The position numbers and the translations under genes are program-made. 64,000 nucleotides of DNA from Marinomonas colpomeniae (lineage in GTDB: Bacteria; Pseudomonadota; Gammaproteobacteria; Pseudomonadales; Marinomonadaceae): NCBI RefSeq assembly GCF_014803385.1, contig NZ_JACYFC010000004.1, forward strand, positions 186,001 through 250,000, given 5' to 3'. The notes below the pieces were generated by a model. The model did not search any database and was not told the origin of the DNA. It saw only the letters and a list, made by a program, of their open reading frames with translations. Below are positions 1 to 64,000 of the stretch, piece after piece (the first letter of the stretch is position 1; every line of letters begins with the position of its first letter).

Positions 1-23
1 AGCACTAATTGAAGGAGTCCAAA

Positions 24-2294
24 ATGAAAATGAAAGAACCTATCAGCAGTGAGCAAACACATAAAGTAAAGTTGGCTCTTATTGGTGTGACATGTGCTGG
101 TTGTGTTAACACAATTCAAAAAGCACTTAACACTCTTCCAAAAACCGATTCTGTTGACATTAATTTTGCTAATCGTACTGCATTGATAACTACGGCTCAG
201 ATGACAGATTATTTAATTCAAACTATTCAGTCTGTTGGTTATGACGCAAAAGAAATATTGGATGAAGATAAAGCGGAAAAAGAGCGTGTTAAATCAGACT
301 CGAATGAATATCGGGCCAAAATGATCAAAAGTTATATCGGCCTAGGTGTGGGTATTCCATTGATGGTTTATGGGCTACTTGGTGGTCCAATGAACGTCAA
401 TACTTTAAACGAACAGCTGATTTGGTTAGTTGTTGGGTTGATTACTTTCATTATTTTATGGAAAGCAGGAAAGCACTTTTTCGTTGGCGCAGCTAAAGCA
501 TTTGTTAATCGTAATGCCAACATGGACACCTTGATCGCATTAGGAACAGGTACCGCATGGCTTTATTCTATGATCGTTGTGTTGTTCCCGCAATATTTGC
601 CAGAAGGTGCTCGACACCTTTATTTTGAAGCTACGGCTATGATCATTGGTTTGATCAATCTGGGACAAGCGCTGGAACTTAAAGCCAGAGGACGAACATC
701 TCAATCAATAAGGAGATTGCTTGATCTAAGAGTGAAAACCGCACTGGTTATTCGAGATGGTAAGGAGTTGGTTTTAGCCGTTGAAGAGGTTGTTGTAGGC
801 GATAAAATTAGAGTGCGGGCAGGTGAAAAAATCCCCGTTGACGGTATTGTGCTTGAAGGACAGAGTATTATTGATGAGTCTATGCTGACAGGAGAACCTA
901 TGCCTGTAAAAAAAGAAGCGGGCGACACTGTTTCCGCTGGAACCATTAATGGTCAGGGCAGCATCGTATTGGAGGCTAAAAAAGTAGGTAGCGATACAAT
1001 ACTCGCCCAAATTATTAACATGGTATCCAATGCTCAAAACTCTAAGCCTCCTATTAATCGTTTGGCAGATAATGTGTCGGCCATATTTGTACCTTCCGTC
1101 ATTATTTTATCTATTCTTACTGCGCTAATTTGGTACAACTTCGGCCCGCAACCAAGTATGGTTTATATGATAGTCGCCGCTACGTCTGTTTTGATTATAG
1201 CTTGTCCTTGTGCGCTAGGTTTAGCCACGCCGATTTCAACAATGATAGGGATAGGTAAAGCCGCTGAGTTTGGAGGTCTAATTCGTAATGGCGAAGCATT
1301 ACAAAAGGCCAGTGAATTAAACGTCATTGTGCTAGACAAAACAGGAACCATTACTCAAGGGAAACCATTAGTGACTAATTACAATAGTTTTTCCGATAGA
1401 AAAGATGGTTTGAATCTTATTGAATTACTTGAAAAAGGATCTAATCATCCATTAGCAATGGCACTCATTCATTATGCTAATGAACACAAGGATGCTACAG
1501 CACTGGTTGAGGGAGACATATCAGGTTTTGAATCCATTACAGGAATGGGAGTAAAGGCTACTTATGGTCAAGATCGTCTTCTACTTGGCAATCAAAAACT
1601 TATGCACGAACATAATATTGATTTAGAGGTTTCTGAAGTAATGGCTGATCAATGGGAGCAACAGGCCAATACGGTAACTTACTTTGCCATAAATGATAGT
1701 TTAATGGCTCTGTTTGGAATAAGTGATCCAATTCGTGATGATGCTAAAGAAGCCATAGCGCGATTTCATCAGCAAGGCCTTCGTGTTGTTATGTTAACTG
1801 GCGACAATCAAAATACAGCAAAAGCCATTGCATTAGAGGCTAATGTAGATGAATTTTATGCTGAATTAATGCCCGCAGATAAACTTGATTGGATAAAGAA
1901 AATCCAACAGCAAGGCAAGGTTGTTGGCATGGTGGGAGACGGTATAAATGACGCGCCGGCACTGGCTCAATCTGATGTAGGTTTTGCAATCGGCAGCGGT
2001 ACCGATGTCGCCATCGAGAGTGCCGATATAACTTTGATGCGAGGTTCCTTGCATGGCGTCTCCGATATCATCGCTATCAGTTCTGCGACAATGAAAAACA
2101 TAAAGCAAAATCTATTTGGTGCTTTTGTTTATAACTCTCTGGGAATACCAATAGCGGCAGGATTACTATTTCCTCTTACTGGGTGGCTTTTGAGCCCTAT
2201 TGTTGCTGGTGTTGCCATGTCATTGTCGTCTATTACCGTAGTGACAAATGCAAATCGACTACGTTTTTTCACACCGAAATCAAATAATAAGTAG
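24..2294 (+). CDS. copA: Copper-exporting P1B-type ATPase (CopA family)
   Basis: Inner-membrane pump that uses ATP to export Cu(I) from the cytoplasm. Seen: one N-terminal HMA metal-binding domain with GVTCAGC (Cys24 and Cys27), the transmembrane CPC motif (residues 394-396) followed by ALGLATP, the phosphorylation motif DKTGTIT with Asp438, the hinge [10 protein letters not shown], a YN pair in the next-to-last membrane segment and the MSLSS motif in the last one; the last three are the Cu(I)-pump (P1B-1) signature. The start is ATG 24, because GAAGGAG lies 6 bases upstream; an in-frame TTG at 9 has no such site. At 756 residues it has the usual length for a one-HMA CopA. The small peptide gene at 2304 is probably translationally coupled. 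No CueR-type regulator is visible, but the left edge cuts the context. Confidence 0.95.
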
Positions 2295-2303
2295 GGGGTT
2301 GAT

Positions 2304-2369
2304 ATGTTGGTTAACTTTTTAGGGGTACTCGTTATTTGTTTAATTGTATGGTGGTTTTGGATGAAATAA
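2304..2369 (+). CDS. 21-residue membrane peptide downstream of copA
   Basis: A short reading frame with a strong ribosome binding site (AGGGGG at 2293-2298, 5 bases before the ATG) that overlaps the copA stop codon. The product is one hydrophobic helix: it starts MLVNFLGVLVIC and ends IVWWFWMK. The spacing and ribosome site suggest it is truly translated. The WWFW pattern recalls, from memory, the N-terminal anchor of small cupredoxin-domain proteins found next to copper ATPases. It could therefore be a truncated cupredoxin gene that kept only its anchor, or a genuine micropeptide partner of the pump. No cupredoxin-like sequence follows the stop in any frame I read. Confidence 0.5.
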   Translation: MLVNFLGVLVICLIVWWFWMK

Positions 2370-2695
2370 GGCGAGGTTTGTATGAGTGATATTGAATAAC
2401 TTGAAAATTCAACAATAGGTCTTTCCATAATAACTTACAGATTGGTTATTATTTTAATGATTAATCTGTACGTTTTAATCCTCTCTTCACTTCTATTTAT
2501 ATGTGTTACTAGAAACCACAATCAGGCGGCTATTTGGTTTTTCCTCGAGCTTAAGATAAAGATGAAATTGCCTTAATCGCGTCTTATATGACGTTATAGA
2601 TGTTTAATCTATTGATTTTTTTCATCTGCATATGAGCCCTTTTACTTTTCAATGAATTAAAAACACTTTTGGTATCAAAATTGCTTATTTTTGTT
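2370..2695. other. Intergenic region between the copper locus and nicA
   Basis: A-T-rich spacer with no convincing gene. It has an 8-bp perfect inverted repeat, TACAGATT at 2436-2443 and AATCTGTA at 2463-2470, with a 19-base loop and no T-run, so it is not a clear terminator. The nicAB promoter must lie in the 3' part, just before the motif at 2696. Confidence 0.5.
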
Positions 2696-2713
2696 AAGTA
2701 AGTACTTAATGAA
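2696..2713 (+). promoter_or_regulatory. Candidate NicS (TetR) operator upstream of nicAB
   Basis: AAGTAAGTACTTAATGAA contains the perfect 10-bp palindrome TAAGTACTTA at 2699-2708. It matches 15 of 18 positions of the sequence at 8350-8367, upstream of the ABC transporter. Those are the two transcription units most likely to need induction by nicotinate itself. Assigning it to the TetR protein encoded just after nicB is an inference. Confidence 0.5.
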
Positions 2714-2736
2714 TATTGATGGCGCTTAGCATTACG

Positions 2737-3240
2737 ATGATTAAAAAAGTTATTTTTTCACTTAATAATAAAATGGTGCAAGTCGAAGCGGATGAACAAA
2801 CACCGCTTTTATATATATTGCGGAATGACTTCCAACTCAATGGGCCTAAGTTCGGTTGTGGATTAGGAGAATGTGGCGCTTGCTCTGTCCTGATAGATAC
2901 CCGCGTCGCTCGCTGTTGTGTCATTCCTCTTATTGCTGTGGAAGGTCGAGAAGTGCAAACCTTAGAAGGGCTAGGTTCTATTGAATCTCCTAGTTTTGTG
3001 CAAAAGGCTTTTATTGATGAGCAGGCATCTCAGTGTGGTTACTGCACAAATGGGATGATAATTACCACAACAGCATTTTTAAATAAATGTGCGGTTAAGC
3101 CATCAAAAGAACAAATTAAAGAGGCATTAAGGGCAAATTTATGTCGATGTGGCACACATATAGAAATTATTAAAGCGGTGGAAGCAGCAGCGGAAAATCT
3201 TTTTTCTGATGCTTCCAATTTGCTTGAAGAAGGAAATTAG
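2737..3240 (+). CDS. nicA: Nicotinate dehydrogenase small 2Fe-2S subunit NicA
   Basis: Small subunit of nicotinate hydroxylase, the first step of the pathway (nicotinate to 6-hydroxynicotinate). It passes electrons from the molybdenum site of NicB through two [2Fe-2S] clusters. Seen: the plant-type ferredoxin motif CGLGECGACSV and the C-terminal helical-domain motif CGYCTNGM with CRCGTH, the classic two-cluster layout of the xanthine dehydrogenase family. I chose ATG 2737 because it gives 167 residues, close to known NicA proteins, and begins directly with the ferredoxin beta strand. ATG 2719 is in frame and would add six residues; neither has a good Shine-Dalgarno site. The stop is one base from the nicB start, so the two subunits are co-translated. 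Confidence 0.92.
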   Translation: MIKKVIFSLNNKMVQVEADEQTPLLYILRNDFQLNGPKFGCGLGECGACSVLIDTRVARCCVIPLIAVEGREVQTLEGLGSIESPSFVQKAFIDEQASQCGYCTNGMIITTTAFLNKCAVKPSKEQIKEALRANLCRCGTHIEIIKAVEAAAENLFSDASNLLEEGN

Positions 3241-3241
3241 T

Positions 3242-6200
3242 ATGTTGAATATCACCAGTAATTCGTCCGAAACTAGGGCCGAACTTTTCGCTAAAAGTCA
3301 GGGTTTGTTTATTGTTAAAGAAAGTAATCCGCCACTCAGTCCAGCACAAAAAGCAGATGACATAAAAACAACAACGGAATTAGAAATATATATTGCAATT
3401 GATGCAGAGGGAAAGGTAACTGCTTTCAATGGCCATGTGGATTTAGGTACAGGGATTCGAACAGCGTTAGCACAAATTGTTGCTGAAGAGCTGGACTTAG
3501 AAATGAACCAAGTGAAGATGGTTTTAGGTGATACTGAGCGCGCCCCAAATCAAGGTGCGACAATTGCTAGTGCAACATTGCAGATAACAGCTGTGCCTTT
3601 GCGTCATGCAGCAGCAACAGCACGTCAATATTTATTAATCTCTGCTGCTAAGCATCTTGGTATAACACCTGATAAATTAACTTTCCTTGCTGGTCATATT
3701 TTCTCTAAAGAAGACCCTAATATATCGGTTTTTTATGGTGACTTGGTGTCTCACGACAAAGTTGTTTTAGAAATAGATGAAAATGCACCCCTAAAGCCTG
3801 TAAATGATTACAAAATTGTTGGTAAGTCAGCTAGTAGAACAGATATCCCTGCTAAAGCTACAGGTGAGTTGACTTATGTTCATGACGTACGTGTACCTGG
3901 TATGTTGCATGGGCGTGTTATTCGACCACCTTATTCAGGTAGAGATGATGGTGATTTCATCGGAAACTCTTTACTCGGAGTAGAAAGAGATTCGATTGAT
4001 CATATTCCAGGTATTGTCGCTATTGAAGTGATTGGAGATTTTGTTGGTGTCGTTGCTGAACGTGAAGAGAATGCTATTCGTGCAATGAAAGAATTAAAAG
4101 TTCACTGGAAACCTCACCCAAACTTACCAGACCTAACTGATTTGGAATTTGCCGTTAAAGCTAATCCATCGACACAAAGAACATTATTGGAAGAGGGTGA
4201 TGTTGAGCAAGCGATTGCTAATGCTGATCAGCGTATGCAACGTACCTACGTTTGGCCATATCAAATGCATGCCTCCATTGGTCCCTCTTGTAGTGTAGCG
4301 GATGTCCAATCTAATAAAGTGACTGTTTGGTCTGGTACGCAAAACCCACATATATTACGTACCGACTTAGCTTTTTTATTAAGTATTGATGAAAGAATGG
4401 TCGAGGTTATTCGTTATGAAGCATCGGGTTGTTATGGCAGAAATTGTGCTGATGACGTTTGTGGTGATGCTGTTTTATTGTCGCGAGCAGTAAGGCGCCC
4501 TGTAAGAGTGCAGTTAACACGAGAGCAGGAGAGTCTTTGGGAGCCAAAAGGTGCAGGCCAGTTAATGGAAGTTGATGGTGGTATCAATGCGGATGGCAGT
4601 CCGGCGGGATACGACTTTTCGGCATCTTATCCGTCCAACGGAGCACCAATGATCACCCTTTTATTGACTGGCGTTATAGAGCCTGTAGCAGCTGCTCTAG
4701 AAATGGGGGATAGAACAATTATTCCTCCTTATCACTTTGATCATATTCGAGTACGTGTAAACGATATGGCTCCTATTGTGAGAGCGGCTTGGTTACGAGG
4801 AGTCTCTGCTTTACCTAATACCTTTGCTCATGAGTCCTATATTGATGAGCTAGCAGAAGCCGCAGGCGAAGACCCTGTTGAATATCGTCTTCGCTATCTA
4901 AAAGACACGAGAGCAGCAGAATTAGTGAAGTCTGTAGCTGATCGAGCGAATTGGGAAACAAAAAAAGGTCACTGGGAAGAAAAGAATAAAGTTGGTTCAA
5001 TTGTTAAAGGTCGAGGTTTCGCTTACGCACGTTATGTGCACAGCAAATTTCCTGGGTTTGGTGCTGCGTGGGCTGCGTGGGTGGCTGATGTAGAAGTAGA
5101 TACTGATTCTGGGGAAGTTAGCGTTACTCGAGTTGTAGTTGGGCATGATGCAGGCCTGATGATTAATCCAGATGGCGTGAGACATCAGATTCAAGGTAAT
5201 GTACTTCAGTCAACGAGTCGAGCGTTAAAGGAGAGTGTTTCATTTAACGAAAGTGCTGTGATTGATAAAGAATGGGGTGCCTATCCTATTTTAACTTTCC
5301 CAGAAATACCTGATGTCGAAATTGTAATGGCAGATAAGCCAGAAGAGCCTCCGCAAGGTGCTGGTGAATCCGCTTCGGTTCCCAGTGCCGCTGCCATTGC
5401 TAATGCTATTTTTGATGCTACAGGAGTGCGACTAAGGCAGCCACCTTTTACCGCGGAGAAAATGAAAGAAGGGCTACTGAAAAAAAGTGGAGTACCTGAA
5501 GTAATCGTAAAAAAAAAATATGGCCTTGCTAAATGGTTTGCATTATTTACTTCGATAGCTGGGGTTGCCGTAGTTATGTCGCCTTGGCGACCTGCTATTG
5601 CTCCTATACAAGTTCCAAGTGTAGGAACGTATTCGCAAGCAACAATCGCGAAAGGGGAGATGTTGTTTGCCGCAGGGGATTGTACTGTTTGCCATACATC
5701 TGAAGGCGGTGAAATAAATGCCGGTGGTCGAGCGTTAGATACTCCTTTTGGTAAAGTTTACAGCACGAATCTTACCCCAGACCCAGAGACAGGTTTAGGA
5801 AATTGGTCTTTTTCCGCCTTTGAAAGGGCGATGCGTGAAGGGATTAGTCGAGATGGTAAGCACTTGTATCCAGTATTCCCTTATACGGCTTATCAAAATG
5901 TGAATAATGAAGATATGCAGGCATTGTATGCTTACATCATGTCACGTCCGGCCGTGAAAACGAGTCTCCCAAAAAACGAACTAAGTTTTCCATTTAATAT
6001 TCGTCCCCTGATGGCAGGTTGGAATACATTGTTTAAAAGTCGCACTCAATTTAAAGAGCTCCCTGAGAAAAGTGATATATGGAATCGTGGTGCTTATCTG
6101 GTTAATGGTTTAGGACATTGTAGCGCATGCCATTCTCCTCGTAACTTAATGGGTGCAGAGAAAGTAGGAAAAAGCTTTTTAGCTGGAGGAGAAGTCGATG

Positions 6201-6871
6201 GATGGGACGCTCCGGCGTTAACGTCATTAAGTAAGGCTCCAACGCCTTGGAGTGAAAATGCCTTATTTGATTATTTACGATCAGGTCATTCTCTAGAACA
6301 TGGTCCGGCTACAGGACCAATGGGGCCTGTCGTTAAAGAGTTGGGCAAGTTACCAGATAGCGATATTCGAGCTATGTCGCATTACTTAACAAGTATAGGT
6401 AGTCAGCAAGAATTGTCTGCAACGGAGGCTATTTTGGCTAATGTAACTGTACCTGTCGCTTCTGTTGAGTCAGCTGAAATAGAGCCTATTCTTTCTACAG
6501 AATGGAAAAATGATTCGTCTTCTCAAACTTTATCCTATACGAAAGGAAAGAGTATGTTTGAAGGCGCTTGTTCCGCTTGTCATACATCTAGATCACAAGA
6601 TGATTGGTTTGGTATACGTCCTGAAATGCAGGCTAATACGAATATTCATAGCGACAAACCTAATAATTTAATCAGAACCATTTTATATGGTATACAGGAA
6701 CCAGTAGACTCTTCGCTTGGTTATATGCCCGGTTTTGCTGATAGCTTTAATGATAAACAGTTGGCATCATTAGTGGTTTATATGCGTGCAGAATTTGCAC
6801 CAGACAAACCTAGTTGGAATGATTTATATCAGACCATCGCTAATATTAGAGCGAATCCAGGTAGTCATTAA
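3242..6871 (+). CDS. nicB: Nicotinate dehydrogenase large subunit NicB (molybdenum plus three-haem cytochrome c)
   Basis: Catalytic subunit of nicotinate hydroxylase, 1209 residues. Residues about 40-745 form the molybdopterin-binding hydroxylase part of the xanthine dehydrogenase family, with the GAGE motif carrying the presumed catalytic Glu709. A membrane segment follows (about 765-782, rich in F, A, V), then three cytochrome c domains with haem motifs CTVCH (814-818), CSACH (960-964) and CSACH (1110-1114). This is the known NicB plan from Pseudomonas: electrons leave through the haems to the respiratory chain instead of through FAD/NAD. The protein has no FAD domain and the cluster has no FAD subunit, which fits. 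GAAGGA before ATG 3242 supports the start. The haem part is expected on the periplasmic side. Confidence 0.95.
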   Translation: MLNITSNSSETRAELFAKSQGLFIVKESNPPLSPAQKADDIKTTTELEIYIAIDAEGKVTAFNGHVDLGTGIRTALAQIVAEELDLEMNQVKMVLGDTERAPNQGATIASATLQITAVPLRHAAATARQYLLISAAKHLGITPDKLTFLAGHIFSKEDPNISVFYGDLVSHDKVVLEIDENAPLKPVNDYKIVGKSASRTDIPAKATGELTYVHDVRVPGMLHGRVIRPPYSGRDDGDFIGNSLLGVERDSIDHIPGIVAIEVIGDFVGVVAEREENAIRAMKELKVHWKPHPNLPDLTDLEFAVKANPSTQRTLLEEGDVEQAIANADQRMQRTYVWPYQMHASIGPSCSVADVQSNKVTVWSGTQNPHILRTDLAFLLSIDERMVEVIRYEASGCYGRNCADDVCGDAVLLSRAVRRPVRVQLTREQESLWEPKGAGQLMEVDGGINADGSPAGYDFSASYPSNGAPMITLLLTGVIEPVAAALEMGDRTIIPPYHFDHIRVRVNDMAPIVRAAWLRGVSALPNTFAHESYIDELAEAAGEDPVEYRLRYLKDTRAAELVKSVADRANWETKKGHWEEKNKVGSIVKGRGFAYARYVHSKFPGFGAAWAAWVADVEVDTDSGEVSVTRVVVGHDAGLMINPDGVRHQIQGNVLQSTSRALKESVSFNESAVIDKEWGAYPILTFPEIPDVEIVMADKPEEPPQGAGESASVPSAAAIANAIFDATGVRLRQPPFTAEKMKEGLLKKSGVPEVIVKKKYGLAKWFALFTSIAGVAVVMSPWRPAIAPIQVPSVGTYSQATIAKGEMLFAAGDCTVCHTSEGGEINAGGRALDTPFGKVYSTNLTPDPETGLGNWSFSAFERAMREGISRDGKHLYPVFPYTAYQNVNNEDMQALYAYIMSRPAVKTSLPKNELSFPFNIRPLMAGWNTLFKSRTQFKELPEKSDIWNRGAYLVNGLGHCSACHSPRNLMGAEKVGKSFLAGGEVDGWDAPALTSLSKAPTPWSENALFDYLRSGHSLEHGPATGPMGPVVKELGKLPDSDIRAMSHYLTSIGSQQELSATEAILANVTVPVASVESAEIEPILSTEWKNDSSSQTLSYTKGKSMFEGACSACHTSRSQDDWFGIRPEMQANTNIHSDKPNNLIRTILYGIQEPVDSSLGYMPGFADSFNDKQLASLVVYMRAEFAPDKPSWNDLYQTIANIRANPGSH

Positions 6872-6903
6872 TTTTTATTTAAATCGTGATATATAAGGAT
6901 CTA

Positions 6904-7578
6904 ATGAGTAAACAATCTATATCTGATGATAAATCACTCAATTCCATTGAAGGAAAGCGTGCAAAGCAAGCTCGTTTAACTAAAAGTAAAATTTTAAAAT
7001 CTGCGACGAAAGTGTTTGCTGAAGATGGTTTTTCTGGAGGTCGTATTGAGCGTATCTCTCGTGAAGCTAACTCTAATGATAGAATGATTTATTATTACTT
7101 TGGGAATAAAGAATCGTTATTTTTAAATGTCTTGGAAGCAACTTATTTAGAGTTTTACAAGGCAGAAAAAGCGTTGGACTTGGATATTGATTCCCCTATA
7201 GAGGCATTGGAGAGCATCATAGAGTTTACCTTTCGCTATTACCTAGATCATCCTGAGTTTGTTGCTATTCTAAATGATGAGAACCTTCATCGAGCGAAGC
7301 ATTCTAGGCAGTCAGAAAACATTAAAAGTATTTCTGGGAATATTCAGGGAAACTTGGCTCCTTTATTAAAGAAAGGTCAAAAAAGTGGCGTCTTTCGCAA
7401 AGAAGTTACTGCAAGAAATCTTTATCTTACAATATCTGCATTGACGTATTTTTATTGCTCAAATCAACATACACTTACTGTTTTTGTTGGTGCTAATTTT
7501 CAAGATGCGTCTTTTCAAAGTGAGTGGCTGAAGCATATTTCAGATGTGGTTATTAGGTCCGTTATCATTGATATCTAG
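6904..7578 (+). CDS. nicS: TetR-family regulator, NicS-like
   Basis: TetR-type transcription factor of 224 residues. The N-terminal DNA-binding domain reads from about KILKSATKVFAEDGFSGG to MIYYYFGNKESLF, the standard TetR helix-turn-helix ending. The C-terminal ligand domain is helical and unassigned. In Pseudomonas putida a TetR repressor, NicS, sits with nicAB and responds to nicotinate and 6-hydroxynicotinate; this gene follows nicB by 32 bases and is probably in the same transcript. Start ATG 6904 is preceded by AAGGA; an upstream in-frame GTG at 6886 is less likely. The symbol rests on position and family, not on a residue-level match. Confidence 0.75.
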   Translation: MSKQSISDDKSLNSIEGKRAKQARLTKSKILKSATKVFAEDGFSGGRIERISREANSNDRMIYYYFGNKESLFLNVLEATYLEFYKAEKALDLDIDSPIEALESIIEFTFRYYLDHPEFVAILNDENLHRAKHSRQSENIKSISGNIQGNLAPLLKKGQKSGVFRKEVTARNLYLTISALTYFYCSNQHTLTVFVGANFQDASFQSEWLKHISDVVIRSVIIDI

Positions 7579-7710
7579 AGGTAACTTAGATTCCAATCAT
7601 GAATGTAGTGCCTGTATTGATTGAATATTAATGTAGATTATTTTTATAAGGTATACATCATTTAATTGGGTGATTCATGCTCATAAATATGGCCTTTATT
7701 TCATTATGTT

Positions 7711-7726
7711 ACAGTGTGTGCACTGT
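7711..7726. promoter_or_regulatory. Candidate NicR operator at the marR promoter
   Basis: Perfect 6-4-6 inverted repeat ACAGTG-TGTG-CACTGT, 27 bases before the MarR start. It has the same geometry as ATAGTG-CATA-CACTAT before nicX and a related site before nicC, which suggests autoregulation by the MarR protein. Confidence 0.55.
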
Positions 7727-7752
7727 TTTGGTTGTTTTTTTGGAGATGATTG

Positions 7753-8229
7753 GTGAGTAAGGAAAAAATAGACGATAGTTATGTTCATGAAAAATCTGTT
7801 GATGCGGATTATGTTTTTACTGAGCAGGTAGGGCATTTGCTTAGAAAGGCTCATCAGCGACATATGATGATTTTTCAAGAGATGAGTTGCGAACCGAATT
7901 TGACAGCGCCTCAGTTTATTACGTTATGTACAATTCAAAGTATGGTTAGCTGTTCAATTACTGATATTGTTTCTGCTACAGCGGTAGATCAAGCAACCAT
8001 GCGTGGAGTAATAGATCGTTTAAAATCAAAGGGTTGGGTATACCTTTCTGAGGATTTAAAAGATCGTAGGAAAGTTATGATTTCTCTTAGTGTAGCAGGA
8101 GCTGAATTGCTTAAAAAAATGATCCCGTGTGCTAAAGATATTACCGAAGCTACTATGAGTGATTTAAATCCCGCAGAAAGGCTAGCTTTAATTTTTTTAC
8201 TTAAAAAAATGGGTAGTGGTGGTAAATAG
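7753..8229 (+). CDS. nicR: MarR-family regulator, NicR-like
   Basis: MarR-type repressor of 158 residues. The winged helix-turn-helix is visible in the middle: CSITDIVSATAVDQATMRGV, followed by the wing sequence with KDRRKVMISLSVAGAELL. In Pseudomonas, NicR represses the 6-hydroxynicotinate genes and 6-hydroxynicotinate is the inducer. I chose GTG 7753 because GGAG (7742-7745) is 7 bases upstream; TTG 7750 is also in frame. A terminator follows, so the gene is monocistronic. Operators of matching geometry lie at its own promoter, at nicX and at nicC. Confidence 0.8.
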   Translation: MSKEKIDDSYVHEKSVDADYVFTEQVGHLLRKAHQRHMMIFQEMSCEPNLTAPQFITLCTIQSMVSCSITDIVSATAVDQATMRGVIDRLKSKGWVYLSEDLKDRRKVMISLSVAGAELLKKMIPCAKDITEATMSDLNPAERLALIFLLKKMGSGGK

Positions 8230-8250
8230 TGAATGAGATTTTCAATTATT

Positions 8251-8276
8251 AAAGGGGCCTTTGGCCTCTTTTTTTT
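8251..8276 (+). terminator. Rho-independent terminator after nicR
   Basis: AAAGGGGCC, loop TTT, GGCCTCTTT (one G-U pair), followed by a run of T. It separates nicR from the ABC transporter operon. Confidence 0.85.
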
Positions 8277-8349
8277 GCTTAAAATACCTACTAAACAACT
8301 TTTTTGTGATCTTTATCAAATATTGGTCTGATGATTGCAGTAATTCATG

Positions 8350-8367
8350 AAGTAAGCACTACATGAA
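8350..8367 (+). promoter_or_regulatory. Candidate NicS (TetR) operator upstream of the ABC importer
   Basis: AAGTAAGCACTACATGAA, 15 of 18 identical to the site before nicA. It also lies inside an inverted repeat, TTCATG (8344-8349) and CATGAA (8362-8367). It is 58 bases before the binding-protein start, a plausible place for repressor control. Confidence 0.5.
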
Positions 8368-8425
8368 ATAAGTCATGGCTTAAGGGTTTAATAACTAAAA
8401 CTTCATTACGTGAGCAGAGGTGATT

Positions 8426-9631
8426 ATGAATAAAGTTCTATACAAACTAGTAAATAGTGGGTTGTTGGTCGGTACACTCATAGCGAGTGCAGGCTGGGCA
8501 GCTGACACTATAAAAATTGGTGAAGTGAACAGCTATAAAGCCATGTCAGCTTTTTTAGGGCCTTATAAAAAAGGCTGGGAGATGGGGCTTGATGAAATAA
8601 ACTCTCAGGGTGGGGTTCTAGGCAAAAACCTGGAGGTTATTTATCGTGACGATAATGCAAATCCTGGTGATGCTATTCGTGTTGCTGAAGAATTAAGAAC
8701 TCGCGAAAAAGTGAGTATGATATTTGGTGGCTTCCTTTCTCATACAGGGCTTGCATTAACTGATTACGCGAAACGAAGAAAAATGGTTTATCTCGCTGCA
8801 GAACCTTTGACAGATAAAATAGTTTGGGAAAACGGCAATGATTATACCTTCCGTTTAAGACCGTCTACTTATATGCAAGTCGCCATGCTTATTCCTGACG
8901 CCGTTAAATTAAATAAAAAACGTTGGGGTCTGGTGTATCCAAATTATGAATATGGACAGTCTGCCGTTGCCACCTTTATGGAGTTACTTTCTAAAGCGCA
9001 GCCGGGTGTTGAGTTTGTTGTAGAGCAAGCAACACCACTAGGAAAAATCGATGCCGGTTCTGTTGTTCAAGCATTAGATGACGCTAAGCCAGATGCTATT
9101 TTTAATGTCTTGTTTGGTGCTGACTTAGGTAAGTTTGTACGTGAAGGCAATACTCGTGGGTTGTTTGAAGGTAAAGAAGTCTTTTCTTTGTTAACAGGCG
9201 AGCCTGAATACCTTGACCCTATGGGTGCTGAGGCGCCAGAAGGTTGGTATGTAACGGGTTACCCATGGAACAAAATTGATACACCTGAGCACAATGCTTT
9301 TAAAGCAGCTTATGAAGCTAAGTATGGAGAATATCCACGCGCAGGTTCGGTGGTTGGTTATACCTCTATAAAAACCATTGCTGCATTGATTAAAAAAGCA
9401 GGTTCAACCGATACAGATGATTTGATTAAAGCCTTTAGTGGTTTATCTCACAATACACCATTTGGTCCAATCACTTATCGATCTCAAGATAATCAATCTA
9501 CTTTCGGTGCCTTTGTAGGTAAAACTGCATTGGTAGATGGAAAGGGGGAAATGATAGATTTCCATTATATTGATGGTGCTGATGTTCAGCCTTCAGATGC
9601 TGAAGTTGCTGCAATGCGTCCTGCTAACTAA
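8426..9631 (+). CDS. ABC transporter periplasmic binding protein, branched-chain amino acid/aromatic acid type
   Basis: Periplasmic solute-binding protein of the LivK/UrtA type (type I fold). The start is ATG 8426, because AGAGG lies 5 bases before it. Seen: a signal peptide with a hydrophobic stretch and cleavage near GWAA/DT, then the family opening IKIGEVNSYKAMSAFLGPYK with GWEMGLDEINSQGGVLGK, and GYTSIKTIAALIKKAG near the C-terminus. This is the first gene of a four-gene transporter (8426-13144) set inside the nicotinate island. The known nicotinate uptake proteins NicT and NicP are absent from the window, so nicotinate or a related pyridine acid is the likely substrate (inference). A hairpin follows the gene. 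Confidence 0.88.
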   Translation: MNKVLYKLVNSGLLVGTLIASAGWAADTIKIGEVNSYKAMSAFLGPYKKGWEMGLDEINSQGGVLGKNLEVIYRDDNANPGDAIRVAEELRTREKVSMIFGGFLSHTGLALTDYAKRRKMVYLAAEPLTDKIVWENGNDYTFRLRPSTYMQVAMLIPDAVKLNKKRWGLVYPNYEYGQSAVATFMELLSKAQPGVEFVVEQATPLGKIDAGSVVQALDDAKPDAIFNVLFGADLGKFVREGNTRGLFEGKEVFSLLTGEPEYLDPMGAEAPEGWYVTGYPWNKIDTPEHNAFKAAYEAKYGEYPRAGSVVGYTSIKTIAALIKKAGSTDTDDLIKAFSGLSHNTPFGPITYRSQDNQSTFGAFVGKTALVDGKGEMIDFHYIDGADVQPSDAEVAAMRPAN

Positions 9632-9649
9632 GCGGATAAAAATATGGTT

Positions 9650-9681
9650 ACGGGCAGCTATTCTAGTTTATAGCTGTTCGT
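9650..9681 (+). other. Intercistronic hairpin after the binding-protein gene
   Basis: Arms ACGGGCAGCTAT and ATAGCTGTTCGT pair over 12 bp with two G-U pairs, 8-base loop, no T-run. Such hairpins between binding-protein and permease genes often protect the upstream mRNA so that the binding protein is made in excess. That role is inferred here. Confidence 0.5.
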
Positions 9682-9740
9682 AGCTTATTAGATGTTGTTT
9701 TCTGAAATATGTATTAAGAAAACAGTAGAAGGAAATGTTT

Positions 9741-11663
9741 ATGACCTTATCGGGACTTTTAGTTCAGCTACTAAATGGCTTAGTTGATGCTTCGTCACTG
9801 TTTTTAGTAGCGTCTGGCCTGTCACTTATTTTTGGTGTGACGCGAATTATGAACTTTGCTCATGGTTCGTTCTATATGTTAGGTGTGTATGTTGCGTACA
9901 CCTTTGTTAGTCACATGGGCGAGTCTGTTGGTGGATTTTGGGTGGCCATTATTTTGTCCTCCTTGGTAGTAGCCTTATTAGGGGCACTCATTGAAATCGT
10001 TATATTGAGACGAGTGTATCGTGCTCCAGAACTATTTCAATTATTAGCTACTTTTTCCCTTGTTCTGATTTTACAAGATTTAGCACTTTTTATTTGGGGG
10101 CCAGAAGACTTATTTGGGCCTCGGGCACCAGGATTAACAGGATCTATCGAAATCCTTGGTAGAAATTTCCCTCAGTATAATCTTGTGATGATTGTTATTG
10201 GACCAGCAGTATTAGGTATATTGTGGTTGCTGTTGAACAAAACACGTTGGGGTGTATTGATTCGTGCAGCGACACAAGATCGAGAAATGGTATCAACACT
10301 GGGTGTCAATCAAGCTTGGTTATTTACCAGTGTGTTTGCTTTGGGTTGTTTTCTAGCTGGCTTGGGCGGCGCTCTACAAGAACCAAGAATACCCGCTAAT
10401 TTAGCGTTGGATTTAGAGTCTATAGGTACTGCATTTGTTGTTGTAGTAGTTGGTGGTATGGGTTCTATTCCTGGTGCGTTTTTAGCCGCGCTTCTTATTG
10501 CCGAGGTTAAAGCGTTATGTATTGCTCTTGGTACATTGCACATTTTTGGTATTGATTTTCCTATGTCCAAAATGACATTGGTTGCCGAATTTTTAATAAT
10601 GGCTATTATTTTAGTTATTCGTCCTTGGGGTTTATTAGGTAAGCCACAAGCTGCAGCGCGTAATGACCACTCTGCTGAGCCGCCATTACGACCTTCGTTA
10701 CCCATCTTTAAATGGTGTACGGCTGCGTTAGTGTTGGCTTTATTGCTAGTGCCTGTTTTTGAAGAAACGTTCCCTTATGCTCAAATCATCTTAGTGGAAA
10801 TCTTTATTGCAGTGTTGTTCGCAGCAAGCTTGCATTTTGTCATGGGGCCAGGCGGAATGCATTCCTTTGGTCATGCGGCTTACTTTGGCTTGGGTGCTTA
10901 CGGTGCGGCCATATTGGTTGTGACTTGGAAGTTGCCGATGGAGCTAGCACTTGTTGCTGGACCGTTGTTAGCCGTTCTTGGTGCATTGGTTTTTGGTTGG
11001 TTCTCTGTGCGCTTAAGTGGTGTTTATTTAGCCATGTTGACCTTCGCTTTTGCTCAGATAGTTTGGTCTATCGTATATCAATGGGACGATGTTACAGGTG
11101 GTAGTAATGGCATATTTGGTGTTTGGCCATCGGATTGGTTGTCATCCACGACTGCTCTGTATTATCTAACATTATCTATTATGCTTGCGGGTATTCTGAT
11201 ATTACGCCGTATTTTATTTGCACCATTTGGACTTGCAATACGTGCTGCTCGTGATTCTGATTTGCGTGCAGATGCTATCGGTGTTGATGTGAAGCGCGTC
11301 CAATGGGTTGCCTTTGTTGTGGCAGGCCTATTTGGTGGTATTGCTGGTGCGATATACGTTTTTTCTAAAGGTGGTATTTCACCTGAAGCCATTGGTGTTG
11401 GTCGATCTATCGATGGTCTAGTAATGGTATTGTTAGGTGGCGTGCAAACACTGTTTGGACCTATTGTTGGGGCCAGTATTTTTACTTGGTTGCATGATTC
11501 AGTGGCTCGAGAGACGGACTATTGGAAAGCAGTATTAGGCATGATTATTTTGCTGATTGTGTTGCTATTCCCTGCCGGTATTGTGGGAACGTTATCCCAC
11601 CTTTGGCACTGGGTTAAGCATCATATACTTTTGCAAACTAAGAAAGAGGAGGCATCCAAATGA
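9741..11663 (+). CDS. Fused ABC permease (LivH-LivM type)
   Basis: Inner-membrane permease of 640 residues that joins the two usual subunits of a branched-chain-amino-acid-type importer. The N-terminal half (about 1-290) is LivH-like, with GLSLIFGVTRIMNFAHGSFY and GGMGSIPGAFLAALLI. The C-terminal half (about 330-630) is LivM-like, with GPGGMHSFGHAAYFGLGAYG, an AIRAARDSDLRADAIG loop and GIAGAIYVFSKGGISPEAIG. The AIRAARDSD stretch is the cytoplasmic coupling loop. I took ATG 9741, which has AGAAGGAA at a good distance; ATG 9735 is too close to it. The last codons overlap the next gene (ATGA). Confidence 0.9.
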   Translation: MTLSGLLVQLLNGLVDASSLFLVASGLSLIFGVTRIMNFAHGSFYMLGVYVAYTFVSHMGESVGGFWVAIILSSLVVALLGALIEIVILRRVYRAPELFQLLATFSLVLILQDLALFIWGPEDLFGPRAPGLTGSIEILGRNFPQYNLVMIVIGPAVLGILWLLLNKTRWGVLIRAATQDREMVSTLGVNQAWLFTSVFALGCFLAGLGGALQEPRIPANLALDLESIGTAFVVVVVGGMGSIPGAFLAALLIAEVKALCIALGTLHIFGIDFPMSKMTLVAEFLIMAIILVIRPWGLLGKPQAAARNDHSAEPPLRPSLPIFKWCTAALVLALLLVPVFEETFPYAQIILVEIFIAVLFAASLHFVMGPGGMHSFGHAAYFGLGAYGAAILVVTWKLPMELALVAGPLLAVLGALVFGWFSVRLSGVYLAMLTFAFAQIVWSIVYQWDDVTGGSNGIFGVWPSDWLSSTTALYYLTLSIMLAGILILRRILFAPFGLAIRAARDSDLRADAIGVDVKRVQWVAFVVAGLFGGIAGAIYVFSKGGISPEAIGVGRSIDGLVMVLLGGVQTLFGPIVGASIFTWLHDSVARETDYWKAVLGMIILLIVLLFPAGIVGTLSHLWHWVKHHILLQTKKEEASK

Positions 11664-12418
11664 GCTTATTAACTATAGATAACATTAATAAAGCGTTTGG
11701 TGGCGTAAAAGCGATTAACAATGTGTCCTTTGAGTTGCCTCGCGGACAGCTGTTGGCCTTATTAGGGCCAAATGGAGCGGGCAAGTCGACCTGTTTTAAT
11801 ATGCTAAATGGCCAACTGAAACCAGACTCTGGTTCGATTAAGTTGGAAGGTGTCGAGCTGGTAGGGCGTCATCCTCGCCAAATATGGAATGAGGGTGTGG
11901 GCCGTACATTTCAAATATCCGCTACTTTTGGCTCTTTGACGGTACTTGAGAACCTACAGATGGTGCTCTTGTCACGCGATAAAAAACTATTTCGTTTATG
12001 GACGCCAGCGGCGTCTTATTACAAAAAAGAGGCCTTGGTTCTTTTAGATCAAGTCGGCATGGCCGATCAAGCGGATAGAGCGTGTAGTGTACTTGCCTAT
12101 GGTGATGTAAAAAGAGTCGAACTGGCTATGGCACTTGCTCATGATCCTAAATTATTACTAATGGATGAGCCAACGGCAGGTATGGCGCCGAAAGAAAGAA
12201 ATCAGTTGGTCATGTTGGTGAAGAAGATGGTTATAGACAGAAACCTTTCTGTGCTGTTTACCGAACACAGTATGGACGTCGTATTTGAACACGCAGATCG
12301 TATGATTGTATTCGCTCGAGGTGAGTTAATTGCTGATGGTAGTGCTGACGACATAAGAAACGACCCCAAAGTACGGGAAGTTTATTTTGGCAGTGGAAAA
12401 TCATTCGAAGCGGCTTAA
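11660..12418 (+). CDS. ABC transporter ATPase, LivG type
   Basis: First ATP-binding subunit of the importer, 252 residues. Seen: Walker A GPNGAGKST, a Q-loop region with VGRTFQIS, a signature region reading LAYGDVKRVELAMAL (a variant of LSYGEQR), Walker B LLLMDEPTAG with MAPKERNQL, and the switch histidine in FTEHSMDVVF, all typical of LivG. It overlaps the permease stop by four bases (ATGA), so translation is coupled. The signature motif is less canonical (AYGDVKR) but the family often varies there. Confidence 0.92.
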   Translation: MSLLTIDNINKAFGGVKAINNVSFELPRGQLLALLGPNGAGKSTCFNMLNGQLKPDSGSIKLEGVELVGRHPRQIWNEGVGRTFQISATFGSLTVLENLQMVLLSRDKKLFRLWTPAASYYKKEALVLLDQVGMADQADRACSVLAYGDVKRVELAMALAHDPKLLLMDEPTAGMAPKERNQLVMLVKKMVIDRNLSVLFTEHSMDVVFEHADRMIVFARGELIADGSADDIRNDPKVREVYFGSGKSFEAA

Positions 12419-12430
12419 AAAGGTGATGTT

Positions 12431-13144
12431 ATGCAAGAAACAATTTTAGAAGTTAATGGTTTAAATGCTTTTTACGGGCGTGCTCATATTTTATTTGATG
12501 TTGGCTTAAAAGTTCGAAAAGGTGAAGTGGTTGCCTTAATGGGAAGAAATGGGGCTGGCAAATCAACCACAATGAAAGCCATTATGGGCATGCTTTCCCG
12601 TACGCAGGGTGAAATAAGCTTCATGGGTAACCCCATTGCTAAAAGTGCGCCTCATGTTATTTCTAAGATGGGGATGGGGTTTGTGCCAGAAGACCGACGT
12701 GTATTTACGGATCTTACTGTATTAGAAAACCTTGAAGTAGGATCTCAGTCAGAGCGAGAGGGAGCTCCTCATTGGACGGCTGAGAAGTTATTTGAACTGT
12801 TTCCTAACTTAGGGGAAATGCCTCACCGTCCCGGTGGTAATATGAGTGGTGGTGAGCAACAGATGTTAACTGTGTCACGGACCTTGATGGGCAATCCTTA
12901 CTTGGTATTACTAGATGAGCCATCGGAAGGTGTTGCTCCGGTAATTGTTGAGCAAATGGCCAATATGATTATGGCTCTGAAAAAGCAAGGCCTAACTATT
13001 CTATTATCTGAGCAAAATCTGCAATTCGCAGATTTAGTTTGCGATCGTGCTTACGTATTAGAAAATGGGCATGTACGTTTTGAAGGAACCATGGAAGAGT
13101 TGGCTGCCAATGATGATGTACGTAGAAACTACCTTTCTGTCTAA
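12431..13144 (+). CDS. ABC transporter ATPase, LivF type
   Basis: Second ATP-binding subunit, 237 residues. Seen: Walker A GRNGAGKST, MGFVPEDRRVFTDLTVLENL (the LivF Q-loop region), signature NMSGGEQQMLTVSRTLMGNP, Walker B LVLLDEPSEGVAP and the switch region LSEQNLQFA. It starts 12 bases after the LivG-type gene. It is followed by the molybdenum cofactor gene at 13165, so the transporter and cofactor maturation are probably co-transcribed. This supports a shared role in pyridine acid use. Confidence 0.93.
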   Translation: MQETILEVNGLNAFYGRAHILFDVGLKVRKGEVVALMGRNGAGKSTTMKAIMGMLSRTQGEISFMGNPIAKSAPHVISKMGMGFVPEDRRVFTDLTVLENLEVGSQSEREGAPHWTAEKLFELFPNLGEMPHRPGGNMSGGEQQMLTVSRTLMGNPYLVLLDEPSEGVAPVIVEQMANMIMALKKQGLTILLSEQNLQFADLVCDRAYVLENGHVRFEGTMEELAANDDVRRNYLSV

Positions 13145-13164
13145 TTATATAGTGCTCCAATCTA

Positions 13165-13770
13165 GTGTTAGTTGATAGATTACCAGTGGCCGTAATGGCT
13201 GCTGGTATATCACGCCGTTTTGGATCAGATAAGCGTTCTTATCGCTTACCTGACGGGCGAACAATGATTCAATTCACTTTGGATCAACTTGTTAATGCAC
13301 ACTCCATTGCTGATATTTTGGTTGTGACTTCTGGTACGAGCATAATACCTGACCTCTCTTATCCTGTTCCTATCCTTATCGTTGAAAACTCGGTTTCAGG
13401 GCTAGGCTCAAGTTTAAATAATTTGTTTGGATATGTGACTCGGGAGCCTCGCTATCGCAATGCACCTGCGATAGGTGTGTATCTAGCCGATATGCCTGCC
13501 ATTCAAGTGTCGACAATGACTGCGTTAAAAGCAAAAGCCACTGCGTCCAAAATTGTACGGCCGACTTATAAGGGGGTTGCGGGTCACCCTGTCTGGATTG
13601 GTCGAGCGTTTTGGTCGGAATTCCTTTCTTTGTCAGGTGATGATGGCGGCAAGCAAATATTGAAGCAGTTTAAATCGAAAACTGAGTTTGTGGAGATAGA
13701 TGACCCCGGCGTTGTACTTGATATTGATACGCCATTAGAAGCGATGGCGTGGTGGGAGTCTTCGCGATAA
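13165..13770 (+). CDS. Molybdenum cofactor cytidylyltransferase-like protein (MocA/MobA family)
   Basis: Nucleotidyltransferase of 201 residues, expected to attach CMP to molybdopterin to make the MCD cofactor used by xanthine-dehydrogenase-type enzymes such as NicAB. Seen: the N-terminal NTP-binding loop VAVMAAGISRRFGSDKR and the later GVYLADMPAIQ, where the Asp of DMP binds the metal, and a VAGHPVWIG segment typical of the family. The GTG start at 13165 is chosen because the conserved domain begins at once; the ribosome site is weak. It lies 20 bases after the LivF-type gene. It is the last gene before a strong terminator and is convergent with nicX. Confidence 0.85.
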   Translation: MLVDRLPVAVMAAGISRRFGSDKRSYRLPDGRTMIQFTLDQLVNAHSIADILVVTSGTSIIPDLSYPVPILIVENSVSGLGSSLNNLFGYVTREPRYRNAPAIGVYLADMPAIQVSTMTALKAKATASKIVRPTYKGVAGHPVWIGRAFWSEFLSLSGDDGGKQILKQFKSKTEFVEIDDPGVVLDIDTPLEAMAWWESSR

Positions 13771-13810
13771 AAAGGCTGTGTGTAAAAGGCTACCTACGAA
13801 AATGGCGCAT

Positions 13811-13849
13811 AAAAAACCTAAGCATCTTATATCGCTACTTAGGTTTTTT
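13811..13849. terminator. Bidirectional terminator between the transporter operon and nicX
   Basis: AAAAAACCTAAG (13811-13822) pairs perfectly with CTTAGGTTTTTT (13838-13849). The A-run and T-run let it stop transcription from both sides. Confidence 0.85.
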
Positions 13850-13865
13850 GATTGAATTGGATTTT

Positions 13866-14918
13866 CTATTCGCTAAGAGTGTTAGGAAAAACAACCTCTC
13901 CGGCGTTAACGACGACAACTTCATCATCCAGGGTTATAGTGCAATTTCGTAGAGGGATGTCCATGTGACATGGTGTTTTACGTGTGCCACCAACCTCTGT
14001 ATTCGGCCCTGTAGAGAAGAGGAAGTTACCGTTAAATGCTCTGGCATCCATACACATACCATCGTTTTTATCATGTAGGCCCATCGCCGTCCATTGAGCT
14101 CGTGGTTGTAAACCCCAGCCTACATGTGAGATGCCGTAGACTTCAGGATCCTTAAAGTAAGCCATGTAATCACGGAGGTATTCTGCTTCAAAGCCACCGG
14201 TAATGTCAGTAATAAAACCGTCTTTGATTGTTAGCGTTATCGACTCGCGGCAATAGGTTTTGAATGGAAGTAAAATATCGCCAATATCAATAACCAGTTT
14301 GCCATTCGCGCTTTCTTCATTTGGCCAGCTGAATAAGAAGCCACTTGGCCAGTGATCCCAGCGTCCGGGTTCGTCGGCAAAACCGTATTCTGTGACGGTA
14401 GGGTAGTCGCCTAATGACATTGTGAAATCACTGCCTGCGGCCGAGGTGACTCTCATTTTCTTAGCTGTTTTCAATACTTTTTCAGCGGCGACGACACGAC
14501 GCTTGTCTTCTAAAGTTGGCAATATTCTAGCCAATACTTCAGGAGGTTCGACTGCCAATAAAATACGGGTTCCTGTTTTAAGTATTTGCTCTTGTTCTGG
14601 AGAATGCAAAAGCATCATTGTATCAACAATTAAATCGGCGGCTTCTAGGGCGGTTTGTGCCGCTTTATTTCCTGTTAAAGGTGTGTCGCCGCAATAGGCT
14701 GTCATGTCGTTACCCATGGCTTTAGGTGGGTTAAGAGCGGGAAGTTCTACACCATACACTTTAGCGCCTAAGCGTTGAGCTGCATTAAAAGCCGCATCGA
14801 CAATTCTAGGGTTTGAGTAGTGGCTTTTAAGAATCGCTACACTTTCTGAGGGCGTTACGTTAGAGAGCGTCAGGACGTGTTCGAACATTTCTACTAATTG
14901 ATTATCACTAACAGGCAC
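13866..14918 (-). CDS. nicX: 2,5-dihydroxypyridine 5,6-dioxygenase NicX
   Basis: Opens the ring of 2,5-dihydroxypyridine to N-formylmaleamate with an Fe(II) centre; it belongs to the M29 aminopeptidase-like fold, unlike ordinary ring-cleaving dioxygenases. Candidate iron-site residues in the C-terminal half include those in YGISHVGWGLQP, AMGLHDKNDGMC and TPCHMDIPLRN. The start is GTG at 14918 (read on the minus strand), since AGGAG stands 7 bases upstream and the protein then has 350 residues, the usual NicX length. A longer frame to 14972 has no such site. It is divergent from nicC, and the spacer holds two related operators. Confidence 0.93.
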   Translation of the reverse strand: MPVSDNQLVEMFEHVLTLSNVTPSESVAILKSHYSNPRIVDAAFNAAQRLGAKVYGVELPALNPPKAMGNDMTAYCGDTPLTGNKAAQTALEAADLIVDTMMLLHSPEQEQILKTGTRILLAVEPPEVLARILPTLEDKRRVVAAEKVLKTAKKMRVTSAAGSDFTMSLGDYPTVTEYGFADEPGRWDHWPSGFLFSWPNEESANGKLVIDIGDILLPFKTYCRESITLTIKDGFITDITGGFEAEYLRDYMAYFKDPEVYGISHVGWGLQPRAQWTAMGLHDKNDGMCMDARAFNGNFLFSTGPNTEVGGTRKTPCHMDIPLRNCTITLDDEVVVVNAGEVVFPNTLSE

Positions 14919-14983
14919 TTTGAATCTCCTTTGATTGACGAATAAGCCCCATAGGTGGGCAGTTTTAATCACTATGCTTTTTT

Positions 14984-14999
14984 ATAGTGCATACACTAT
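14984..14999. promoter_or_regulatory. Candidate NicR operator at nicX
   Basis: Perfect 6-4-6 inverted repeat ATAGTG-CATA-CACTAT, 65 bases upstream of the nicX start in the nicX-nicC spacer. It has the same geometry and similar bases as the repeat before the MarR gene. Confidence 0.6.
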
Positions 15000-15089
15000 T
15001 AATTAATTTTTTTAAAATTTATGTTTTATAAATTTTAATCCATTTTATAGCAGTATTTAAGCTTTTTAAAAACAGAAATTATCTTTTAA

Positions 15090-16298
<1,209 letters not shown>

Positions 16299-16306
16299 GA
16301 GATGGT

Positions 16307-17113
16307 ATGAGTTATTACCGATACGGAGCACATGCTAATGCCAACGGCATCCGCCAGCACTATTTGAGGTACGGTAAAAAAGACACGTCTCAGCCTGTGT
16401 TGTTACTTATCCCTGGTATTACTAGCCCTGCGATTACTTGGGGTTTTGTGGCAGAAAGGTTGGCAGAATATTTTGATACTTATGTGTTGGATGCGCGAGG
16501 CAGAGGCTTGTCTTCTACTGGCCCAGAGCTACGTTATGACGCAGATACGTGTGCCGACGATATTGTTGAATTCGCAAAAGCATTGAATTTTAAAGACTTT
16601 GTTGTATTAGGTCATTCTATGGGTGCGCGTTTTATTACGCGTGCATTAGCGCGTGGATTAACGGGCGTGAGTAATGCTGTTTTGGTTGATCCGCCAGTAT
16701 CAGGCCCGAGTCGCAGAGCTTACCCGAGTAAATTGCCATGGTACGTAGACTCAATCAAACAATCTAACGAGGGTATGAGCGCAGAAGATATGTTGTCTTT
16801 TTGTCCTACTTGGACAGAAGAGCAACGCCAGCTTCGTGCAGAATGGTTACATACCTGTTATTCACCAGCGATAGTCAAAGCTTTTAACGATTTTCATGAT
16901 GATGACTTTCATAAAGATTTACCGGGAATTTCAGTACCTGTTGTGCTTATGGTGGCTGGTAAAGGTGGTGTTATTCAGACTGAAGATGAAGAAGAAATAG
17001 CCAGCTTAATATCTGAGCTATCTATTCATCACGTAATGGACGCAGGGCATATGATTCCATGGGATGACTTTGATGGTTTCTTTGCGGCGTTAACTGACGC
17101 TAACATTATTTAA
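16307..17113 (+). CDS. nicD: N-formylmaleamate deformylase NicD
   Basis: Alpha/beta hydrolase of 268 residues that removes formate from N-formylmaleamate to give maleamate. Seen: the oxyanion-loop region LLIPGITSPAITWG, the nucleophile elbow GHSMGAR, and the histidine in DAGHMIPWDDF; the third triad member is probably the Asp in LVDPPVSGP or a later acid. It sits between nicC and nicE with gaps of 8 and 15 bases. The assignment rests on the fold plus an intact pathway order. Confidence 0.9.
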   Translation: MSYYRYGAHANANGIRQHYLRYGKKDTSQPVLLLIPGITSPAITWGFVAERLAEYFDTYVLDARGRGLSSTGPELRYDADTCADDIVEFAKALNFKDFVVLGHSMGARFITRALARGLTGVSNAVLVDPPVSGPSRRAYPSKLPWYVDSIKQSNEGMSAEDMLSFCPTWTEEQRQLRAEWLHTCYSPAIVKAFNDFHDDDFHKDLPGISVPVVLMVAGKGGVIQTEDEEEIASLISELSIHHVMDAGHMIPWDDFDGFFAALTDANII

Positions 17114-17128
17114 TTTCTTGAGGTGATT

Positions 17129-17884
17129 ATGACAAATTTATATCGTATTGGACAAATCGTTCCTAGTTCAAATACCACGATGGAAACAGAAATACCGGCT
17201 ATGTTGATGGCCAGACAAGCTATTTTTCCAGAAGATCGTTTTACGTTTCATTCTAGCCGTATGCGAATGAAAAAAGTGGTTAAGGAAGAGCTTTCCGCAA
17301 TGGATGCTGAGTCAGATCGTTGCGCGGTAGAGCTAAGTGATGCTCGTGTAGATGTGCTGGGTTACGCTTGTTTGGTTGCGATTATGGCAATGGGGATTGG
17401 TTATCATCGTGTATCAGAAAAGCGTTTAACGTCTCATACCAAAGAGAACGGTGGTAATGCACCTGTGATTACCAGTGCGGGCGCTTTGGTTGATGCATTG
17501 CATATCATGAAAGCGAAACGCATCGCTTTGGTTGCACCTTATATGAAACCGCTAACTCAGTTGGTTGTAGATTATATTTCTGAAGAAGGTTTTGAAGTGA
17601 CTGATCACATCGCACTTGAGATCGCCGATAACTTAGATGTAGGACGCCATGATTTCAATAAATTACCAGATATTGTCGCTAAGTTAGATTACAGCGACGT
17701 GGATGTTATTGTGCTGTCTGCGTGTGTGCAAATGCCATCTTTAGGTGCAATCGCTAAAGTAGAAGCGTTAACAGGAAAGCCAGTGGTTACCGCTGCGGTA
17801 GCAACGACTTACGCTATGTTGAAATCGCTTAATTTAGAAACGGTTGTTCCAGGTGCTGGCGCTTTGTTATCGGGTGCTTATTAA
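17129..17884 (+). CDS. nicE: Maleate cis-trans isomerase NicE
   Basis: Converts maleate to fumarate, the last step before the citric acid cycle. It belongs to the Asp/Glu racemase superfamily with two catalytic cysteines: one in LGYACLVAIMAMG and one in VIVLSACVQMPSLG. The opening RIGQIVPSSNTTMETEIPAM is highly typical of maleate isomerases. The start is ATG 17129, as GAGG lies just upstream; a GTG six bases earlier is in frame. 251 residues, the usual length. Confidence 0.94.
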   Translation: MTNLYRIGQIVPSSNTTMETEIPAMLMARQAIFPEDRFTFHSSRMRMKKVVKEELSAMDAESDRCAVELSDARVDVLGYACLVAIMAMGIGYHRVSEKRLTSHTKENGGNAPVITSAGALVDALHIMKAKRIALVAPYMKPLTQLVVDYISEEGFEVTDHIALEIADNLDVGRHDFNKLPDIVAKLDYSDVDVIVLSACVQMPSLGAIAKVEALTGKPVVTAAVATTYAMLKSLNLETVVPGAGALLSGAY

Positions 17885-17929
17885 CTGAATTAAGGTGAAT
17901 AGCAGGACGTAAATACGAGGGTTCATTAG

Positions 17930-18559
17930 ATGAGTGATAACTTACAAAATAATTATGAAGGTGTGTGGGATTCACGCATTGGCTTTGGTAATAATCCGGT
18001 CGTAATTTCCATTGATTTTATGAAAGGCTACACCGATACATCATCACCATTGTATGCAGAAGGTGTGGTGTCTGCTGTGAAAGCGTCCCCTCAGCTACTG
18101 GAAAAAGCGAGGCAGTATAATGTGCCGGTTATCCATACCAACATTCTTTACCATCCAAGCTTTATGGATGGTGGCGTTTGGTTGAAAAAAGCACCGGTCA
18201 TGAAAGCGATGGTGGCTGGCAATGCTTTTGCTGAGTTTTGCCCAGAAGTGGCACCTCATGAAAGCGAGTTGGTATTAACCAAGCAATACGCAAGTGCATT
18301 TTTTGGTACAAGTTTAGCGGCAACGCTTACGGCAATGGGTGCGGATACGGTTATTTTAATAGGCTGTTCGACCAGTGGTTGTATCCGAGCGTCGGCCGTG
18401 GACGCCATGCAACACGGTTTTCGTACTATCGTGGTACGAGATTGTGTTGGTGATCGACATCCTGACCCTCATGAAGCGAATCTTTTTGATATCAATAGTA
18501 AATATGGTGATGTTGTGATGCGTGATGAGGTTATAGATTACTTTGCTTCTCTAACGTAA
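17930..18559 (+). CDS. nicF: Maleamate amidohydrolase NicF
   Basis: Isochorismatase-fold amidase that hydrolyses maleamate to maleate and ammonia. Seen: the triad Asp in SIDFMKGYTD, Lys in LTKQYASAFFGT and Cys in IGCSTSGCIRASA, plus the conserved RDCVGDRHPDPHEANLFDI region. 209 residues, matching known NicF. It is the last enzyme gene of the nicCDEF run; the next gene begins 130 bases later after a weak hairpin (18619-18644). Confidence 0.93.
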   Translation: MSDNLQNNYEGVWDSRIGFGNNPVVISIDFMKGYTDTSSPLYAEGVVSAVKASPQLLEKARQYNVPVIHTNILYHPSFMDGGVWLKKAPVMKAMVAGNAFAEFCPEVAPHESELVLTKQYASAFFGTSLAATLTAMGADTVILIGCSTSGCIRASAVDAMQHGFRTIVVRDCVGDRHPDPHEANLFDINSKYGDVVMRDEVIDYFASLT

Positions 18560-18689
18560 TTGAGCATCTACCAAGGTCACAGACCAGGTTTATAAACATG
18601 TATTTAGATGGTTTGTATTTTGTGTCTTGTTGCCCAGAGACAAAGCTTGCTAAAGTCCTTAAGGTCTTTAAATATTTAGGAGGCTTTTA

Positions 18690-19673
18690 GTGCTGCACCT
18701 TGATTTACAAGTTGTTGAACAAGCGTTGAAGTGGCAGCAAGAAGGTCGCTCTGTATGGTTATGTACCGTACTGAGCACTTTTGGGTCTTCTCCTCGGGCA
18801 CCTGGCACTATGATGGTCGCTTGTGATTCAGGTCTTTATATAGGGTCACTGTCCGGTGGTTGCGTAGAAGAAGACTTTCTTGATCGATTGCAGAAAGGTG
18901 AGTTTAGTGAATCTATGCAACAGGTTCACTATGGCATAGCGGATGATAATGAGAGATCACAAGTAGTCTTGCCTTGTGGTGGGCAGCTCGATGTATTGGT
19001 GGAATATTTACTTTCAAATGAAGACAACATTCAATACATTGAGCAATTATTGACTATTTTAATGGGGCAAACTCCGAATGTTAGAATAATCGACTTGGAC
19101 TCCCAGACTCGTCGTTTTATGAAAGATAATGGAAAGGGTTTGGCTGTTGAGTTAGATGAATCAATGAATTGCATTCGTATTCGTGTTGGTCCTACCGCAA
19201 GGCTTATTATCGTCGGCAACTCTTCCGTTACACCATTTTGTGCTCAATATGCACAAATGATGGGGTTTCAGGTCGTAGTTTGTGACCACAGAGAAAACGC
19301 GTTCTTGGGCTGGAGTGTACCTTTTGTTCAGCTCGAACCTGTTTTCCCCACCGGTTACATTTCCGACACTAATAATATTCATTTCAATACGGCCATTGTT
19401 GCTTTGACTCATGATCCGAGAATTGATGATTTAGCGATGATCGATGCCGTGAAGACACCGGCTTTTTATTTAGGTGTGATGGGCTCAGTTCGTACATCCA
19501 ATAAACGAGCCGAGCGGCTAAAACGCATCGGTGGTTTGAATGATGAAGACATAAATCGAATCGCCATGCCTATTGGCTTAAACCTTGGCAGTAAAGCGCC
19601 CGCTGAAATAGCGCTCGCTATTATGGCTGATATATTAAGAGTACAAAACGGAATCCCTCGTGAGAGAGTTTGA
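18690..19673 (+). CDS. XdhC-family molybdenum enzyme maturation factor
   Basis: XdhC/CoxI-type chaperone of 327 residues. These proteins bind and sulfurate the molybdenum cofactor and insert it into hydroxylases of the xanthine dehydrogenase family; NicB is the only such client in this window. Seen: the N-terminal XdhC region with STFGSSPRAPGTMMV and GSLSGGCVEEDF, then VLPCGGQLDVLVEYL, and a C-terminal Rossmann region with VALTHDPRIDDLAM, YLGVMGSVRTSNKR and APAEIALAIMADI. GTG start with AGGAGG 6 bases upstream. Together with the gene at 13165 the island supplies its own cofactor maturation. Confidence 0.9.
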   Translation: MLHLDLQVVEQALKWQQEGRSVWLCTVLSTFGSSPRAPGTMMVACDSGLYIGSLSGGCVEEDFLDRLQKGEFSESMQQVHYGIADDNERSQVVLPCGGQLDVLVEYLLSNEDNIQYIEQLLTILMGQTPNVRIIDLDSQTRRFMKDNGKGLAVELDESMNCIRIRVGPTARLIIVGNSSVTPFCAQYAQMMGFQVVVCDHRENAFLGWSVPFVQLEPVFPTGYISDTNNIHFNTAIVALTHDPRIDDLAMIDAVKTPAFYLGVMGSVRTSNKRAERLKRIGGLNDEDINRIAMPIGLNLGSKAPAEIALAIMADILRVQNGIPRERV

Positions 19674-19732
19674 TGTGTAGTTAATCACATTGTGATTATA
19701 AAGTTTAAAATCTACTAGAGATGTTGGCGAAT

Positions 19733-20995
19733 TTATAAAAATATCCCGCTCACTAGTGAACAAAGCAACCACATGAAAATGGCGTAGAATGCACTGTTGG
19801 TGACTATATCTTTGGTGGGTATGTGGTATCGACTCGTCATGAGTAATCCCAGTCCTGTTAATCCACTACTACCTGCTGAAATAGCCCAAGCACTTAAAAA
19901 CAAAAAGCCTAGTTCTGTTGGGTCAGGGTTTAAAGGTAAAAGCATTGGACTTGCAATAGCAATACTAACAACAGGGTGCACACCAACCAATCCAACAATA
20001 ATCATGCTTGCTAATGTAAGGGAAAACAATATTGGCCCAAAAGTAAAGCTGTCTAAATTAAAAAATTGCGGATAACTCAGAATAATCGCACTAATACCAT
20101 TTGAAAAAATACCAGCAGCTAGAAATAAGGCAAATTGACTGCCGATCAGTGGTAGTTTCTGGTTTACAAAGAGAAATAGGCTTTCTCGTCTTGATGTTGT
20201 ACGCATTAATAAAATAGAGGCGCTAGGTGCCAAAAGACAAATAAGCACCAATATACTAATGTCAGGCCAAAGAAAGTGAAGCACTATAATGGCTGTCGCC
20301 ATAAAAAGAGGAATGAATAAGCTTTCCCGTCGAATAGGGTAACCAATAAAATCACCTTTTGTGCGTCGATAAGCGTCAATGCTTGAAAATACAATGGCAG
20401 TTAATGCCATCATAGCACCAGGAATAAATGTTTTTCCCCATTGCATGCCTGGAGCATAAATTAGAGCAATACCAGTAGCCACAAAGAAAGGTGACCACCA
20501 GGCTGCAGCGGCAAAATTACGCGTTAAAATAAATTGCTGCACAGGCGTGAGTTTAATTGCGCCTTTCATTCGATCTGCAAATACCATTATTACCGATAAA
20601 TTAATTACTGCGCCTAATAGATGTACACCTATTGCTGTGTTAAATATAGCGCCTAGGCCTTTTGGCAGTGGTCTGCTTTCATCTTTTGAACTGGTGAGGT
20701 CTAAAAAAGACACGGCAACAAACATAGCGAGCATTGGCAAATTTACAGCCAGTACTTGTTGCCAAGGAATCCATACGCCCTGAGTGCCAGCAAATAATAA
20801 TGCAGCAATGCCAATTCCCATTAACCATGAGACCTGACGTTTTGCACTCGGTGCCAATGTATGCCACATGGCCGAATTTGCGCACCAAGCGAGCAGGGTC
20901 GGTATCAGAACAGAAATAGATTGGGTGACTGAGAGTAGATAAAAAATTAATGTACCAAGTACAAACCAACCTGTGTATTTTTTTAGAATGCTCAT
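19733..20995 (-). CDS. Multi-pass membrane protein, putative ion/organic acid transporter
   Basis: A 420-residue protein made almost wholly of hydrophobic segments; I count about 11-12 likely membrane helices. I do not recognise the family with certainty. The repeated small-residue and proline-containing stretches (GVHPVVSIAIASPMLLPLNP, ILTRNFAAAAWWSPFF) recall re-entrant loops of ion-transporter-superfamily carriers (ArsB/CitM/SLC13-like), but this is a weak impression. It is convergent with the XdhC gene at the edge of the nicotinate island. It could be a carboxylate carrier tied to that pathway or unrelated. The ribosome site AAGGA is rather far (about 14 bases) from the chosen ATG. Confidence 0.6.
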   Translation of the reverse strand: MSILKKYTGWFVLGTLIFYLLSVTQSISVLIPTLLAWCANSAMWHTLAPSAKRQVSWLMGIGIAALLFAGTQGVWIPWQQVLAVNLPMLAMFVAVSFLDLTSSKDESRPLPKGLGAIFNTAIGVHLLGAVINLSVIMVFADRMKGAIKLTPVQQFILTRNFAAAAWWSPFFVATGIALIYAPGMQWGKTFIPGAMMALTAIVFSSIDAYRRTKGDFIGYPIRRESLFIPLFMATAIIVLHFLWPDISILVLICLLAPSASILLMRTTSRRESLFLFVNQKLPLIGSQFALFLAAGIFSNGISAIILSYPQFFNLDSFTFGPILFSLTLASMIIVGLVGVHPVVSIAIASPMLLPLNPDPTELGFLFLSAWAISAGSSGLTGLGLLMTSRYHIPTKDIVTNSAFYAIFMWLLCSLVSGIFL

Positions 20996-21271
20996 ATACT
21001 TGAAATATATCCTTGTTATATTGGAAAAAGTACAGGTGGCTTGATGGCATAGAGTTTATTTTTACTACTTCATATTTTGTTGTTTTTTGATTGAAATGTC
21101 ACATTTTTAATGGTTAAGCGCTAAATTTACACTGATTAAAGCGCTAAGGGGGAGTTGTGATTTCTTCAACATAATGAATCATAATAATTTTATTATTAAT
21201 GTGCTGATATTTTACGCATTTAAGCTTCTTTTTTACGAAATTTTACTAGGTGATTTTATCGTTTTGAATCA
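20996..21271. other. Spacer between the transporter and the umuD-like gene
   Basis: A-T-rich divergent promoter region. I see no gene in it. It should carry the promoter of the membrane protein on one strand and the SOS promoter on the other (TTGAAT at 21264-21269 is a possible -35). Confidence 0.5.
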
Positions 21272-21291
21272 TACTGTACAAACATACAGTT
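21272..21291. promoter_or_regulatory. LexA (SOS) box
   Basis: TACTGTACAAACATACAGTT has the exact CTGT-N8-ACAG core of the gammaproteobacterial LexA operator plus the flanking TA and T. It ends 12 bases before the ATG of the UmuD-like gene, where bound LexA would block the promoter. Confidence 0.88.
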
Positions 21292-21303
21292 AGAGTGTTT
21301 TTT

Positions 21304-21726
21304 ATGCGCGTCTCTTATCTTGGCTCAACTGAGTCTATTACATTTATACCTAAGGGTAGTGTTCGAATCCCGTTCTATTCTAGAGGATCTGATAGTTCTT
21401 TAGACGAAGTAACAACTAAAAAGAAAACAACACAAAAAAATGCTGCGACAACATTTTTTGTAAGAGCGCTAGGTGAGTCTACAGAAAATATTGATATTAA
21501 TGCTGGTGACGTTTTAGTTGTTGATAGAGCGTTAACCGCGAGACATGGCGACACTGTTATTACTTGTGAAAAAGGTAAAATGGAAGTTGTCACACTAGAA
21601 CTAAAAGAAGATGTTTTGTTTCGACCTAAGAATAAAGCGTACTCTTCATCTGCCGCGATTACGGTGGAAGCATCAAGTTTAGAAGTGTTTGGTGTAGTTG
21701 CTAGTGTTGTCCGAAAACCTAGCTAA
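21304..21726 (+). CDS. UmuD-like S24 protein lacking the catalytic lysine and cleavage site
   Basis: A 140-residue protein clearly homologous to UmuD, the processing subunit of DNA polymerase V: ATTFFVRALGES, GDVLVVDRALTARHGDTVI, RPKNKAYS and LEVFGVVASVVRK align along the C-terminal domain. By hand alignment to Escherichia coli UmuD the catalytic Ser60 is kept (in GES), but the position of Lys97 is Val (KMEVVTLEL against EFTVKKLQL), and the Cys24-Gly25 autocleavage pair has no counterpart; GDSM is GEST. So it probably cannot cleave itself. No umuC follows. The LexA box predicts SOS induction. Start ATG 21304 is chosen; GTG 21295 would add three residues. Function is unknown: possibly a regulator, a decoy partner of UmuD, or a decaying gene. 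Confidence 0.85.
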   Translation: MRVSYLGSTESITFIPKGSVRIPFYSRGSDSSLDEVTTKKKTTQKNAATTFFVRALGESTENIDINAGDVLVVDRALTARHGDTVITCEKGKMEVVTLELKEDVLFRPKNKAYSSSAAITVEASSLEVFGVVASVVRKPS

Positions 21727-21736
21727 TTTGATGCTC

Positions 21737-21790
21737 AAGGCATTTGTTTAATTAAAACTTTAATAAATGCCTTTTCTTTATAAATTTCTC
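21737..21790 (+). terminator. Terminator after the umuD-like gene
   Basis: AAGGCATTT (21737-21745) pairs with AAATGCCTT (21775-21783), then TTTCTTTA. It shows the UmuD-like gene is transcribed alone, without umuC. Confidence 0.7.
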
Positions 21791-21958
21791 AAATATTATT
21801 TCTGACCACTTTTTATTTTTCCTGTTTTTCTCTTCCATATCTTATATTTGTTATGAAATGAGTCGTTATTCGTAGATTCGAATGAACACTGTTGCTTTTT
21901 TACTGTACAATTTCGTCGCGATTTTATGGCATTTTTTTGAATTTAATAAGTGAATCTC

Positions 21959-22513
21959 ATGGCGACTAAAGCAACTGTTTATAAAGCATCGGTACAAGTA
22001 TCCGATATGGATCGAAATCATTATCAAGGTTATGATTTAACCTTGGCGTTACATCCTTCTGAAACAGAAGAACGCATGATGGTGCGTTTGGCCGCTTTTG
22101 CTTTATTAGCAGATGAAAAAGAGGGCGGTGAACAATTAAGCTTTACCAAAGGAATTAGTACAGAAGATGAGCCTGATCTTTGGCAAAAGAACTATTCAGA
22201 TGAAGTTTTACTTTGGATTGAGCTAGGTCAACCAGATGAGAAGCGCTTAAGAAAAGCCTGTGGTCGTGCTCACAATGTTGTCGTTGTTAATTATAACGAT
22301 AAATCAGACATTTGGTGGGAGCAAAACAAAGGAAAAATGAGTCGTTTTAACAATCTACGCGTATTACAGTTTTCAGAAGTGCAGGTGCAATCGTTAGCAA
22401 AAATTTGCACTCGATCTATGCAGTTAAACGTAACAATACAAGACAGTGAAATGTGGATCTCTGGGGAGCTTGGCGAATGTGCCATGACACCAAATTGGCG
22501 AGGCGAGCAATAA
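21959..22513 (+). CDS. yaeQ: YaeQ family protein
   Basis: Member of the YaeQ family, a PD-(D/E)xK nuclease-like fold of uncertain role; the E. coli protein has been linked to suppression of rfaH loss. Seen: the family opening KATVYKASVQVSDMDRNHY, HPSETEERMMVRLAAFALLA, LWIELGQPDEKRLRKACG and WWEQNKGKMSRF. The E-x-G-Q and K residues there match the nuclease-like core. 184 residues from ATG 21959 (usual length about 180); a GTG nine bases earlier is in frame but adds nothing conserved. Confidence 0.9.
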   Translation: MATKATVYKASVQVSDMDRNHYQGYDLTLALHPSETEERMMVRLAAFALLADEKEGGEQLSFTKGISTEDEPDLWQKNYSDEVLLWIELGQPDEKRLRKACGRAHNVVVVNYNDKSDIWWEQNKGKMSRFNNLRVLQFSEVQVQSLAKICTRSMQLNVTIQDSEMWISGELGECAMTPNWRGEQ

Positions 22514-22568
22514 GCCCACCTCGTAATTTTACTTAGCTAGATTTAATTCATATAGGGGGCAGTTGGCT

Positions 22569-23312
22569 TTAGGCTTTGTGAAGCGTGCGTTGGAACAAAG
22601 CCACTGCTTTAGTATAGCATTCTAAGGCGATAGCAGGGTCATAACGATCGCCTTCGTCACGCATAAAGGCATGTTGACCGTTAAATTCATGCCAAGAAAA
22701 AAAACGGTCTGTGTCGATCAATTTTTGATAGATCTTCTGACGACCTTCTGTCGAAACATGAGGGTCTTGTTTCCCCCACACCATTACTAATTCTCCTTCA
22801 ATTTCTTCTGTTCGAGTGAAAGAGTCATTACCTTCTTCGCAAGGAATAGTGTTTGAGTGTATGTCCGTTGCATATAGGCAAAATGATGATTGTATACAAG
22901 GGTTAAGTGCTGCACGATAGGCCAAGTGACCACCAAGACAAACACCCATAGAGCCAAATTGACCAGTGCAGTAATCTTCTTGTTCGAAGTAACTTATCAT
23001 CGCAACTGTGTCGCTATCATGAGCTTCTAATGTTTTAGTGAATTTGTCTGTATTGCCTTTGTCTTTCCCCTCATCGTCGTAACCCAATACGGTGCCGATT
23101 GGGTTTAGTTCATGAAACACTTCTGGGACGATGACAACAAATCCATGACCAGCCATCATAGCGGCAGATCGAGCAATAGGTGCTGTCTGTTGAAAAATTT
23201 CAGAGTAAAAGAAGACACAAGGAAAGCCACCTTCAGCTTCAGGTCGATAAACAGAGCACCGCATGGTGCCAGTTGGCGTGTTAATATCTTCGTCGTGTCG
23301 TTGAATAATCAT
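22569..23312 (-). CDS. Dienelactone hydrolase family protein
   Basis: Cytoplasmic alpha/beta hydrolase of 247 residues with the dienelactone hydrolase pattern: cysteine nucleophile in GSMGVCLGGHLAY, Asp in WGKQDPHVS and His in FNGQHAFMRD, plus an N-terminal TPTGTMRCSVYRP. Family members hydrolyse lactone or ester bonds in aromatic and other breakdown routes; the substrate here is unknown. Start at 23312 (minus strand) is supported by AAGGA about 7 bases upstream; a longer frame to 23372 lacks that. The gene is convergent with yaeQ and divergent from the glycosyltransferase at 23442. Confidence 0.85.
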   Translation of the reverse strand: MIIQRHDEDINTPTGTMRCSVYRPEAEGGFPCVFFYSEIFQQTAPIARSAAMMAGHGFVVIVPEVFHELNPIGTVLGYDDEGKDKGNTDKFTKTLEAHDSDTVAMISYFEQEDYCTGQFGSMGVCLGGHLAYRAALNPCIQSSFCLYATDIHSNTIPCEEGNDSFTRTEEIEGELVMVWGKQDPHVSTEGRQKIYQKLIDTDRFFSWHEFNGQHAFMRDEGDRYDPAIALECYTKAVALFQRTLHKA

Positions 23313-23441
23313 GAAGTTCCTTAAAAGCTTGTTATTTTTCATAATGATATTCGACCCGTGAATGAGTAGCAATCGCTGAATCCTTCATGGTAAGCATATG
23401 AACAACTCAATCAAAGTCAGAATGACAAGAGAGAATAACGC

Positions 23442-24554
23442 GTGCGAATTTTATTGATCAGTGCCTATGAAGCAAGCAGCCATAAAGCATGGGCACATAC
23501 CTTGATGAAAGGGTTAAGTGAGCACCGATGGGAGTACTTGTCTTTACCGGCACGACACTTTGCGTGGAGAATTCGTGGTAACGCGATGAGCTTTGCTTTT
23601 GATCCAAAATTCAAACCGATTCTCGAAAAACCTTACGATTTAGTCATAGCGACTTCAATGACAGATTGTGTTGGCTTAAAAGCTTTTTGCCCTGATTTAC
23701 AAAATATTCCTTGGCTACTGTATTTTCATGAAAATCAGTTTGCTTATCCTGCTAGTGATAAGCAGCAAGGTTTAATTGAAATGCAAATGGTGACTTTATA
23801 CAGCGCCTTAGCAGCCGATGTTTGCGTGTTTAATAGTCAGTTCAATAAAGATACATTTTTTGATGGAGCGCGTGCTTTACTCAAAAAACTGCCAGATTAC
23901 GTATCACCAGATTGGCTAGGTAGTACTGAAAAAGAATCTGACATATTGCCTGTTCCATTAAGTATTGAAATACAAAATGACTGTCTAGCTTTTGAAGCGG
24001 AAGCAAAAAAAAGAGTAGATACAAAAATGATTAAATTAGTTTGGTCTGCTCGTTGGGAGTTTGATAAAGGGCCAGACAGGCTATTGGCTATTCTGCAAGA
24101 ATTAGAGGATCGTTCTGTATCCTATCAAATTGCTATTTTAGGTGAACAGTTTCGCAGTACACCAAAAGAGTTTGAACAGATTGAAGTGCAATTTTCACAT
24201 CGAATTATTCAATTTGGATTCGCTGAAAGCCGAGAAGATTTTTTAGCTTTTTTATCAGCGTCTGATTTTGTTTTATCGACCGCTTTGCATGAGTTTCAAG
24301 GGCTTTCGGTGCTTGAAGCCGTTTCTTTAGGGTGCGTGCCTGTATTACCAAACCGTCAGGTATACCCAGAGTTATTTGGTGACGAGTATCTTTATGAAAG
24401 TGATATCTTAAATGTGAAAATAGAAGCTAAAAGCGCAGTCGATTTGATTCAAACACACATTGAAAACGATGCTAAGGCTCCGTTAATACATCAATATCAC
24501 ACGGAACAATTACTTCCCTATTATGATGTCTTGATTAAAAAGATGGCCCCTTAG
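23442..24554 (+). CDS. DUF3524 glycosyltransferase, tRNA-queuosine alpha-mannosyltransferase-like
   Basis: A 370-residue protein with the DUF3524 N-terminal domain (MRILLISAYEASSHKAWAH, SLPARHFAWRIRGNAMSF, YFHENQFAYP) and a GT-B sugar-nucleotide domain (VWSARWEFDKGPDRLL; the E-x7-E motif in EFQGLSVLEAVSLGCVPVLP). This is the layout of animal QTMAN/GTDC1, which mannosylates queuosine at the wobble base of tRNA-Asp. Many bacteria encode homologues whose target is not settled, as far as I know. GTG start with a weak ribosome site. It is a lone gene. Tight similarity in both domains makes the family call strong; the substrate is inferred. Confidence 0.85.
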   Translation: MRILLISAYEASSHKAWAHTLMKGLSEHRWEYLSLPARHFAWRIRGNAMSFAFDPKFKPILEKPYDLVIATSMTDCVGLKAFCPDLQNIPWLLYFHENQFAYPASDKQQGLIEMQMVTLYSALAADVCVFNSQFNKDTFFDGARALLKKLPDYVSPDWLGSTEKESDILPVPLSIEIQNDCLAFEAEAKKRVDTKMIKLVWSARWEFDKGPDRLLAILQELEDRSVSYQIAILGEQFRSTPKEFEQIEVQFSHRIIQFGFAESREDFLAFLSASDFVLSTALHEFQGLSVLEAVSLGCVPVLPNRQVYPELFGDEYLYESDILNVKIEAKSAVDLIQTHIENDAKAPLIHQYHTEQLLPYYDVLIKKMAP

Positions 24555-24680
24555 AGATTAAAGATGACTAAAGTACTTTAAAGACCTAAAAAAGGGAGGC
24601 GATGTGAACTTTTTTGTTTTAACCAACTCTTATCTTATGATTATCTATCCCTTCTTTTATCAATGAGAGTGCAGGCTTTA

Positions 24681-25604
24681 ATGAAGTTTTTAACATTATG
24701 GAAAATGGCTATTGTTTTAACGCCATTAATATTTATCGGTGGTTATCTTATGCTTGCTGAAAAAGATAAAAATGACGAACTTGATAAGAATCGAGATATT
24801 GCTGAGCGTATCAAAAACAATCCTGATGTTATTACTCATCGCACTTTAAATATCGATTCTGGCTATTCCCTACATTATGTTTATAGCCCTTATTCTGTTG
24901 CTAATAATCTAAATAAGACCGAGCAAAAAACCAGTGTTGTCTTTGTGCATGGAACGCCGGGAAGTTGGGGAACTTTTTCTCGTTACTTTGAAGACAAATC
25001 ACTTATTAAGAATGTTCAGCTGTACTCTATCGATCGACCAGGTTGGGGTGAGTCTGGTTATTTAGGAAATTCCTTTCCGGTAAACCTAAGTGATCAATCT
25101 AGCTTAATCGAACCTATTCTAGAGGAAATTTGGAAGGCAAATAATCAAGAAAAAATAATTGTCGTTGGGCATTCTCTTGGTGGTTCTTTGGTGCCTAAAT
25201 TAGCAGTAGATTATCCAAATTACATAAAAGGTGTAATTATCTTAGCAGGGGATTTAGACCCTGAATTGTCTGAAGCTCGTTGGTTTAATACATTATTGGA
25301 TTGGGTTCCTAGTTTATTATTGCCAGACATGTGGCGAAATTCGAATAATGAAGTGATTGCGATTCGACCGAGTTTAGAGCGATTACAGGGTGAGTTTGCA
25401 ACGATCTCAATGCCTATAACGGTCTTACAAGGTACAGATGACACTTTGGTTCGACCAGGTAGTGCTGAAAAAGCTCCTGCGATTTTTGAATCGTCCGATG
25501 TTGAGGTTATTTATCTAAAGGGTGCGAGTCACATTATTAACCATACGCATCCGCAAGATGTTAAAAATGCCATCTATTCAATGATAGAAAAAACACAAAG
25601 CTAA
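24681..25604 (+). CDS. Membrane-anchored alpha/beta hydrolase
   Basis: A 307-residue hydrolase with one N-terminal membrane helix (about residues 9-26), so it is likely tethered to the inner membrane, probably facing the periplasm. Seen: oxyanion-loop motif VFVHGTPGSWGTF, nucleophile elbow VVGHSLGGSL, acid in LQGTDDTLVRPG and histidine in GASHIINHTHP, a full catalytic triad. Substrate unknown. I took ATG 24681, which has AGG 5 bases upstream; ATG 24663 would add six residues without a ribosome site. Confidence 0.82.
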   Translation: MKFLTLWKMAIVLTPLIFIGGYLMLAEKDKNDELDKNRDIAERIKNNPDVITHRTLNIDSGYSLHYVYSPYSVANNLNKTEQKTSVVFVHGTPGSWGTFSRYFEDKSLIKNVQLYSIDRPGWGESGYLGNSFPVNLSDQSSLIEPILEEIWKANNQEKIIVVGHSLGGSLVPKLAVDYPNYIKGVIILAGDLDPELSEARWFNTLLDWVPSLLLPDMWRNSNNEVIAIRPSLERLQGEFATISMPITVLQGTDDTLVRPGSAEKAPAIFESSDVEVIYLKGASHIINHTHPQDVKNAIYSMIEKTQS

Positions 25605-25658
25605 AATCTAATCTAAGTTCAATGCCAAAAAGAAGGTGTGTTAACGGATTTTATAACG

Positions 25659-26294
25659 TTAAACCGCTTTTTTTATGTTTTTACAAGGACCTTCCATTGC
25701 TTTTGCGTCTTCAGCGTCATGGGTAACCAATAGTGCTGGAATGTTAGCCTTACGAATTTCCTCTAGTACAAAGCTTCTTACCTCTCGACGAAGTGCAGGG
25801 TCTAATTTACTAAAAGGCTCGTCTAGTAATAAGAAATCAGGTTTTGCCAATAGTGTGCGTAATAGGGCCACACGAGCTTGCTGACCACCTGATAACTCGT
25901 TAGGTAAGGAATTAGCCTTGTCACGCATTTCTAACTTCTCTAAGGCTTGCTGAGCCAATGCTTGGCGTTCTTGTTTCTTGACGTCTGGTGGGATAGCGAA
26001 TAACAAGTTTTCAATAATACTCATGTGCGGGAAAAGTAACGGCATTTGCTGTAATAAGCCTACTTTACGGTTTGCTATTGGTTTGTTGTGAAATGACTCG
26101 TTATTTAGGAAAAAATCACCTGTTGCAGTAAGTGTCGACGATAATGTACCACTTAAAAAATGCAATAAGCTTGATTTCCCGACCCCACTTGGCCCCATGA
26201 TAGACAAAACTTGACCGTTCTCAATATCAAAACTGAGCTCTTTTATGAGTACTTTGTCACTTGTTGACAAGGAAAATGCTTTTACACTTAACAC
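25659..26294 (-). CDS. ynjD: ABC transporter ATPase, YnjD type
   Basis: ATP-binding subunit of the YnjBCD importer, 211 residues. Seen: Walker A GPSGVGKSSLLH, Q-loop LLQQMPLLFPHMS, signature LSGGQQARVALLR, Walker B FLLLDEPFSKLD and switch His in LLVTHDAEDA. It overlaps the permease gene by 7 bases, so it is translated with it. The substrate of YnjBCD has not been established to my knowledge; the proteins are distant relatives of thiamine and iron/spermidine-type importers. Confidence 0.88.
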   Translation of the reverse strand: MLSVKAFSLSTSDKVLIKELSFDIENGQVLSIMGPSGVGKSSLLHFLSGTLSSTLTATGDFFLNNESFHNKPIANRKVGLLQQMPLLFPHMSIIENLLFAIPPDVKKQERQALAQQALEKLEMRDKANSLPNELSGGQQARVALLRTLLAKPDFLLLDEPFSKLDPALRREVRSFVLEEIRKANIPALLVTHDAEDAKAMEGPCKNIKKAV

Positions 26295-28015
26295 GGTGAA
26301 CCCTTCTTAAATAATGTTTTCATGGCAAGTCGCCATTTTGTCCAACGAGCAGGAATAATTTGCGCAAGCCAAAATACAATGACAGGGAAAAAAGCTTGTA
26401 ATAACGCCATGCTACCCACTTGCTTTCTATCACCAGAGGCCGCACGAGCAACGGCTTCGGTTGTTAGTGTGCTGTGACGACCTTCACCTGCAATAAGAGT
26501 GGGTAAGTACTGAGCAATGCTCACGGAAAAACCCATTGCGAAAGCAGTAAATAAGGATGGTTTTAACATGGCTAATTTAACCGAAACATAATGGTGCCAA
26601 GGACGATAACGCAATCGGTTTGCTTGTAATAGATAGTTTTCATTGTAGGCCAAGTAAGGGCCTTTTAATGTCAGGTAAACATAAGGCAAAACATACATTA
26701 GGTGTAATGCAATGATGGCGCAAAAACTGCCGTTTAGATCCAGATAAATTAATAAGACATGAAGCCCGAATAAGAATCCAATTTGCGGTAAAAGAATAGG
26801 GACGTAAATCAACCAATCAAACGCATGTTGTTCTGTTGGTTTATTTGATTCTTCCATACTCTTACGTTTTGTTTCTAACATTAGCAAGCTGGCAGCGCAC
26901 GCCATAATGGTTGCTATCAATGCAATGCTTAATGTATTCGAGGTAAGTTCAATAAGTAGAGGTGTCGCTCGCTCAATATTATCCCATGTCCATTTTGATG
27001 GTAATGCATCAGGAAAACGCCAGCGTTTTGCCAATGACCAAACTGGTAAAAGCATTAAGGCAATAAAAGCACTAACTAGAGTAATGAGGCCCAAAATTAC
27101 ACCTGACCCAAGTAGATTGTCTGTGGCTCCACAACGTCTACCATTGCTGCGTTCATATCTGGTCAATTTACTAAGACAGCGATGACAAAACTCCCACCCG
27201 CCTAATACTAAAATAATGGTGATCATTAAAAATACAGCGCCTGCACTTCCCATAAGACGCATGGCCAAATCTGGGTTGTTAAACCATCGATATAAGGTGA
27301 CTGCTAATGTGGAAGGTGTATTTGGACCAATAACTAAGGCCAAATCAACAACGGTTAAGCTGAATGCCACCACAATAAATATTGGTAAACGAATAATTGG
27401 GTATAGCTGAGGTATTAAAACCTTACGCCATAAGGCAAATCGGCCATAACCTAACGCTTGGCAAGCATGTATAGTTTCTCTTGCTTGTAGGCTTTTCATT
27501 GCAGCTAACATTACAAACAACAAATAGGGCATTTCTTTGACGACTAAAGCAAAAATCAGTGATAAACCATAAGGATCTTGAACTGTGATCCAATTAGGTG
27601 GACGGACAAAACCGCTCAACCAAGGGCTGAAAATTCTGACTAGCCAGCCAGAAGGGCTTAATAGAAATAGTAGGCCGATAGCAATGGCTGCATGAGGTAC
27701 AGCAAGAATAGGTGACAAAAGCGTTTCTATTTTACGAAAAAAAGGTCGCTGATAACCCCAAGCTAATAATGAAAAAGCCAACCAAAGTGCTAGTAAAGGA
27801 GCACCGACTCCCGTGATTAAAGTGAGTTTTAAACTTGAGTAAAACTCACTTTCGGCAAACATGTTTTGCCAAGGTTGGGTAGAAAAATGGTATTCGCCAA
27901 TAGGTGGGAAATATTGAAATGCAGGTAGCAAGGTGCCGATCAAACCAATAAAAATTGGCAATGTCATAATTGCAGCAATGAGAACGGTGATCCATTTCGT
28001 GTGTTTTAGTGGCAT
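26288..28015 (-). CDS. ynjC: ABC transporter permease, YnjC type
   Basis: Inner-membrane permease of 575 residues made of two fused permease units, each with about six helices. The first unit covers about 1-285 and the second about 315-560; each has a cytoplasmic EAA-like coupling loop (ACQALGYGRFALWRKVLIPQL in the first; RLRYRPWHHYVSVKLAMLKPS in the second). This matches YnjC and the ThiP-like double permeases. It lies between ynjB (149-base gap with a large inverted repeat) and ynjD (overlap). Confidence 0.88.
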   Translation of the reverse strand: MPLKHTKWITVLIAAIMTLPIFIGLIGTLLPAFQYFPPIGEYHFSTQPWQNMFAESEFYSSLKLTLITGVGAPLLALWLAFSLLAWGYQRPFFRKIETLLSPILAVPHAAIAIGLLFLLSPSGWLVRIFSPWLSGFVRPPNWITVQDPYGLSLIFALVVKEMPYLLFVMLAAMKSLQARETIHACQALGYGRFALWRKVLIPQLYPIIRLPIFIVVAFSLTVVDLALVIGPNTPSTLAVTLYRWFNNPDLAMRLMGSAGAVFLMITIILVLGGWEFCHRCLSKLTRYERSNGRRCGATDNLLGSGVILGLITLVSAFIALMLLPVWSLAKRWRFPDALPSKWTWDNIERATPLLIELTSNTLSIALIATIMACAASLLMLETKRKSMEESNKPTEQHAFDWLIYVPILLPQIGFLFGLHVLLIYLDLNGSFCAIIALHLMYVLPYVYLTLKGPYLAYNENYLLQANRLRYRPWHHYVSVKLAMLKPSLFTAFAMGFSVSIAQYLPTLIAGEGRHSTLTTEAVARAASGDRKQVGSMALLQAFFPVIVFWLAQIIPARWTKWRLAMKTLFKKGSPC

Positions 28016-28083
28016 CTTACTTCTTAGTTGTGAACAATTTTTAATAACAATTGAAACTGAGAATGTTTCGGTATTTAGTAGTT

Positions 28084-28156
28084 GATGTCGTTATTCAGTT
28101 TTTGTCTGGCTAATTTTTTACAAAAAAACATTACCAAAAATAGTCATAACGACATC
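28084..28156 (-). repeat. Long inverted repeat between ynjB and ynjC
   Basis: GATGTCGTTAT (28084-28094) and ATAACGACATC (28146-28156) are perfect complements. Inside them, TTTTTG and CAAAAA also pair, so the arms run 21-22 bases with a short mismatched stretch and a 30-base loop. It probably forms a stem-loop at the 3' end of the ynjB message that makes ynjB more abundant than ynjCD (inference). Confidence 0.75.
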
Positions 28157-28164
28157 ATTCAATA

Positions 28165-29364
28165 TTATTTCGCGTAGCGTTTACGCCATTCTGTCTCTAA
28201 TGCTTCAACCCAACTACTGTGTGGTTCAGGTAAAGTTTCACCTAGCTCGGCAATGCTTAATGTTGCGATTCCACGAGGTAAAGCATCAAACTTAGCTTGG
28301 TCAGCTTTAGAGAGCTTTTTATAAGATAAAACACTTAGATCTCCCCAAATTGTTGGCATTTGCTTACGAATTTGAGCTTCAGGGGATAACAGGAAGTTAG
28401 CCACAACTTGAGCACCTGCCGAGGCACTACTGTTGTACGGAATAGCCAAAAAATGAGTGTTGCCTATTGTACCTTGATCAAAAATATAAGAACGAACAGT
28501 ATCTGGTAGATTTCCTTGGTCTATTTGTACTGAGGCGGCAGAAATATCAAAACTTAGTGCGATATCAATTTCTTGATCATCTAATAAACGCATCATTTCT
28601 TCTGAGCTAGAAGGGAAGTTTTGACCACTGCGCCATGCCACCTTGTTTAGTTCATCAAGGTAAGACCATAAAGGTGCGGTGACAGCATAAAAATCAACAT
28701 TACTGACAGGTTGCGAAAGCGCATCTCGATTGGAAGTTAATTCATACAAAGCTTGTTTTAAAAAGGTCACACCTAAATGTTGTGGTGGTTCAGAATAAGT
28801 AACTCTTCCAGGGTTTGCTTTTGCGTACGCTAATAGTTCTGGCATCGATTTAGGTGGGTTTTTCAATGTTTCTGTATCGTGCATGAAGATAACTTGAGCC
28901 ATTCCCCAAGGTGATTCCATTCCATCAACATTAGTACCAAAATCTTGAGTAATGCTTTGGCGAGCACTTTCATCAACGTATTTTATGTAATTAGGTAAAG
29001 ATTGACTGAAAGGACCAAAAAGGAGTTGGTTATCTTTCATTGCACGGAAGTTTTCACCATTCAACCAAATAAGGTCGATTGAGCCTTTCTTATGTTTGCC
29101 CGCCGTTTTTTCTGCTAAAACACGATTTACTGCGTCTGACGTATCGGCCAATTTTATGTGTTTCAGCGTTACATCGTATTCATTTTTGATACGATCTGCG
29201 GCCCACTGAATGTAGTCGTTAATGTTATCTGCACCACCCCAAGCGTTGAAGTATACTGTTTGACCTTTGGCTTCTTGCAGTGTGTCCTGCCAATCTGCTT
29301 GAGCGGGTAAGCTAGAAAATGCCAAGGCGGCCGTAATGGAAGCGGCGGCTAACGACTTTATCAT
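28165..29364 (-). CDS. ynjB: ABC transporter periplasmic binding protein, YnjB type
   Basis: Periplasmic binding protein of 399 residues. Seen: a signal peptide with cleavage near LPAQA/DW, then GQTVYFNAWGGADNINDYI, LIWLNGENFRAMKDNQLLFG and NSSASAGAQVVANFLLSPEAQ, matching YnjB-type proteins. AGGAG lies 7 bases before the ATG. It heads the ynjBCD operon and is divergent from an AstE-like hydrolase across 190 bases, so the two may share a substrate or regulator. No TPP-riboswitch pattern was seen in the spacer. Confidence 0.87.
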   Translation of the reverse strand: MIKSLAAASITAALAFSSLPAQADWQDTLQEAKGQTVYFNAWGGADNINDYIQWAADRIKNEYDVTLKHIKLADTSDAVNRVLAEKTAGKHKKGSIDLIWLNGENFRAMKDNQLLFGPFSQSLPNYIKYVDESARQSITQDFGTNVDGMESPWGMAQVIFMHDTETLKNPPKSMPELLAYAKANPGRVTYSEPPQHLGVTFLKQALYELTSNRDALSQPVSNVDFYAVTAPLWSYLDELNKVAWRSGQNFPSSSEEMMRLLDDQEIDIALSFDISAASVQIDQGNLPDTVRSYIFDQGTIGNTHFLAIPYNSSASAGAQVVANFLLSPEAQIRKQMPTIWGDLSVLSYKKLSKADQAKFDALPRGIATLSIAELGETLPEPHSSWVEALETEWRKRYAK

Positions 29365-29554
29365 TCATTTCTCCTAATGAGTTATGGGTATATGGAGCAT
29401 TAGACGTGGTTAAAGTTCCATTTATTACAGTATTTTTATTATAGATCTTAAACATAAGTTTTTTATTAAAATGAGCATTTAGCGTAACATGTTTGCTGCC
29501 CTACATTGATTGAGTATTGTTTCTGGTTGTTAAGCAAGTAATAGACGAGGTGTT

Positions 29555-30697
29555 ATGTCCTATCAAATTTATTCCCATGTCCTTCCTAGTGCGACACCAG
29601 GAACACAAAGAATGTTAAAAGCGCATCATTTTGGTGAAGCAGGAGCCCGTCCTAAAGTATATTTTCAAGCTGGCCTTCATGCAGATGAATGGCCCGGATT
29701 CTTAGTTTTAAACAAACTTATTAAGTTACTTAAAAAAGCGGATGAGACAGGTTTGATCAAAGGTGAAATTGTCGTTATACCTGTGGCAAACCCAATTGGT
29801 CTGGCGCAGAATTTTCATGGTTATATTCCAGGGCGTTTCGCATTCTCTGATGGCGGTGGTAACTTTAATCGTAATTGGCCTCAGTTAGGAAAAAAAATAC
29901 AGAAACGAATTAAAGACGATATTACTAACAACAGTTCAATGAATGAATCTTTGGTTCGTAAGGCGATTCATCAAGAGCTTGCTTTGTTGCCAGAAACAAC
30001 TGAATTACAAGGTATGAAGAAGACCTTGCTGGCACTTTCTATGGATGCCGATGAAGTAATTGATTTACATTGCTCTGGCGAAGCCAGCATGCACGCTTAT
30101 GTAGCGCAAGAGTTTGAAACGCACTTCAAGCCACTATTAGCTTTGCTCAATGCAAAGGTCGGGTTGTCTGAGTTTGATACAGGCGCTTCCTCGTTTGATG
30201 AAACCAATGTGAGTGTCTGGCGTAACTTAAAAGCTGATCATGGTGATTTAATACCATGGGGGAGTCGCTCGCTTACTTTGGAGTTGCGAGGTGAGAATGA
30301 CATTTCAAATGAGCTTGCTCATCAAGATTCAAAAGCTTTATTTTCTTATTTGATACTACGTGGCGTAGTCGATGGGGAAAAACCTGTTATCGACGATAGT
30401 CAAGTTGAGTATTATCCACTTGATGCAATGGACTTAGTTAAAGCGCCTTGTGCTGGTATTGTCTGCTATCACAAAGATATTGGTGAAAAGGTTGAAGTAG
30501 GTGAGATGGTTGCTGAAATAGTCAATTTAATGGATGACGATGTAGAATCTTCCAGTTATCCATTAATTGCCCGCACTAACGGTGTGTTTTTTGCTAGAGT
30601 ACAGCGCCGTTTGGTGGTTTGTGGCGAATCAATCGCGAAAATTGCAGGTAAAGAACATCTTTCCTTTCGTGAAGCTGGACACCTCTTTGAAGATTAA
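29555..30697 (+). CDS. Succinylglutamate desuccinylase/aspartoacylase family zinc hydrolase with lipoyl-like tail
   Basis: M14-type zinc deacylase of 380 residues. Seen: the zinc motif HADEWPG (His and Glu ligands), NFNRNWP, the third ligand region VIDLHCSGEASMH and the LTLELRGEND catalytic-Glu region. The C-terminal 90 residues (about VKAPCAGIVCYHKDIGEKV to VAEIV) look like a biotinyl/lipoyl-type hammerhead without the modified lysine motif, an add-on seen in part of this family. It probably removes an acyl group from an amino acid or similar amide. It stands alone, divergent from ynjBCD, which may import its substrate. Confidence 0.82.
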   Translation: MSYQIYSHVLPSATPGTQRMLKAHHFGEAGARPKVYFQAGLHADEWPGFLVLNKLIKLLKKADETGLIKGEIVVIPVANPIGLAQNFHGYIPGRFAFSDGGGNFNRNWPQLGKKIQKRIKDDITNNSSMNESLVRKAIHQELALLPETTELQGMKKTLLALSMDADEVIDLHCSGEASMHAYVAQEFETHFKPLLALLNAKVGLSEFDTGASSFDETNVSVWRNLKADHGDLIPWGSRSLTLELRGENDISNELAHQDSKALFSYLILRGVVDGEKPVIDDSQVEYYPLDAMDLVKAPCAGIVCYHKDIGEKVEVGEMVAEIVNLMDDDVESSSYPLIARTNGVFFARVQRRLVVCGESIAKIAGKEHLSFREAGHLFED

Positions 30698-30725
30698 GAG
30701 TGTTAAAAAATTAAGTATATTTGAA

Positions 30726-30749
30726 GATTTAATAGATTTAATAGATTTA
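30726..30749 (+). repeat. Short tandem repeat, 9-bp unit
   Basis: The unit GATTTAATA occurs two and two-thirds times, 20 bases before the helicase start. Probably simple-sequence drift; a change in copy number would alter the leader length only. Confidence 0.7.
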
Positions 30750-30768
30750 AAAACTAGGCAATATTATT

Positions 30769-33102
30769 TTGACACAAGTGCACAATAATCCAGAGACAAA
30801 GAGAGAGGCTCAAGCCTTCTTAACGAATGAACAGCAGCGTGTGGTGCATCATGACCTCATAAATCCCGCAAAAGTTATCGCTGTCGCTGGGGCTGGGAAG
30901 ACAACTACCTTAATTTCTCGTATTGAACACTTATTATCCCAAGGTGTAGACCCGTCTCATATTGGCGTTTTCATGTTCAATAAAAGTGCACAGGAAGAAT
31001 TTACTGAGCGCTTAAATAAACAATTAATGGCCTCAGGGTATTTGCGTTCACCTAATGTGATGACGTTTCATGCGTTTGGTATGAAGTTTTGTCGTCGTTT
31101 GGAACAACAAGGATGGTTGGTACCAGCTAAGTTGGTTACAGATGATTTTAGTTTGGTTAAAATGTTACGAGAAGCACTACAGCGCCTGGCTCGTAAGGGA
31201 GAAAAAATTGCCATTCAAGACGAAAAAGACTGGCTAGAAGATGTTTTATTATTTATTGATCAAGTAAAAGCATCAGATAGAAGTGCAAAAGAAGTGTTTG
31301 ATGCATTAGATTGGTCGAAAGAACGTCAGTTTTTTCCTGCTTTGTTTGATGAGTTAGAAAGGCTGCGTAAAAACAGTCATATACGATTTTTTTCTGATTT
31401 GCTAAGTGATCCCTATGATCTTATTAGTAAATTGGCAAGTCCTGAGCGCGCTCAAATTAAAACGTTTGTTCCTGATTTTCGTTATTTGTTAATTGATGAA
31501 TTCCAAGATATTAATCCTTGTCAGTATGAATTACTTAAGTGTCTTTACCCTGAGAATTGTCAATGGATGATTGTAGGTGATGTGCAACAATGCATTTATG
31601 AATGGCGTGGTGCTAGTCCTGATATCATGGCGACTCAATTTGATAGTGATTTTAATCAAGTCGCTACGTATCCGCTGAGCACGAGCTTTCGGTTTGGCCA
31701 TTCAATTGGATTAATGGCATCGAGCGTGATTAGTGAAAATGATCCAGATGCTTTGGTTATTGGTGCTGGAGAACAAACGCGAGTATCTTTTGCCCGTGCA
31801 CCAAAGACAGGAAAAGCGTTATTAGGTGAGTTAAAATCTTGGATTGAAGAAGGGCGAGCACTAAACGAAACAGCCGTATTAGTTCGCTTATACAGTGATA
31901 TGGTGCCCATTCAGTTAGCATTAATGCACAAAGGTGTCCCGTATCAGTTACACGGTGATTCACCTTTATTAGAAAACCGTCAAATTCGTATGTTAATGGC
32001 CTATATAGCCATTATGGCGGGAGGTTTGGAGAATCCTCAAGTATTTTTCCATAAGGATGATATCGAATACTTACTTATGGTTCCGAGCCTTGGTGGTTCT
32101 TTAGTTCAGCGTAAAACGCTTATTCAACAAGCGAAACAGTCACCGCATTTGTTACCACAGATTATTGAAACATTGGCGGATTCTTCTGATGGTTGGCGAG
32201 CCAAAAAGCTTTATGAACGTGCGGATTGGCTACGTAGTCTAGGTATGTACCGAACTGACCCTGCACAAGGCTTGGCATATACATTAGAAAAATTGGGTAT
32301 TTATCGTTATTTTGAGAGTACCAGTAACAAAGACATTCAAACCCAAGAGAAAATAGCCACGTGTGATGCATTTATGGCGTACGTGCGAGGAGTGGGTGGT
32401 AATGCTAATGCTATATTAGAACAACTGGCGCAATTAAATGAGCGCAAAATGGATGTAAGTCACGGCGTCCATTTAATGACGATTCATAAATCAAAAGGTT
32501 TGGAGTTTGAGCAAGTTCTTTTATTTGGATTACAAGAAGGGCGCTTCCCTTATTATGATGAAGATCTTAGTGCCATAGATAAAAAAGCCGCTAGTGATCT
32601 AGCGTCAGAGCGTCGTTTGTTCTATGTGGCGATTACAAGAGCGAAAAAGAAATTAGTTCTGTTGGAGACACCAACACCAGACGAACATAAGCGTATGAAA
32701 CAAGGCGAGATTCCAAGTGTGGCACTTAAGACCTTATCACTCTCTCGATTTGTTTTTGAAGCACAACCTTATGTAGTAAATCGCATTTGTGAAGCTTGGA
32801 ATACAGTACATGGTGACACGGGTGTCGGAACGACACCAATTGATACGGTTAAAGGCGCTGTTTTTCAGCGTTATTTAACAGCAACAACACCTTCACCTAA
32901 ATTGCTTTTTAAACAGAAAGTAGAAAATACAAACCTGTTAAAGCCGGGGGATAAAGTACGTCATGATCAATTTGGTCAAGGTGTTGTTGTACGGCAAGAG
33001 CAAGGTATCAAGAAAATGATCTTTGTTGATTTTTGTGAAATCGGGTTAAAGCGTTTTAATCCAAAACACACGCGATTAGTGAAAGTTTCTTCACGAACAT
33101 AA
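30769..33102 (+). CDS. UvrD/Rep-type superfamily 1 DNA helicase
   Basis: ATP-dependent 3'-5' DNA helicase of 777 residues. Seen in order: Walker A VAGAGKTTTLISRIE, motif Ia MFNKSAQEE, DEFQDINP (motif II), VGDVQQCIYEWRGA (motif III), SFRFGHSIG (motif IV), MTIHKSKGLEFEQVLLFG (motif V) and RLFYVAITRAKKKLVL (motif VI). The C-terminus, VRHDQFGQGVVV and onward, is like the PcrA/UvrD tail. It is shorter and more divergent than housekeeping UvrD or Rep, so probably an extra repair helicase. The TTG start at 30769 has AGG 10 bases before it; GTG 30778 is an alternative. Confidence 0.87.
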   Translation: MTQVHNNPETKREAQAFLTNEQQRVVHHDLINPAKVIAVAGAGKTTTLISRIEHLLSQGVDPSHIGVFMFNKSAQEEFTERLNKQLMASGYLRSPNVMTFHAFGMKFCRRLEQQGWLVPAKLVTDDFSLVKMLREALQRLARKGEKIAIQDEKDWLEDVLLFIDQVKASDRSAKEVFDALDWSKERQFFPALFDELERLRKNSHIRFFSDLLSDPYDLISKLASPERAQIKTFVPDFRYLLIDEFQDINPCQYELLKCLYPENCQWMIVGDVQQCIYEWRGASPDIMATQFDSDFNQVATYPLSTSFRFGHSIGLMASSVISENDPDALVIGAGEQTRVSFARAPKTGKALLGELKSWIEEGRALNETAVLVRLYSDMVPIQLALMHKGVPYQLHGDSPLLENRQIRMLMAYIAIMAGGLENPQVFFHKDDIEYLLMVPSLGGSLVQRKTLIQQAKQSPHLLPQIIETLADSSDGWRAKKLYERADWLRSLGMYRTDPAQGLAYTLEKLGIYRYFESTSNKDIQTQEKIATCDAFMAYVRGVGGNANAILEQLAQLNERKMDVSHGVHLMTIHKSKGLEFEQVLLFGLQEGRFPYYDEDLSAIDKKAASDLASERRLFYVAITRAKKKLVLLETPTPDEHKRMKQGEIPSVALKTLSLSRFVFEAQPYVVNRICEAWNTVHGDTGVGTTPIDTVKGAVFQRYLTATTPSPKLLFKQKVENTNLLKPGDKVRHDQFGQGVVVRQEQGIKKMIFVDFCEIGLKRFNPKHTRLVKVSSRT

Positions 33103-33123
33103 ACTCAATTAGGAGACAAAAAA

Positions 33124-34074
33124 GTGTCTATACCTTTAATAGATTTTGCAAAATTAACCCATGAAACGGATGCCATACGCCATCAAGAAAACCAAGTTTT
33201 AGATAAAGCTTGTCGTGAAATTGGATTCTTCTATCTTATCAATACGAGTATTCCAAACTCATTAATGAATGCTTTAATGCGTGAAGCTAAGCGCTTTTTT
33301 GCTCAGTCTCAAGAGGCAAAAAATGCGATTGATATTCGAAATAGTGTGAATCATCGCGGTTATGGGAATATCGGCGAAGAGCAGCTAGACGAAAATGGCC
33401 ATGCTGATTGGAAAGAAACCTTTGATATGGCAATGGATTTTCCTGCAGATCATCCTTTGGCGTCTAAATACCCAAAAATGTATGGACCAAATCAAAATCC
33501 AACCGATCCTACTACAGTTGAAGTTTTGCAAGATTACTATGTAGAAGTTTTTTCTGTTGCTCAAAAATTGATGACAGCAATGGCACAGGCCTTGTCTTTA
33601 GAAGATGACTTCTTTACCAGTGGTTTTACAGATCACGTAAGCGTATTGCGTATGATTCATTATCCACCACGCCCAACCAGTAATCATGATAATGGCGCAG
33701 GCGCTCACACAGATTATGGCTGCGTAACCTTGTTGTTACAAGATCAAATAGGCGGATTACAGGTTAAAAATCGTCAGAATGAATGGGTAGATGCAACGCC
33801 AATAGAGAATGCGTTAGTCGTTAATATTGGTGATTTAATGCAGCATTGGACTAATGATGAATATGTTTCGACTGCCCATCGTGTACGAGCTTCTACGACA
33901 GATGTACATCGTTATTCTTTTCCTTTTTTTGTGGAGCCAGATTACGAAACGAAAGTGGAATGTGTACCAAGTTGTGCAACGGCAGAAAAACCTGCGAAAT
34001 ATGAACCAATATTAGGTGGAGAGTGGATTCAATACCGTTTGGATGCAACCTATTCTTACCGCGATAGTGAATAA
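33124..34074 (+). CDS. 2-oxoglutarate/Fe(II)-dependent oxygenase, isopenicillin N synthase-like
   Basis: Cytoplasmic oxygenase of 316 residues. Seen: an N-terminal DIOX_N-like part (PLIDFAKLT, CREIGFFYLIN) and the iron/2-oxoglutarate core with H-x-D in GAHTDYGCVTLLLQD, distal His in STAHRVRAS and the RYSFPFF segment with the Arg that would bind 2-oxoglutarate. GTG start with TTAGGAGA 6-7 bases upstream. The target is unknown; bacterial relatives act on small molecules. A terminator follows at 34089. Confidence 0.88.
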   Translation: MSIPLIDFAKLTHETDAIRHQENQVLDKACREIGFFYLINTSIPNSLMNALMREAKRFFAQSQEAKNAIDIRNSVNHRGYGNIGEEQLDENGHADWKETFDMAMDFPADHPLASKYPKMYGPNQNPTDPTTVEVLQDYYVEVFSVAQKLMTAMAQALSLEDDFFTSGFTDHVSVLRMIHYPPRPTSNHDNGAGAHTDYGCVTLLLQDQIGGLQVKNRQNEWVDATPIENALVVNIGDLMQHWTNDEYVSTAHRVRASTTDVHRYSFPFFVEPDYETKVECVPSCATAEKPAKYEPILGGEWIQYRLDATYSYRDSE

Positions 34075-34088
34075 CTAAAGTGATTTAC

Positions 34089-34132
34089 CAAAGATAAGAG
34101 GTATAGAATGCCTCTTGTCTTTGATTTTTTTT
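34089..34132 (+). terminator. Terminator after the oxygenase gene
   Basis: CAAAGATAAGAGG (34089-34101) and CCTCTTGTCTTTG (34111-34123) pair over 13 bp with one G-U, followed by eight T. It insulates the operon that begins at 34268. Confidence 0.85.
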
Positions 34133-34232
34133 CAATCAATCATTAGGGTATTACATCTGAAGTATATTCCCTGAAGAACAGAGAGAAAGATAAGCGTTGT
34201 AACATAAAGGTAACTTTTTAAAGGTAGAATGA

Positions 34233-34253
34233 GTAGAAATTAGATAATTCTAC
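34233..34253. promoter_or_regulatory. Inverted repeat upstream of the GAK-type operon
   Basis: GTAGAA-ATTAGATAA-TTCTAC, outer 6 bp perfect, just 15 bases before the first gene. A further GTAGAA lies at 34224-34229. It is in a good place for an operator or leader hairpin; no regulator gene is adjacent. Confidence 0.35.
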
Positions 34254-34267
34254 GGTGTTAAGAAGTT

Positions 34268-35905
34268 ATGTCGTCACAGCCTTTGGCTATTCAAGAAAAT
34301 CTCTACTTTCTACTGAATGAAGTTGGAAAACATTACAGTCTTGTAGATCTTTTTTTTAAAACCTCATCAATTGATATTTTACCGCGTATTAAAGCTCGTC
34401 GAGGTTATGTTCAAACACTCCGAGAAAAAATTGAAATCGAATGTGTGAATATGACAAAAAGTCGTAAATCTAGCACATCACACAGTGTTCGTATTGATGC
34501 AATACGCGCTTTATCAAATGCGTTAGACAACGTTTCTCGTTACTACTCTGATTGCGTTCAAGAAGGAACATTAACTCAACCTTATGGACACCCTAGTGCT
34601 TCATTATGTCGTAAGTTAATCCGTCGAATAGATCGTTCTTTAAATCTTGTTAAACTAGGGTTAGATAAATCACAGCGCCGAACGGGCATTAAGTTAGGTC
34701 GTCGTACGCAAGGCATGTTGAATTCGTATGATGACATTCAAGCAGTAACTCTAGCTGCCAAAAACGTGCTGAATGATGAGCAACTACAAGCCTCTATCTT
34801 GACGAACTTTGCACTGAAGTGCGTAATTCAACAATTAGCCATTGTGGGTGAATCTTTAATAAAGGCTGATTTAGGGCAGGTTGTTAGTCTACAAAACTAT
34901 GAACATTTGCGTAATAGCGCGTCATCGTTAAATTATAGCTTGAGTGATTTAAAAATCAGGCGTCTTGCACTCACACGTTCTGGTAGTGCGATTGCCTCTA
35001 TTTCTCATAAGAATGAATCTGGGAAGGATATACTGGCTGTATACAAAGAAGGCGACCAAAATAAATTGGCTGAAGAGATCGTAGGTGTTAATAATTGGCA
35101 AAAGGTAGATCCAAATATTGCGCCAGATGTATTATCTCATACCACTAGAAATGGGCAATCATCAGCTCTTTTGATTGAGCACCTTCCCGGAAAAACATTC
35201 GAAGCTTTACTCCTTAATGAAGAAACGCATCTGCTAGAATCAGCTCTAAAAACACTGTTTACAACACTTAATCGCACGTGGAAGCTGACTTATACCCCAG
35301 AGCACTGTAATGCAAAATTCATGCAGCAGCTTGAAAAACGAATTGACGATAGTGCTAAAGTTCATCCTGATTTTTTCACGCCAGAACATCGTATTTGTGG
35401 GCAGGTAAGTCTAAGTTTCAAAAAGCTAATACGGCTTGTTACAGAAAAAGAGCACCGTTGGACAGTACCATTTTCTGTGCTGATTCACGGAGATTTTAAT
35501 GTTGATAATGTGATTTATGATGAAGTAGATCGTCGTATTTATTTCATAGACTTACATCGATCTTCCTATTTCGATTATGTCCAAGATATTTCTGTGTTGA
35601 TGGTTTCTATTTATCGACTACAAGTGCTGAGTGGATCAACCCGAGAGTTGATGATGCAAAGTGCAATCCAAATTTATCAATTTGGGCGTCGTTTTGCTAA
35701 GCGGCAGGATGATGAAACTTTTGAATTGCGATTGGCCGCAGGTCTTGCTCGTTCTTTTGCGACTTCAACCCGCTTTATTTTTGATAAAAAACTGGCGTCG
35801 CGTATGCATCTTCGTGCGCGTTATTTACTTGAGCATTTAGCGCGAATTACGCCAGAGCAAGAACCTAACTTCAAACTTTCCCTTAAGGAACTGTATGCTG
35901 AATAA
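34268..35905 (+). CDS. Aminoglycoside-phosphotransferase-like kinase, first gene of the GAK-type operon
   Basis: A 545-residue protein. The C-terminal part (about 260-500) has a kinase fold of the APH/choline kinase type: the catalytic loop HGDFNVDNV (His407, Asp409, Asn414) and the metal-binding Asp428 in IYFIDLHRS. The N-terminal 240 residues are helical and rich in Lys, Arg and Ser; I do not recognise them. The product may phosphorylate a small molecule or a protein. It overlaps the ATP-grasp gene by 11 bases and leads a six-gene operon. Not an antibiotic-resistance gene on this evidence. Confidence 0.78.
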   Translation: MSSQPLAIQENLYFLLNEVGKHYSLVDLFFKTSSIDILPRIKARRGYVQTLREKIEIECVNMTKSRKSSTSHSVRIDAIRALSNALDNVSRYYSDCVQEGTLTQPYGHPSASLCRKLIRRIDRSLNLVKLGLDKSQRRTGIKLGRRTQGMLNSYDDIQAVTLAAKNVLNDEQLQASILTNFALKCVIQQLAIVGESLIKADLGQVVSLQNYEHLRNSASSLNYSLSDLKIRRLALTRSGSAIASISHKNESGKDILAVYKEGDQNKLAEEIVGVNNWQKVDPNIAPDVLSHTTRNGQSSALLIEHLPGKTFEALLLNEETHLLESALKTLFTTLNRTWKLTYTPEHCNAKFMQQLEKRIDDSAKVHPDFFTPEHRICGQVSLSFKKLIRLVTEKEHRWTVPFSVLIHGDFNVDNVIYDEVDRRIYFIDLHRSSYFDYVQDISVLMVSIYRLQVLSGSTRELMMQSAIQIYQFGRRFAKRQDDETFELRLAAGLARSFATSTRFIFDKKLASRMHLRARYLLEHLARITPEQEPNFKLSLKELYAE

Positions 35906-36806
35906 ATCTGAACAAGGTCTCAAAATCGGGGTGATTGGAATTCCTGGTAAATGGTCAACGGAAGTGTTGGCGGACCGTCTTGAAGCAAGAACAGGATTTC
36001 GTGCAGTGATGGATATGAATGATATCGAATTGCACCTAGACACAAATAAAGCCTTTTGCAACGGATTAGATTTAACAAAGTTAGATGGTTTGATTGTTAA
36101 AAAAATTAGTCAAGTGTATGCGCCGAGCACAGAGGATAGAATCCATATACTGTCGCATTTAGAATCACTTGGTGTATCTGTATTTAGTCCGACTAACAGT
36201 ATGGGGAAATTGATTAACCGTCTTAGCGGTACATTGGCATTACAACAAGGCAATATCCCTATGCCAAAAACCAGAATCACAGAATCGGTTGATTTAGCAT
36301 TTAATATAGTTCGTGAGTTTGGCTCCGCTATTTTGAAACCATTATATTCAACAAAAGCACGAGGAATGGTATTTCTTCGTGCAGAAGACAGTGATGAGTC
36401 TGTACTTGCTCAGCTTGAAGAATACACAAAAACGCAATCTTTGTTTTATATACAACAAGCGCTTAATTTAAATGGTCGTGATTTAGGTATGGTGTTTGTG
36501 GGCGGTACATATTTTTGTACTTATGCTCGTGTTGCCGATTCTGATGCTTGGAATACGACAATTCACAGCGGTGGACGCTATGAAATGTTTGAACCTGATG
36601 AAGACCTTATTGAATTGGGGTGTCGCGCTCAAGCTTGTTTTGATATGAGTTTTACTACTGTTGACATCGCTCTTACTGACCAAGGCCCTGTTGTATTTGA
36701 AGTGTCTGCTTTTGGTGGTTTTAAAGGAGCCTTAGACGGTTGTAATTTGGATGCGGCAGAAGCGTATGCAGATTATGCATTAAAAATAGTAAGGAATAAG
36801 CTATGA
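35895..36806 (+). CDS. ATP-grasp ligase-like enzyme of the GAK system
   Basis: A 303-residue ATP-grasp enzyme, RimK-like in layout. Seen: an N-terminal domain (KIGVIGIPGKWSTEVLADR), SPTNSMGKLINRLSGTLALQ, the ATP-grasp lysine region GSAILKPLYSTKARGM, and an acidic metal site near DQGPVVFEVSAFGGFKGAL, which replaces the usual E-x-N; the enzymes of this class join a carboxylate to an amine through an acyl phosphate. It matches, from memory, the ATP-grasp member of the GAK set of NCBI family models. It overlaps both neighbours (11 bases before, ATGA after), so the products are needed in fixed ratio. Confidence 0.85.
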   Translation: MLNKSEQGLKIGVIGIPGKWSTEVLADRLEARTGFRAVMDMNDIELHLDTNKAFCNGLDLTKLDGLIVKKISQVYAPSTEDRIHILSHLESLGVSVFSPTNSMGKLINRLSGTLALQQGNIPMPKTRITESVDLAFNIVREFGSAILKPLYSTKARGMVFLRAEDSDESVLAQLEEYTKTQSLFYIQQALNLNGRDLGMVFVGGTYFCTYARVADSDAWNTTIHSGGRYEMFEPDEDLIELGCRAQACFDMSFTTVDIALTDQGPVVFEVSAFGGFKGALDGCNLDAAEAYADYALKIVRNKL

Positions 36807-37957
36807 GTCACTCTTTTAACAATCATGCATTCAGCAATTTTTCACTAAATGCCCGCCCATTGAGTGATCAAGCGTTACAAACCGCAATGGCGTCTTGTGA
36901 GCACCTTTTAACATTGACGTTTGGCGCATTGACTGTGAATGTCCATACTAATCAAGCCGTAATTTTAGATGAATTGAATGACTATTATAAAAGCTATCGA
37001 CAAAGTTCAGAAAATGAACAGTCGATAAATATTTATGCGATAGAGCATGGCGAAGTAATTGAGTCTGTTGAATGGTTGGATGTACCCCGTGAAGCCGGAA
37101 AACAAGGTAAAAAAGAAGGGTATTTAGACTGTTTCTCTGAAAATGAAGTGTTCGAAGGGCGTTGGATTAAAAAGTTTAAAACGGGCATGTTGTTGCTTCA
37201 GCGTGTTGAAAGCCCCGTTGCTATTGGGCCTTGTATAGAAAACATGGCGCAGATTATTAACTTCATTAACAATCAGTTTTTAAATCTTCATCTTCGTGCT
37301 GGTTATTTGTTAGGGCACGCATCAGCCTTTAGTGTAAACGGTAATCTAACGGCAATTGCTGCAGGCTCTGGCGGTGGTAAGTCTACTTTGATGTTGCGGT
37401 GTTTAGAAAAAGAAACGCGTGAATTTATCACGAATGATCGCATCTTAATTCAACATTCAGCTGATGGTGTTAAAGCGGTTGGCGTTGCCAAACTGCCTCG
37501 GGTAAATCCAGGCACCTTACTGCATTCCCATGGGCACCGCTTACGCCATATTTTAACTAAAGAGCGACAACAACAGCTTCTTGATATGTTACCTGCCGAT
37601 TTATGGGTATTAGAAGAAAAATACGATGTTCAAATTGAAGACGAATATGGTCCAAACCGTGTTGGATTAACAGGGAAACTAGTTAATTTAATTATGTTGG
37701 ATTGGTCTTTTTCATCTGGTAAACCAACGCAAATCGAGCGTGTTGATTTGAGCCTTGAGCCAAAAGTAATAGAGGGTTTACGTAAACGTCCAGGGCCTTT
37801 TTATCAAGATAACTCAGGCTCTTTTGTTGACCTAATCGCTTGTGAATCAGTTGAAGTCTATTGTGCAGAGCTGGACAGTGTTCGAGTATTTCGCTTAACA
37901 GGATGTATCGATTTTGATAAAGCCTACGAACTTATCGACACTTTGGATGCGCTATGA
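36803..37957 (+). CDS. HprK-related kinase B
   Basis: A 384-residue P-loop kinase related to HPr kinase/phosphorylase. The Walker A motif GSGGGKST is at 188-195 (Lys193), preceded by the HprK-like SAFSVNGNLTAIA and followed by FITNDRILI, where the acidic residue would bind Mg. There is no HPr protein in this window. The N-terminal 160 residues have no recognised domain. The family is named HprK-related kinase B and is a defining part of the GAK system. Start ATG overlaps the previous stop (ATGA) and the stop overlaps the next start. Confidence 0.87.
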   Translation: MSHSFNNHAFSNFSLNARPLSDQALQTAMASCEHLLTLTFGALTVNVHTNQAVILDELNDYYKSYRQSSENEQSINIYAIEHGEVIESVEWLDVPREAGKQGKKEGYLDCFSENEVFEGRWIKKFKTGMLLLQRVESPVAIGPCIENMAQIINFINNQFLNLHLRAGYLLGHASAFSVNGNLTAIAAGSGGGKSTLMLRCLEKETREFITNDRILIQHSADGVKAVGVAKLPRVNPGTLLHSHGHRLRHILTKERQQQLLDMLPADLWVLEEKYDVQIEDEYGPNRVGLTGKLVNLIMLDWSFSSGKPTQIERVDLSLEPKVIEGLRKRPGPFYQDNSGSFVDLIACESVEVYCAELDSVRVFRLTGCIDFDKAYELIDTLDAL

Positions 37958-38637
37958 CCGCTAAATTTGCTTTGATTCGTCATGGTGCTTATGAACAATT
38001 GCCTGAAGTGCCAAGTGCTTTACAACCGTTCCCTTTAACGATGGAAGGGGCAAAAGAAGTCCGTCGACAAGCTCAATTGTTGGCTAAATGGTTGTCAAAA
38101 ACTGGCGAAAAATTGAATCCCATTGTGGATACTTCAACCTTGTTACGGGCTTATCAAACGGGTGAGATTTATCTTGAGGAGTTAAAAGATTTTTTCCTTG
38201 AAACACCTAAAATTCAAACTACATTTAATTTATGTGAGCGAAGTGTTGGCGCAGTCGCTAACCTAACGATTGAAGAAATTGAGCGTATTCTATCGCTTGA
38301 TCCTAGATTTGAATCGCCTTCCAAAGATTGGAAGTCAGACAGTTATTATCAACTCCCATTTGATGGCGCGGAGTCACTTATTCAAGCAGGTGAACGTGTT
38401 GCAGAACATATTAATAGTTGGCAGCGTGAGGCAAGTGGTGGTCTTAAATTATTTATTGGTCATGGTGCTGCTTTTCGACATGGCGCGAATTATTTGAACG
38501 CGATTGAATTTAAATACATTAAAAAACTTAGCATGTTTTATGGTCACCCAGTGGTATTCGAATTTACTGAGAATTTACTTTTGAGGCAAATTTTTGGTGA
38601 GTGGAAGCAGCGTCAAATTAATGATGTACCAGATTAA
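37954..38637 (+). CDS. Histidine phosphatase (phosphoglycerate mutase-like) family protein
   Basis: A 227-residue member of the histidine phosphatase superfamily. Seen: the phosphohistidine motif ALIRHGAYEQ (Arg9, His10, Gly11), a conserved Arg in TLLRAYQTGEI, and the second His in FIGHGAAFRHGA. These residues fit a working phosphatase or mutase. Coupled by ATGA to the HprK-like kinase, which suggests that kinase and phosphatase act on the same or linked phospho-compounds. Confidence 0.85.
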   Translation: MTAKFALIRHGAYEQLPEVPSALQPFPLTMEGAKEVRRQAQLLAKWLSKTGEKLNPIVDTSTLLRAYQTGEIYLEELKDFFLETPKIQTTFNLCERSVGAVANLTIEEIERILSLDPRFESPSKDWKSDSYYQLPFDGAESLIQAGERVAEHINSWQREASGGLKLFIGHGAAFRHGANYLNAIEFKYIKKLSMFYGHPVVFEFTENLLLRQIFGEWKQRQINDVPD

Positions 38638-38673
38638 AGACATACAATATTAATAATGGACAGGGCTTTTACT

Positions 38674-39999
38674 ATGCAAACCCGATTACCAAACATTCCA
38701 GTATGTAAAGAACATGCTGAAATCATTCTAAGACTACCGACTGAATGGTCTACATGGCCAAAAGACAGTAGCTCTTGCAATGGCGCGGCACGCACGCCTA
38801 TAAAAAAGCCAGCCAAATTTAATAAGCACAAACTAAAATGGCCAAGCCGGCCTGTGATATTTATTTCAGACCCTCATGCAGATGCAACAGCATTTGAAGC
38901 ATCGCTTATAGCCTCTGGTGTTGCCGTTCAAAAAAAAGCCGGACTACAGCAATTAAAGTTGACTAAAGAAGGTCGAAAAGCCGAAATTATTATTGGTGGT
39001 GATTGTCTTGATAAAGGCCCAAGTAACTTATCTTTACTGCGTAGTATTAAGCACCTTTATAAATTAGACGCTCGTATCACTCTGTTAGCAGGCAATCATG
39101 ACCTACGTTTATTAATGGGCTTACTGGCATTACAGCGAAAAAAACAGAACATTGGTAATCAGCATTTCTTCGTTCGTATGGGTAAAAAAGTTATTCCGCT
39201 TTTTAAAGAAGTCTTTGAACAGTATTTAGACAGAAGTAATTGGGATAAAAAAATTCCTGATGAAGACTCTTGTCGAAAAGTACTTTTTCCGAATGAGAAA
39301 TGGTTTAAAGAGTTTCCTTATCATGCTGCTGGCATTTTAACAGCAGAAGGGATTGAGCGAGAAGTTCATAAAATGCGTTCCAAAGCGAGTAGCTTTGAAA
39401 AAAATTGTGCTGAGGTTGGCCTTAGTTTACGGCACATTTATGCGGCATCGTTACAATGCCAGAAATTGTTTTTAGAGAAAAAAGGTGAATTCTACTGGTT
39501 TTTCAAAAAAATGAAGTTAGTAGAAAAACGTGGATCCTTCTTATTTTTACATGCCGGTTTAGATGATGCCATGAGTGAATTATTACTTAAAAATGGTACT
39601 AACTACGCGAATAAAGCTTTTCATCGTAATTTAAAACACATGGACTTATTTGGCTTTTATTACAGCTCTATTGCCAACACATTTAGAACAAAATATAGAG
39701 ATGCAGATTTACCATTAACGGAACGAGGCGTTAATGCAATACATAAAGCAGGAATTCATTTTGTGGTTCAAGGTCATGTGAATCGGCAAGAAGGGCAGCG
39801 AATCGCCATTAAGAAAGGTTTAATTCATATTGAAGCAGATATTACCTTGGATGAAAACTCACGTAAAAATGAAGGGTTGGAAAGCTTTGGTATAGGCGCA
39901 ACTTTGATTGGTAAGAAGCAAGGTTTGATTGGTATCAGCTGTGATTACCCAACAGCTAAAGTATTGAAACCACAAGAATTAGGTGAAATGTATGAATGA
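38674..39999 (+). CDS. Calcineurin-like metallophosphoesterase
   Basis: A 441-residue phosphoesterase with the full metal-site set: FISDPHADATAF (D-x-H), IIGGDCLDKGPS (GD), LLAGNHDLRLL (GNHD), FLHAGLDD (H) and VVQGHVNRQEG (GH-x-N). The fold is that of PPP-like phosphatases. Lysine-rich helical inserts lie between GNHD and the later His. ATG 38674 is preferred because AGGG lies 8 bases upstream; ATG 38656 is in frame. It is the fifth gene of the GAK-type operon and adds a second phosphatase. Confidence 0.85.
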   Translation: MQTRLPNIPVCKEHAEIILRLPTEWSTWPKDSSSCNGAARTPIKKPAKFNKHKLKWPSRPVIFISDPHADATAFEASLIASGVAVQKKAGLQQLKLTKEGRKAEIIIGGDCLDKGPSNLSLLRSIKHLYKLDARITLLAGNHDLRLLMGLLALQRKKQNIGNQHFFVRMGKKVIPLFKEVFEQYLDRSNWDKKIPDEDSCRKVLFPNEKWFKEFPYHAAGILTAEGIEREVHKMRSKASSFEKNCAEVGLSLRHIYAASLQCQKLFLEKKGEFYWFFKKMKLVEKRGSFLFLHAGLDDAMSELLLKNGTNYANKAFHRNLKHMDLFGFYYSSIANTFRTKYRDADLPLTERGVNAIHKAGIHFVVQGHVNRQEGQRIAIKKGLIHIEADITLDENSRKNEGLESFGIGATLIGKKQGLIGISCDYPTAKVLKPQELGEMYE

Positions 40000-40038
40000 T
40001 TTCTATCAATAATTGAAATAGACAAGGTACGGTAATAA

Positions 40039-40305
40039 ATGAAATCAAAAACTGAGTTTAAACATGAAGCATTGCTTGATCCTGCAGACATTCAAGACTT
40101 ACTTAAATCTATTTCAAAAGGTTTGGGGAAAGGGAGACTAGAGTTTTCCGATGACAAAGGTACTTTGTCTTTAGACCCTCAAGGTTTGTTGTATTTAAAA
40201 GTAACCGCTTCTGAAGAAGACGATCGTCAGCAGTTTGATATTAAAGTTCGATGGGAAAAAAAGCCTAAAGCATTGAGTAAAAAACCACCAAAAATAGAAA
40301 GTTAA
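40039..40305 (+). CDS. Amphi-Trp domain protein
   Basis: A small, highly charged protein of 88 residues. The pattern FKHEALLDPADIQDLLKSIS, then KGRLEFSDDKGTLSLDP, and FDIKVRWEKK with a Trp after alternating hydrophobic strand residues, is that of the amphi-Trp domain, a small domain named for its amphipathic strands and invariant Trp and found with the GAK system. It may be the carrier or substrate on which the kinases, phosphatases and ATP-grasp enzyme act (inference). Last gene of the operon; a strong terminator follows. Confidence 0.85.
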   Translation: MKSKTEFKHEALLDPADIQDLLKSISKGLGKGRLEFSDDKGTLSLDPQGLLYLKVTASEEDDRQQFDIKVRWEKKPKALSKKPPKIES

Positions 40306-40318
40306 ATTTTTTTATTTT

Positions 40319-40374
40319 AGCAAAGAGCATCAATCTTTCCACAAAAGTAGATGCTCTTTGCTACGGTGTTTTTT
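40319..40374 (+). terminator. Terminator of the GAK-type operon
   Basis: AGCAAAGAGCATC (40319-40331) and GATGCTCTTTGCT (40350-40362) pair perfectly over 13 bp, followed by seven T at 40369-40375. The T-run touches the end of the convergent amidotransferase gene. Confidence 0.9.
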
Positions 40375-41159
40375 TAAGCGCTCATTTCTAGAAAATCTGG
40401 TAAGGGCGCACTTTTGTAAGTGTTATTTTTAATTCTTGCTATATGTCCAGCTGGAATCAATACCCAACCTTTACCAGAAAACTCTAAAGGTTCAGACCCA
40501 ATCACAATGTGATCATCGAAGGTTTTGCAAAAAAGACTTGGTGCTTTGTCATCACTAGAGAATCGAATAGCAAACATTTCTTCACCGTCGGATAATACGG
40601 CAGTAAAACGAAAGGCTTCCGTTATACCTTTGCTTTCCATCAGTGCCAATATCTGACTTAGGGTATCAATAATTGCTTTCTCAGGGTCTATTTCTAATCC
40701 ATTAGCAATCATCAATAAAAAAATCACCTCGGAATCTGTTGCTCCTTGCCGTGCGCTGTATAAATACTCTGGAATTAATCGATCTAACTGCCAGCGGAGT
40801 AATTCATAGTCTCCAATTTGGCCGTTATGCATAAACAACCAATTCTTATACCCAAAAGGGTGACAGTTTGAGCGGTTCGTAGCGGTACCTGTAGATGCTC
40901 TAACATGGGCAAAGAACAAACCACTTTTGATGTGCTTAGCTAAACTCTTGAGGTTGCAATCACTCCAAGCGGGCAATATTTCATGATACAAGCCAGGTTC
41001 TGCTCTTTCGTCATACCAGCCTAGACCAAAGCCATCAGCATTAACGGTTACTTCAGATTTTTTCGCACTTAAGCTCTGGTGGACTAAGGAGTGTTCTTGT
41101 TCAAATATTAACGACTCAAGATAAACGGGCTCACCTTGGTAAGCCATCCAACGACACAT
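40374..41159 (-). CDS. Class II glutamine amidotransferase (YafJ/EgtC-like)
   Basis: N-terminal-nucleophile amidohydrolase of 261 residues. Seen: Met-Cys start, MCRWMAYQGEP, so Cys2 becomes the N-terminal nucleophile after methionine removal; VNADGFGLGWY; LFFAHVRASTGTATNRSNCHPF; and FMHNGQIGDYELLR, where the Asn and Gly form the oxyanion site; then TDSEVIFLLM. Relatives include E. coli YafJ and EgtC of ergothioneine synthesis. No ergothioneine genes are present here, so the plain family call is safer. TAGGAG precedes the ATG. A 17-bp hairpin sits right behind the ribosome site. Confidence 0.88.
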   Translation of the reverse strand: MCRWMAYQGEPVYLESLIFEQEHSLVHQSLSAKKSEVTVNADGFGLGWYDERAEPGLYHEILPAWSDCNLKSLAKHIKSGLFFAHVRASTGTATNRSNCHPFGYKNWLFMHNGQIGDYELLRWQLDRLIPEYLYSARQGATDSEVIFLLMIANGLEIDPEKAIIDTLSQILALMESKGITEAFRFTAVLSDGEEMFAIRFSSDDKAPSLFCKTFDDHIVIGSEPLEFSGKGWVLIPAGHIARIKNNTYKSAPLPDFLEMSA

Positions 41160-41173
41160 GTATTTCTCCTAGG

Positions 41174-41210
41174 AAAATAAAAGGGAAGCACTTTGCTTCC
41201 CTTTTATTTT
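41174..41210 (-). terminator. 17-bp perfect hairpin: chemoreceptor terminator within the amidotransferase leader
   Basis: AAAATAAAAGGGAAGCA (41174-41190), loop of 3, then its exact complement 41194-41210. On the minus strand the 3' arm ends UUUUAUUUU, so it should end the chemoreceptor message. It lies 14 bases upstream of the amidotransferase start, so any transcript of that gene that begins before it must pass it. Confidence 0.8.
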
Positions 41211-41266
41211 TTTAAAACAGTTTTAAAAAGCAATTCGTTAATTTAGCATTTTATTGGGCACTAGCG

Positions 41267-42934
41267 TTATACATTAAAGTAGCTTATTTTAGCGGACAAC
41301 TGTGTTGCTAGAGCGGCAAGTTGTTCAGCAGATTGGCTAATGGCATGTATTGAATTCGTTGTTTCAGCAGTAATTTCTGTGATATTAGATACATTACGAC
41401 TTACTTCCGCTGTCACTGAAGCTTGCTCCTCTGCGGTCGCTGAAATTCTATCATTCATATCACGGATTTTAGAAACTGAGATGTTGATATTTCGTAATGC
41501 TTCTTCTTCGTGCTTTACTTGATTCACGGTGTCTGTTGATCTTTGATGACTAGATGTCATTGCTTTTACCGCAGAGTTCGTCCCACTTTGTAGTAGCGCA
41601 ATCATTTTTTCAATCTCTTGCGTAGCGTCTTGAGTGTTCTTGGCTAAATGGCGTACTTCATCTGCAACCACAGAGAATCCTCGTCCATGTTCGCCAGCAC
41701 GAGCTGCTTCTATGGCAGCATTGAGAGCAAGTAAATTTGTTTGATCTGCAATACTAAGAATGACGTTCAAGAAGTTACTTATTTCACCTGTATTAGATTG
41801 TAGTTCGTTAATAGTACCTGCTGATACTTCAATATCAGTAGCTAGCGCTTCAATACTACTAATTGTTTTAACAGCAATAACTGAACCTTCATTTGCTGCT
41901 GTTTCTGCATTATGAGCGGCCAGGCTTGCGTCTGCTGTCGATTCTGAAACATGAACCGCTGTACTTTGAATTTCCTGTATAGCATGAGAGATTAAGTTGG
42001 TTTCTTCCTGTTGGCGATCCACCATGTTAGAGGATTCATCAGTGATTCTATTTAAGTCATTAGCTGCGTTAGTTAACATAGAGCTGGATTCTGCTACATC
42101 ATGTAAAATACTGCTTAATTGAATAACTAATTTGTCCATAGCAATTTCAAGCATTCCAATTTCATCTTTGCGAGTGCTGCTTACTTTTGATTGTACTAAT
42201 TGCCCTGATGCAATCTCTTCTGCTCGTCGTACTGCCCTAATAAGAGGTGCACAAATACCATTGACGATGAGTATACTGATGACAATTCCAGCTAGAATAA
42301 GTGCAGAGGCAATAGCACCGCTTGTGTAAATAGTTTGGTCTAGTTTGCTGTTTTGATTCGCGGCAACGCTGTTGTTATATGCATCAATAGACGTGATGAT
42401 AACTTCCATTTGTTGGTTAACTGCAATTAAACTTTCGTCAGCGGCTCGTCGAGATCGATTTGCTTGCATCGTTTTAAGTTTTACCCACCAGCTATAAGTT
42501 ACTGTGCTGGCTTCTAAAAACGTCGCTTGCTGTTCTTCAAGTGCATTGATTTGTTCTAGTAATCCATTTAGACCTTCGTTTTCAGGCATTGTAGCTAGAA
42601 TGTCTTTGACGTTCTCTATACTAGTTAATAATTCGCCTGTATATGTTTTGAATTTTTCTTCAGACTCTGTAACTTGCTCTATACCGTATCCACCAATAGA
42701 TTTTGCAATAGACACTTGAAAAAAACCACGTTCAAACTCTACAGATTGTTGTAGTAACAGTTGGCGGCTTTTTTCTAGATTCTTCATGAGTTGAAGACTT
42801 TGTGATGAAAGGTTTTGTAATTCCGAAGAAACCGATTTACTGGTGAGTGCAGAACTGACACTAATCCCGATAATAACAATTGAAAAGAGTGTAATAAGGG
42901 AAAGAATCTTCGTGCGTACAGAAAAATTAAGCAT
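41267..42934 (-). CDS. Methyl-accepting chemotaxis protein
   Basis: Transmembrane chemoreceptor of 555 residues. Layout: first membrane helix about 12-32, periplasmic helical sensor about 33-203 (four-helix-bundle-like, ligand unknown), second membrane helix about 206-226, HAMP about 228-280 ([15 protein letters not shown]) and a cytoplasmic signalling coiled coil. The conserved hairpin tip is seen as [19 protein letters not shown] with [18 protein letters not shown]. It has no C-terminal NWETF-type CheR pentapeptide. Single gene; no other chemotaxis genes nearby. Confidence 0.95.
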
Positions 42935-43212
42935 ACTTAAATCCAGTTAGAATGAATGGCGTTGATCTGTCTTTTAAACGTCAACAACTTTTTACCGAGA
43001 CATATCGGTTCTTTTCATGAGTAGTGGACGGTAACCACCTTTCATCACTTACTCTCACTTTGGTCATGATCAAAAAGCATTTCTAATGCGTAATGATCAA
43101 AGGGACATATCATTTAATAATGATTTTTAACAAGCATTGAATAGATGACGTATAAAAAATATTAATGATTTAAAGATAACTTAAGATGTATGTAAAGATA
43201 TAGATAAATTTA
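42935..43212. other. Spacer between the chemoreceptor and hisI
   Basis: No gene seen. It must hold the chemoreceptor promoter (minus strand). I looked for a flagellar sigma-28 site and did not find a convincing one. The 3' end of hisI transcription is marked by the hairpin at 43213. Confidence 0.5.
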
Positions 43213-43243
43213 CCTAATACGCATTATTTATATGCGTATTAGG
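43213..43243 (-). terminator. Hairpin after hisI
   Basis: CCTAATACGCAT (43213-43224), 7-base loop, ATGCGTATTAGG (43232-43243): a perfect 12-bp stem 18 bases past the hisI stop. The following U-tract on the minus strand is short, so termination may be partial. Confidence 0.6.
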
Positions 43244-43260
43244 GTTGTATTTCTGTTTGT

Positions 43261-43674
43261 TCAGTTATTAATAGTGGGATTTGAGCTAATCACGACATCA
43301 TTACCATTAACGGTAAAGAAGAAGCAATCTCGACGGTTTGTATGGCAAGCAGGACCTTTTTGGTCAACCTTTAAAAGAATGCAGTCACCATCACAATCAA
43401 ATGACATTGAAACCAATGATTGCATGTGTCCTGAGCTTTCACCTTTACGCCAATAGGTTTGACGAGAGCGAGACCAATAACAAACATGTCCTGTTTTTAA
43501 TGTTTCCCGAATGGATTTTTCGTTCATATAAGCAAGCATTAGAACTTCGCCGGTATCATGTTGTTGCGCAATGGCTGCAATCAGCCCTGAATCGTCTGTT
43601 TTTAGGTTAGCTAGTACAGTATCTAAAGATAGCGTGTCGCCTTTGGCGAGATTTTCAAATTCTTTTAAACTCAT
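43261..43674 (-). CDS. hisI: Phosphoribosyl-AMP cyclohydrolase
   Basis: Third step of histidine synthesis: opens the purine ring of phosphoribosyl-AMP. Seen: GLIAAIAQQHDTGEVLMLAYMN, GHVCYWSRSRQTYWRKGESSGH, the metal site DCDGDCILLKVDQKGPACHT and DCFF. 137 residues with no HisE part, the split form common in gammaproteobacteria outside the enterics. Start at 43674 (minus strand) has AAAGGA 8 bases upstream; a longer frame to 43704 does not. It is alone, away from other his genes. Confidence 0.94.
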   Translation of the reverse strand: MSLKEFENLAKGDTLSLDTVLANLKTDDSGLIAAIAQQHDTGEVLMLAYMNEKSIRETLKTGHVCYWSRSRQTYWRKGESSGHMQSLVSMSFDCDGDCILLKVDQKGPACHTNRRDCFFFTVNGNDVVISSNPTINN

Positions 43675-43938
43675 TTTTTTTCCTTTCTCATAAGTTGTAC
43701 TCATATCTTTAGATGAGCATTCTTCAATGTAAGTAATTGGGGAGATGTAGTCGCTTTAGTAACGAAGGTTAGATTGTGGGTATATTACCGTAATAGGAGA
43801 TCGGGGACTAATAAGCATTATCAAAAATTGACTTAAAAATTCATACCTAAAATTTAATAATAAATGCCATGATAAATCAGTGAAAAGCAGACAAATTAAG
43901 AATCCTAGTTAAGTATTTGAAAAAGCGAACAAACTTGG
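43675..43938. other. Spacer between hisI and the 4.5S RNA promoter
   Basis: No gene seen. It should hold the hisI promoter on the minus strand. The region is A-T-rich without clear repeats. Confidence 0.5.
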
Positions 43939-43966
43939 TTGATATTTCAAAAATCCTGCGTATAAT
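43939..43966 (+). promoter_or_regulatory. Sigma-70 promoter of the 4.5S RNA gene
   Basis: TTGATA (43939-43944), 16-base spacer, TATAAT (43961-43966, perfect -10). A C-rich stretch (CGCCCC) follows where transcription should begin, a discriminator type linked to stringent control of stable RNA genes. Confidence 0.8.
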
Positions 43967-43995
43967 TTCGCCCCAAGGTCACAGGCCTCCTTTAT

Positions 43996-44108
43996 GGTGT
44001 CTCTGCTGGTCCCCTCGCAATGATAAACCGTTAATCTGGTCAGGTCCGGAAGGAAGCAGCCACAGCGGTCGACTCGTGTGCCGAGGTGCGGCTGGTAGAG
44101 GTGCCACC
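43996..44108 (+). ncRNA. ffs: 4.5S RNA of the signal recognition particle
   Basis: RNA part of the signal recognition particle, which binds Ffh and guides membrane proteins to the translocon. Seen: the almost invariant tip GGTCAGGTCCGGAAGGAAGC (44039-44058) with the GGAA tetraloop and symmetric loop, the 3' partner strand through CGTGTGCCGAGGTG, and terminal pairing of GGTG (43996) with CACC (44105-44108). About 113 bases, like E. coli 4.5S RNA. The exact ends depend on processing; the primary transcript probably starts near 43973. Confidence 0.96.
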
Positions 44109-44389
44109 TTAATTCCCTATCCAATGTATAAACCTACTAAGTTATCCCATTTATTTCTATTTTTAGACTTATGCCCGATAGCATACTATTTTGGCTAGAG
44201 TTTTAAATATTGTGTTAATCATAGCCATTTGATTTTTTATCAAGAGCTTTAGCTACGAACATGCGCAATTTGAGCACATGTTCATACAGTATGATCTGGA
44301 ATAGAGAGAGGGGGAAGGTCGCTGGTTAAATAGTACTAGCGTGCCGTATTATAAGGTTTGCACGCTAACGTATAGATTGAGAACTAAAT
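44109..44389. other. Spacer between the 4.5S RNA and msrB
   Basis: No gene seen. It holds an 8-bp inverted repeat, TAGCGTGC (44337-44344) and GCACGCTA (44360-44367), 23 bases past the msrB stop (minus strand). There is no clear U-tract, so it is only a possible msrB terminator. Confidence 0.4.
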
Positions 44390-44752
44390 CTAACTTTTAA
44401 ACTTCATTGAAATGGAGTTTACGCAATGGCGAATATTGTTTTCAGTAAGTCTTTCACCTTCAAAAACATGTCCAAGATGGCCTTCGCAATTCGCACAAAC
44501 AATCTCAATACGGCGTCTATCAGCATCTGGTACACGTTTTACAGCGCCTTTTATTTCATCATCAAAGCTTGGCCAACCACAATGAGAAATAAATTTATGC
44601 TCTGAAGTATAAAGCGGTGCATCACATTGACGGCATACATATAAACCGCTTTCCATGGTATCTGTATATTCACCTGTAAATGGCGCCTCTGTACCCTTAT
44701 CAATGATAACTCTTGCTTCTTTTGATGTCAGCTCGTTGTAGGATTTACTCAT
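44390..44752 (-). CDS. msrB: Peptide-methionine (R)-S-oxide reductase
   Basis: Repairs the R form of methionine sulfoxide in proteins. Seen: two zinc motifs, CRQC and CANC, the substrate region HCGWPSFDD, the catalytic cysteine in RHCVNSISM, and [10 protein letters not shown]. 120 residues, cytoplasmic (no signal peptide). The position that often carries the resolving Cys reads TSEHKF here, so regeneration may go straight through thioredoxin. Monocistronic. Confidence 0.95.
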
Positions 44753-45085
44753 ATAAATTCACTCTCTTGCCGCTATGATGAAGTTATTGTCTTAATTTAA
44801 GACTGACACAAATTATGGCATGTCTTAACTTAGGATACTAAGGCAATAACGTGGATAATAAGGTTTAGTAATAGCCTTTACTAAGTTGGTAAATATAACG
44901 CTCACAAGCTCTGCATAAAGCAGAGATTAGCGGTAGTAGAGGTTTTTATTTGATAAACTATTTTAATAGCTGTCGTTATGTTTTGATGGTAGCTAACATG
45001 ATTTTTGCTATATTTTATATATCCATGTTGATTTGCATAAAATCGTATTTAAAAAATACTTGATATTGAGTAGGGAATCGAGTGT
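44753..45085. other. Divergent promoter region, msrB and the hybrid kinase
   Basis: No gene seen. It contains the hairpin CTCTGC-ATAAA-GCAGAG (44909-44925), extended by CGCT/AGCG, without a T-run. The two divergent promoters must lie here. Confidence 0.5.
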
Positions 45086-48000
45086 ATGGAAGACATAAAA
45101 GCAGCTTTAAAAGTTGCTAGGTCTCTTTTAAAAGTGCGTTGCGCTGGCCTTATTTTTGAAAGTGGAAAAATCGTTCTTTCAGGAAAAATAGACCAGCTTG
45201 AACAAACAAAATTTTCTGATGCTTTGCAATGTAATGGGATTTCTTCTTTTCGATACTTTGATTTTAAAAACACCTCAACTATATCGCCTTTACTTTCCTG
45301 TCTGCCTAATCTTTCCTGTTGTCTTATTGAGCCGTTACCTCAATGTAATGCGAGTTTTTTTTTCTTAGATGATTCTAATCATGAGCTTGATATTGCTCTG
45401 ACTGAAGAAAATATTTCGCATTTAGTTCACTTGTTCATTGAGTTATTGAAGCCACTAAACTCGTTACTAGCTGAAGATGTCTATAAAGATATGGTTGACT
45501 ATAACGATCTTCTAAGACTAAATAATAAAATTCCAATTTATATAGCATTAGTGGATCAAGATCTTCGCTATGAGTATATCAATGATGCTTATGCTCAGCG
45601 TTTTTCATTGTCAAAGAAAGAGGTGGTTGGAGAATACGTAAAAGGCTCTATTCCTGCTGAAATCTGCGCTGTTACTGAAGAAAATGTTGTAAAGGGGTTA
45701 TCTGGTGTCACCGTTAATTTTCAGTATGAATTGCGACAAGGCGATGAAGACGAACTGCGTTTTATTGATGCTTCTTATGTACCTCGTATTGTACATGGAG
45801 AAGTGACTGGCCTGTATTTGTATATGCAGGATATTACGTCTCAACAACGAACCCTTAATACACTTAAAAGACTTCATGAAGTGACGGCAAACTTTGACTT
45901 GTCATTAGATGAAAAACTGCAAAGTATTCTGCAGGTTGGTGTTGAGCAGTTTTCTTTACCTATAGGTCTTATTAGCCGTATCGAAGGTGATGACTATTAT
46001 GTGGAATACAGTCACACACCTGGTGGAGAAGTGCTTCCAGGGGCAAAGTTCGATTTAGGCAGTACTTATTGTATTCACACACTTGAGAATGATTTACCAA
46101 CTTCTTATTTTCATACCGCCATTAGTGATATTAAAGAACACCCTTGTTACAAGGCATTTGGTTTAGAAGCGTATATTGGCATTGTTATTTATGTTGGTGG
46201 GAAGCGTTGGGGAACGTTGAACTTTTCAAGTCCAAATCCTAAGACAAAGCCTTTTGGGGATGATGATTATGAGGTAATGAAGTTACTCTCCCAATGGGTC
46301 GGTAATGAAATCACTCAACATCAGGATGAAACTAATCTTAAAGCTGCAGCGAAGCAGCAGAATCTTATTTTAGAAGCGGTACATGAAGGCATATTTGGTG
46401 TGGATTCAGTTGGTAATATTACTTTTGCTAACTCGGCCGCATGTCATATCTTAGAGTATTCCGTAGAAGAGTTACTGGGTCGTAATCTTATAGAAGCACT
46501 TTCTCATCGAGATAAAGATGGGCACGCATTTGCATTAGAGAATAATCCAATACAAGAAAGTTTGCTGAGTGGTGAAAACTGTCGTGCTCGTGGTGAATAC
46601 TTTTGCAGGAAAAACGGTGTCGTTTTTGTTTGTGAATATACTTGCGTGGCTATGCATTCTGAAATGGATCTTGTTGAAGGTGTTGTGGTTTCATTCCAAG
46701 ATAAAACAGAGCAGATCCAAGCTGAAAATGAATTACTTGAACAGAAATCTCTGTTTGAATCCCTATTTATTAATGCGCCAGAGGCGATTATTTTAGTCGG
46801 AATCAATCGCGACATTAAGATGATTAATCCTGCTTTTACCGAATTGTTTGGTTATCAACCGAGTGACGTCATAGGCAAAAGTACTCAAATGCTTTATGCC
46901 GAAGAAGATGATTTTATCGAGAGAGGTAATGCTTATAGTGGTGCTTCTCAAGATGTTTTAAATCGCTATCGTGTGAGTTATAAAAATAGCCAAGGTAAGG
47001 TTTTTCATTCTGAAACTATTGGTAGCATGATTCAAAATGCCGATGGCAGTTTTGGTGGTTATATTGGTCATATACGAGATGTGAGTGAGCGACTAGAAGT
47101 CGAACAAAAGATGATTGATACCAATATTCGTTTATCTATTGCAACGGATACGGCTGGTATAGGCGTATGGGAATTAGATATAAAAACAGACACACTCCAT
47201 TGGGATGATTGGATGTATCAGTTATATGGTTTTTCTAAAGATGATCAATATTCACCTACAAAGGTGTGGGAAGAATGTGTTCACTTTGAAGATAGAGAAA
47301 AACTGAAACATGCTTTGATTCGCCTAGAAGATGGCGGAGCGTATTTTAAGGATGAAAATGATGAGAAGCGCCGATCTGAAAATTTAGATTCTGACTTTCG
47401 TATTACTCGAAAAGATGGACAAACTCGTTATTTGAAGTCAAATTCTACTATTATATTTGATCGCAATGGTGATGCCGCTCATATTATCGGTGTGAATATA
47501 GATGTTACCTCTCGCAAAGAAACTGAAGTTGTATTGCAGGAGGCCAGTGACCAAGCGGTTGCCGCAAGTAAAGCAAAGAGTAACTTTCTAGCAACTATGA
47601 GTCACGAAATCAGAACACCTCTTAACGGTGTATTAGGGATGGCTGAATTACTTTCCGGAACTCAGCTAGATTTAGAGCAAAGACAAAGTTTGAATATTCT
47701 TAGAGAATCTGGCGAAGGGCTTTTAGAGCTCATTAATGGAATATTAGATTTTTCTAAAATAGAAGCTGGACACCTTTCTATTGAATTGGAAGACTTCAAC
47801 TTAGAAAAAGCCATTTACGACGTTGCGCGTCTGTTAATGCTCAAAGCTGAAGAGAAAGGTATTGATTTACTGATTGAATACCAAGATGACTGTCCTCGTT
47901 TCTTAGTAGGGGATGTATTCCGCGTTAAGCAGATTCTGACAAACTTAGTTAGTAATGCAATCAAATTCACTTCAACCGGACATGTTCTGATATCAACAAA

Positions 48001-49567
48001 AGGCGTTGTTGATCAACAAGGCATTGTGTCGGTAACCATGAGTGTCATCGATACTGGTGTTGGTATTGCTGAAGAAGTTCAGCCTTATTTGTTTAATGCC
48101 TTTGTTCAGGCAGATAGCTCTACCACTCGTCGATTTGGCGGAACAGGTTTGGGGCTTGCTATTACAAAACAACTTATTGGATTAATGAATGGTGAAATTT
48201 CATTATCTAGTGAACTGAATGTTGGCTCTACTTTTACAATAGCTTTGTCGCTGCCGGAAAGTCATGCAATTCCTAGTATTGAAAAAATGGCAGATGAATT
48301 TTTATTGATAGGTAAGAAAACTCTGGTTATTGATGATAATGATATAAATCTAACCATTTTAAAGAATCAACTTAAGTCTTGCGACATCTATGCCGATACA
48401 GAGTTAGATCCGTTACAAGGTTTGGCTCGAATAGAGAGGGCAATAAATGATGGTTCGCCTTATCATATTGTTCTATTGGACTATATGATGCCAGAGTTAG
48501 ACGGCTTAATGTTGTCCAAGTTGATACGAGAAATAAGCGGATCTATGAGTCAGCCGATTATATTGATGGCTTCTTCAGCGGATTTTCTACCTAAAGAGTC
48601 TCTGTCCGCTGCGGGTGTTAATGTATGTATATCAAAACCTATGAGTAGTTCAGTATTAAAGAAAGGTTTGATCGATGCTACCTCTTCAAACTTATTAGGA
48701 CATCAAGTTTCTTACTCTGAACTAAACGAAATCCAAAATACTCGATATGAAGAAAGGGACTCAGTATCAAAACGGGGTCTCATATTAGTTGTAGAAGACA
48801 TGAAAGCTAATATGGCTGTGGCTTGTGGGATTCTGGCTAAAATGGGGTTTGATATTGTTGAAGCAGAAAACGGTGCGCTAGGTATTGATATGTGGGAAGT
48901 CCATAAACCAGATCTTATTTTTATGGATTTGCACATGCCAGTAATGGATGGCCTTTCTGCAATGCGTCGTATTAGACAAGCGGAAAAGAATATCCAGAAT
49001 AAACGTGTTCCAATATTGGCTTTGACTGCAGATATTCAGCAAGAAACCTTATCAAAAGTTTTTCGTGCTGGTGGAGATGGACTTATCCCAAAGCCTTTTA
49101 AACAAAAAGAATTCATTAGCATGTTGGATAAGTGGTTACCAGGTGAGCAACAAGGTACTGATGTGTCGATTGTTGGTAACAACACTCCGGCCGAGTCAGC
49201 TTTTGAGATTAGGTTTGACATTGTCATAGAGGAATCTGTTCTTAATGAATTAAAAACACTGTTGGGTGATGATTTCTTATTGTTAATCGAAGCTTTTTAT
49301 GGTGACGCAGATCAAATCATTTCCTCTTTAGAGGAGATGTTAGTTACATGTGAGGCGCCTGATTATAAGGCGATATCTCAGTTGACTCACAGTTTAAAAT
49401 CAATCAGTTTAAATGTTGGCGCTGCCGCTTTGTCTTCAATGGCCGCTCAACTTGAACAAGAAAGCAGGCAAGGTAAGGTATTAAACCTCAGTGCAAAATT
49501 ACGTGAATTAATTACTATGTACCATAATGTAAAAATTGAAATCCAACGAATAGTGGCTTGCTTATGA
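45086..49567 (+). CDS. Hybrid sensor histidine kinase with PAS/GAF sensors, two receivers and HPt
   Basis: A 1493-residue phosphorelay kinase with no clear membrane segment, so probably cytoplasmic. Domains: unassigned N-terminus (1-145), PAS (about 150-260), GAF (about 285-415), PAS (about 425-545), PAS (about 555-675), PAS (about 690-815), coiled coil, HisKA with SHEIRTP (His840), HATPase with N-box LVSNAIKFT, DTGVGI and GGTGLGLAI, receiver 1 (VIDDNDIN, Asp1132), receiver 2 (VVEDMKAN, Asp1281) and a C-terminal HPt with THSLKS (His1435). The full relay His-Asp-His points to a separate output regulator, which is the next gene (ATGA overlap). Signal unknown; the GAF and PAS_3-type units may bind a small ligand or cofactor. 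Confidence 0.93.
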   Translation: MEDIKAALKVARSLLKVRCAGLIFESGKIVLSGKIDQLEQTKFSDALQCNGISSFRYFDFKNTSTISPLLSCLPNLSCCLIEPLPQCNASFFFLDDSNHELDIALTEENISHLVHLFIELLKPLNSLLAEDVYKDMVDYNDLLRLNNKIPIYIALVDQDLRYEYINDAYAQRFSLSKKEVVGEYVKGSIPAEICAVTEENVVKGLSGVTVNFQYELRQGDEDELRFIDASYVPRIVHGEVTGLYLYMQDITSQQRTLNTLKRLHEVTANFDLSLDEKLQSILQVGVEQFSLPIGLISRIEGDDYYVEYSHTPGGEVLPGAKFDLGSTYCIHTLENDLPTSYFHTAISDIKEHPCYKAFGLEAYIGIVIYVGGKRWGTLNFSSPNPKTKPFGDDDYEVMKLLSQWVGNEITQHQDETNLKAAAKQQNLILEAVHEGIFGVDSVGNITFANSAACHILEYSVEELLGRNLIEALSHRDKDGHAFALENNPIQESLLSGENCRARGEYFCRKNGVVFVCEYTCVAMHSEMDLVEGVVVSFQDKTEQIQAENELLEQKSLFESLFINAPEAIILVGINRDIKMINPAFTELFGYQPSDVIGKSTQMLYAEEDDFIERGNAYSGASQDVLNRYRVSYKNSQGKVFHSETIGSMIQNADGSFGGYIGHIRDVSERLEVEQKMIDTNIRLSIATDTAGIGVWELDIKTDTLHWDDWMYQLYGFSKDDQYSPTKVWEECVHFEDREKLKHALIRLEDGGAYFKDENDEKRRSENLDSDFRITRKDGQTRYLKSNSTIIFDRNGDAAHIIGVNIDVTSRKETEVVLQEASDQAVAASKAKSNFLATMSHEIRTPLNGVLGMAELLSGTQLDLEQRQSLNILRESGEGLLELINGILDFSKIEAGHLSIELEDFNLEKAIYDVARLLMLKAEEKGIDLLIEYQDDCPRFLVGDVFRVKQILTNLVSNAIKFTSTGHVLISTKGVVDQQGIVSVTMSVIDTGVGIAEEVQPYLFNAFVQADSSTTRRFGGTGLGLAITKQLIGLMNGEISLSSELNVGSTFTIALSLPESHAIPSIEKMADEFLLIGKKTLVIDDNDINLTILKNQLKSCDIYADTELDPLQGLARIERAINDGSPYHIVLLDYMMPELDGLMLSKLIREISGSMSQPIILMASSADFLPKESLSAAGVNVCISKPMSSSVLKKGLIDATSSNLLGHQVSYSELNEIQNTRYEERDSVSKRGLILVVEDMKANMAVACGILAKMGFDIVEAENGALGIDMWEVHKPDLIFMDLHMPVMDGLSAMRRIRQAEKNIQNKRVPILALTADIQQETLSKVFRAGGDGLIPKPFKQKEFISMLDKWLPGEQQGTDVSIVGNNTPAESAFEIRFDIVIEESVLNELKTLLGDDFLLLIEAFYGDADQIISSLEEMLVTCEAPDYKAISQLTHSLKSISLNVGAAALSSMAAQLEQESRQGKVLNLSAKLRELITMYHNVKIEIQRIVACL

Positions 49568-50481
49568 AAGTATTAGTTGTAGATGATACCAATACTGATC
49601 GTTTGTTATTAAAACTTCATTTAACAAAGCTAGATTATGAAGTTATAGAAGCAAGTAATGGGCAAGAAGCGATTGATCAATTTATGGCGCACTCCCAAGA
49701 TCTGGATTTGATCTTGATGGATGTACAAATGCCAAAAATGAATGGTTTTGAAGCGGTTAAAGCCATTCGTGAAATTCAAGAAATTAAGAAGCAAGAATGG
49801 TTGCCTATCATTTTCTTAAGCGCTAGTGCAGAAGAGTCCGATGTAGAAGAAGGAATTTTAGTCGGTGGTGATGATTATCTAATTAAGCCAATTAGCCAAA
49901 AAGTACTGTCTGCAAAAATGCTGGCAATGCAGCGTATTGCTGATATGAGGCGCCGTTTAGCTGAATCCATTTTGGTTCTTGAAGAGTTGGCTTCTACTGA
50001 TCATTTAACGGGTGTGGCGAATCGTCGTGCTTTTGAAGTGATGTTAGAGCGTGAAATGACATTTACTCGTCAATATGGAAAGCCTCTCGCTTGCGCTATT
50101 TTTGATTTAGATAAATTTAAAGCCGTTAATGATACCTTTGGACATGATGCCGGCGATGCTGTTCTGGTTGATATTGTTGAAAGAATCAAATCCATTCTGG
50201 GTGAAAGCGGAATTATTGGTCGGTTAGGAGGAGAAGAGTTTGGCATTATTCTTCCTAATATATGCGAAGAGGATGCCCCTTCTGCTTTCGAGCGCTATCG
50301 TTGTATTGTTGAAGAAAAGCCCGTTATACATAAAGGTCGAAATATTTCTATAACAACAAGCATCGGTGTTGCTTCTTTTAAGGGGGGGAGAGAGCAAAAA
50401 CAAACATTGTTAAAGCGAGCTGATGAAGCCTTGTATGAAGCTAAAGACACGGGCCGGAATAAAGTGATTTATCATCAGTAA
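49564..50481 (+). CDS. Response regulator with diguanylate cyclase output
   Basis: A 305-residue protein: receiver (1-125) with VVDDTNTDR and phospho-acceptor Asp in LDLILMDVQMPKMNG, then a GGDEF domain (about 145-305) with DHLTGVANRR, FDLDKFKAVNDTFGHDAGD and the active GGEEF motif. The I-site RxxD before GGEEF is not present (the text reads GESGIIGRL), so product inhibition may be absent. It would make cyclic di-GMP when phosphorylated by the preceding kinase; the two genes overlap by four bases. The start is ATG 49564; a TTG six bases earlier is in frame. Confidence 0.93.
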   Translation: MKVLVVDDTNTDRLLLKLHLTKLDYEVIEASNGQEAIDQFMAHSQDLDLILMDVQMPKMNGFEAVKAIREIQEIKKQEWLPIIFLSASAEESDVEEGILVGGDDYLIKPISQKVLSAKMLAMQRIADMRRRLAESILVLEELASTDHLTGVANRRAFEVMLEREMTFTRQYGKPLACAIFDLDKFKAVNDTFGHDAGDAVLVDIVERIKSILGESGIIGRLGGEEFGIILPNICEEDAPSAFERYRCIVEEKPVIHKGRNISITTSIGVASFKGGREQKQTLLKRADEALYEAKDTGRNKVIYHQ

Positions 50482-50597
50482 TAGCAGAGATAAAGAGTCA
50501 AATTATTATCAATTGACTGAGTGGCTATGGTTGTTAGTAGTAGGTTAAGGGCTTTGTTGCAATGTGTTTTATATTAAATTCTTGGTGAGCGGAAACA

Positions 50598-50628
50598 AGA
50601 AAGCAGTGCTGAAACAGCACTGCTTTCT
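50598..50628. terminator. Hairpin between convergent operons
   Basis: AGAAAGCAGTGCTG, loop of 3, CAGCACTGCTTTCT: a perfect 14-bp stem. It lies between the diguanylate cyclase gene (plus) and the ABC ATPase gene (minus) and probably ends both transcripts. Confidence 0.75.
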
Positions 50629-50666
50629 AAAAAATACCACGTTATTTCATAGCTTAACTTATATCA

Positions 50667-51770
50667 TTATCGAGTAGGAAGAGGGCGATTCACTAGGCCT
50701 GTACCATCTTTGTTGAATAAGTAAACATCTTCTTTCTTAATGCCGACTTTAATACTTTCACCGTGGCGGGTTAGGTTTGAACCACTTACTTCAATGGTTA
50801 ATGTATGGTTTTCGAATTGACCATAAAGATACGTTAGTCCACCTAAATGTTCTGCAACATCGATCATTATTGGTAGTGTAATATCCGCTTCTTTAAGGTT
50901 TTCTTTTACATGTTCAGGGCGAATGCCAAGTTTTACGATCTCATTTTGAGAGACGCTTTCCCCATTTAGTTGAAGTTCGATGCGTTCTCCATGAATCTCA
51001 ATAACGGCTAAGTTTTGATGGTCGATATCGATAATTTTACCTTCGATAAAATTCATTTTTGGTGAGCCAATAAAACCAGCAACAAACTCATTAGCAGGAT
51101 TATGATAAAGCTCTAAGGGTGAACCAACTTGTTCTATTCTTCCATCCCGTAAAACAACGATTTTATCCGCCAATGTCATCGCTTCTACTTGGTCATGGGT
51201 AACATACACCATGGATGCTTTTAATCTATTGTGCAATTTTGCGATTTGAATTCGCATATCAACACGTAATTCAGCATCTAAGTTTGAAAGTGGTTCATCA
51301 AATAAAAACACTTCAGGTTGACGAACAATGGCACGACCAATTGCCACCCTTTGCCTTTGACCACCAGAGAGTTGCTTAGGTTTACGATCAAGCAGCTCAT
51401 TGAGTTGCAATATGTTTGCAGCATTAGATACTTGCTCTTTAATTTGTTCGGGAGCAACACCATTCATACGTAAACCAAAGCTCATATTCTCTTCTACAGT
51501 CATATGAGGGTAAAGAGCATAGGATTGAAATACCATCGCCACACCACGATCAGCGGGTGCAACATTATTCATATTGATACCGTTTATCTCTAACGTGCCA
51601 TCGGTGATGTCTTCTAATCCTGCAATGAGTCTAAGAAGCGTAGATTTACCGCATCCTGACGGGCCGACAAAAACAACAAATTCACCGTCTTCTAGGTCTA
51701 GATTGACGCCATAGATTGTTTCTATTTCATTAAATTTTTTGATGACATTTTTTAATTTTATTGTTGCCAT
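50667..51770 (-). CDS. Sugar ABC transporter ATPase (UgpC/MsmK type)
   Basis: ATPase for a carbohydrate importer, 367 residues. Seen: Walker A GPSGCGKST, Q-loop MVFQSYALYPHMT, signature LSGGQRQRVAIGRAI, Walker B VFLFDEPLSNLDAE, switch His in YVTHDQVEAM, and a C-terminal TOBE-type domain (about 240-367) with LGIRPEHV. It follows the IclR gene by 15 bases on the minus strand, and faces the permease operon. It most likely powers the permeases at 52748 and 53623 with the binding protein at 63767. AGGGA precedes the ATG. Confidence 0.93.
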   Translation of the reverse strand: MATIKLKNVIKKFNEIETIYGVNLDLEDGEFVVFVGPSGCGKSTLLRLIAGLEDITDGTLEINGINMNNVAPADRGVAMVFQSYALYPHMTVEENMSFGLRMNGVAPEQIKEQVSNAANILQLNELLDRKPKQLSGGQRQRVAIGRAIVRQPEVFLFDEPLSNLDAELRVDMRIQIAKLHNRLKASMVYVTHDQVEAMTLADKIVVLRDGRIEQVGSPLELYHNPANEFVAGFIGSPKMNFIEGKIIDIDHQNLAVIEIHGERIELQLNGESVSQNEIVKLGIRPEHVKENLKEADITLPIMIDVAEHLGGLTYLYGQFENHTLTIEVSGSNLTRHGESIKVGIKKEDVYLFNKDGTGLVNRPLPTR

Positions 51771-51785
51771 AATTTTTCCCTAGTC

Positions 51786-52568
51786 TCAAGCGGAGGCCAT
51801 GGCCCCCATTCTGATGGATACTTTCACACAAGCCTCTTTGACTAATGCTTGAAAGTGTTGAAAACGTGAGTCGTCTACTCTAAATTTTGGTGCGGTAATA
51901 CTCAGTGCGGCAATCGGTTCATTTCTATGGTTTAGAATGACGGAAGCAGCACATTGAATTCCTTCTTCATGTTCTTCTAAGTCTAATGAAACTCGGCTTG
52001 CACGAATCTTATTAAGCTCATTAATCATGTCTTCTTCGTTAGTAATAGTCGTACTTGTATGCTTGAAAAAAGACTGTTCTTTTAACGCTTTTGCGAGGGT
52101 ACCTTCATCTAAAAATGCCATCATGGCTTTACCTACGCCTGTGCAATAGGCAGGGCCTTTTTTACCAACAGCAGAGAAGAGACGTAAGCTTTTTTGGCTC
52201 TCTAATTTGTCTATATAAATCACTTCACCTCGATCCAATACCGCTAAGTGAATGGTTTCACCCGTTTCGCTCCAAAGGTGTTTCATTTGATCTGCGGCGA
52301 TATCTCGGACATCGATTTTTGACCAAGCTTGATGGGCTAATTCCAAAAGCCCGTAACCTGGATGATAAAGTTGAGTCACTTCATCAAAACGAACCAAGCC
52401 TTTTTCAGTTAATGACATCAAGGTGCGATGAGCGGTCGCTTTCGGTAAATCTGTTTTTTCTACTAGATCAGCAAACCGTAAAGGCACAGAAGCCATACAA
52501 ACATGTTGCAAAAGGCTTAGAGCCTTATCTAATGACGATCCTCCGCTTTTGTTTTCTGAGTCGGTCAT
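51786..52568 (-). CDS. IclR-family transcriptional regulator of galactoside use
   Basis: A 260-residue IclR-type regulator. The N-terminal winged helix (about 10-70) reads VCMASVPLRFADLVEKTDLP with KATAHRTLMSLTEKGLVRF. The C-terminal effector domain has GETIHLAVLDRGEVIYIDKL and GPAYCTGVGKAMMAFL. IclR proteins of this type often respond to 2-keto-3-deoxy sugar acids. The closest intergenic inverted repeat (52662-52674) recurs upstream of the binding-protein gene, so those are its likely sites. AGGA lies 7 bases before the ATG. Confidence 0.92.
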   Translation of the reverse strand: MTDSENKSGGSSLDKALSLLQHVCMASVPLRFADLVEKTDLPKATAHRTLMSLTEKGLVRFDEVTQLYHPGYGLLELAHQAWSKIDVRDIAADQMKHLWSETGETIHLAVLDRGEVIYIDKLESQKSLRLFSAVGKKGPAYCTGVGKAMMAFLDEGTLAKALKEQSFFKHTSTTITNEEDMINELNKIRASRVSLDLEEHEEGIQCAASVILNHRNEPIAALSITAPKFRVDDSRFQHFQALVKEACVKVSIRMGAMASA

Positions 52569-52661
52569 GACTTTATCCTTTTCCTGTCTAATGTTTGGTT
52601 CTTTATTTTGGTTAGGAGCATCGAGCCAAAATAATAATTTGAATTGAGTATTGCAAAAAAT

Positions 52662-52674
52662 GGAACTTTATTCC
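52662..52674. promoter_or_regulatory. Candidate IclR operator 1
   Basis: GGAAC-TTT-ATTCC within the wider perfect repeat ATGGAA-CTTTA-TTCCAT (52660-52676). It lies in the spacer between iclR and the divergent permease operon. Two similar sites are at 63678 and 63725. Confidence 0.6.
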
Positions 52675-52747
52675 ATTATTTTATTCGTTGTCTGAATCTA
52701 ACGATCCAAACTAATTAATAAAATAAAAATAAAGAGGTACGTGAGCC

Positions 52748-53623
52748 ATGCAAAATTTGCATAGCAAGCAGCAAAAATGGATGCCAGTGGTTTTTCTTGC
52801 CCCTGCAGTTGTCTTATTTACTGTTTATGTGATGTTTCCTATTCTTCAAAGTATCTGGTTGAGCTTTTATGAGTGGGACGGTCTCGGTGAAAAAACTTTT
52901 ATAGGTTTTAGTAACTATCGTGAGCTTTTTGATGATTATCAATTCTGGGTTGCATTAAAAAACAACCTGTATTGGATGGTTTTCTTTATGCTAGCGCCAC
53001 CAATTGGTTTGGCCATTGCGCTTTTTCTAAACCAAAAGGTTATGGGCATACGTTTAGTTAAATCGATGTTTTTCTTTCCTTTTGTCCTTTCTCAAGTGGT
53101 TGTTGGTCTGGTTTTTTCTTGGTTTTATGATCCTTCTTTTGGTCTTTTTAATAAGGCGATTGGTTTGTTTGGAATGGAGCCTGTCGCCGTGTTGTCTGAT
53201 GAAAATTGGGTGACATTTGGCATCATAGTGGCAGGTCTTTGGCCACAAATAGCTTACTGTATGATTTTGTACCTCACGGGTTTAAATAATCTTAGTCCCG
53301 ACCAAATTGAAGCTGCGCGTTTAGACGGTGCGCATGGTTGGAAAATGTTGCGATTTGTCATTCTCCCGCAGTTGCGACCAGCTACCTTCATTGCTGTCGT
53401 GGTTACTGTTATCGGTGCGTTGCGTAGTTTTGACTTAGTAGCAACCATGACCAGCGGTGGACCATTTGGTAGTTCAAGTGTGTTGGCTTATTTCATGTAC
53501 GAACAATCTATCTTTAACTATCGGGCGGGTTATGGTGCAGCGATAGCAACCGTTTTGTTCGTGATTATGGATATTTATATTGCCTACTTTTTGTGGCGCA
53601 TGTTGAAAAGTGAGAAAGCCTAA
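52748..53623 (+). CDS. Sugar ABC transporter permease (MalF/UgpA type)
   Basis: Inner-membrane permease of 291 residues with six helices. Seen: VVLFTVYVMFPILQSIWLSF at the N-terminus and the coupling loop EAARLDGAHGWKMLRFVILP (the EAA motif). Ends LRSFDLVATMTSGGP plus a final helix pair, as in the MalF/UgpA group. GAGG precedes the ATG. It heads the galactoside operon and overlaps the next permease by one base (TAATG). Confidence 0.92.
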   Translation: MQNLHSKQQKWMPVVFLAPAVVLFTVYVMFPILQSIWLSFYEWDGLGEKTFIGFSNYRELFDDYQFWVALKNNLYWMVFFMLAPPIGLAIALFLNQKVMGIRLVKSMFFFPFVLSQVVVGLVFSWFYDPSFGLFNKAIGLFGMEPVAVLSDENWVTFGIIVAGLWPQIAYCMILYLTGLNNLSPDQIEAARLDGAHGWKMLRFVILPQLRPATFIAVVVTVIGALRSFDLVATMTSGGPFGSSSVLAYFMYEQSIFNYRAGYGAAIATVLFVIMDIYIAYFLWRMLKSEKA

Positions 53624-54474
53624 TGTTTCCTACACCTATAGAAAAAAAATCTTTGCCATTCAATATGACCTATCGGGTTGCCATCTGGGTTGCCTTGTTC
53701 CTTTGGTTGTTGCCACTTATTGCAGTGTTAATGACATCGGCTCGTTCGGTTGCAGATATTAATGCTGGTAACTATTGGGGGATTCCATCTGAATGGATGT
53801 TGTTTGAAAATTACACCTTGGTTTTTACTGAAACCCCCATGCTACGGTACTTATTGAACTCCATTTTAATTACGTTACCTGCTGTATTTGGTGCTGTGGC
53901 TTTATCTACCTTGGCTGGTTATGCATTGGCAAAATTCAAATTCCGCGGAAGTTTAGCGTTATTCGCCGCCTTTATTGCGGGCAATTTTGTCCCTTTCCAG
54001 ATTCTGATGATCCCAGTACGTGACTTAACGATTGGTATGGGGTTGTATGACACGGCTTCGGGACTCATTCTTTTTCATATCGCTTTTCAAACTGGCTTTT
54101 GTACCTTGTTTATGCGGAATTTCATCATCGGCTTACCTGATGAATTGATTGAAGCTGCAAGAGTCGAAGGTGTCAGTGAACTGAAAATTTTCTGGTACAT
54201 CGTATTACCTCTTGTTCGTCCTGCTTTGGCCGCTTTGTCTGTATTGATTTTTACCTTTATTTGGAATGACTATTTTTGGGCGTTGGTGTTAGTTCAAAGT
54301 GATGAGGTGCGCCCAATTACAGCAGGAATTAGCGCCCTAAAAGGTCAATGGTTAGCGTCTTGGCAGCTTATTGCGGCGGGTTCTATCGTGGCGGCGTTGC
54401 CTCCCGTGATTTTATTCTTCGCTATGCAACGCCACTTTATCGCTGGTTTAACACTGGGTGCGACAAAAGGTTAA
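53623..54474 (+). CDS. Sugar ABC transporter permease (MalG/UgpE type)
   Basis: Second permease, 283 residues, six helices. Seen: VAIWVALFLWLLPLIAVLMT, the coupling loop EAARVEGVSELKIFWYIVLP, and the C-terminal HFIAGLTLGATKG, which is a hallmark of MalG-type proteins. It is two bases from the alpha-galactosidase gene. Partner of the previous permease and the ATPase at 50667. Confidence 0.93.
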   Translation: MFPTPIEKKSLPFNMTYRVAIWVALFLWLLPLIAVLMTSARSVADINAGNYWGIPSEWMLFENYTLVFTETPMLRYLLNSILITLPAVFGAVALSTLAGYALAKFKFRGSLALFAAFIAGNFVPFQILMIPVRDLTIGMGLYDTASGLILFHIAFQTGFCTLFMRNFIIGLPDELIEAARVEGVSELKIFWYIVLPLVRPALAALSVLIFTFIWNDYFWALVLVQSDEVRPITAGISALKGQWLASWQLIAAGSIVAALPPVILFFAMQRHFIAGLTLGATKG

Positions 54475-54476
54475 CG

Positions 54477-56609
54477 ATGATGAAAAACGAATCGCATATG
54501 AACTTTTATCGACAAGATCAGCAAGATAAAACCTTGGTGATAGCATGCCCGCAAGACGGTGCGCCCGAGCTTGTGTATTGGGGAGATGCTTTACCTACTG
54601 CTACATCGCTTGGAAATTTGTATTTGGCTCAACAAATGGCTGTTCCTCAAGCGATGCTAGATCAGCCAGCGACAATGAGTTTGGTTCCTGAAGCAGGTCG
54701 AGGTTGGTTGCAATCGCCTGCTGTAGAAGCCAGTTCAACAGGGCGTCCAGTTTGGTCTGCTTGTTGGTCATTGGTGGCTGTTGAAGAACAGACGCTAGGC
54801 TTTTCTATCTACTTAGATGATAAGGTCGCCGCCTTGTCATTGGTCTTAGAAATCGGTTTGCTTTCTTCTGGTGTGTTGCAGCAAAAACTGACACTGACGA
54901 ATCAAGGCGAAGACGATGTAACCGTGCAGCGTTTAGCTTGTACGTTGCCTGTCATGAGCCATCTAACAGAGCGACTTAGCTTTTATGGACGATGGTGTCA
55001 GGAATTTCAGCAAGAGCGTAGCGATTGGCAATCGACTTGGTTGCAAGAAAACCGCAGTGGTCGAAACTCTCATGGGAATTTTCCGTCTGTTATTGTCGGT
55101 GAAAAAGGCTTTGGTGAGCAGCAGGGTGATGTTGTTGGAGCGCATCTGGCTTGGAGTGGTAATCATAGGCTAAAAGCTGATTACACCATAGAAGGGCATC
55201 GTTATTTGCAGGCAGAAGCTCTGTATTTACCCAGTGAAATTGTCTTATCAAAAGGCGAGAGTGTATCAACGCCTGATTTTTTGGCAAGCCACAGCACTGC
55301 AGGCTTAAATTTGATGAGCCAGTATTTTCATCAAGAAGCACGCCAGCGTTTACAGATCAAAAAACCTCGTCTTGTGCACTTGAACACGTGGGAAGCATTT
55401 TATTTTGATCATGATGTTGTTCAGTTAAAAGCATTGGCCAAAGAAGCGGCTGACGTAGGGGTTGAACGTTATATTTTGGATGATGGTTGGTTTCGTGGTC
55501 GTAATGATGACACTTCAGCATTAGGGGATTGGTTTGTCGATCAGGCCAAATACCCTGATGGGCTAATGCCTTTGATTGATTACGTGAAAGGGTTAGGAAT
55601 GGAATTTGGTCTTTGGTTTGAGCCTGAGATGGTGAATCCTGATTCTGATCTTTTTCGAGCTCACCCAGATTGGGTATTGCAACTACCGCAATACAACGCC
55701 GTTTTAGGGCGCAATCAGCTGGTATTGAATTTAGCGAAACCAGAAGCCTACCACTATATTCGTGAGCGTTTGTTTTCACTCTTTAATGACTATCCTATTG
55801 ATTATGTGAAGTGGGATATGAACCGTGATTACACTCAACCTAGTGGCGATATTGCGCCACAAGCTCATGCTCAAATAGAGGCATTGTATCGATTACTTGG
55901 GGAGTTAAATCAAGCATTCCCTAATATGGAAATTGAAAGCTGCTCATCGGGCGGTGCTCGAGTCGATTTTGGTATTTTACAGTTCACCAAGCGTTTTTGG
56001 GCTTCAGATTGCAATGACGCATTAGAGCGTCAGGGTATTCAGCGTGGTTTTAGTTATTACTTTCCACCAGAAGTGATGGGGTCGCATATTGGGCCTGACC
56101 AAAGCCACACTACCAGCCGAATTCACGATGTCGCTTTTCGAGCTGGCACTGCGATGCTAGGGCATCTGGGAATCGAGTGGAATCTATTGACGGCAAATGC
56201 TGAGCAAAAAGTAACGATTGCTCGCTGGTTGTCTCATTACAAAGCATGTCGTGAAGTGTTACACGAAGGAAACAATTGGCGCTTACCCAGTGCTGATGGT
56301 CGAGCTCAAACACAATGGGCTCTGAGCCAAGATAAGTTAAAAGGTGTGGCTGTCTATAGTCAGCTTTCGATGCCAAAACAAGCTCAAACCTTGCTGGTTC
56401 GTTTACCTAATTTATTACCAGATCAGCTCTATCGCATTGAAGTATTAGAGCACAGTCCACTTCCTAGTCATCTTATGAAAGCCTTGCCTAAATGGTGGGG
56501 CAAGCCTCTTATTTTAAATGGTGCCAGTTTGAGCCAGATTGGCTTGCAATTGCCAATCTTAGACCCTGAATCCCTTATTTTATTAACAGTTCAAGCTGTA
56601 GTTAGTTAG
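54477..56609 (+). CDS. Alpha-galactosidase, glycoside hydrolase family 36
   Basis: Hydrolyses alpha-1,6-galactosides such as melibiose and raffinose-type sugars. 710 residues, no signal peptide, so cytoplasmic. Seen: N-terminal beta domain, then the TIM barrel with ERYILDDGWFRGRNDD, the nucleophile Asp in DYVKWDMNRDYT, SCSSGGARVDFGIL and the acid/base Asp in FWASDCNDALERQ. The start is ATG 54477, 6 bases after AAGG; ATG 54480 directly follows and could be used instead. An open frame extends to 54348 but lies inside the permease gene. Confidence 0.94.
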   Translation: MMKNESHMNFYRQDQQDKTLVIACPQDGAPELVYWGDALPTATSLGNLYLAQQMAVPQAMLDQPATMSLVPEAGRGWLQSPAVEASSTGRPVWSACWSLVAVEEQTLGFSIYLDDKVAALSLVLEIGLLSSGVLQQKLTLTNQGEDDVTVQRLACTLPVMSHLTERLSFYGRWCQEFQQERSDWQSTWLQENRSGRNSHGNFPSVIVGEKGFGEQQGDVVGAHLAWSGNHRLKADYTIEGHRYLQAEALYLPSEIVLSKGESVSTPDFLASHSTAGLNLMSQYFHQEARQRLQIKKPRLVHLNTWEAFYFDHDVVQLKALAKEAADVGVERYILDDGWFRGRNDDTSALGDWFVDQAKYPDGLMPLIDYVKGLGMEFGLWFEPEMVNPDSDLFRAHPDWVLQLPQYNAVLGRNQLVLNLAKPEAYHYIRERLFSLFNDYPIDYVKWDMNRDYTQPSGDIAPQAHAQIEALYRLLGELNQAFPNMEIESCSSGGARVDFGILQFTKRFWASDCNDALERQGIQRGFSYYFPPEVMGSHIGPDQSHTTSRIHDVAFRAGTAMLGHLGIEWNLLTANAEQKVTIARWLSHYKACREVLHEGNNWRLPSADGRAQTQWALSQDKLKGVAVYSQLSMPKQAQTLLVRLPNLLPDQLYRIEVLEHSPLPSHLMKALPKWWGKPLILNGASLSQIGLQLPILDPESLILLTVQAVVS

Positions 56610-56653
56610 CAAGTGATAGTTAGCAAACTGTAGCCACGGCGGAGAATACCTAA

Positions 56654-58390
56654 ATGAGTAATAGCGAAGATAAAAATAAAAAACCATTACGCAGTCAACA
56701 ATGGTATGGAAAATTGGATAAGGACGGCTTTATTCACCGCAGTTGGATGAAAAACCAAGGTTTGCCAGATCACAGTTTTGATGGTCGCCCAATCATTGGT
56801 ATTTGTAATTCTTGGAGTGAATTGACCCCTTGTAATTCCCACCTTCGTGAGTTGGCGGAGTATGTAAAGCGCGGCGTATGGGAAGCGGGCGGTGTACCTC
56901 TGGAGTTTCCTGTTATGTCATTGGGTGAAACTCAAATGAAACCGACAGCAATGCTTTTTCGCAACTTGATGAGTATGGATGTGGAAGAATCCATGCGTGC
57001 TTATGGCATGGATGGCGTAGTGCTGTTAGGTGGTTGTGACAAAACCACACCTGCTCAATTAATGGGCGCTTGTTCGGTTGATCTACCGACTATCGTTGTG
57101 TCATCTGGTCCTATGTTAAATGGTAAATATCGCGGTAAAGACATTGGCTCTGGTACTGATGTTTGGAAGTTCAGCGAGGCCGTACGTGGCGGTAAAATGA
57201 GTTTGAACGAATTTATGCGAGCGGAATCAGGTATGTCTCGTTCTCGTGGTACTTGCATGACGATGGGCACCGCATCGACTATGTCTTGTTTGGTTGAAGC
57301 CTTGGGTATGTCATTACCAGAAAACGGCACTTTGCCTGCGGTAGATGCGCGTCGTCAAGCGTTAGCTCATCTCACTGGTGGACGTATCGTTGAGATGGTA
57401 AAAGAAGATCTTAAGCCTTCAGATATTTTAACCAAGTCTGCCTTTGAAAATGCGATCCGAGCGAATGCGGCCATTGGTGGTTCGACGAATGCTGTGGTGC
57501 ATCTATTGGCTATTGCTGGTCGTGTTGGCGTCGATTTAACCCTAGATGATTGGGATCGTATAGGAGCCAAAATCCCTTGTTTAGTCGACTTGATGCCTTC
57601 AGGTCGATTCTTAATGGAAGATTTTCACTACGCCGGTGGTTTCCCTGCTCTGATTCAGCGTTTGAGCCATCTGTTTGATATGACAACGAACACCGTCTGT
57701 GGTGCCAGTCTTGGAGAAATAACCCAAGGAGCCGAATGTTTTAATGAGGAAGTCATTCGCCCACTTGATAAGCCATTACGTGACAATGCGGGGATTGCGA
57801 TATTACGCGGTAATTTGTCACCACAAGGTGCGATTATTAAGCCCAGTGCCGCAACACCAGATCTGCTCCAGCACACTGGTAAAGCAGTCGTCTTTGAAAA
57901 TATCGAAGATTATAAAGCACGTATTGATACTGCTGAACTGGACGTTGATAAAGACTCCATTCTTGTATTGAAAGGTTGTGGACCAAAAGGTTATCCCGGT
58001 ATGCCAGAGGTCGGCAATATGGCGTTACCGAGTAAGTTATTAGAGCAAGGTGTTACGGACATGGTGCGTATTAGTGATGCACGCATGAGTGGCACTGCAT
58101 TTGGTACGGTTGTATTACATGTCGCACCTGAATCGACAATGGGCGGGCCTTTGGCTTTAGTAGCGAATGGCGATGAAATCACGTTGGATGTCGAAGGTCG
58201 TGGTTTGCATTTGCATATTTCAGATGAAGAAATGGCACGTCGTAAAGCAGCATGGCAACCAGAAGAAAGTGAATACCATCGGGGTTACGCAAAACTCTAT
58301 ATCGATCATGTTATGCAAGCCGATCAAGGTGCCGATTTGGACTTCCTTGTTGGCAGCAGTGGTTCGAAAGTGAGTAGGGAGTCTCATTAA
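56654..58390 (+). CDS. IlvD/Edd-family sugar-acid dehydratase, probable D-galactonate dehydratase
   Basis: Iron-sulfur dehydratase of 578 residues. Seen: GICNSWSELTPCNSHL, GGCDKTTPAQLMGA, GTCMTMGTASTMSC (the cluster Cys residues), NAAIGGSTNAVVHLL and GPKGYPGMPEVGNM. The family makes branched-chain amino acids (IlvD), works in Entner-Doudoroff (Edd), or acts on pentonates and hexonates; the length and the surrounding KDGal genes point to sugar acids. It probably turns D-galactonate into 2-keto-3-deoxygalactonate, in place of the usual enolase-superfamily DgoD, which is absent. It shares TAATG with the next gene. Confidence 0.85.
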   Translation: MSNSEDKNKKPLRSQQWYGKLDKDGFIHRSWMKNQGLPDHSFDGRPIIGICNSWSELTPCNSHLRELAEYVKRGVWEAGGVPLEFPVMSLGETQMKPTAMLFRNLMSMDVEESMRAYGMDGVVLLGGCDKTTPAQLMGACSVDLPTIVVSSGPMLNGKYRGKDIGSGTDVWKFSEAVRGGKMSLNEFMRAESGMSRSRGTCMTMGTASTMSCLVEALGMSLPENGTLPAVDARRQALAHLTGGRIVEMVKEDLKPSDILTKSAFENAIRANAAIGGSTNAVVHLLAIAGRVGVDLTLDDWDRIGAKIPCLVDLMPSGRFLMEDFHYAGGFPALIQRLSHLFDMTTNTVCGASLGEITQGAECFNEEVIRPLDKPLRDNAGIAILRGNLSPQGAIIKPSAATPDLLQHTGKAVVFENIEDYKARIDTAELDVDKDSILVLKGCGPKGYPGMPEVGNMALPSKLLEQGVTDMVRISDARMSGTAFGTVVLHVAPESTMGGPLALVANGDEITLDVEGRGLHLHISDEEMARRKAAWQPEESEYHRGYAKLYIDHVMQADQGADLDFLVGSSGSKVSRESH

Positions 58391-59163
58391 TGACAAATAA
58401 TAAAAATAATTCGATTTATCCCAGTTTGGTCGGGCGACACGCATTAGTAAGTGGTGGCGCTTCCGGTATTGGTGAGGCGTTAGTCAGAGCGTTAGCACAG
58501 CAAGGTTGTTTAGTTAGCTTCTTTGATATTGATCAAGTGGCAGGTAATGCCTTGATGGAAGCGCTAAACAAACAAGGTTATCAGGTGCATTTTGACCTTA
58601 TTGATTTGACTCAAATCGAGACGCTTAAAGACACCATTCACAGCCGTATATCAGAATGGGGTGCAATTCGTATTCTGGTGAATAATGCGGCAAATGATCA
58701 GCGTCATACCTTGCAAGAAATGACCTCTGAACAGTTTGATTTGTGTATGTCTGTGAATTTGAAACATCACTTTTTTGCTGCGCAAGCGATTGCTCCCACT
58801 ATGGCTGAAGCGGGCGGCGGCAGTATCATCAATATGAGTTCTAACTCATGGATGTTAGGGCTGGCGGGTTACCCTGGTTATGTGACAGCAAAAGCCGGTA
58901 TTTCAGGTTTAACGAAAGGCTTGGCACGAGAACTTGGCCCACAAAAAATTCGTGTTAATACGGTATTACCCGGTTGGGTTATGACGGAAAAACAAAAACG
59001 TTTGTGGCTAACGCCAGAGGCTGAAGCTGAATTGATGGTTCAGCAGGCGTTAAAAGAAAAAATTCAGCCAGAAGATGTGGCAGATTTGGTTTTGTTTTTA
59101 GGTTCTGATGACAGTCGCATGATTTCAGGTCAAAGCCTAGTCATTGACGGAGGGCGTTTATAA
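58390..59163 (+). CDS. Short-chain dehydrogenase, probable galactose 1-dehydrogenase
   Basis: NAD(P)-dependent SDR of 257 residues. Seen: cofactor motif VSGGASGIGEALVRALA, NNAAND, the active site Ser in NMSSNSW with YPGYVTAKAGISG (Tyr-x-x-x-Lys), and a C-terminal SGQSLVIDGGRL. An Asp after the second strand (FFDIDQVAG) favours NAD over NADP. In this operon it most likely oxidises D-galactose to galactonolactone; a galactonate/fuconate-type role is also possible. Overlaps both neighbours by one base. Confidence 0.85.
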   Translation: MTNNKNNSIYPSLVGRHALVSGGASGIGEALVRALAQQGCLVSFFDIDQVAGNALMEALNKQGYQVHFDLIDLTQIETLKDTIHSRISEWGAIRILVNNAANDQRHTLQEMTSEQFDLCMSVNLKHHFFAAQAIAPTMAEAGGGSIINMSSNSWMLGLAGYPGYVTAKAGISGLTKGLARELGPQKIRVNTVLPGWVMTEKQKRLWLTPEAEAELMVQQALKEKIQPEDVADLVLFLGSDDSRMISGQSLVIDGGRL

Positions 59164-60149
59164 TGAACTCTTCAAAATCTGATATATGCAACTCTGATGA
59201 GCAAGCTCATTTTATTGCGGTTGATTGGGGAACGACCAACTTGCGCGCCTTCTTGATTAACAAAAATGGTCAAGTACAGGCTCAACGTGACAATGATCGA
59301 GGCATGTTGGAACTGGATGCCTGTGAATTTGAAGCTGTGTTGTCCGATTTATTAGGCAACTGGTTAACACCTGATTTGCCCATTTATATGGCTGGCATGG
59401 TGGGTAGCCGTGGTGGTTGGGAAGAAGTTCCTTATCAGCAATGTCCTATTCAGTTAGGTGATTTATCAAAGCATCTTTACTGGCTAAAAACCTCTTTGCC
59501 TAATCCTATTGCCATTGTTCCTGGGTTGCAGGGCGTGGGTGTTGCAGGACTACAAGATGTCATGCGTGGTGAAGAAACTCAGTTGCTAGGGGCGATAGAT
59601 TGGCTTGAAGCTCGACATCCTAGTGACGACAATCCTGTTTTCTGTTTGCCTGGGACCCATTGTAAATGGGTACAAGTTGAAGGCGGTACAGTGTCACAGT
59701 TTTCGACCTCTATTACAGGAGAGTTGTTCGCTCAGTTAAACAATGAGTCCAGCTTGGTGAAAGGGTTACCAAAATCTGACGTTTTTAATGAAGTCGCTTT
59801 TAATAAGGGCGTGTTAGCCAGCCAGCAAGCGGGTGGAATATTACACCATTTATTCAGTGCGCGTAGTCGTTTTGTGTGTGGCGAATTAGCCTCAAATGAA
59901 GTGCGTGATTATCTCTCTGGTGTTGTTATTGGTCACGATGTAAACGATGTCTTGTCTTCATTAAGTATACCGAAAAGTCCTGTCATTATTATAGGCAGCC
60001 AAGAGTTAAGTGAACGCTATGCATTGGCACTGTTATCTCGTGATCTAAAGTCTGAATTTCTATCCGCAAATGACGCCAGTATTCGTGGATTAAAACGCTT
60101 GGCAAATAGCCAAATTATCTCTGACGCTGTTTCTAGTGGGGCTAAATAA
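59163..60149 (+). CDS. dgoK: 2-dehydro-3-deoxygalactonokinase
   Basis: Phosphorylates 2-keto-3-deoxygalactonate at C6 with ATP. 328 residues. Seen: the phosphate-1 loop AVDWGTTNLRAFLI, YMAGMVGSRGGWEEVPY, LPGTHCKWVQVEGG and the C-terminal IIIGSQELSERYALAL, typical of DgoK. It is followed immediately by the aldolase gene. No mutation in visible motifs. Confidence 0.93.
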   Translation: MNSSKSDICNSDEQAHFIAVDWGTTNLRAFLINKNGQVQAQRDNDRGMLELDACEFEAVLSDLLGNWLTPDLPIYMAGMVGSRGGWEEVPYQQCPIQLGDLSKHLYWLKTSLPNPIAIVPGLQGVGVAGLQDVMRGEETQLLGAIDWLEARHPSDDNPVFCLPGTHCKWVQVEGGTVSQFSTSITGELFAQLNNESSLVKGLPKSDVFNEVAFNKGVLASQQAGGILHHLFSARSRFVCGELASNEVRDYLSGVVIGHDVNDVLSSLSIPKSPVIIIGSQELSERYALALLSRDLKSEFLSANDASIRGLKRLANSQIISDAVSSGAK

Positions 60150-60150
60150 T

Positions 60151-60816
60151 ATGAAGCACTCTTTTGATTCGTTAATGCAAGAATTCCCTATGGTTGCCAT
60201 TTTACGAGGTGTTGAAAAGGATGAAGTGGTTGAGCATGCTCGTGTTTTGATTGAGGCTGGTTTTCGTTTGATTGAAGTGCCACTAAACTCGCCTGAACCT
60301 TTTGACAGCATACGATTATTGCAAGATACCTTTGGTGATGATGCTTTGATTGGTGCTGGCACTGTTTTGACTATGGCGCAACTCACTGAACTGGTTGCAA
60401 CAGGTGCTGGCCTGATGGTTAGTCCTCATACAGATCCTGAATTAATAAAAGCCGCTAAAGTGGCTGGTTTATATGCTATGCCCGGTTTTTTCACTGCCAG
60501 TGAAGCGTTTGCAGCCTTGCATGCCGGTGCTGATGCGGTGAAGTTGTTTCCAGCGGAAGCCTTGCCAACGATCAATGTTGTGAAAGCATTGGGTGCGGTT
60601 ATTCCTGCTGATACTTGGTTGTGTCCTGTGGGTGGCGTGACGCCAGAAAATGTTTCTGATTATTTGAATGTGGGTGCCCGTGGTTTTGGTTTGGGTTCTG
60701 CCTTGTATAAAAAAGGCCAATCAGTAGCAACAACCAAAGCGAATGCGCAGGCATTCATGATGGCGTGGAAAGCTTATAAAAATAACGCTTCTGATACTGT
60801 TGGAGGAAAAGTATGA
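60151..60816 (+). CDS. dgoA: 2-dehydro-3-deoxy-6-phosphogalactonate aldolase
   Basis: Splits KDPGal to pyruvate and glyceraldehyde 3-phosphate. 221 residues in the KDPG aldolase family. Seen: VAILRGVEKDEVVEHA with the catalytic Glu, IEVPLNSPEPFDSI, LIGAGTVLT, and the Schiff-base Lys in ADAVKLFPAE; VGGVTPENVSDYLNVGARGFGLGSALY closes the phosphate site. The LNSPEP segment is typical of the galacto form. Start ATG 60151 directly follows the dgoK stop. Its stop overlaps the next start (ATGA). Confidence 0.94.
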   Translation: MKHSFDSLMQEFPMVAILRGVEKDEVVEHARVLIEAGFRLIEVPLNSPEPFDSIRLLQDTFGDDALIGAGTVLTMAQLTELVATGAGLMVSPHTDPELIKAAKVAGLYAMPGFFTASEAFAALHAGADAVKLFPAEALPTINVVKALGAVIPADTWLCPVGGVTPENVSDYLNVGARGFGLGSALYKKGQSVATTKANAQAFMMAWKAYKNNASDTVGGKV

Positions 60817-61673
60817 AGCAAATAAGCGTTCAGAGACATCAATTAGCAGAAGGACCGTTCTGGAGCCAATCTGAACAGGCTTTATATTGGGTCGATATTC
60901 CTGCTCGCCAAGTCTGGTGTTGGCATCAAGACACAAATATAACTCAGCATTGGGATTTGCCACAAAAAGTGTCTGCCGTGTTTACGACACAAGGTGACCG
61001 TTTGTTGGTGACGTTAGCTGACTCTGTTGCTTACCTAGATAAAGTAACTGGCGAATTAGAGTATTTGTGTGAATTAGACACAGATGTCATTGGTAATCGT
61101 AGTAACGATGCTAAGTGTGATCCAAATGGAACACTTTGGGTTGGCACTATGGACGATGCTGAAAAATCAGCTTCTGGCCGTCTTTGGAAAATCACCTCTG
61201 TTGGGCAGAAAACGCTTATGTTAGAAGGCGTTGGTATCGCCAATACCTTGGCTTGGGATGAGACTCTAGGCCGATTTTACTTTGGTGATTCTATGGCTCG
61301 AAAAATCCACGCTTTTCCTTATCCCGAATTCCATGACGTACGTAGTCAAACGCCTTTTTTAGAAGTTGAAGAAGGCATTGGCGCGGATGGCTCTTGTATC
61401 GATTTAGAGGGTTGCCTTTGGAATGCGCACTGGAATGGTTCCCGCGTTGTACGTTACAGCCCTGAAGGTGAGGTGTTGCAAACGATTGAATTACCTTTCT
61501 CAAAACCGACGAGCTGTGTATTGGGCGGGAAAGACGGAAAAATCTTATTTATCACTTCTGCATCGGTTGCTACGAATGCAGAAGATCTGGTGAATCAACC
61601 TCTCGCTGGCCATGTTATCGCTATTGACGTTGATGTGTCAGGTGCGCCCAGTCAATCGTTTGCAGGAGCGTAA
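60813..61673 (+). CDS. SMP-30/gluconolactonase family lactonase
   Basis: Six-bladed beta-propeller lactonase of 286 residues, expected to open galactonolactone to galactonate. Seen: the first metal ligand Glu in HQLAEGPFWSQSEQALYWVDI, NDAKCDPNGTLWVGTM, the Asn in IANTLAWDETLGRFYFGDS, and the Asp in ADGSCIDLEGCLWNAHWNGS. A calcium or other divalent metal is bound by such residues. It is encoded between the aldolase and the beta-galactosidase, which completes the galactose oxidation route. Confidence 0.9.
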   Translation: MKQISVQRHQLAEGPFWSQSEQALYWVDIPARQVWCWHQDTNITQHWDLPQKVSAVFTTQGDRLLVTLADSVAYLDKVTGELEYLCELDTDVIGNRSNDAKCDPNGTLWVGTMDDAEKSASGRLWKITSVGQKTLMLEGVGIANTLAWDETLGRFYFGDSMARKIHAFPYPEFHDVRSQTPFLEVEEGIGADGSCIDLEGCLWNAHWNGSRVVRYSPEGEVLQTIELPFSKPTSCVLGGKDGKILFITSASVATNAEDLVNQPLAGHVIAIDVDVSGAPSQSFAGA

Positions 61674-61676
61674 AGA

Positions 61677-63674
61677 ATGAAATTAGGTGTTTGTTATTAT
61701 CCTGAGCATTGGCCAAAACAACGCTGGGTTGAAGATGCACAACATATGCAACGCATTGGAATTGAGTATGTTCGTATCGGCGAATTCAGTTGGAGCACAA
61801 TAGAACCCAAGTCAGGCGAATTACACTGGGAGTGGCTGGATGAGTGTTTAGATGTTCTTCATGCCCATGGTTTAAAAGTCATTTTAGGTACACCAACGGC
61901 AACACCACCAAAATGGTTAGTGGATCGACATCCTTCTATGCTTGCAACAGATGAACAAGGTCGTGTACGTGGTTTCGGATCTCGACGACATTACACTTTC
62001 TCCAGTCTTGAATATCGTGAAGAGTGTCATCGCATCGTAACCATCATGGCAGAACGTTATGGACAGCATCCTGCGGTAGTGTCTTGGCAAACGGATAATG
62101 AATATGGCTGCCACGATACTATTTTAAGCTATGGCGAAACCGATTTAACGGCGTTTCGTCTATGGTTATCAGATAAATACGGAACCGTTGATGCGTTAAA
62201 TAAGGCATGGGGGAACGTTTTCTGGAGCATGGATTATCGATCCTTTGACGAAATTGAACTGCCTAATTTAACCGTGACAGAAGCGAATCCTTCTCATCGA
62301 TTGGATTTTCAGCGCTGTTGTTCAGATCAAGTCGTTGCGTTCAATAAACTGCAGGTCGATATTTTGCGTCAATATTCGGCTGGCCGTGATCTGGTTCATA
62401 ATTATATGGGATTCTTCACTGCATTTGATCACCACAAAGTCGGTCAGGATTTAGACGTAGCGAGTTGGGACACTTATCCATTAGGTTTTCTAGATCAAGA
62501 ATCCATTTATAGAAACGAAGAAAAACAGACCTATTTACGTGTCGGTCATCCTGACTTTGGTGCTTTTCACCATGATTTGTATCGAGGTTGTGGTAAAGGG
62601 CGTTTATGGATTATGGAGCAACAACCAGGGCCTGTGAATTGGGCGCCACATAATCCGACGCCAGCTGATGGCGCAGTACGCTTGTGGACTTGGGAGGCTT
62701 TTTCTCATGGGGCTGAGATGGTGTCTTATTTTCGTTGGCGCCAAGCCCCGTTTGGACAAGAACAGATGCATGCTGGCTTGTTGAGACCCGATGCCAAAGA
62801 GGCTGAAGCCGCACAAGAAGCCGTACAAGTTGCCAAAGAAATCAACATGTTATCAGCCGCGATGGAGATGGATAAAGATGAACTGATGTCTCTGCCGAGT
62901 TCAGGTAAGGTTGCTTTGATGTTTGATTACGATGCCTGTTGGTCACTGGATATTCAGCCTCAGTCTCGTGCCTATCGTTATCTTTTCTGGTGCTACCGAA
63001 TTTATGAAGCCATGCGTGAGTTAGGTTTATCTGTAGACATCATTTCCAGCCATGCATCATTGGATATGTATGAACTGCTCGTGTTGCCTGCACAAGCACA
63101 CATTTCGTCAGACTTGGAAAATAGGCTACATGCTTATAAAGGCATTTTATTAGCAGGTCCAAGAACAGGAAGTAAGACAGACAGCTATCAAATTCCTGAA
63201 AATCTTGCACCGGGACCGTTATCCACTTTGTTGCCTTTAAAAGTCGAGCGAGTAGATGCCTTACCTGAACATACTCAACCCGCTGTATCTGGTCGTTGGG
63301 GCAAAGGGAATTTAAAACATTGGCATGAACAAATTAGTACAGAGTTGCCTTGTTTATTAAAAGATGATTCTGGTAACCCTGTATTGATGGGCTCTGAACG
63401 TCATTTTTACCTTGGGTCGTGTCTAGATAATGATTTATTAAAAACAAGTTTGGCTAAGTTAGCCGAAAAAGCCGAGTTACCTACTTACTATTTACCGGAC
63501 GGAATTCGGGTTCGAGAGAGAGGCGATGTGATTTTTGTTTTTAATTATGGTGTTCGCTCAATATCTTTTGAACCAGAAGGTGCTGAGTTGGTTGTTGGTA
63601 ATAAAAATATAACCACTGCTGGGGTGGCGATTTGGAAAAAATTGAAAGATCAAAGAAAACATATAAAAAAATAA
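61677..63674 (+). CDS. Beta-galactosidase, glycoside hydrolase family 42
   Basis: Cytoplasmic beta-galactosidase of 665 residues. Seen: the N-terminal GVCYYPEHWPKQRWVEDA and VRIGEFSWSTIEP, the acid/base Glu in VSWQTDNEYGCHDT, and the nucleophile Glu in LWIMEQQPGPVNW; a trimerisation domain (about 395-590) with LMFDYDACW follows, then a short beta domain. GH42 enzymes act on lactose-type and galactan-derived sugars. Last gene of the operon; two operator-like repeats follow. Confidence 0.95.
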   Translation: MKLGVCYYPEHWPKQRWVEDAQHMQRIGIEYVRIGEFSWSTIEPKSGELHWEWLDECLDVLHAHGLKVILGTPTATPPKWLVDRHPSMLATDEQGRVRGFGSRRHYTFSSLEYREECHRIVTIMAERYGQHPAVVSWQTDNEYGCHDTILSYGETDLTAFRLWLSDKYGTVDALNKAWGNVFWSMDYRSFDEIELPNLTVTEANPSHRLDFQRCCSDQVVAFNKLQVDILRQYSAGRDLVHNYMGFFTAFDHHKVGQDLDVASWDTYPLGFLDQESIYRNEEKQTYLRVGHPDFGAFHHDLYRGCGKGRLWIMEQQPGPVNWAPHNPTPADGAVRLWTWEAFSHGAEMVSYFRWRQAPFGQEQMHAGLLRPDAKEAEAAQEAVQVAKEINMLSAAMEMDKDELMSLPSSGKVALMFDYDACWSLDIQPQSRAYRYLFWCYRIYEAMRELGLSVDIISSHASLDMYELLVLPAQAHISSDLENRLHAYKGILLAGPRTGSKTDSYQIPENLAPGPLSTLLPLKVERVDALPEHTQPAVSGRWGKGNLKHWHEQISTELPCLLKDDSGNPVLMGSERHFYLGSCLDNDLLKTSLAKLAEKAELPTYYLPDGIRVRERGDVIFVFNYGVRSISFEPEGAELVVGNKNITTAGVAIWKKLKDQRKHIKK

Positions 63675-63677
63675 ACT

Positions 63678-63690
63678 GAAACTAAGTTTC
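63678..63690. promoter_or_regulatory. Candidate IclR operator 2
   Basis: GAAAC-TAA-GTTTC, a perfect 5-3-5 repeat just after the GH42 stop. It is 47 bases from operator 3, so a repressor dimer could bind both. Confidence 0.45.
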
Positions 63691-63724
63691 GTTTCTTGAT
63701 TATATGAATGATTTGTTTAATACT

Positions 63725-63737
63725 GAAACTCTGTTCC
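63725..63737. promoter_or_regulatory. Candidate IclR operator 3 upstream of the binding protein
   Basis: GAAAC-TCT-GTTCC; the surrounding 17 bases (63723-63739) match 13 of 17 in operator 1 (52660-52676). It lies 29 bases before the start of the binding-protein gene. Confidence 0.55.
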
Positions 63738-63766
63738 ATTTAATAAAAATAAGAGGACTTGTCTGA

Positions 63767-64000
63767 ATGAAAAAATTACAATCATTACTTGTCGGTGCTA
63801 TCGCTAGCGCCACATTGTCTATGGCTAATGCAGGAACTTTGGTAATTAACTCGGATCAAGCTGATCCAGCACCAAAGAAAGCATTTACTGAAATTGTTCA
63901 AAAATTCGAAAATGAAAACCCTGATATTACGGTCAAATATAATTTATATGATAAAGAAGGTTATAAAACAGCCATTCGTAATTGGTTATCTACAAGTCCA
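63767..64000 (+). CDS. Sugar ABC transporter substrate-binding protein (partial, cut by window end)
   Basis: The first 78 codons of a periplasmic binding protein. A signal peptide (MKKLQSLLVGAIASATLSM, cleavage near ANA/GT) leads into TLVINSDQADPAPKKAFTEI and VQKFENENPDITVKY, the classic opening of the extracellular sugar-binding protein family 1. AGAGGA lies 10 bases before the ATG. It probably completes the transporter with the permeases at 52748/53623 and the ATPase at 50667. A separate promoter with operator-like repeats suggests high expression. Confidence 0.88.
   Translation, partial: MKKLQSLLVGAIASATLSMANAGTLVINSDQADPAPKKAFTEIVQKFENENPDITVKYNLYDKEGYKTAIRNWLSTSP

Follow-up and report, generated by a model that had tools for sequence, protein, structure and literature searches.

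A GAK-type operon with a PhoU-like–APH kinase fusion and a Pho-box-like repeat in Marinomonas colpomeniae: a plausible phosphate-starvation-linked phosphorylation module

The window analyzed here is a stretch of 64,000 nucleotides from Marinomonas colpomeniae (contig NZ_JACYFC010000004.1, positions 186,001 to 250,000). It carries six co-directional open reading frames on the forward strand, spanning positions 34268-40305 (Table 1). The first-pass annotation, made from the sequence alone, had described these six genes with overlaps of 4-11 bases among the first four, and they were found just so, the overlaps measuring 11, 4, and 4 bases. It had also placed terminators on both flanks. The upstream hairpin belongs to the preceding 2OG-Fe(II) oxygenase gene and divides that gene from the operon. 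The downstream inverted repeat, a probable terminator, sits between the operon and a convergent amidotransferase gene; it was read by eye, and its loop exceeds the range of the hairpin scanner. A search against Rfam matched no RNA element.

Table 1. Features of the operon region (positions within the window)
Feature	Position	Strand	Remarks
Terminator-like hairpin	34089-34123	+	16-pair stem, then T run (hairpin scan)
Pho-box-like direct repeat TGTAAC-N5-GGTAAC	34198-34214	+	11/12 half-site bases
-10-like TAGAAT	34225-34230	+	downstream of Pho-box-like repeat
PhoU-APH kinase gene	34268-35905	+	545 aa
GAK ATP-grasp enzyme gene	35895-36806	+	303 aa; TIGR04356
HprK-related kinase B gene	36803-37957	+	384 aa; TIGR04355
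Histidine phosphatase (branch 1) gene	37954-38637	+	227 aa; PF00300, 59.7 bits
ApaH/PPP-like metallophosphoesterase gene	38656-39999	+	447 aa; PF00149, 31.1 bits
Amphi-Trp protein gene	40039-40305	+	88 aa; TIGR04354
Probable terminator	about 40320-40375	.	13-bp inverted repeat AGCAAAGAGCATC...GATGCTCTTTGCT, then T7

The operon had been classified as GAK-type, and HMM searches bear this out. The ATP-grasp protein (grasp_GAK, 428.7 bits, cut-off 300), kinase B (HprK_rel_B, 272.6 bits, cut-off 200), and the 88-residue protein (amphi-Trp, 65.5 bits, cut-off 31) all scored above the curated NCBIfam cut-offs, so that the 303-, 384-, and 88-residue proteins hit the expected GAK families rather than unrelated ones. 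Pfam matches in the operon proteins were APH, His_Phos_1, and Metallophos. The gene content supports the count of two kinases, two phosphatases, and one ATP-grasp enzyme. The statement that these families have no assigned function also stands: our literature search on the GAK models TIGR04354-TIGR04358 found no published function and no paper naming them.

In a neighborhood survey, the operon genes co-occurred in all three groups covered, and the same gene string recurs in about 60 loci. The six-gene arrangement is thus not due to chance. Within the genus, kinase B and the metallophosphoesterase occur in the same 36 of 50 genomes, and the amphi-Trp protein is encoded in 35 of these 36. The operon is therefore nearly all-or-none across the 50 genomes and inherited almost as a block. 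Its phosphatases are intact as far as their motifs go: the histidine phosphatase has both the RHG motif and the second His, and the metallophosphoesterase has the DxH, GGDxxDKGP, GNHD, H, and GH motifs. The proposal that kinases and phosphatases oppose each other in a fixed ratio did not hold up, however. Of 21 Marinomonas loci, only 12 carry the histidine phosphatase gene and nine lack it, and the Deltaproteobacteria loci lack both phosphatases and carry a different, PHP-like gene instead. The PHP label is based on three motifs recognized by eye (HWHPEH, PHPEQ, and DDTH); a search for solved relatives of this gene returned none.

The lead protein had been described as an APH-like kinase. This is correct for residues ~229-530, which form an APH/EcKL-type kinase with a Pfam APH match and the motifs K260, H407-G-D409-x4-N414, and D428 (conservation of at least 95% across 56 sequences), but it overlooks the N-terminal domain. 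In the AlphaFold model, residues 6-202 fold into six long helices and the rest is APH-like, and we assign residues ~6-202 to a six-helix PhoU-like domain. The Pfam PhoU model (PF01895) matched seven of 22 kinase homologues (best E 2.3e-24), with scores of 76 and 72 bits in two homologues. A profile of the N-terminal region from deltaproteobacterial and Phycisphaerae members matched five solved PhoU chains (E 2e-11 to about 3e-17), and the corresponding Marinomonas profile aligned with it over 198 columns (94.6% probability, E 6.7e-8). The Marinomonas profile alone matched no solved PhoU chain. The link of the window protein to PhoU thus consists of the profile-profile alignment and the helix pattern, the direct Pfam match being in homologues. 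The E-x-x-x-D metal-ligand motifs are kept in the deltaproteobacterial members and substituted in Marinomonas, including the window. Judged from its sequence, the lead kinase appears to be a PhoU-APH fusion whose N-terminus is PhoU-like, not a metal-binding PhoU. A literature search on PhoU, APH, and phosphate limitation returned nothing relevant.

A Pho-box-like repeat lies ~70 bp upstream of the operon, and nearly all Marinomonas orthologues have it in the corresponding place. All 21 distinct upstream regions from Marinomonas reached a half-site score of at least 11/12, compared with 25 of 300 control regions; the Marinomonas counts come from related genomes and are not independent observations. 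With a position weight matrix derived from six Pho boxes of this genome (pstS, phoX, and others), the window box scored 12.1 bits, and 1% of the 289 upstream regions used as controls scored as high. Nineteen of the 21 Marinomonas loci, the window included, fell into the top 1% of controls, and ten exceeded every control. The genome contains only 16 perfect Pho-box matches, of which six precede phosphate-linked genes, namely those for pstS (two sites), a PhoX phosphatase, a PHO4 permease, a PAP2 phosphatase, and an OmpR-type (PhoB-like) regulator. The motif can thus be relied on in this genome. The box is clear only in Marinomonas; it is weaker or isolated (10-12/12) in Marinobacter, Marinobacterium, and two other gammaproteobacterial loci, and none was seen upstream of the GAK loci of Thiodiazotropha or most Deltaproteobacteria. 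Phosphate genes were not enriched among 68 flanking neighbors of GAK loci, and a literature search on Pho boxes in Marinomonas yielded nothing relevant. Based on the upstream sequences, the operon most likely belongs to the PhoB (phosphate-starvation) regulon in Marinomonas.

We consider it reasonably likely that the operon encodes a phosphorylation/dephosphorylation module of the GAK type that is linked to phosphate starvation and tied to phosphate homeostasis. It probably helps the cell to manage scarce phosphate. This link was missed in the first-pass annotation because neither the PhoU domain nor the Pho box had been recognized. PhoB control would switch the operon on when phosphate runs out. 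In the lead protein, a PhoU-type helical domain would be coupled to a small-molecule-type kinase, and from this fusion we propose that kinase activity is probably gated by the phosphate status. The PhoU-APH protein, the P-loop kinase B, the RimK/MptN-like ligase, and the two phosphatases would then make and unmake one product, phosphorylated and amino-acid-capped, which the amphi-Trp protein would bind or carry; in other loci, the phosphatases of the module are exchanged. As a less likely, farther-reaching version, we suggest a pathway induced by phosphate starvation and headed by a PhoU-gated kinase, which would make and degrade a new phosphorylated amino-acid conjugate; this compound would act as phosphate reserve or second messenger and be carried by amphi-Trp proteins.

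Alternatively, kinase B and/or PhoU-APH might phosphorylate the amphi-Trp protein itself and the phosphatases reverse the reaction, as in an HprK/HPr-like switch. The amphi-Trp gene is nearly always located beside the kinase genes, and kinase B retains a His, the P-loop, and an Asp (H172, GSGGGKST, and N211-D212-R213, conserved in 59 sequences). The amphi-Trp protein is modeled as one helix and four strands (AlphaFold2 pLDDT 86.7; a fold search of the model against the PDB gave no match), with L22 and W72 as invariant residues. No Ser, Thr, Tyr, or His is invariant in the alignment. Position 11 (E-S-L-Q-D) is Ser or Thr in 27 of 29 (93%) non-Marinomonas sequences, but Ala in every Marinomonas row. 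The protein is therefore a poor candidate for a conserved target here, which weakens the earlier suggestion that it is the substrate of the circuit. The C-termini of amphi-Trp proteins are not conserved either, so RimK-like tailing is unsupported. Furthermore, kinase B matched solved HprK (PDB 1jb1) only at E 0.02, no better than ABC transporter P-loops, and a protein switch leaves out the role of the ATP-grasp ligase. We regard such a switch as rather unlikely.

The turnover of a phosphoanhydride, be it polyphosphate, diadenosine polyphosphates, or an inositol-pyrophosphate-like messenger, appears unlikely. Genes of the SixA-Nudix, Nudix, PHP-like, and CofD-like kinds are found in addition at other GAK loci. 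For the Nudix portion of the SixA-Nudix protein, the nearest PDB entries are human DIPP1 and Ndx1, an Ap6A hydrolase. The PhoU domain and the Lys/Ala-rich tails on some deltaproteobacterial amphi-Trp proteins would also fit. Neither Nudix gene occurs in the window, however. The metallophosphoesterase is ApaH-like, but its ApaH score (27.7 bits) is far under the cut-off, and a search for its solved relatives found none. The ATP-grasp enzyme most resembles the MptN/RimK ligases rather than any known ATP-grasp kinase.

Among other curated equivalogs, MptN is the closest to the ATP-grasp enzyme (143.9 bits), and a CofD-like gene adjoins the operon in Marinobacter, Marinobacterium, and most deltaproteobacterial loci. 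Both observations would suit CofD-like and MptN/CofF-like steps building a cofactor-like tail of phosphodiester and glutamate, as in F420 or sarcinapterin. The first-pass annotation had noted CofD-like and XXXCH proteins as missing. For XXXCH (TIGR04358) this applies to the whole genome, in which our search found none; the family occurred only in deltaproteobacterial loci. The CofD-like gene is indeed absent from the operon, but it is present at another locus of the same genome (TIGR04357, 488.8 bits; C8:540295-541386). It also occurs in all 50 genus genomes, including 14 without kinase B, and is therefore uncoupled from the operon in this genus; none of the CofD-like genes in Marinomonas is preceded by a Pho box of at least 11/12. 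Conversely, it is lacking from several GAK-bearing genomes that are >90% complete. Thus, the CofD-like protein is not an obligate partner of the operon, and among its models YvcK rather than CofD ranks second, making a cofactor-like tail improbable. Neither the CofD-like protein, variable across GAK loci, nor XXXCH was treated as defining GAK. Finally, the patchy occurrence in 36 of 50 genus genomes might hint at anti-phage or mobile-element cargo, which is very improbable, as none of the six proteins has a PADLOC match and the correlated pairwise distances of the operon families (0.69-0.91) agree with co-inheritance.

The present analysis adds the PhoU-like domain in the kinase, the Pho box at the operon, and the CofD-like gene elsewhere in the genome to the earlier reading. 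GAK gene sets are named, but without function in the literature searched. The PhoU-kinase fusion and the conserved Pho box provide a first concrete condition, phosphate limitation, for seeking the GAK product, and the marine bacteria concerned can be cultured. If a PhoU domain is indeed joined to a catalytic kinase, the fusion would also help to address the long-standing question of what PhoU senses.

Several known systems resemble parts of the operon. With HprK/HPr kinase-phosphorylase it shares the pairing of a small protein gene with a kinase gene and the H...P-loop...D arrangement. The marginal match is, however, confined to the P-loop region, kinase B has (by inspection) Asn where the DD pair of HprK has its first Asp, and the amphi-Trp protein is at most a putative HPr-like partner. 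The ATP-grasp enzyme is a relative of the RimK/MptN/LysX amino-acid ligases, with near full-length homology to LysX-type (E 2e-19, PDB 3vpd) and RimK (E 5e-19, PDB 4iwx) enzymes, but an invariant E-V-S-A-F-G-G-F replaces E-x-N at the metal-binding site (56 sequences). The window kinase has the Lys, HGDxxxxN, and metal Asp of APH-type kinases. It shares the six-helix domain with the phosphate transport regulator PhoU (e.g., PDB 1xwm, 4q25), whose LERIGD/NI motifs are retained in its deltaproteobacterial homologues; unlike PhoU, this domain is fused to an APH-type kinase and has lost the metal-ligand motifs in Marinomonas. As in the GAK system, the grasp, amphi-Trp, and HprK_rel_B genes lie in one operon, which differs by a histidine phosphatase and an ApaH-like phosphoesterase, an unlinked CofD-like gene, the absence of XXXCH, and a Pho box.

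The operon reported in the first-pass annotation was recovered as six ORFs on the + strand at 34268-40305. A terminator-like hairpin precedes them, and an inverted repeat followed by a T run lies downstream. Three products, those of the ATP-grasp, HprK-related kinase B, and amphi-Trp genes, passed the curated NCBI cut-offs, and the other three matched the Pfam families APH, histidine phosphatase, and calcineurin-like phosphoesterase. Judged by conservation across 30-59 homologues per family, the catalytic motifs of the kinases and phosphatases are complete. Orthologues in named Marinomonas share 69-77% identity. The GAK gene families have already been named by NCBI, and the window locus is a member.

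Features of the window and of surveyed loci in other genomes (L numbers)
Feature	Position (strand)	Conserved motifs or remarks
Candidate Pho box	window 34198-34214	TGTAACATAAAGGTAAC; TAGAAT ten bases further on
Lead kinase (PhoU-APH)	window 34268-35905 (+)	K260, HGD...N, D428
ATP-grasp enzyme	window 35895-36806 (+)	
HprK-related kinase B	window 36803-37957 (+)	P-loop GSGGGKST, H172, N211-D212-R213
Histidine phosphatase	window 37954-38637 (+)	RHG + second His
Metallophosphoesterase	window 38656-39999 (+)	Full PPP set DxH/GGDxxDKGP/GNHD/H/GH
Amphi-Trp protein	window 40039-40305 (+)	
Class II glutamine amidotransferase, EgtC/YafJ-like	window 40374-41159 (-)	Convergent; 196.9 bits (EgtC cut-off of 218.65 not reached)
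Amphi-Trp gene, absent or degenerate	L042 (Marinomonas fungiae) ~14040-14270	76 aa ORF, partial match
CheY-CheC-like response regulator	L104:10557-11570	337 aa
PHP-like protein	L118:12335-13492	
PHP-like protein	L125:12908-14095	
Amphi-Trp-like/XXXCH protein	L121:10968-11582	

The co-occurrence of GAK families on which the initial reading depended was seen in about 60 loci, in all three groups covered by our gene-neighbourhood survey. PhoU-APH kinase, ATP-grasp enzyme, and kinase B were each present in 21/21 Marinomonas loci, and amphi-Trp in 20/21. The corresponding counts were 18, 19, 19, and 15 of 19 in other Pseudomonadota, where every one of the four loci without amphi-Trp lies on a 10-14 kb stretch, and 18, 19, 21, and 20 of 22 in the group of Deltaproteobacteria and one Phycisphaerae, in which several contigs are truncated. 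These four genes constitute the GAK core. Kinase B occurred in 36 of 50 Marinomonas genomes, the phosphoesterase in the identical 36, and amphi-Trp in 35 of them; the evolutionary distances of the five larger GAK families correlated at 0.69-0.91. Within Marinomonas, the operon is inherited almost as a block. M. fungiae is the sole genome among the 36 without an amphi-Trp match, its other five genes being intact. The family is uncommon, with ATP-grasp above the cut-off in 13/398 Pseudomonadota genomes and kinase B in 20/297 genomes of the deltaproteobacterial phylum.

Pseudomonadota loci carry a histidine phosphatase and an ApaH-like phosphoesterase. Outside Marinomonas, 11/19 of them encode a SixA-Nudix fusion, often with a Nudix gene in front, and in deltaproteobacterial loci a PHP-like gene is the lineage's phosphatase counterpart. 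Because the phosphatases swap by lineage and the histidine phosphatase gene is missing in 9/21 Marinomonas loci, the fixed kinase:phosphatase ratio proposed earlier does not hold, although some phosphatase gene is usually present. The PHP-like family (~390 aa, strongly conserved; 16/22 loci of the deltaproteobacterial group) adjoins the first amphi-Trp gene in most deltaproteobacterial loci and had no match in Pfam, NCBIfam, or PDB. Marinobacter, Marinobacterium, and most deltaproteobacterial loci have a CofD-like gene next to the operon. In Marinomonas, it is located away from the operon and occurs in 50/50 genomes, including 14 without kinase B, and therefore exists independently in this genus. 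The CheY-CheC-like regulator gene of L104 follows the CofD-like gene, and in the other Marinomonas genomes examined a gene of comparable size (333-348 aa) stands after the CofD-like gene. In Marinomonas pontica (L031 and L112), what look like frameshifts, which may be errors of the assembly, interrupt both the metallophosphoesterase and the CofD-like gene. The deltaproteobacterial loci L121, L124, L126, L127, and L130 encode proteins in which an amphi-Trp-like N-terminus is joined to a cytochrome-c'-like XXXCH C-terminus that has no CXXCH haem motif. Lys/Ala-rich tails occur on some of the amphi-Trp proteins of these XXXCH-bearing loci.

Direct repeats such as TTGTCACATAACTGTCATC lie at a near-constant ~70 bp upstream of the start codon in Marinomonas GAK loci. 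At least 11 of 12 half-site positions were matched in 21/21 distinct Marinomonas loci versus 25/300 control upstream regions. The 3.7 Mb genome contains 16 perfect matches to the pattern (reversed-pattern control, 9). Six of the 16 lie upstream of pstS (two sites) or of genes for a PhoX phosphatase, a PHO4 phosphate permease, a PAP2 phosphatase, and an OmpR-type regulator, probably PhoB, so the pattern carries meaning here. A scoring matrix built from those six sites, with no GAK sequence, placed 19/21 Marinomonas GAK promoters in the top 1% of 289 controls, and 10 exceeded every control; the window promoter scored 12.1 bits (top 1%). As the Marinomonas genomes are related, the locus count overstates independence; the constant position and a matrix built independently of these loci carry more weight. 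Outside the genus, 10-12 of 12 half-site positions were found in Marinobacter, Marinobacterium, and two further gammaproteobacterial loci, and the upstream regions of Thiodiazotropha and nearly all deltaproteobacterial loci surveyed were not above chance. Because the support is thus thin beyond Marinomonas, we infer PhoB control of the operon strongly for this genus only.

The lead kinase has some 200 residues ahead of its APH domain. In the window protein, they gave no Pfam match; PhoU was matched by 7/22 lead-kinase homologues (best E 2.3e-24). Deltaproteobacterial and Phycisphaerae lead kinases carry LERIGDALLNIGEA-type motifs in this region, and a profile of their N-termini matched five solved PhoU chains (E down to 3e-17). 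The Marinomonas profile aligned to that profile end to end (94.6%, E 6.7e-8); by itself, it did not reach solved PhoU chains directly, and here the case for PhoU in the window protein is at its weakest. The AlphaFold model has six long helices at residues 6-202 (whole-model mean pLDDT 88.9). Homologue profiles and predicted helices together point to a PhoU fusion in the window kinase as well. The domain is degenerate in Marinomonas, where other residues stand at the acidic metal-ligand positions, and its sensing or binding may differ. In the open-licence literature, we found no description of the PhoU fusion, the Pho box, or the lineage-specific phosphatase swapping.

The best-supported reading of these sequences is that the GAK operon would be a phosphate-linked phosphorylation/dephosphorylation module, and its value lies in a sharp, testable condition for GAK function. 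Turnover of polyphosphate, diadenosine-polyphosphate, or inositol-pyrophosphate is possible, because a DIPP/Ndx1-like Nudix partner occurs in other GAK loci and the phosphoesterase of the operon is ApaH-like. Amphi-Trp as phosphorylation target, a possibility raised in the first-pass annotation, has become less likely: its alignment contains no invariant phosphorylatable residue, Marinomonas has Ala where other lineages have a near-invariant Ser, and kinase B showed only marginal HprK likeness against solved structures.

A phosphorylated amino-acid conjugate would be favoured over a pure protein switch as the product of the module, because an APH-type kinase is combined with an ATP-grasp enzyme of the MptN/RimK/LysX type. 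Fold matches place the kinase in the APH/choline-kinase-like group, whose members mostly phosphorylate small-molecule hydroxyls. Amphi-Trp might serve as carrier or scaffold, a role that fits its small, predicted helix-plus-sheet fold. In sequence comparison, the ATP-grasp enzyme groups with MptN, RimK, and LysX, ligases that attach amino acids to carboxylates. The GAK enzymes, however, have an invariant E-V-S-A-F-G-G-F where these relatives have E-x-N, a motif that points to altered chemistry.
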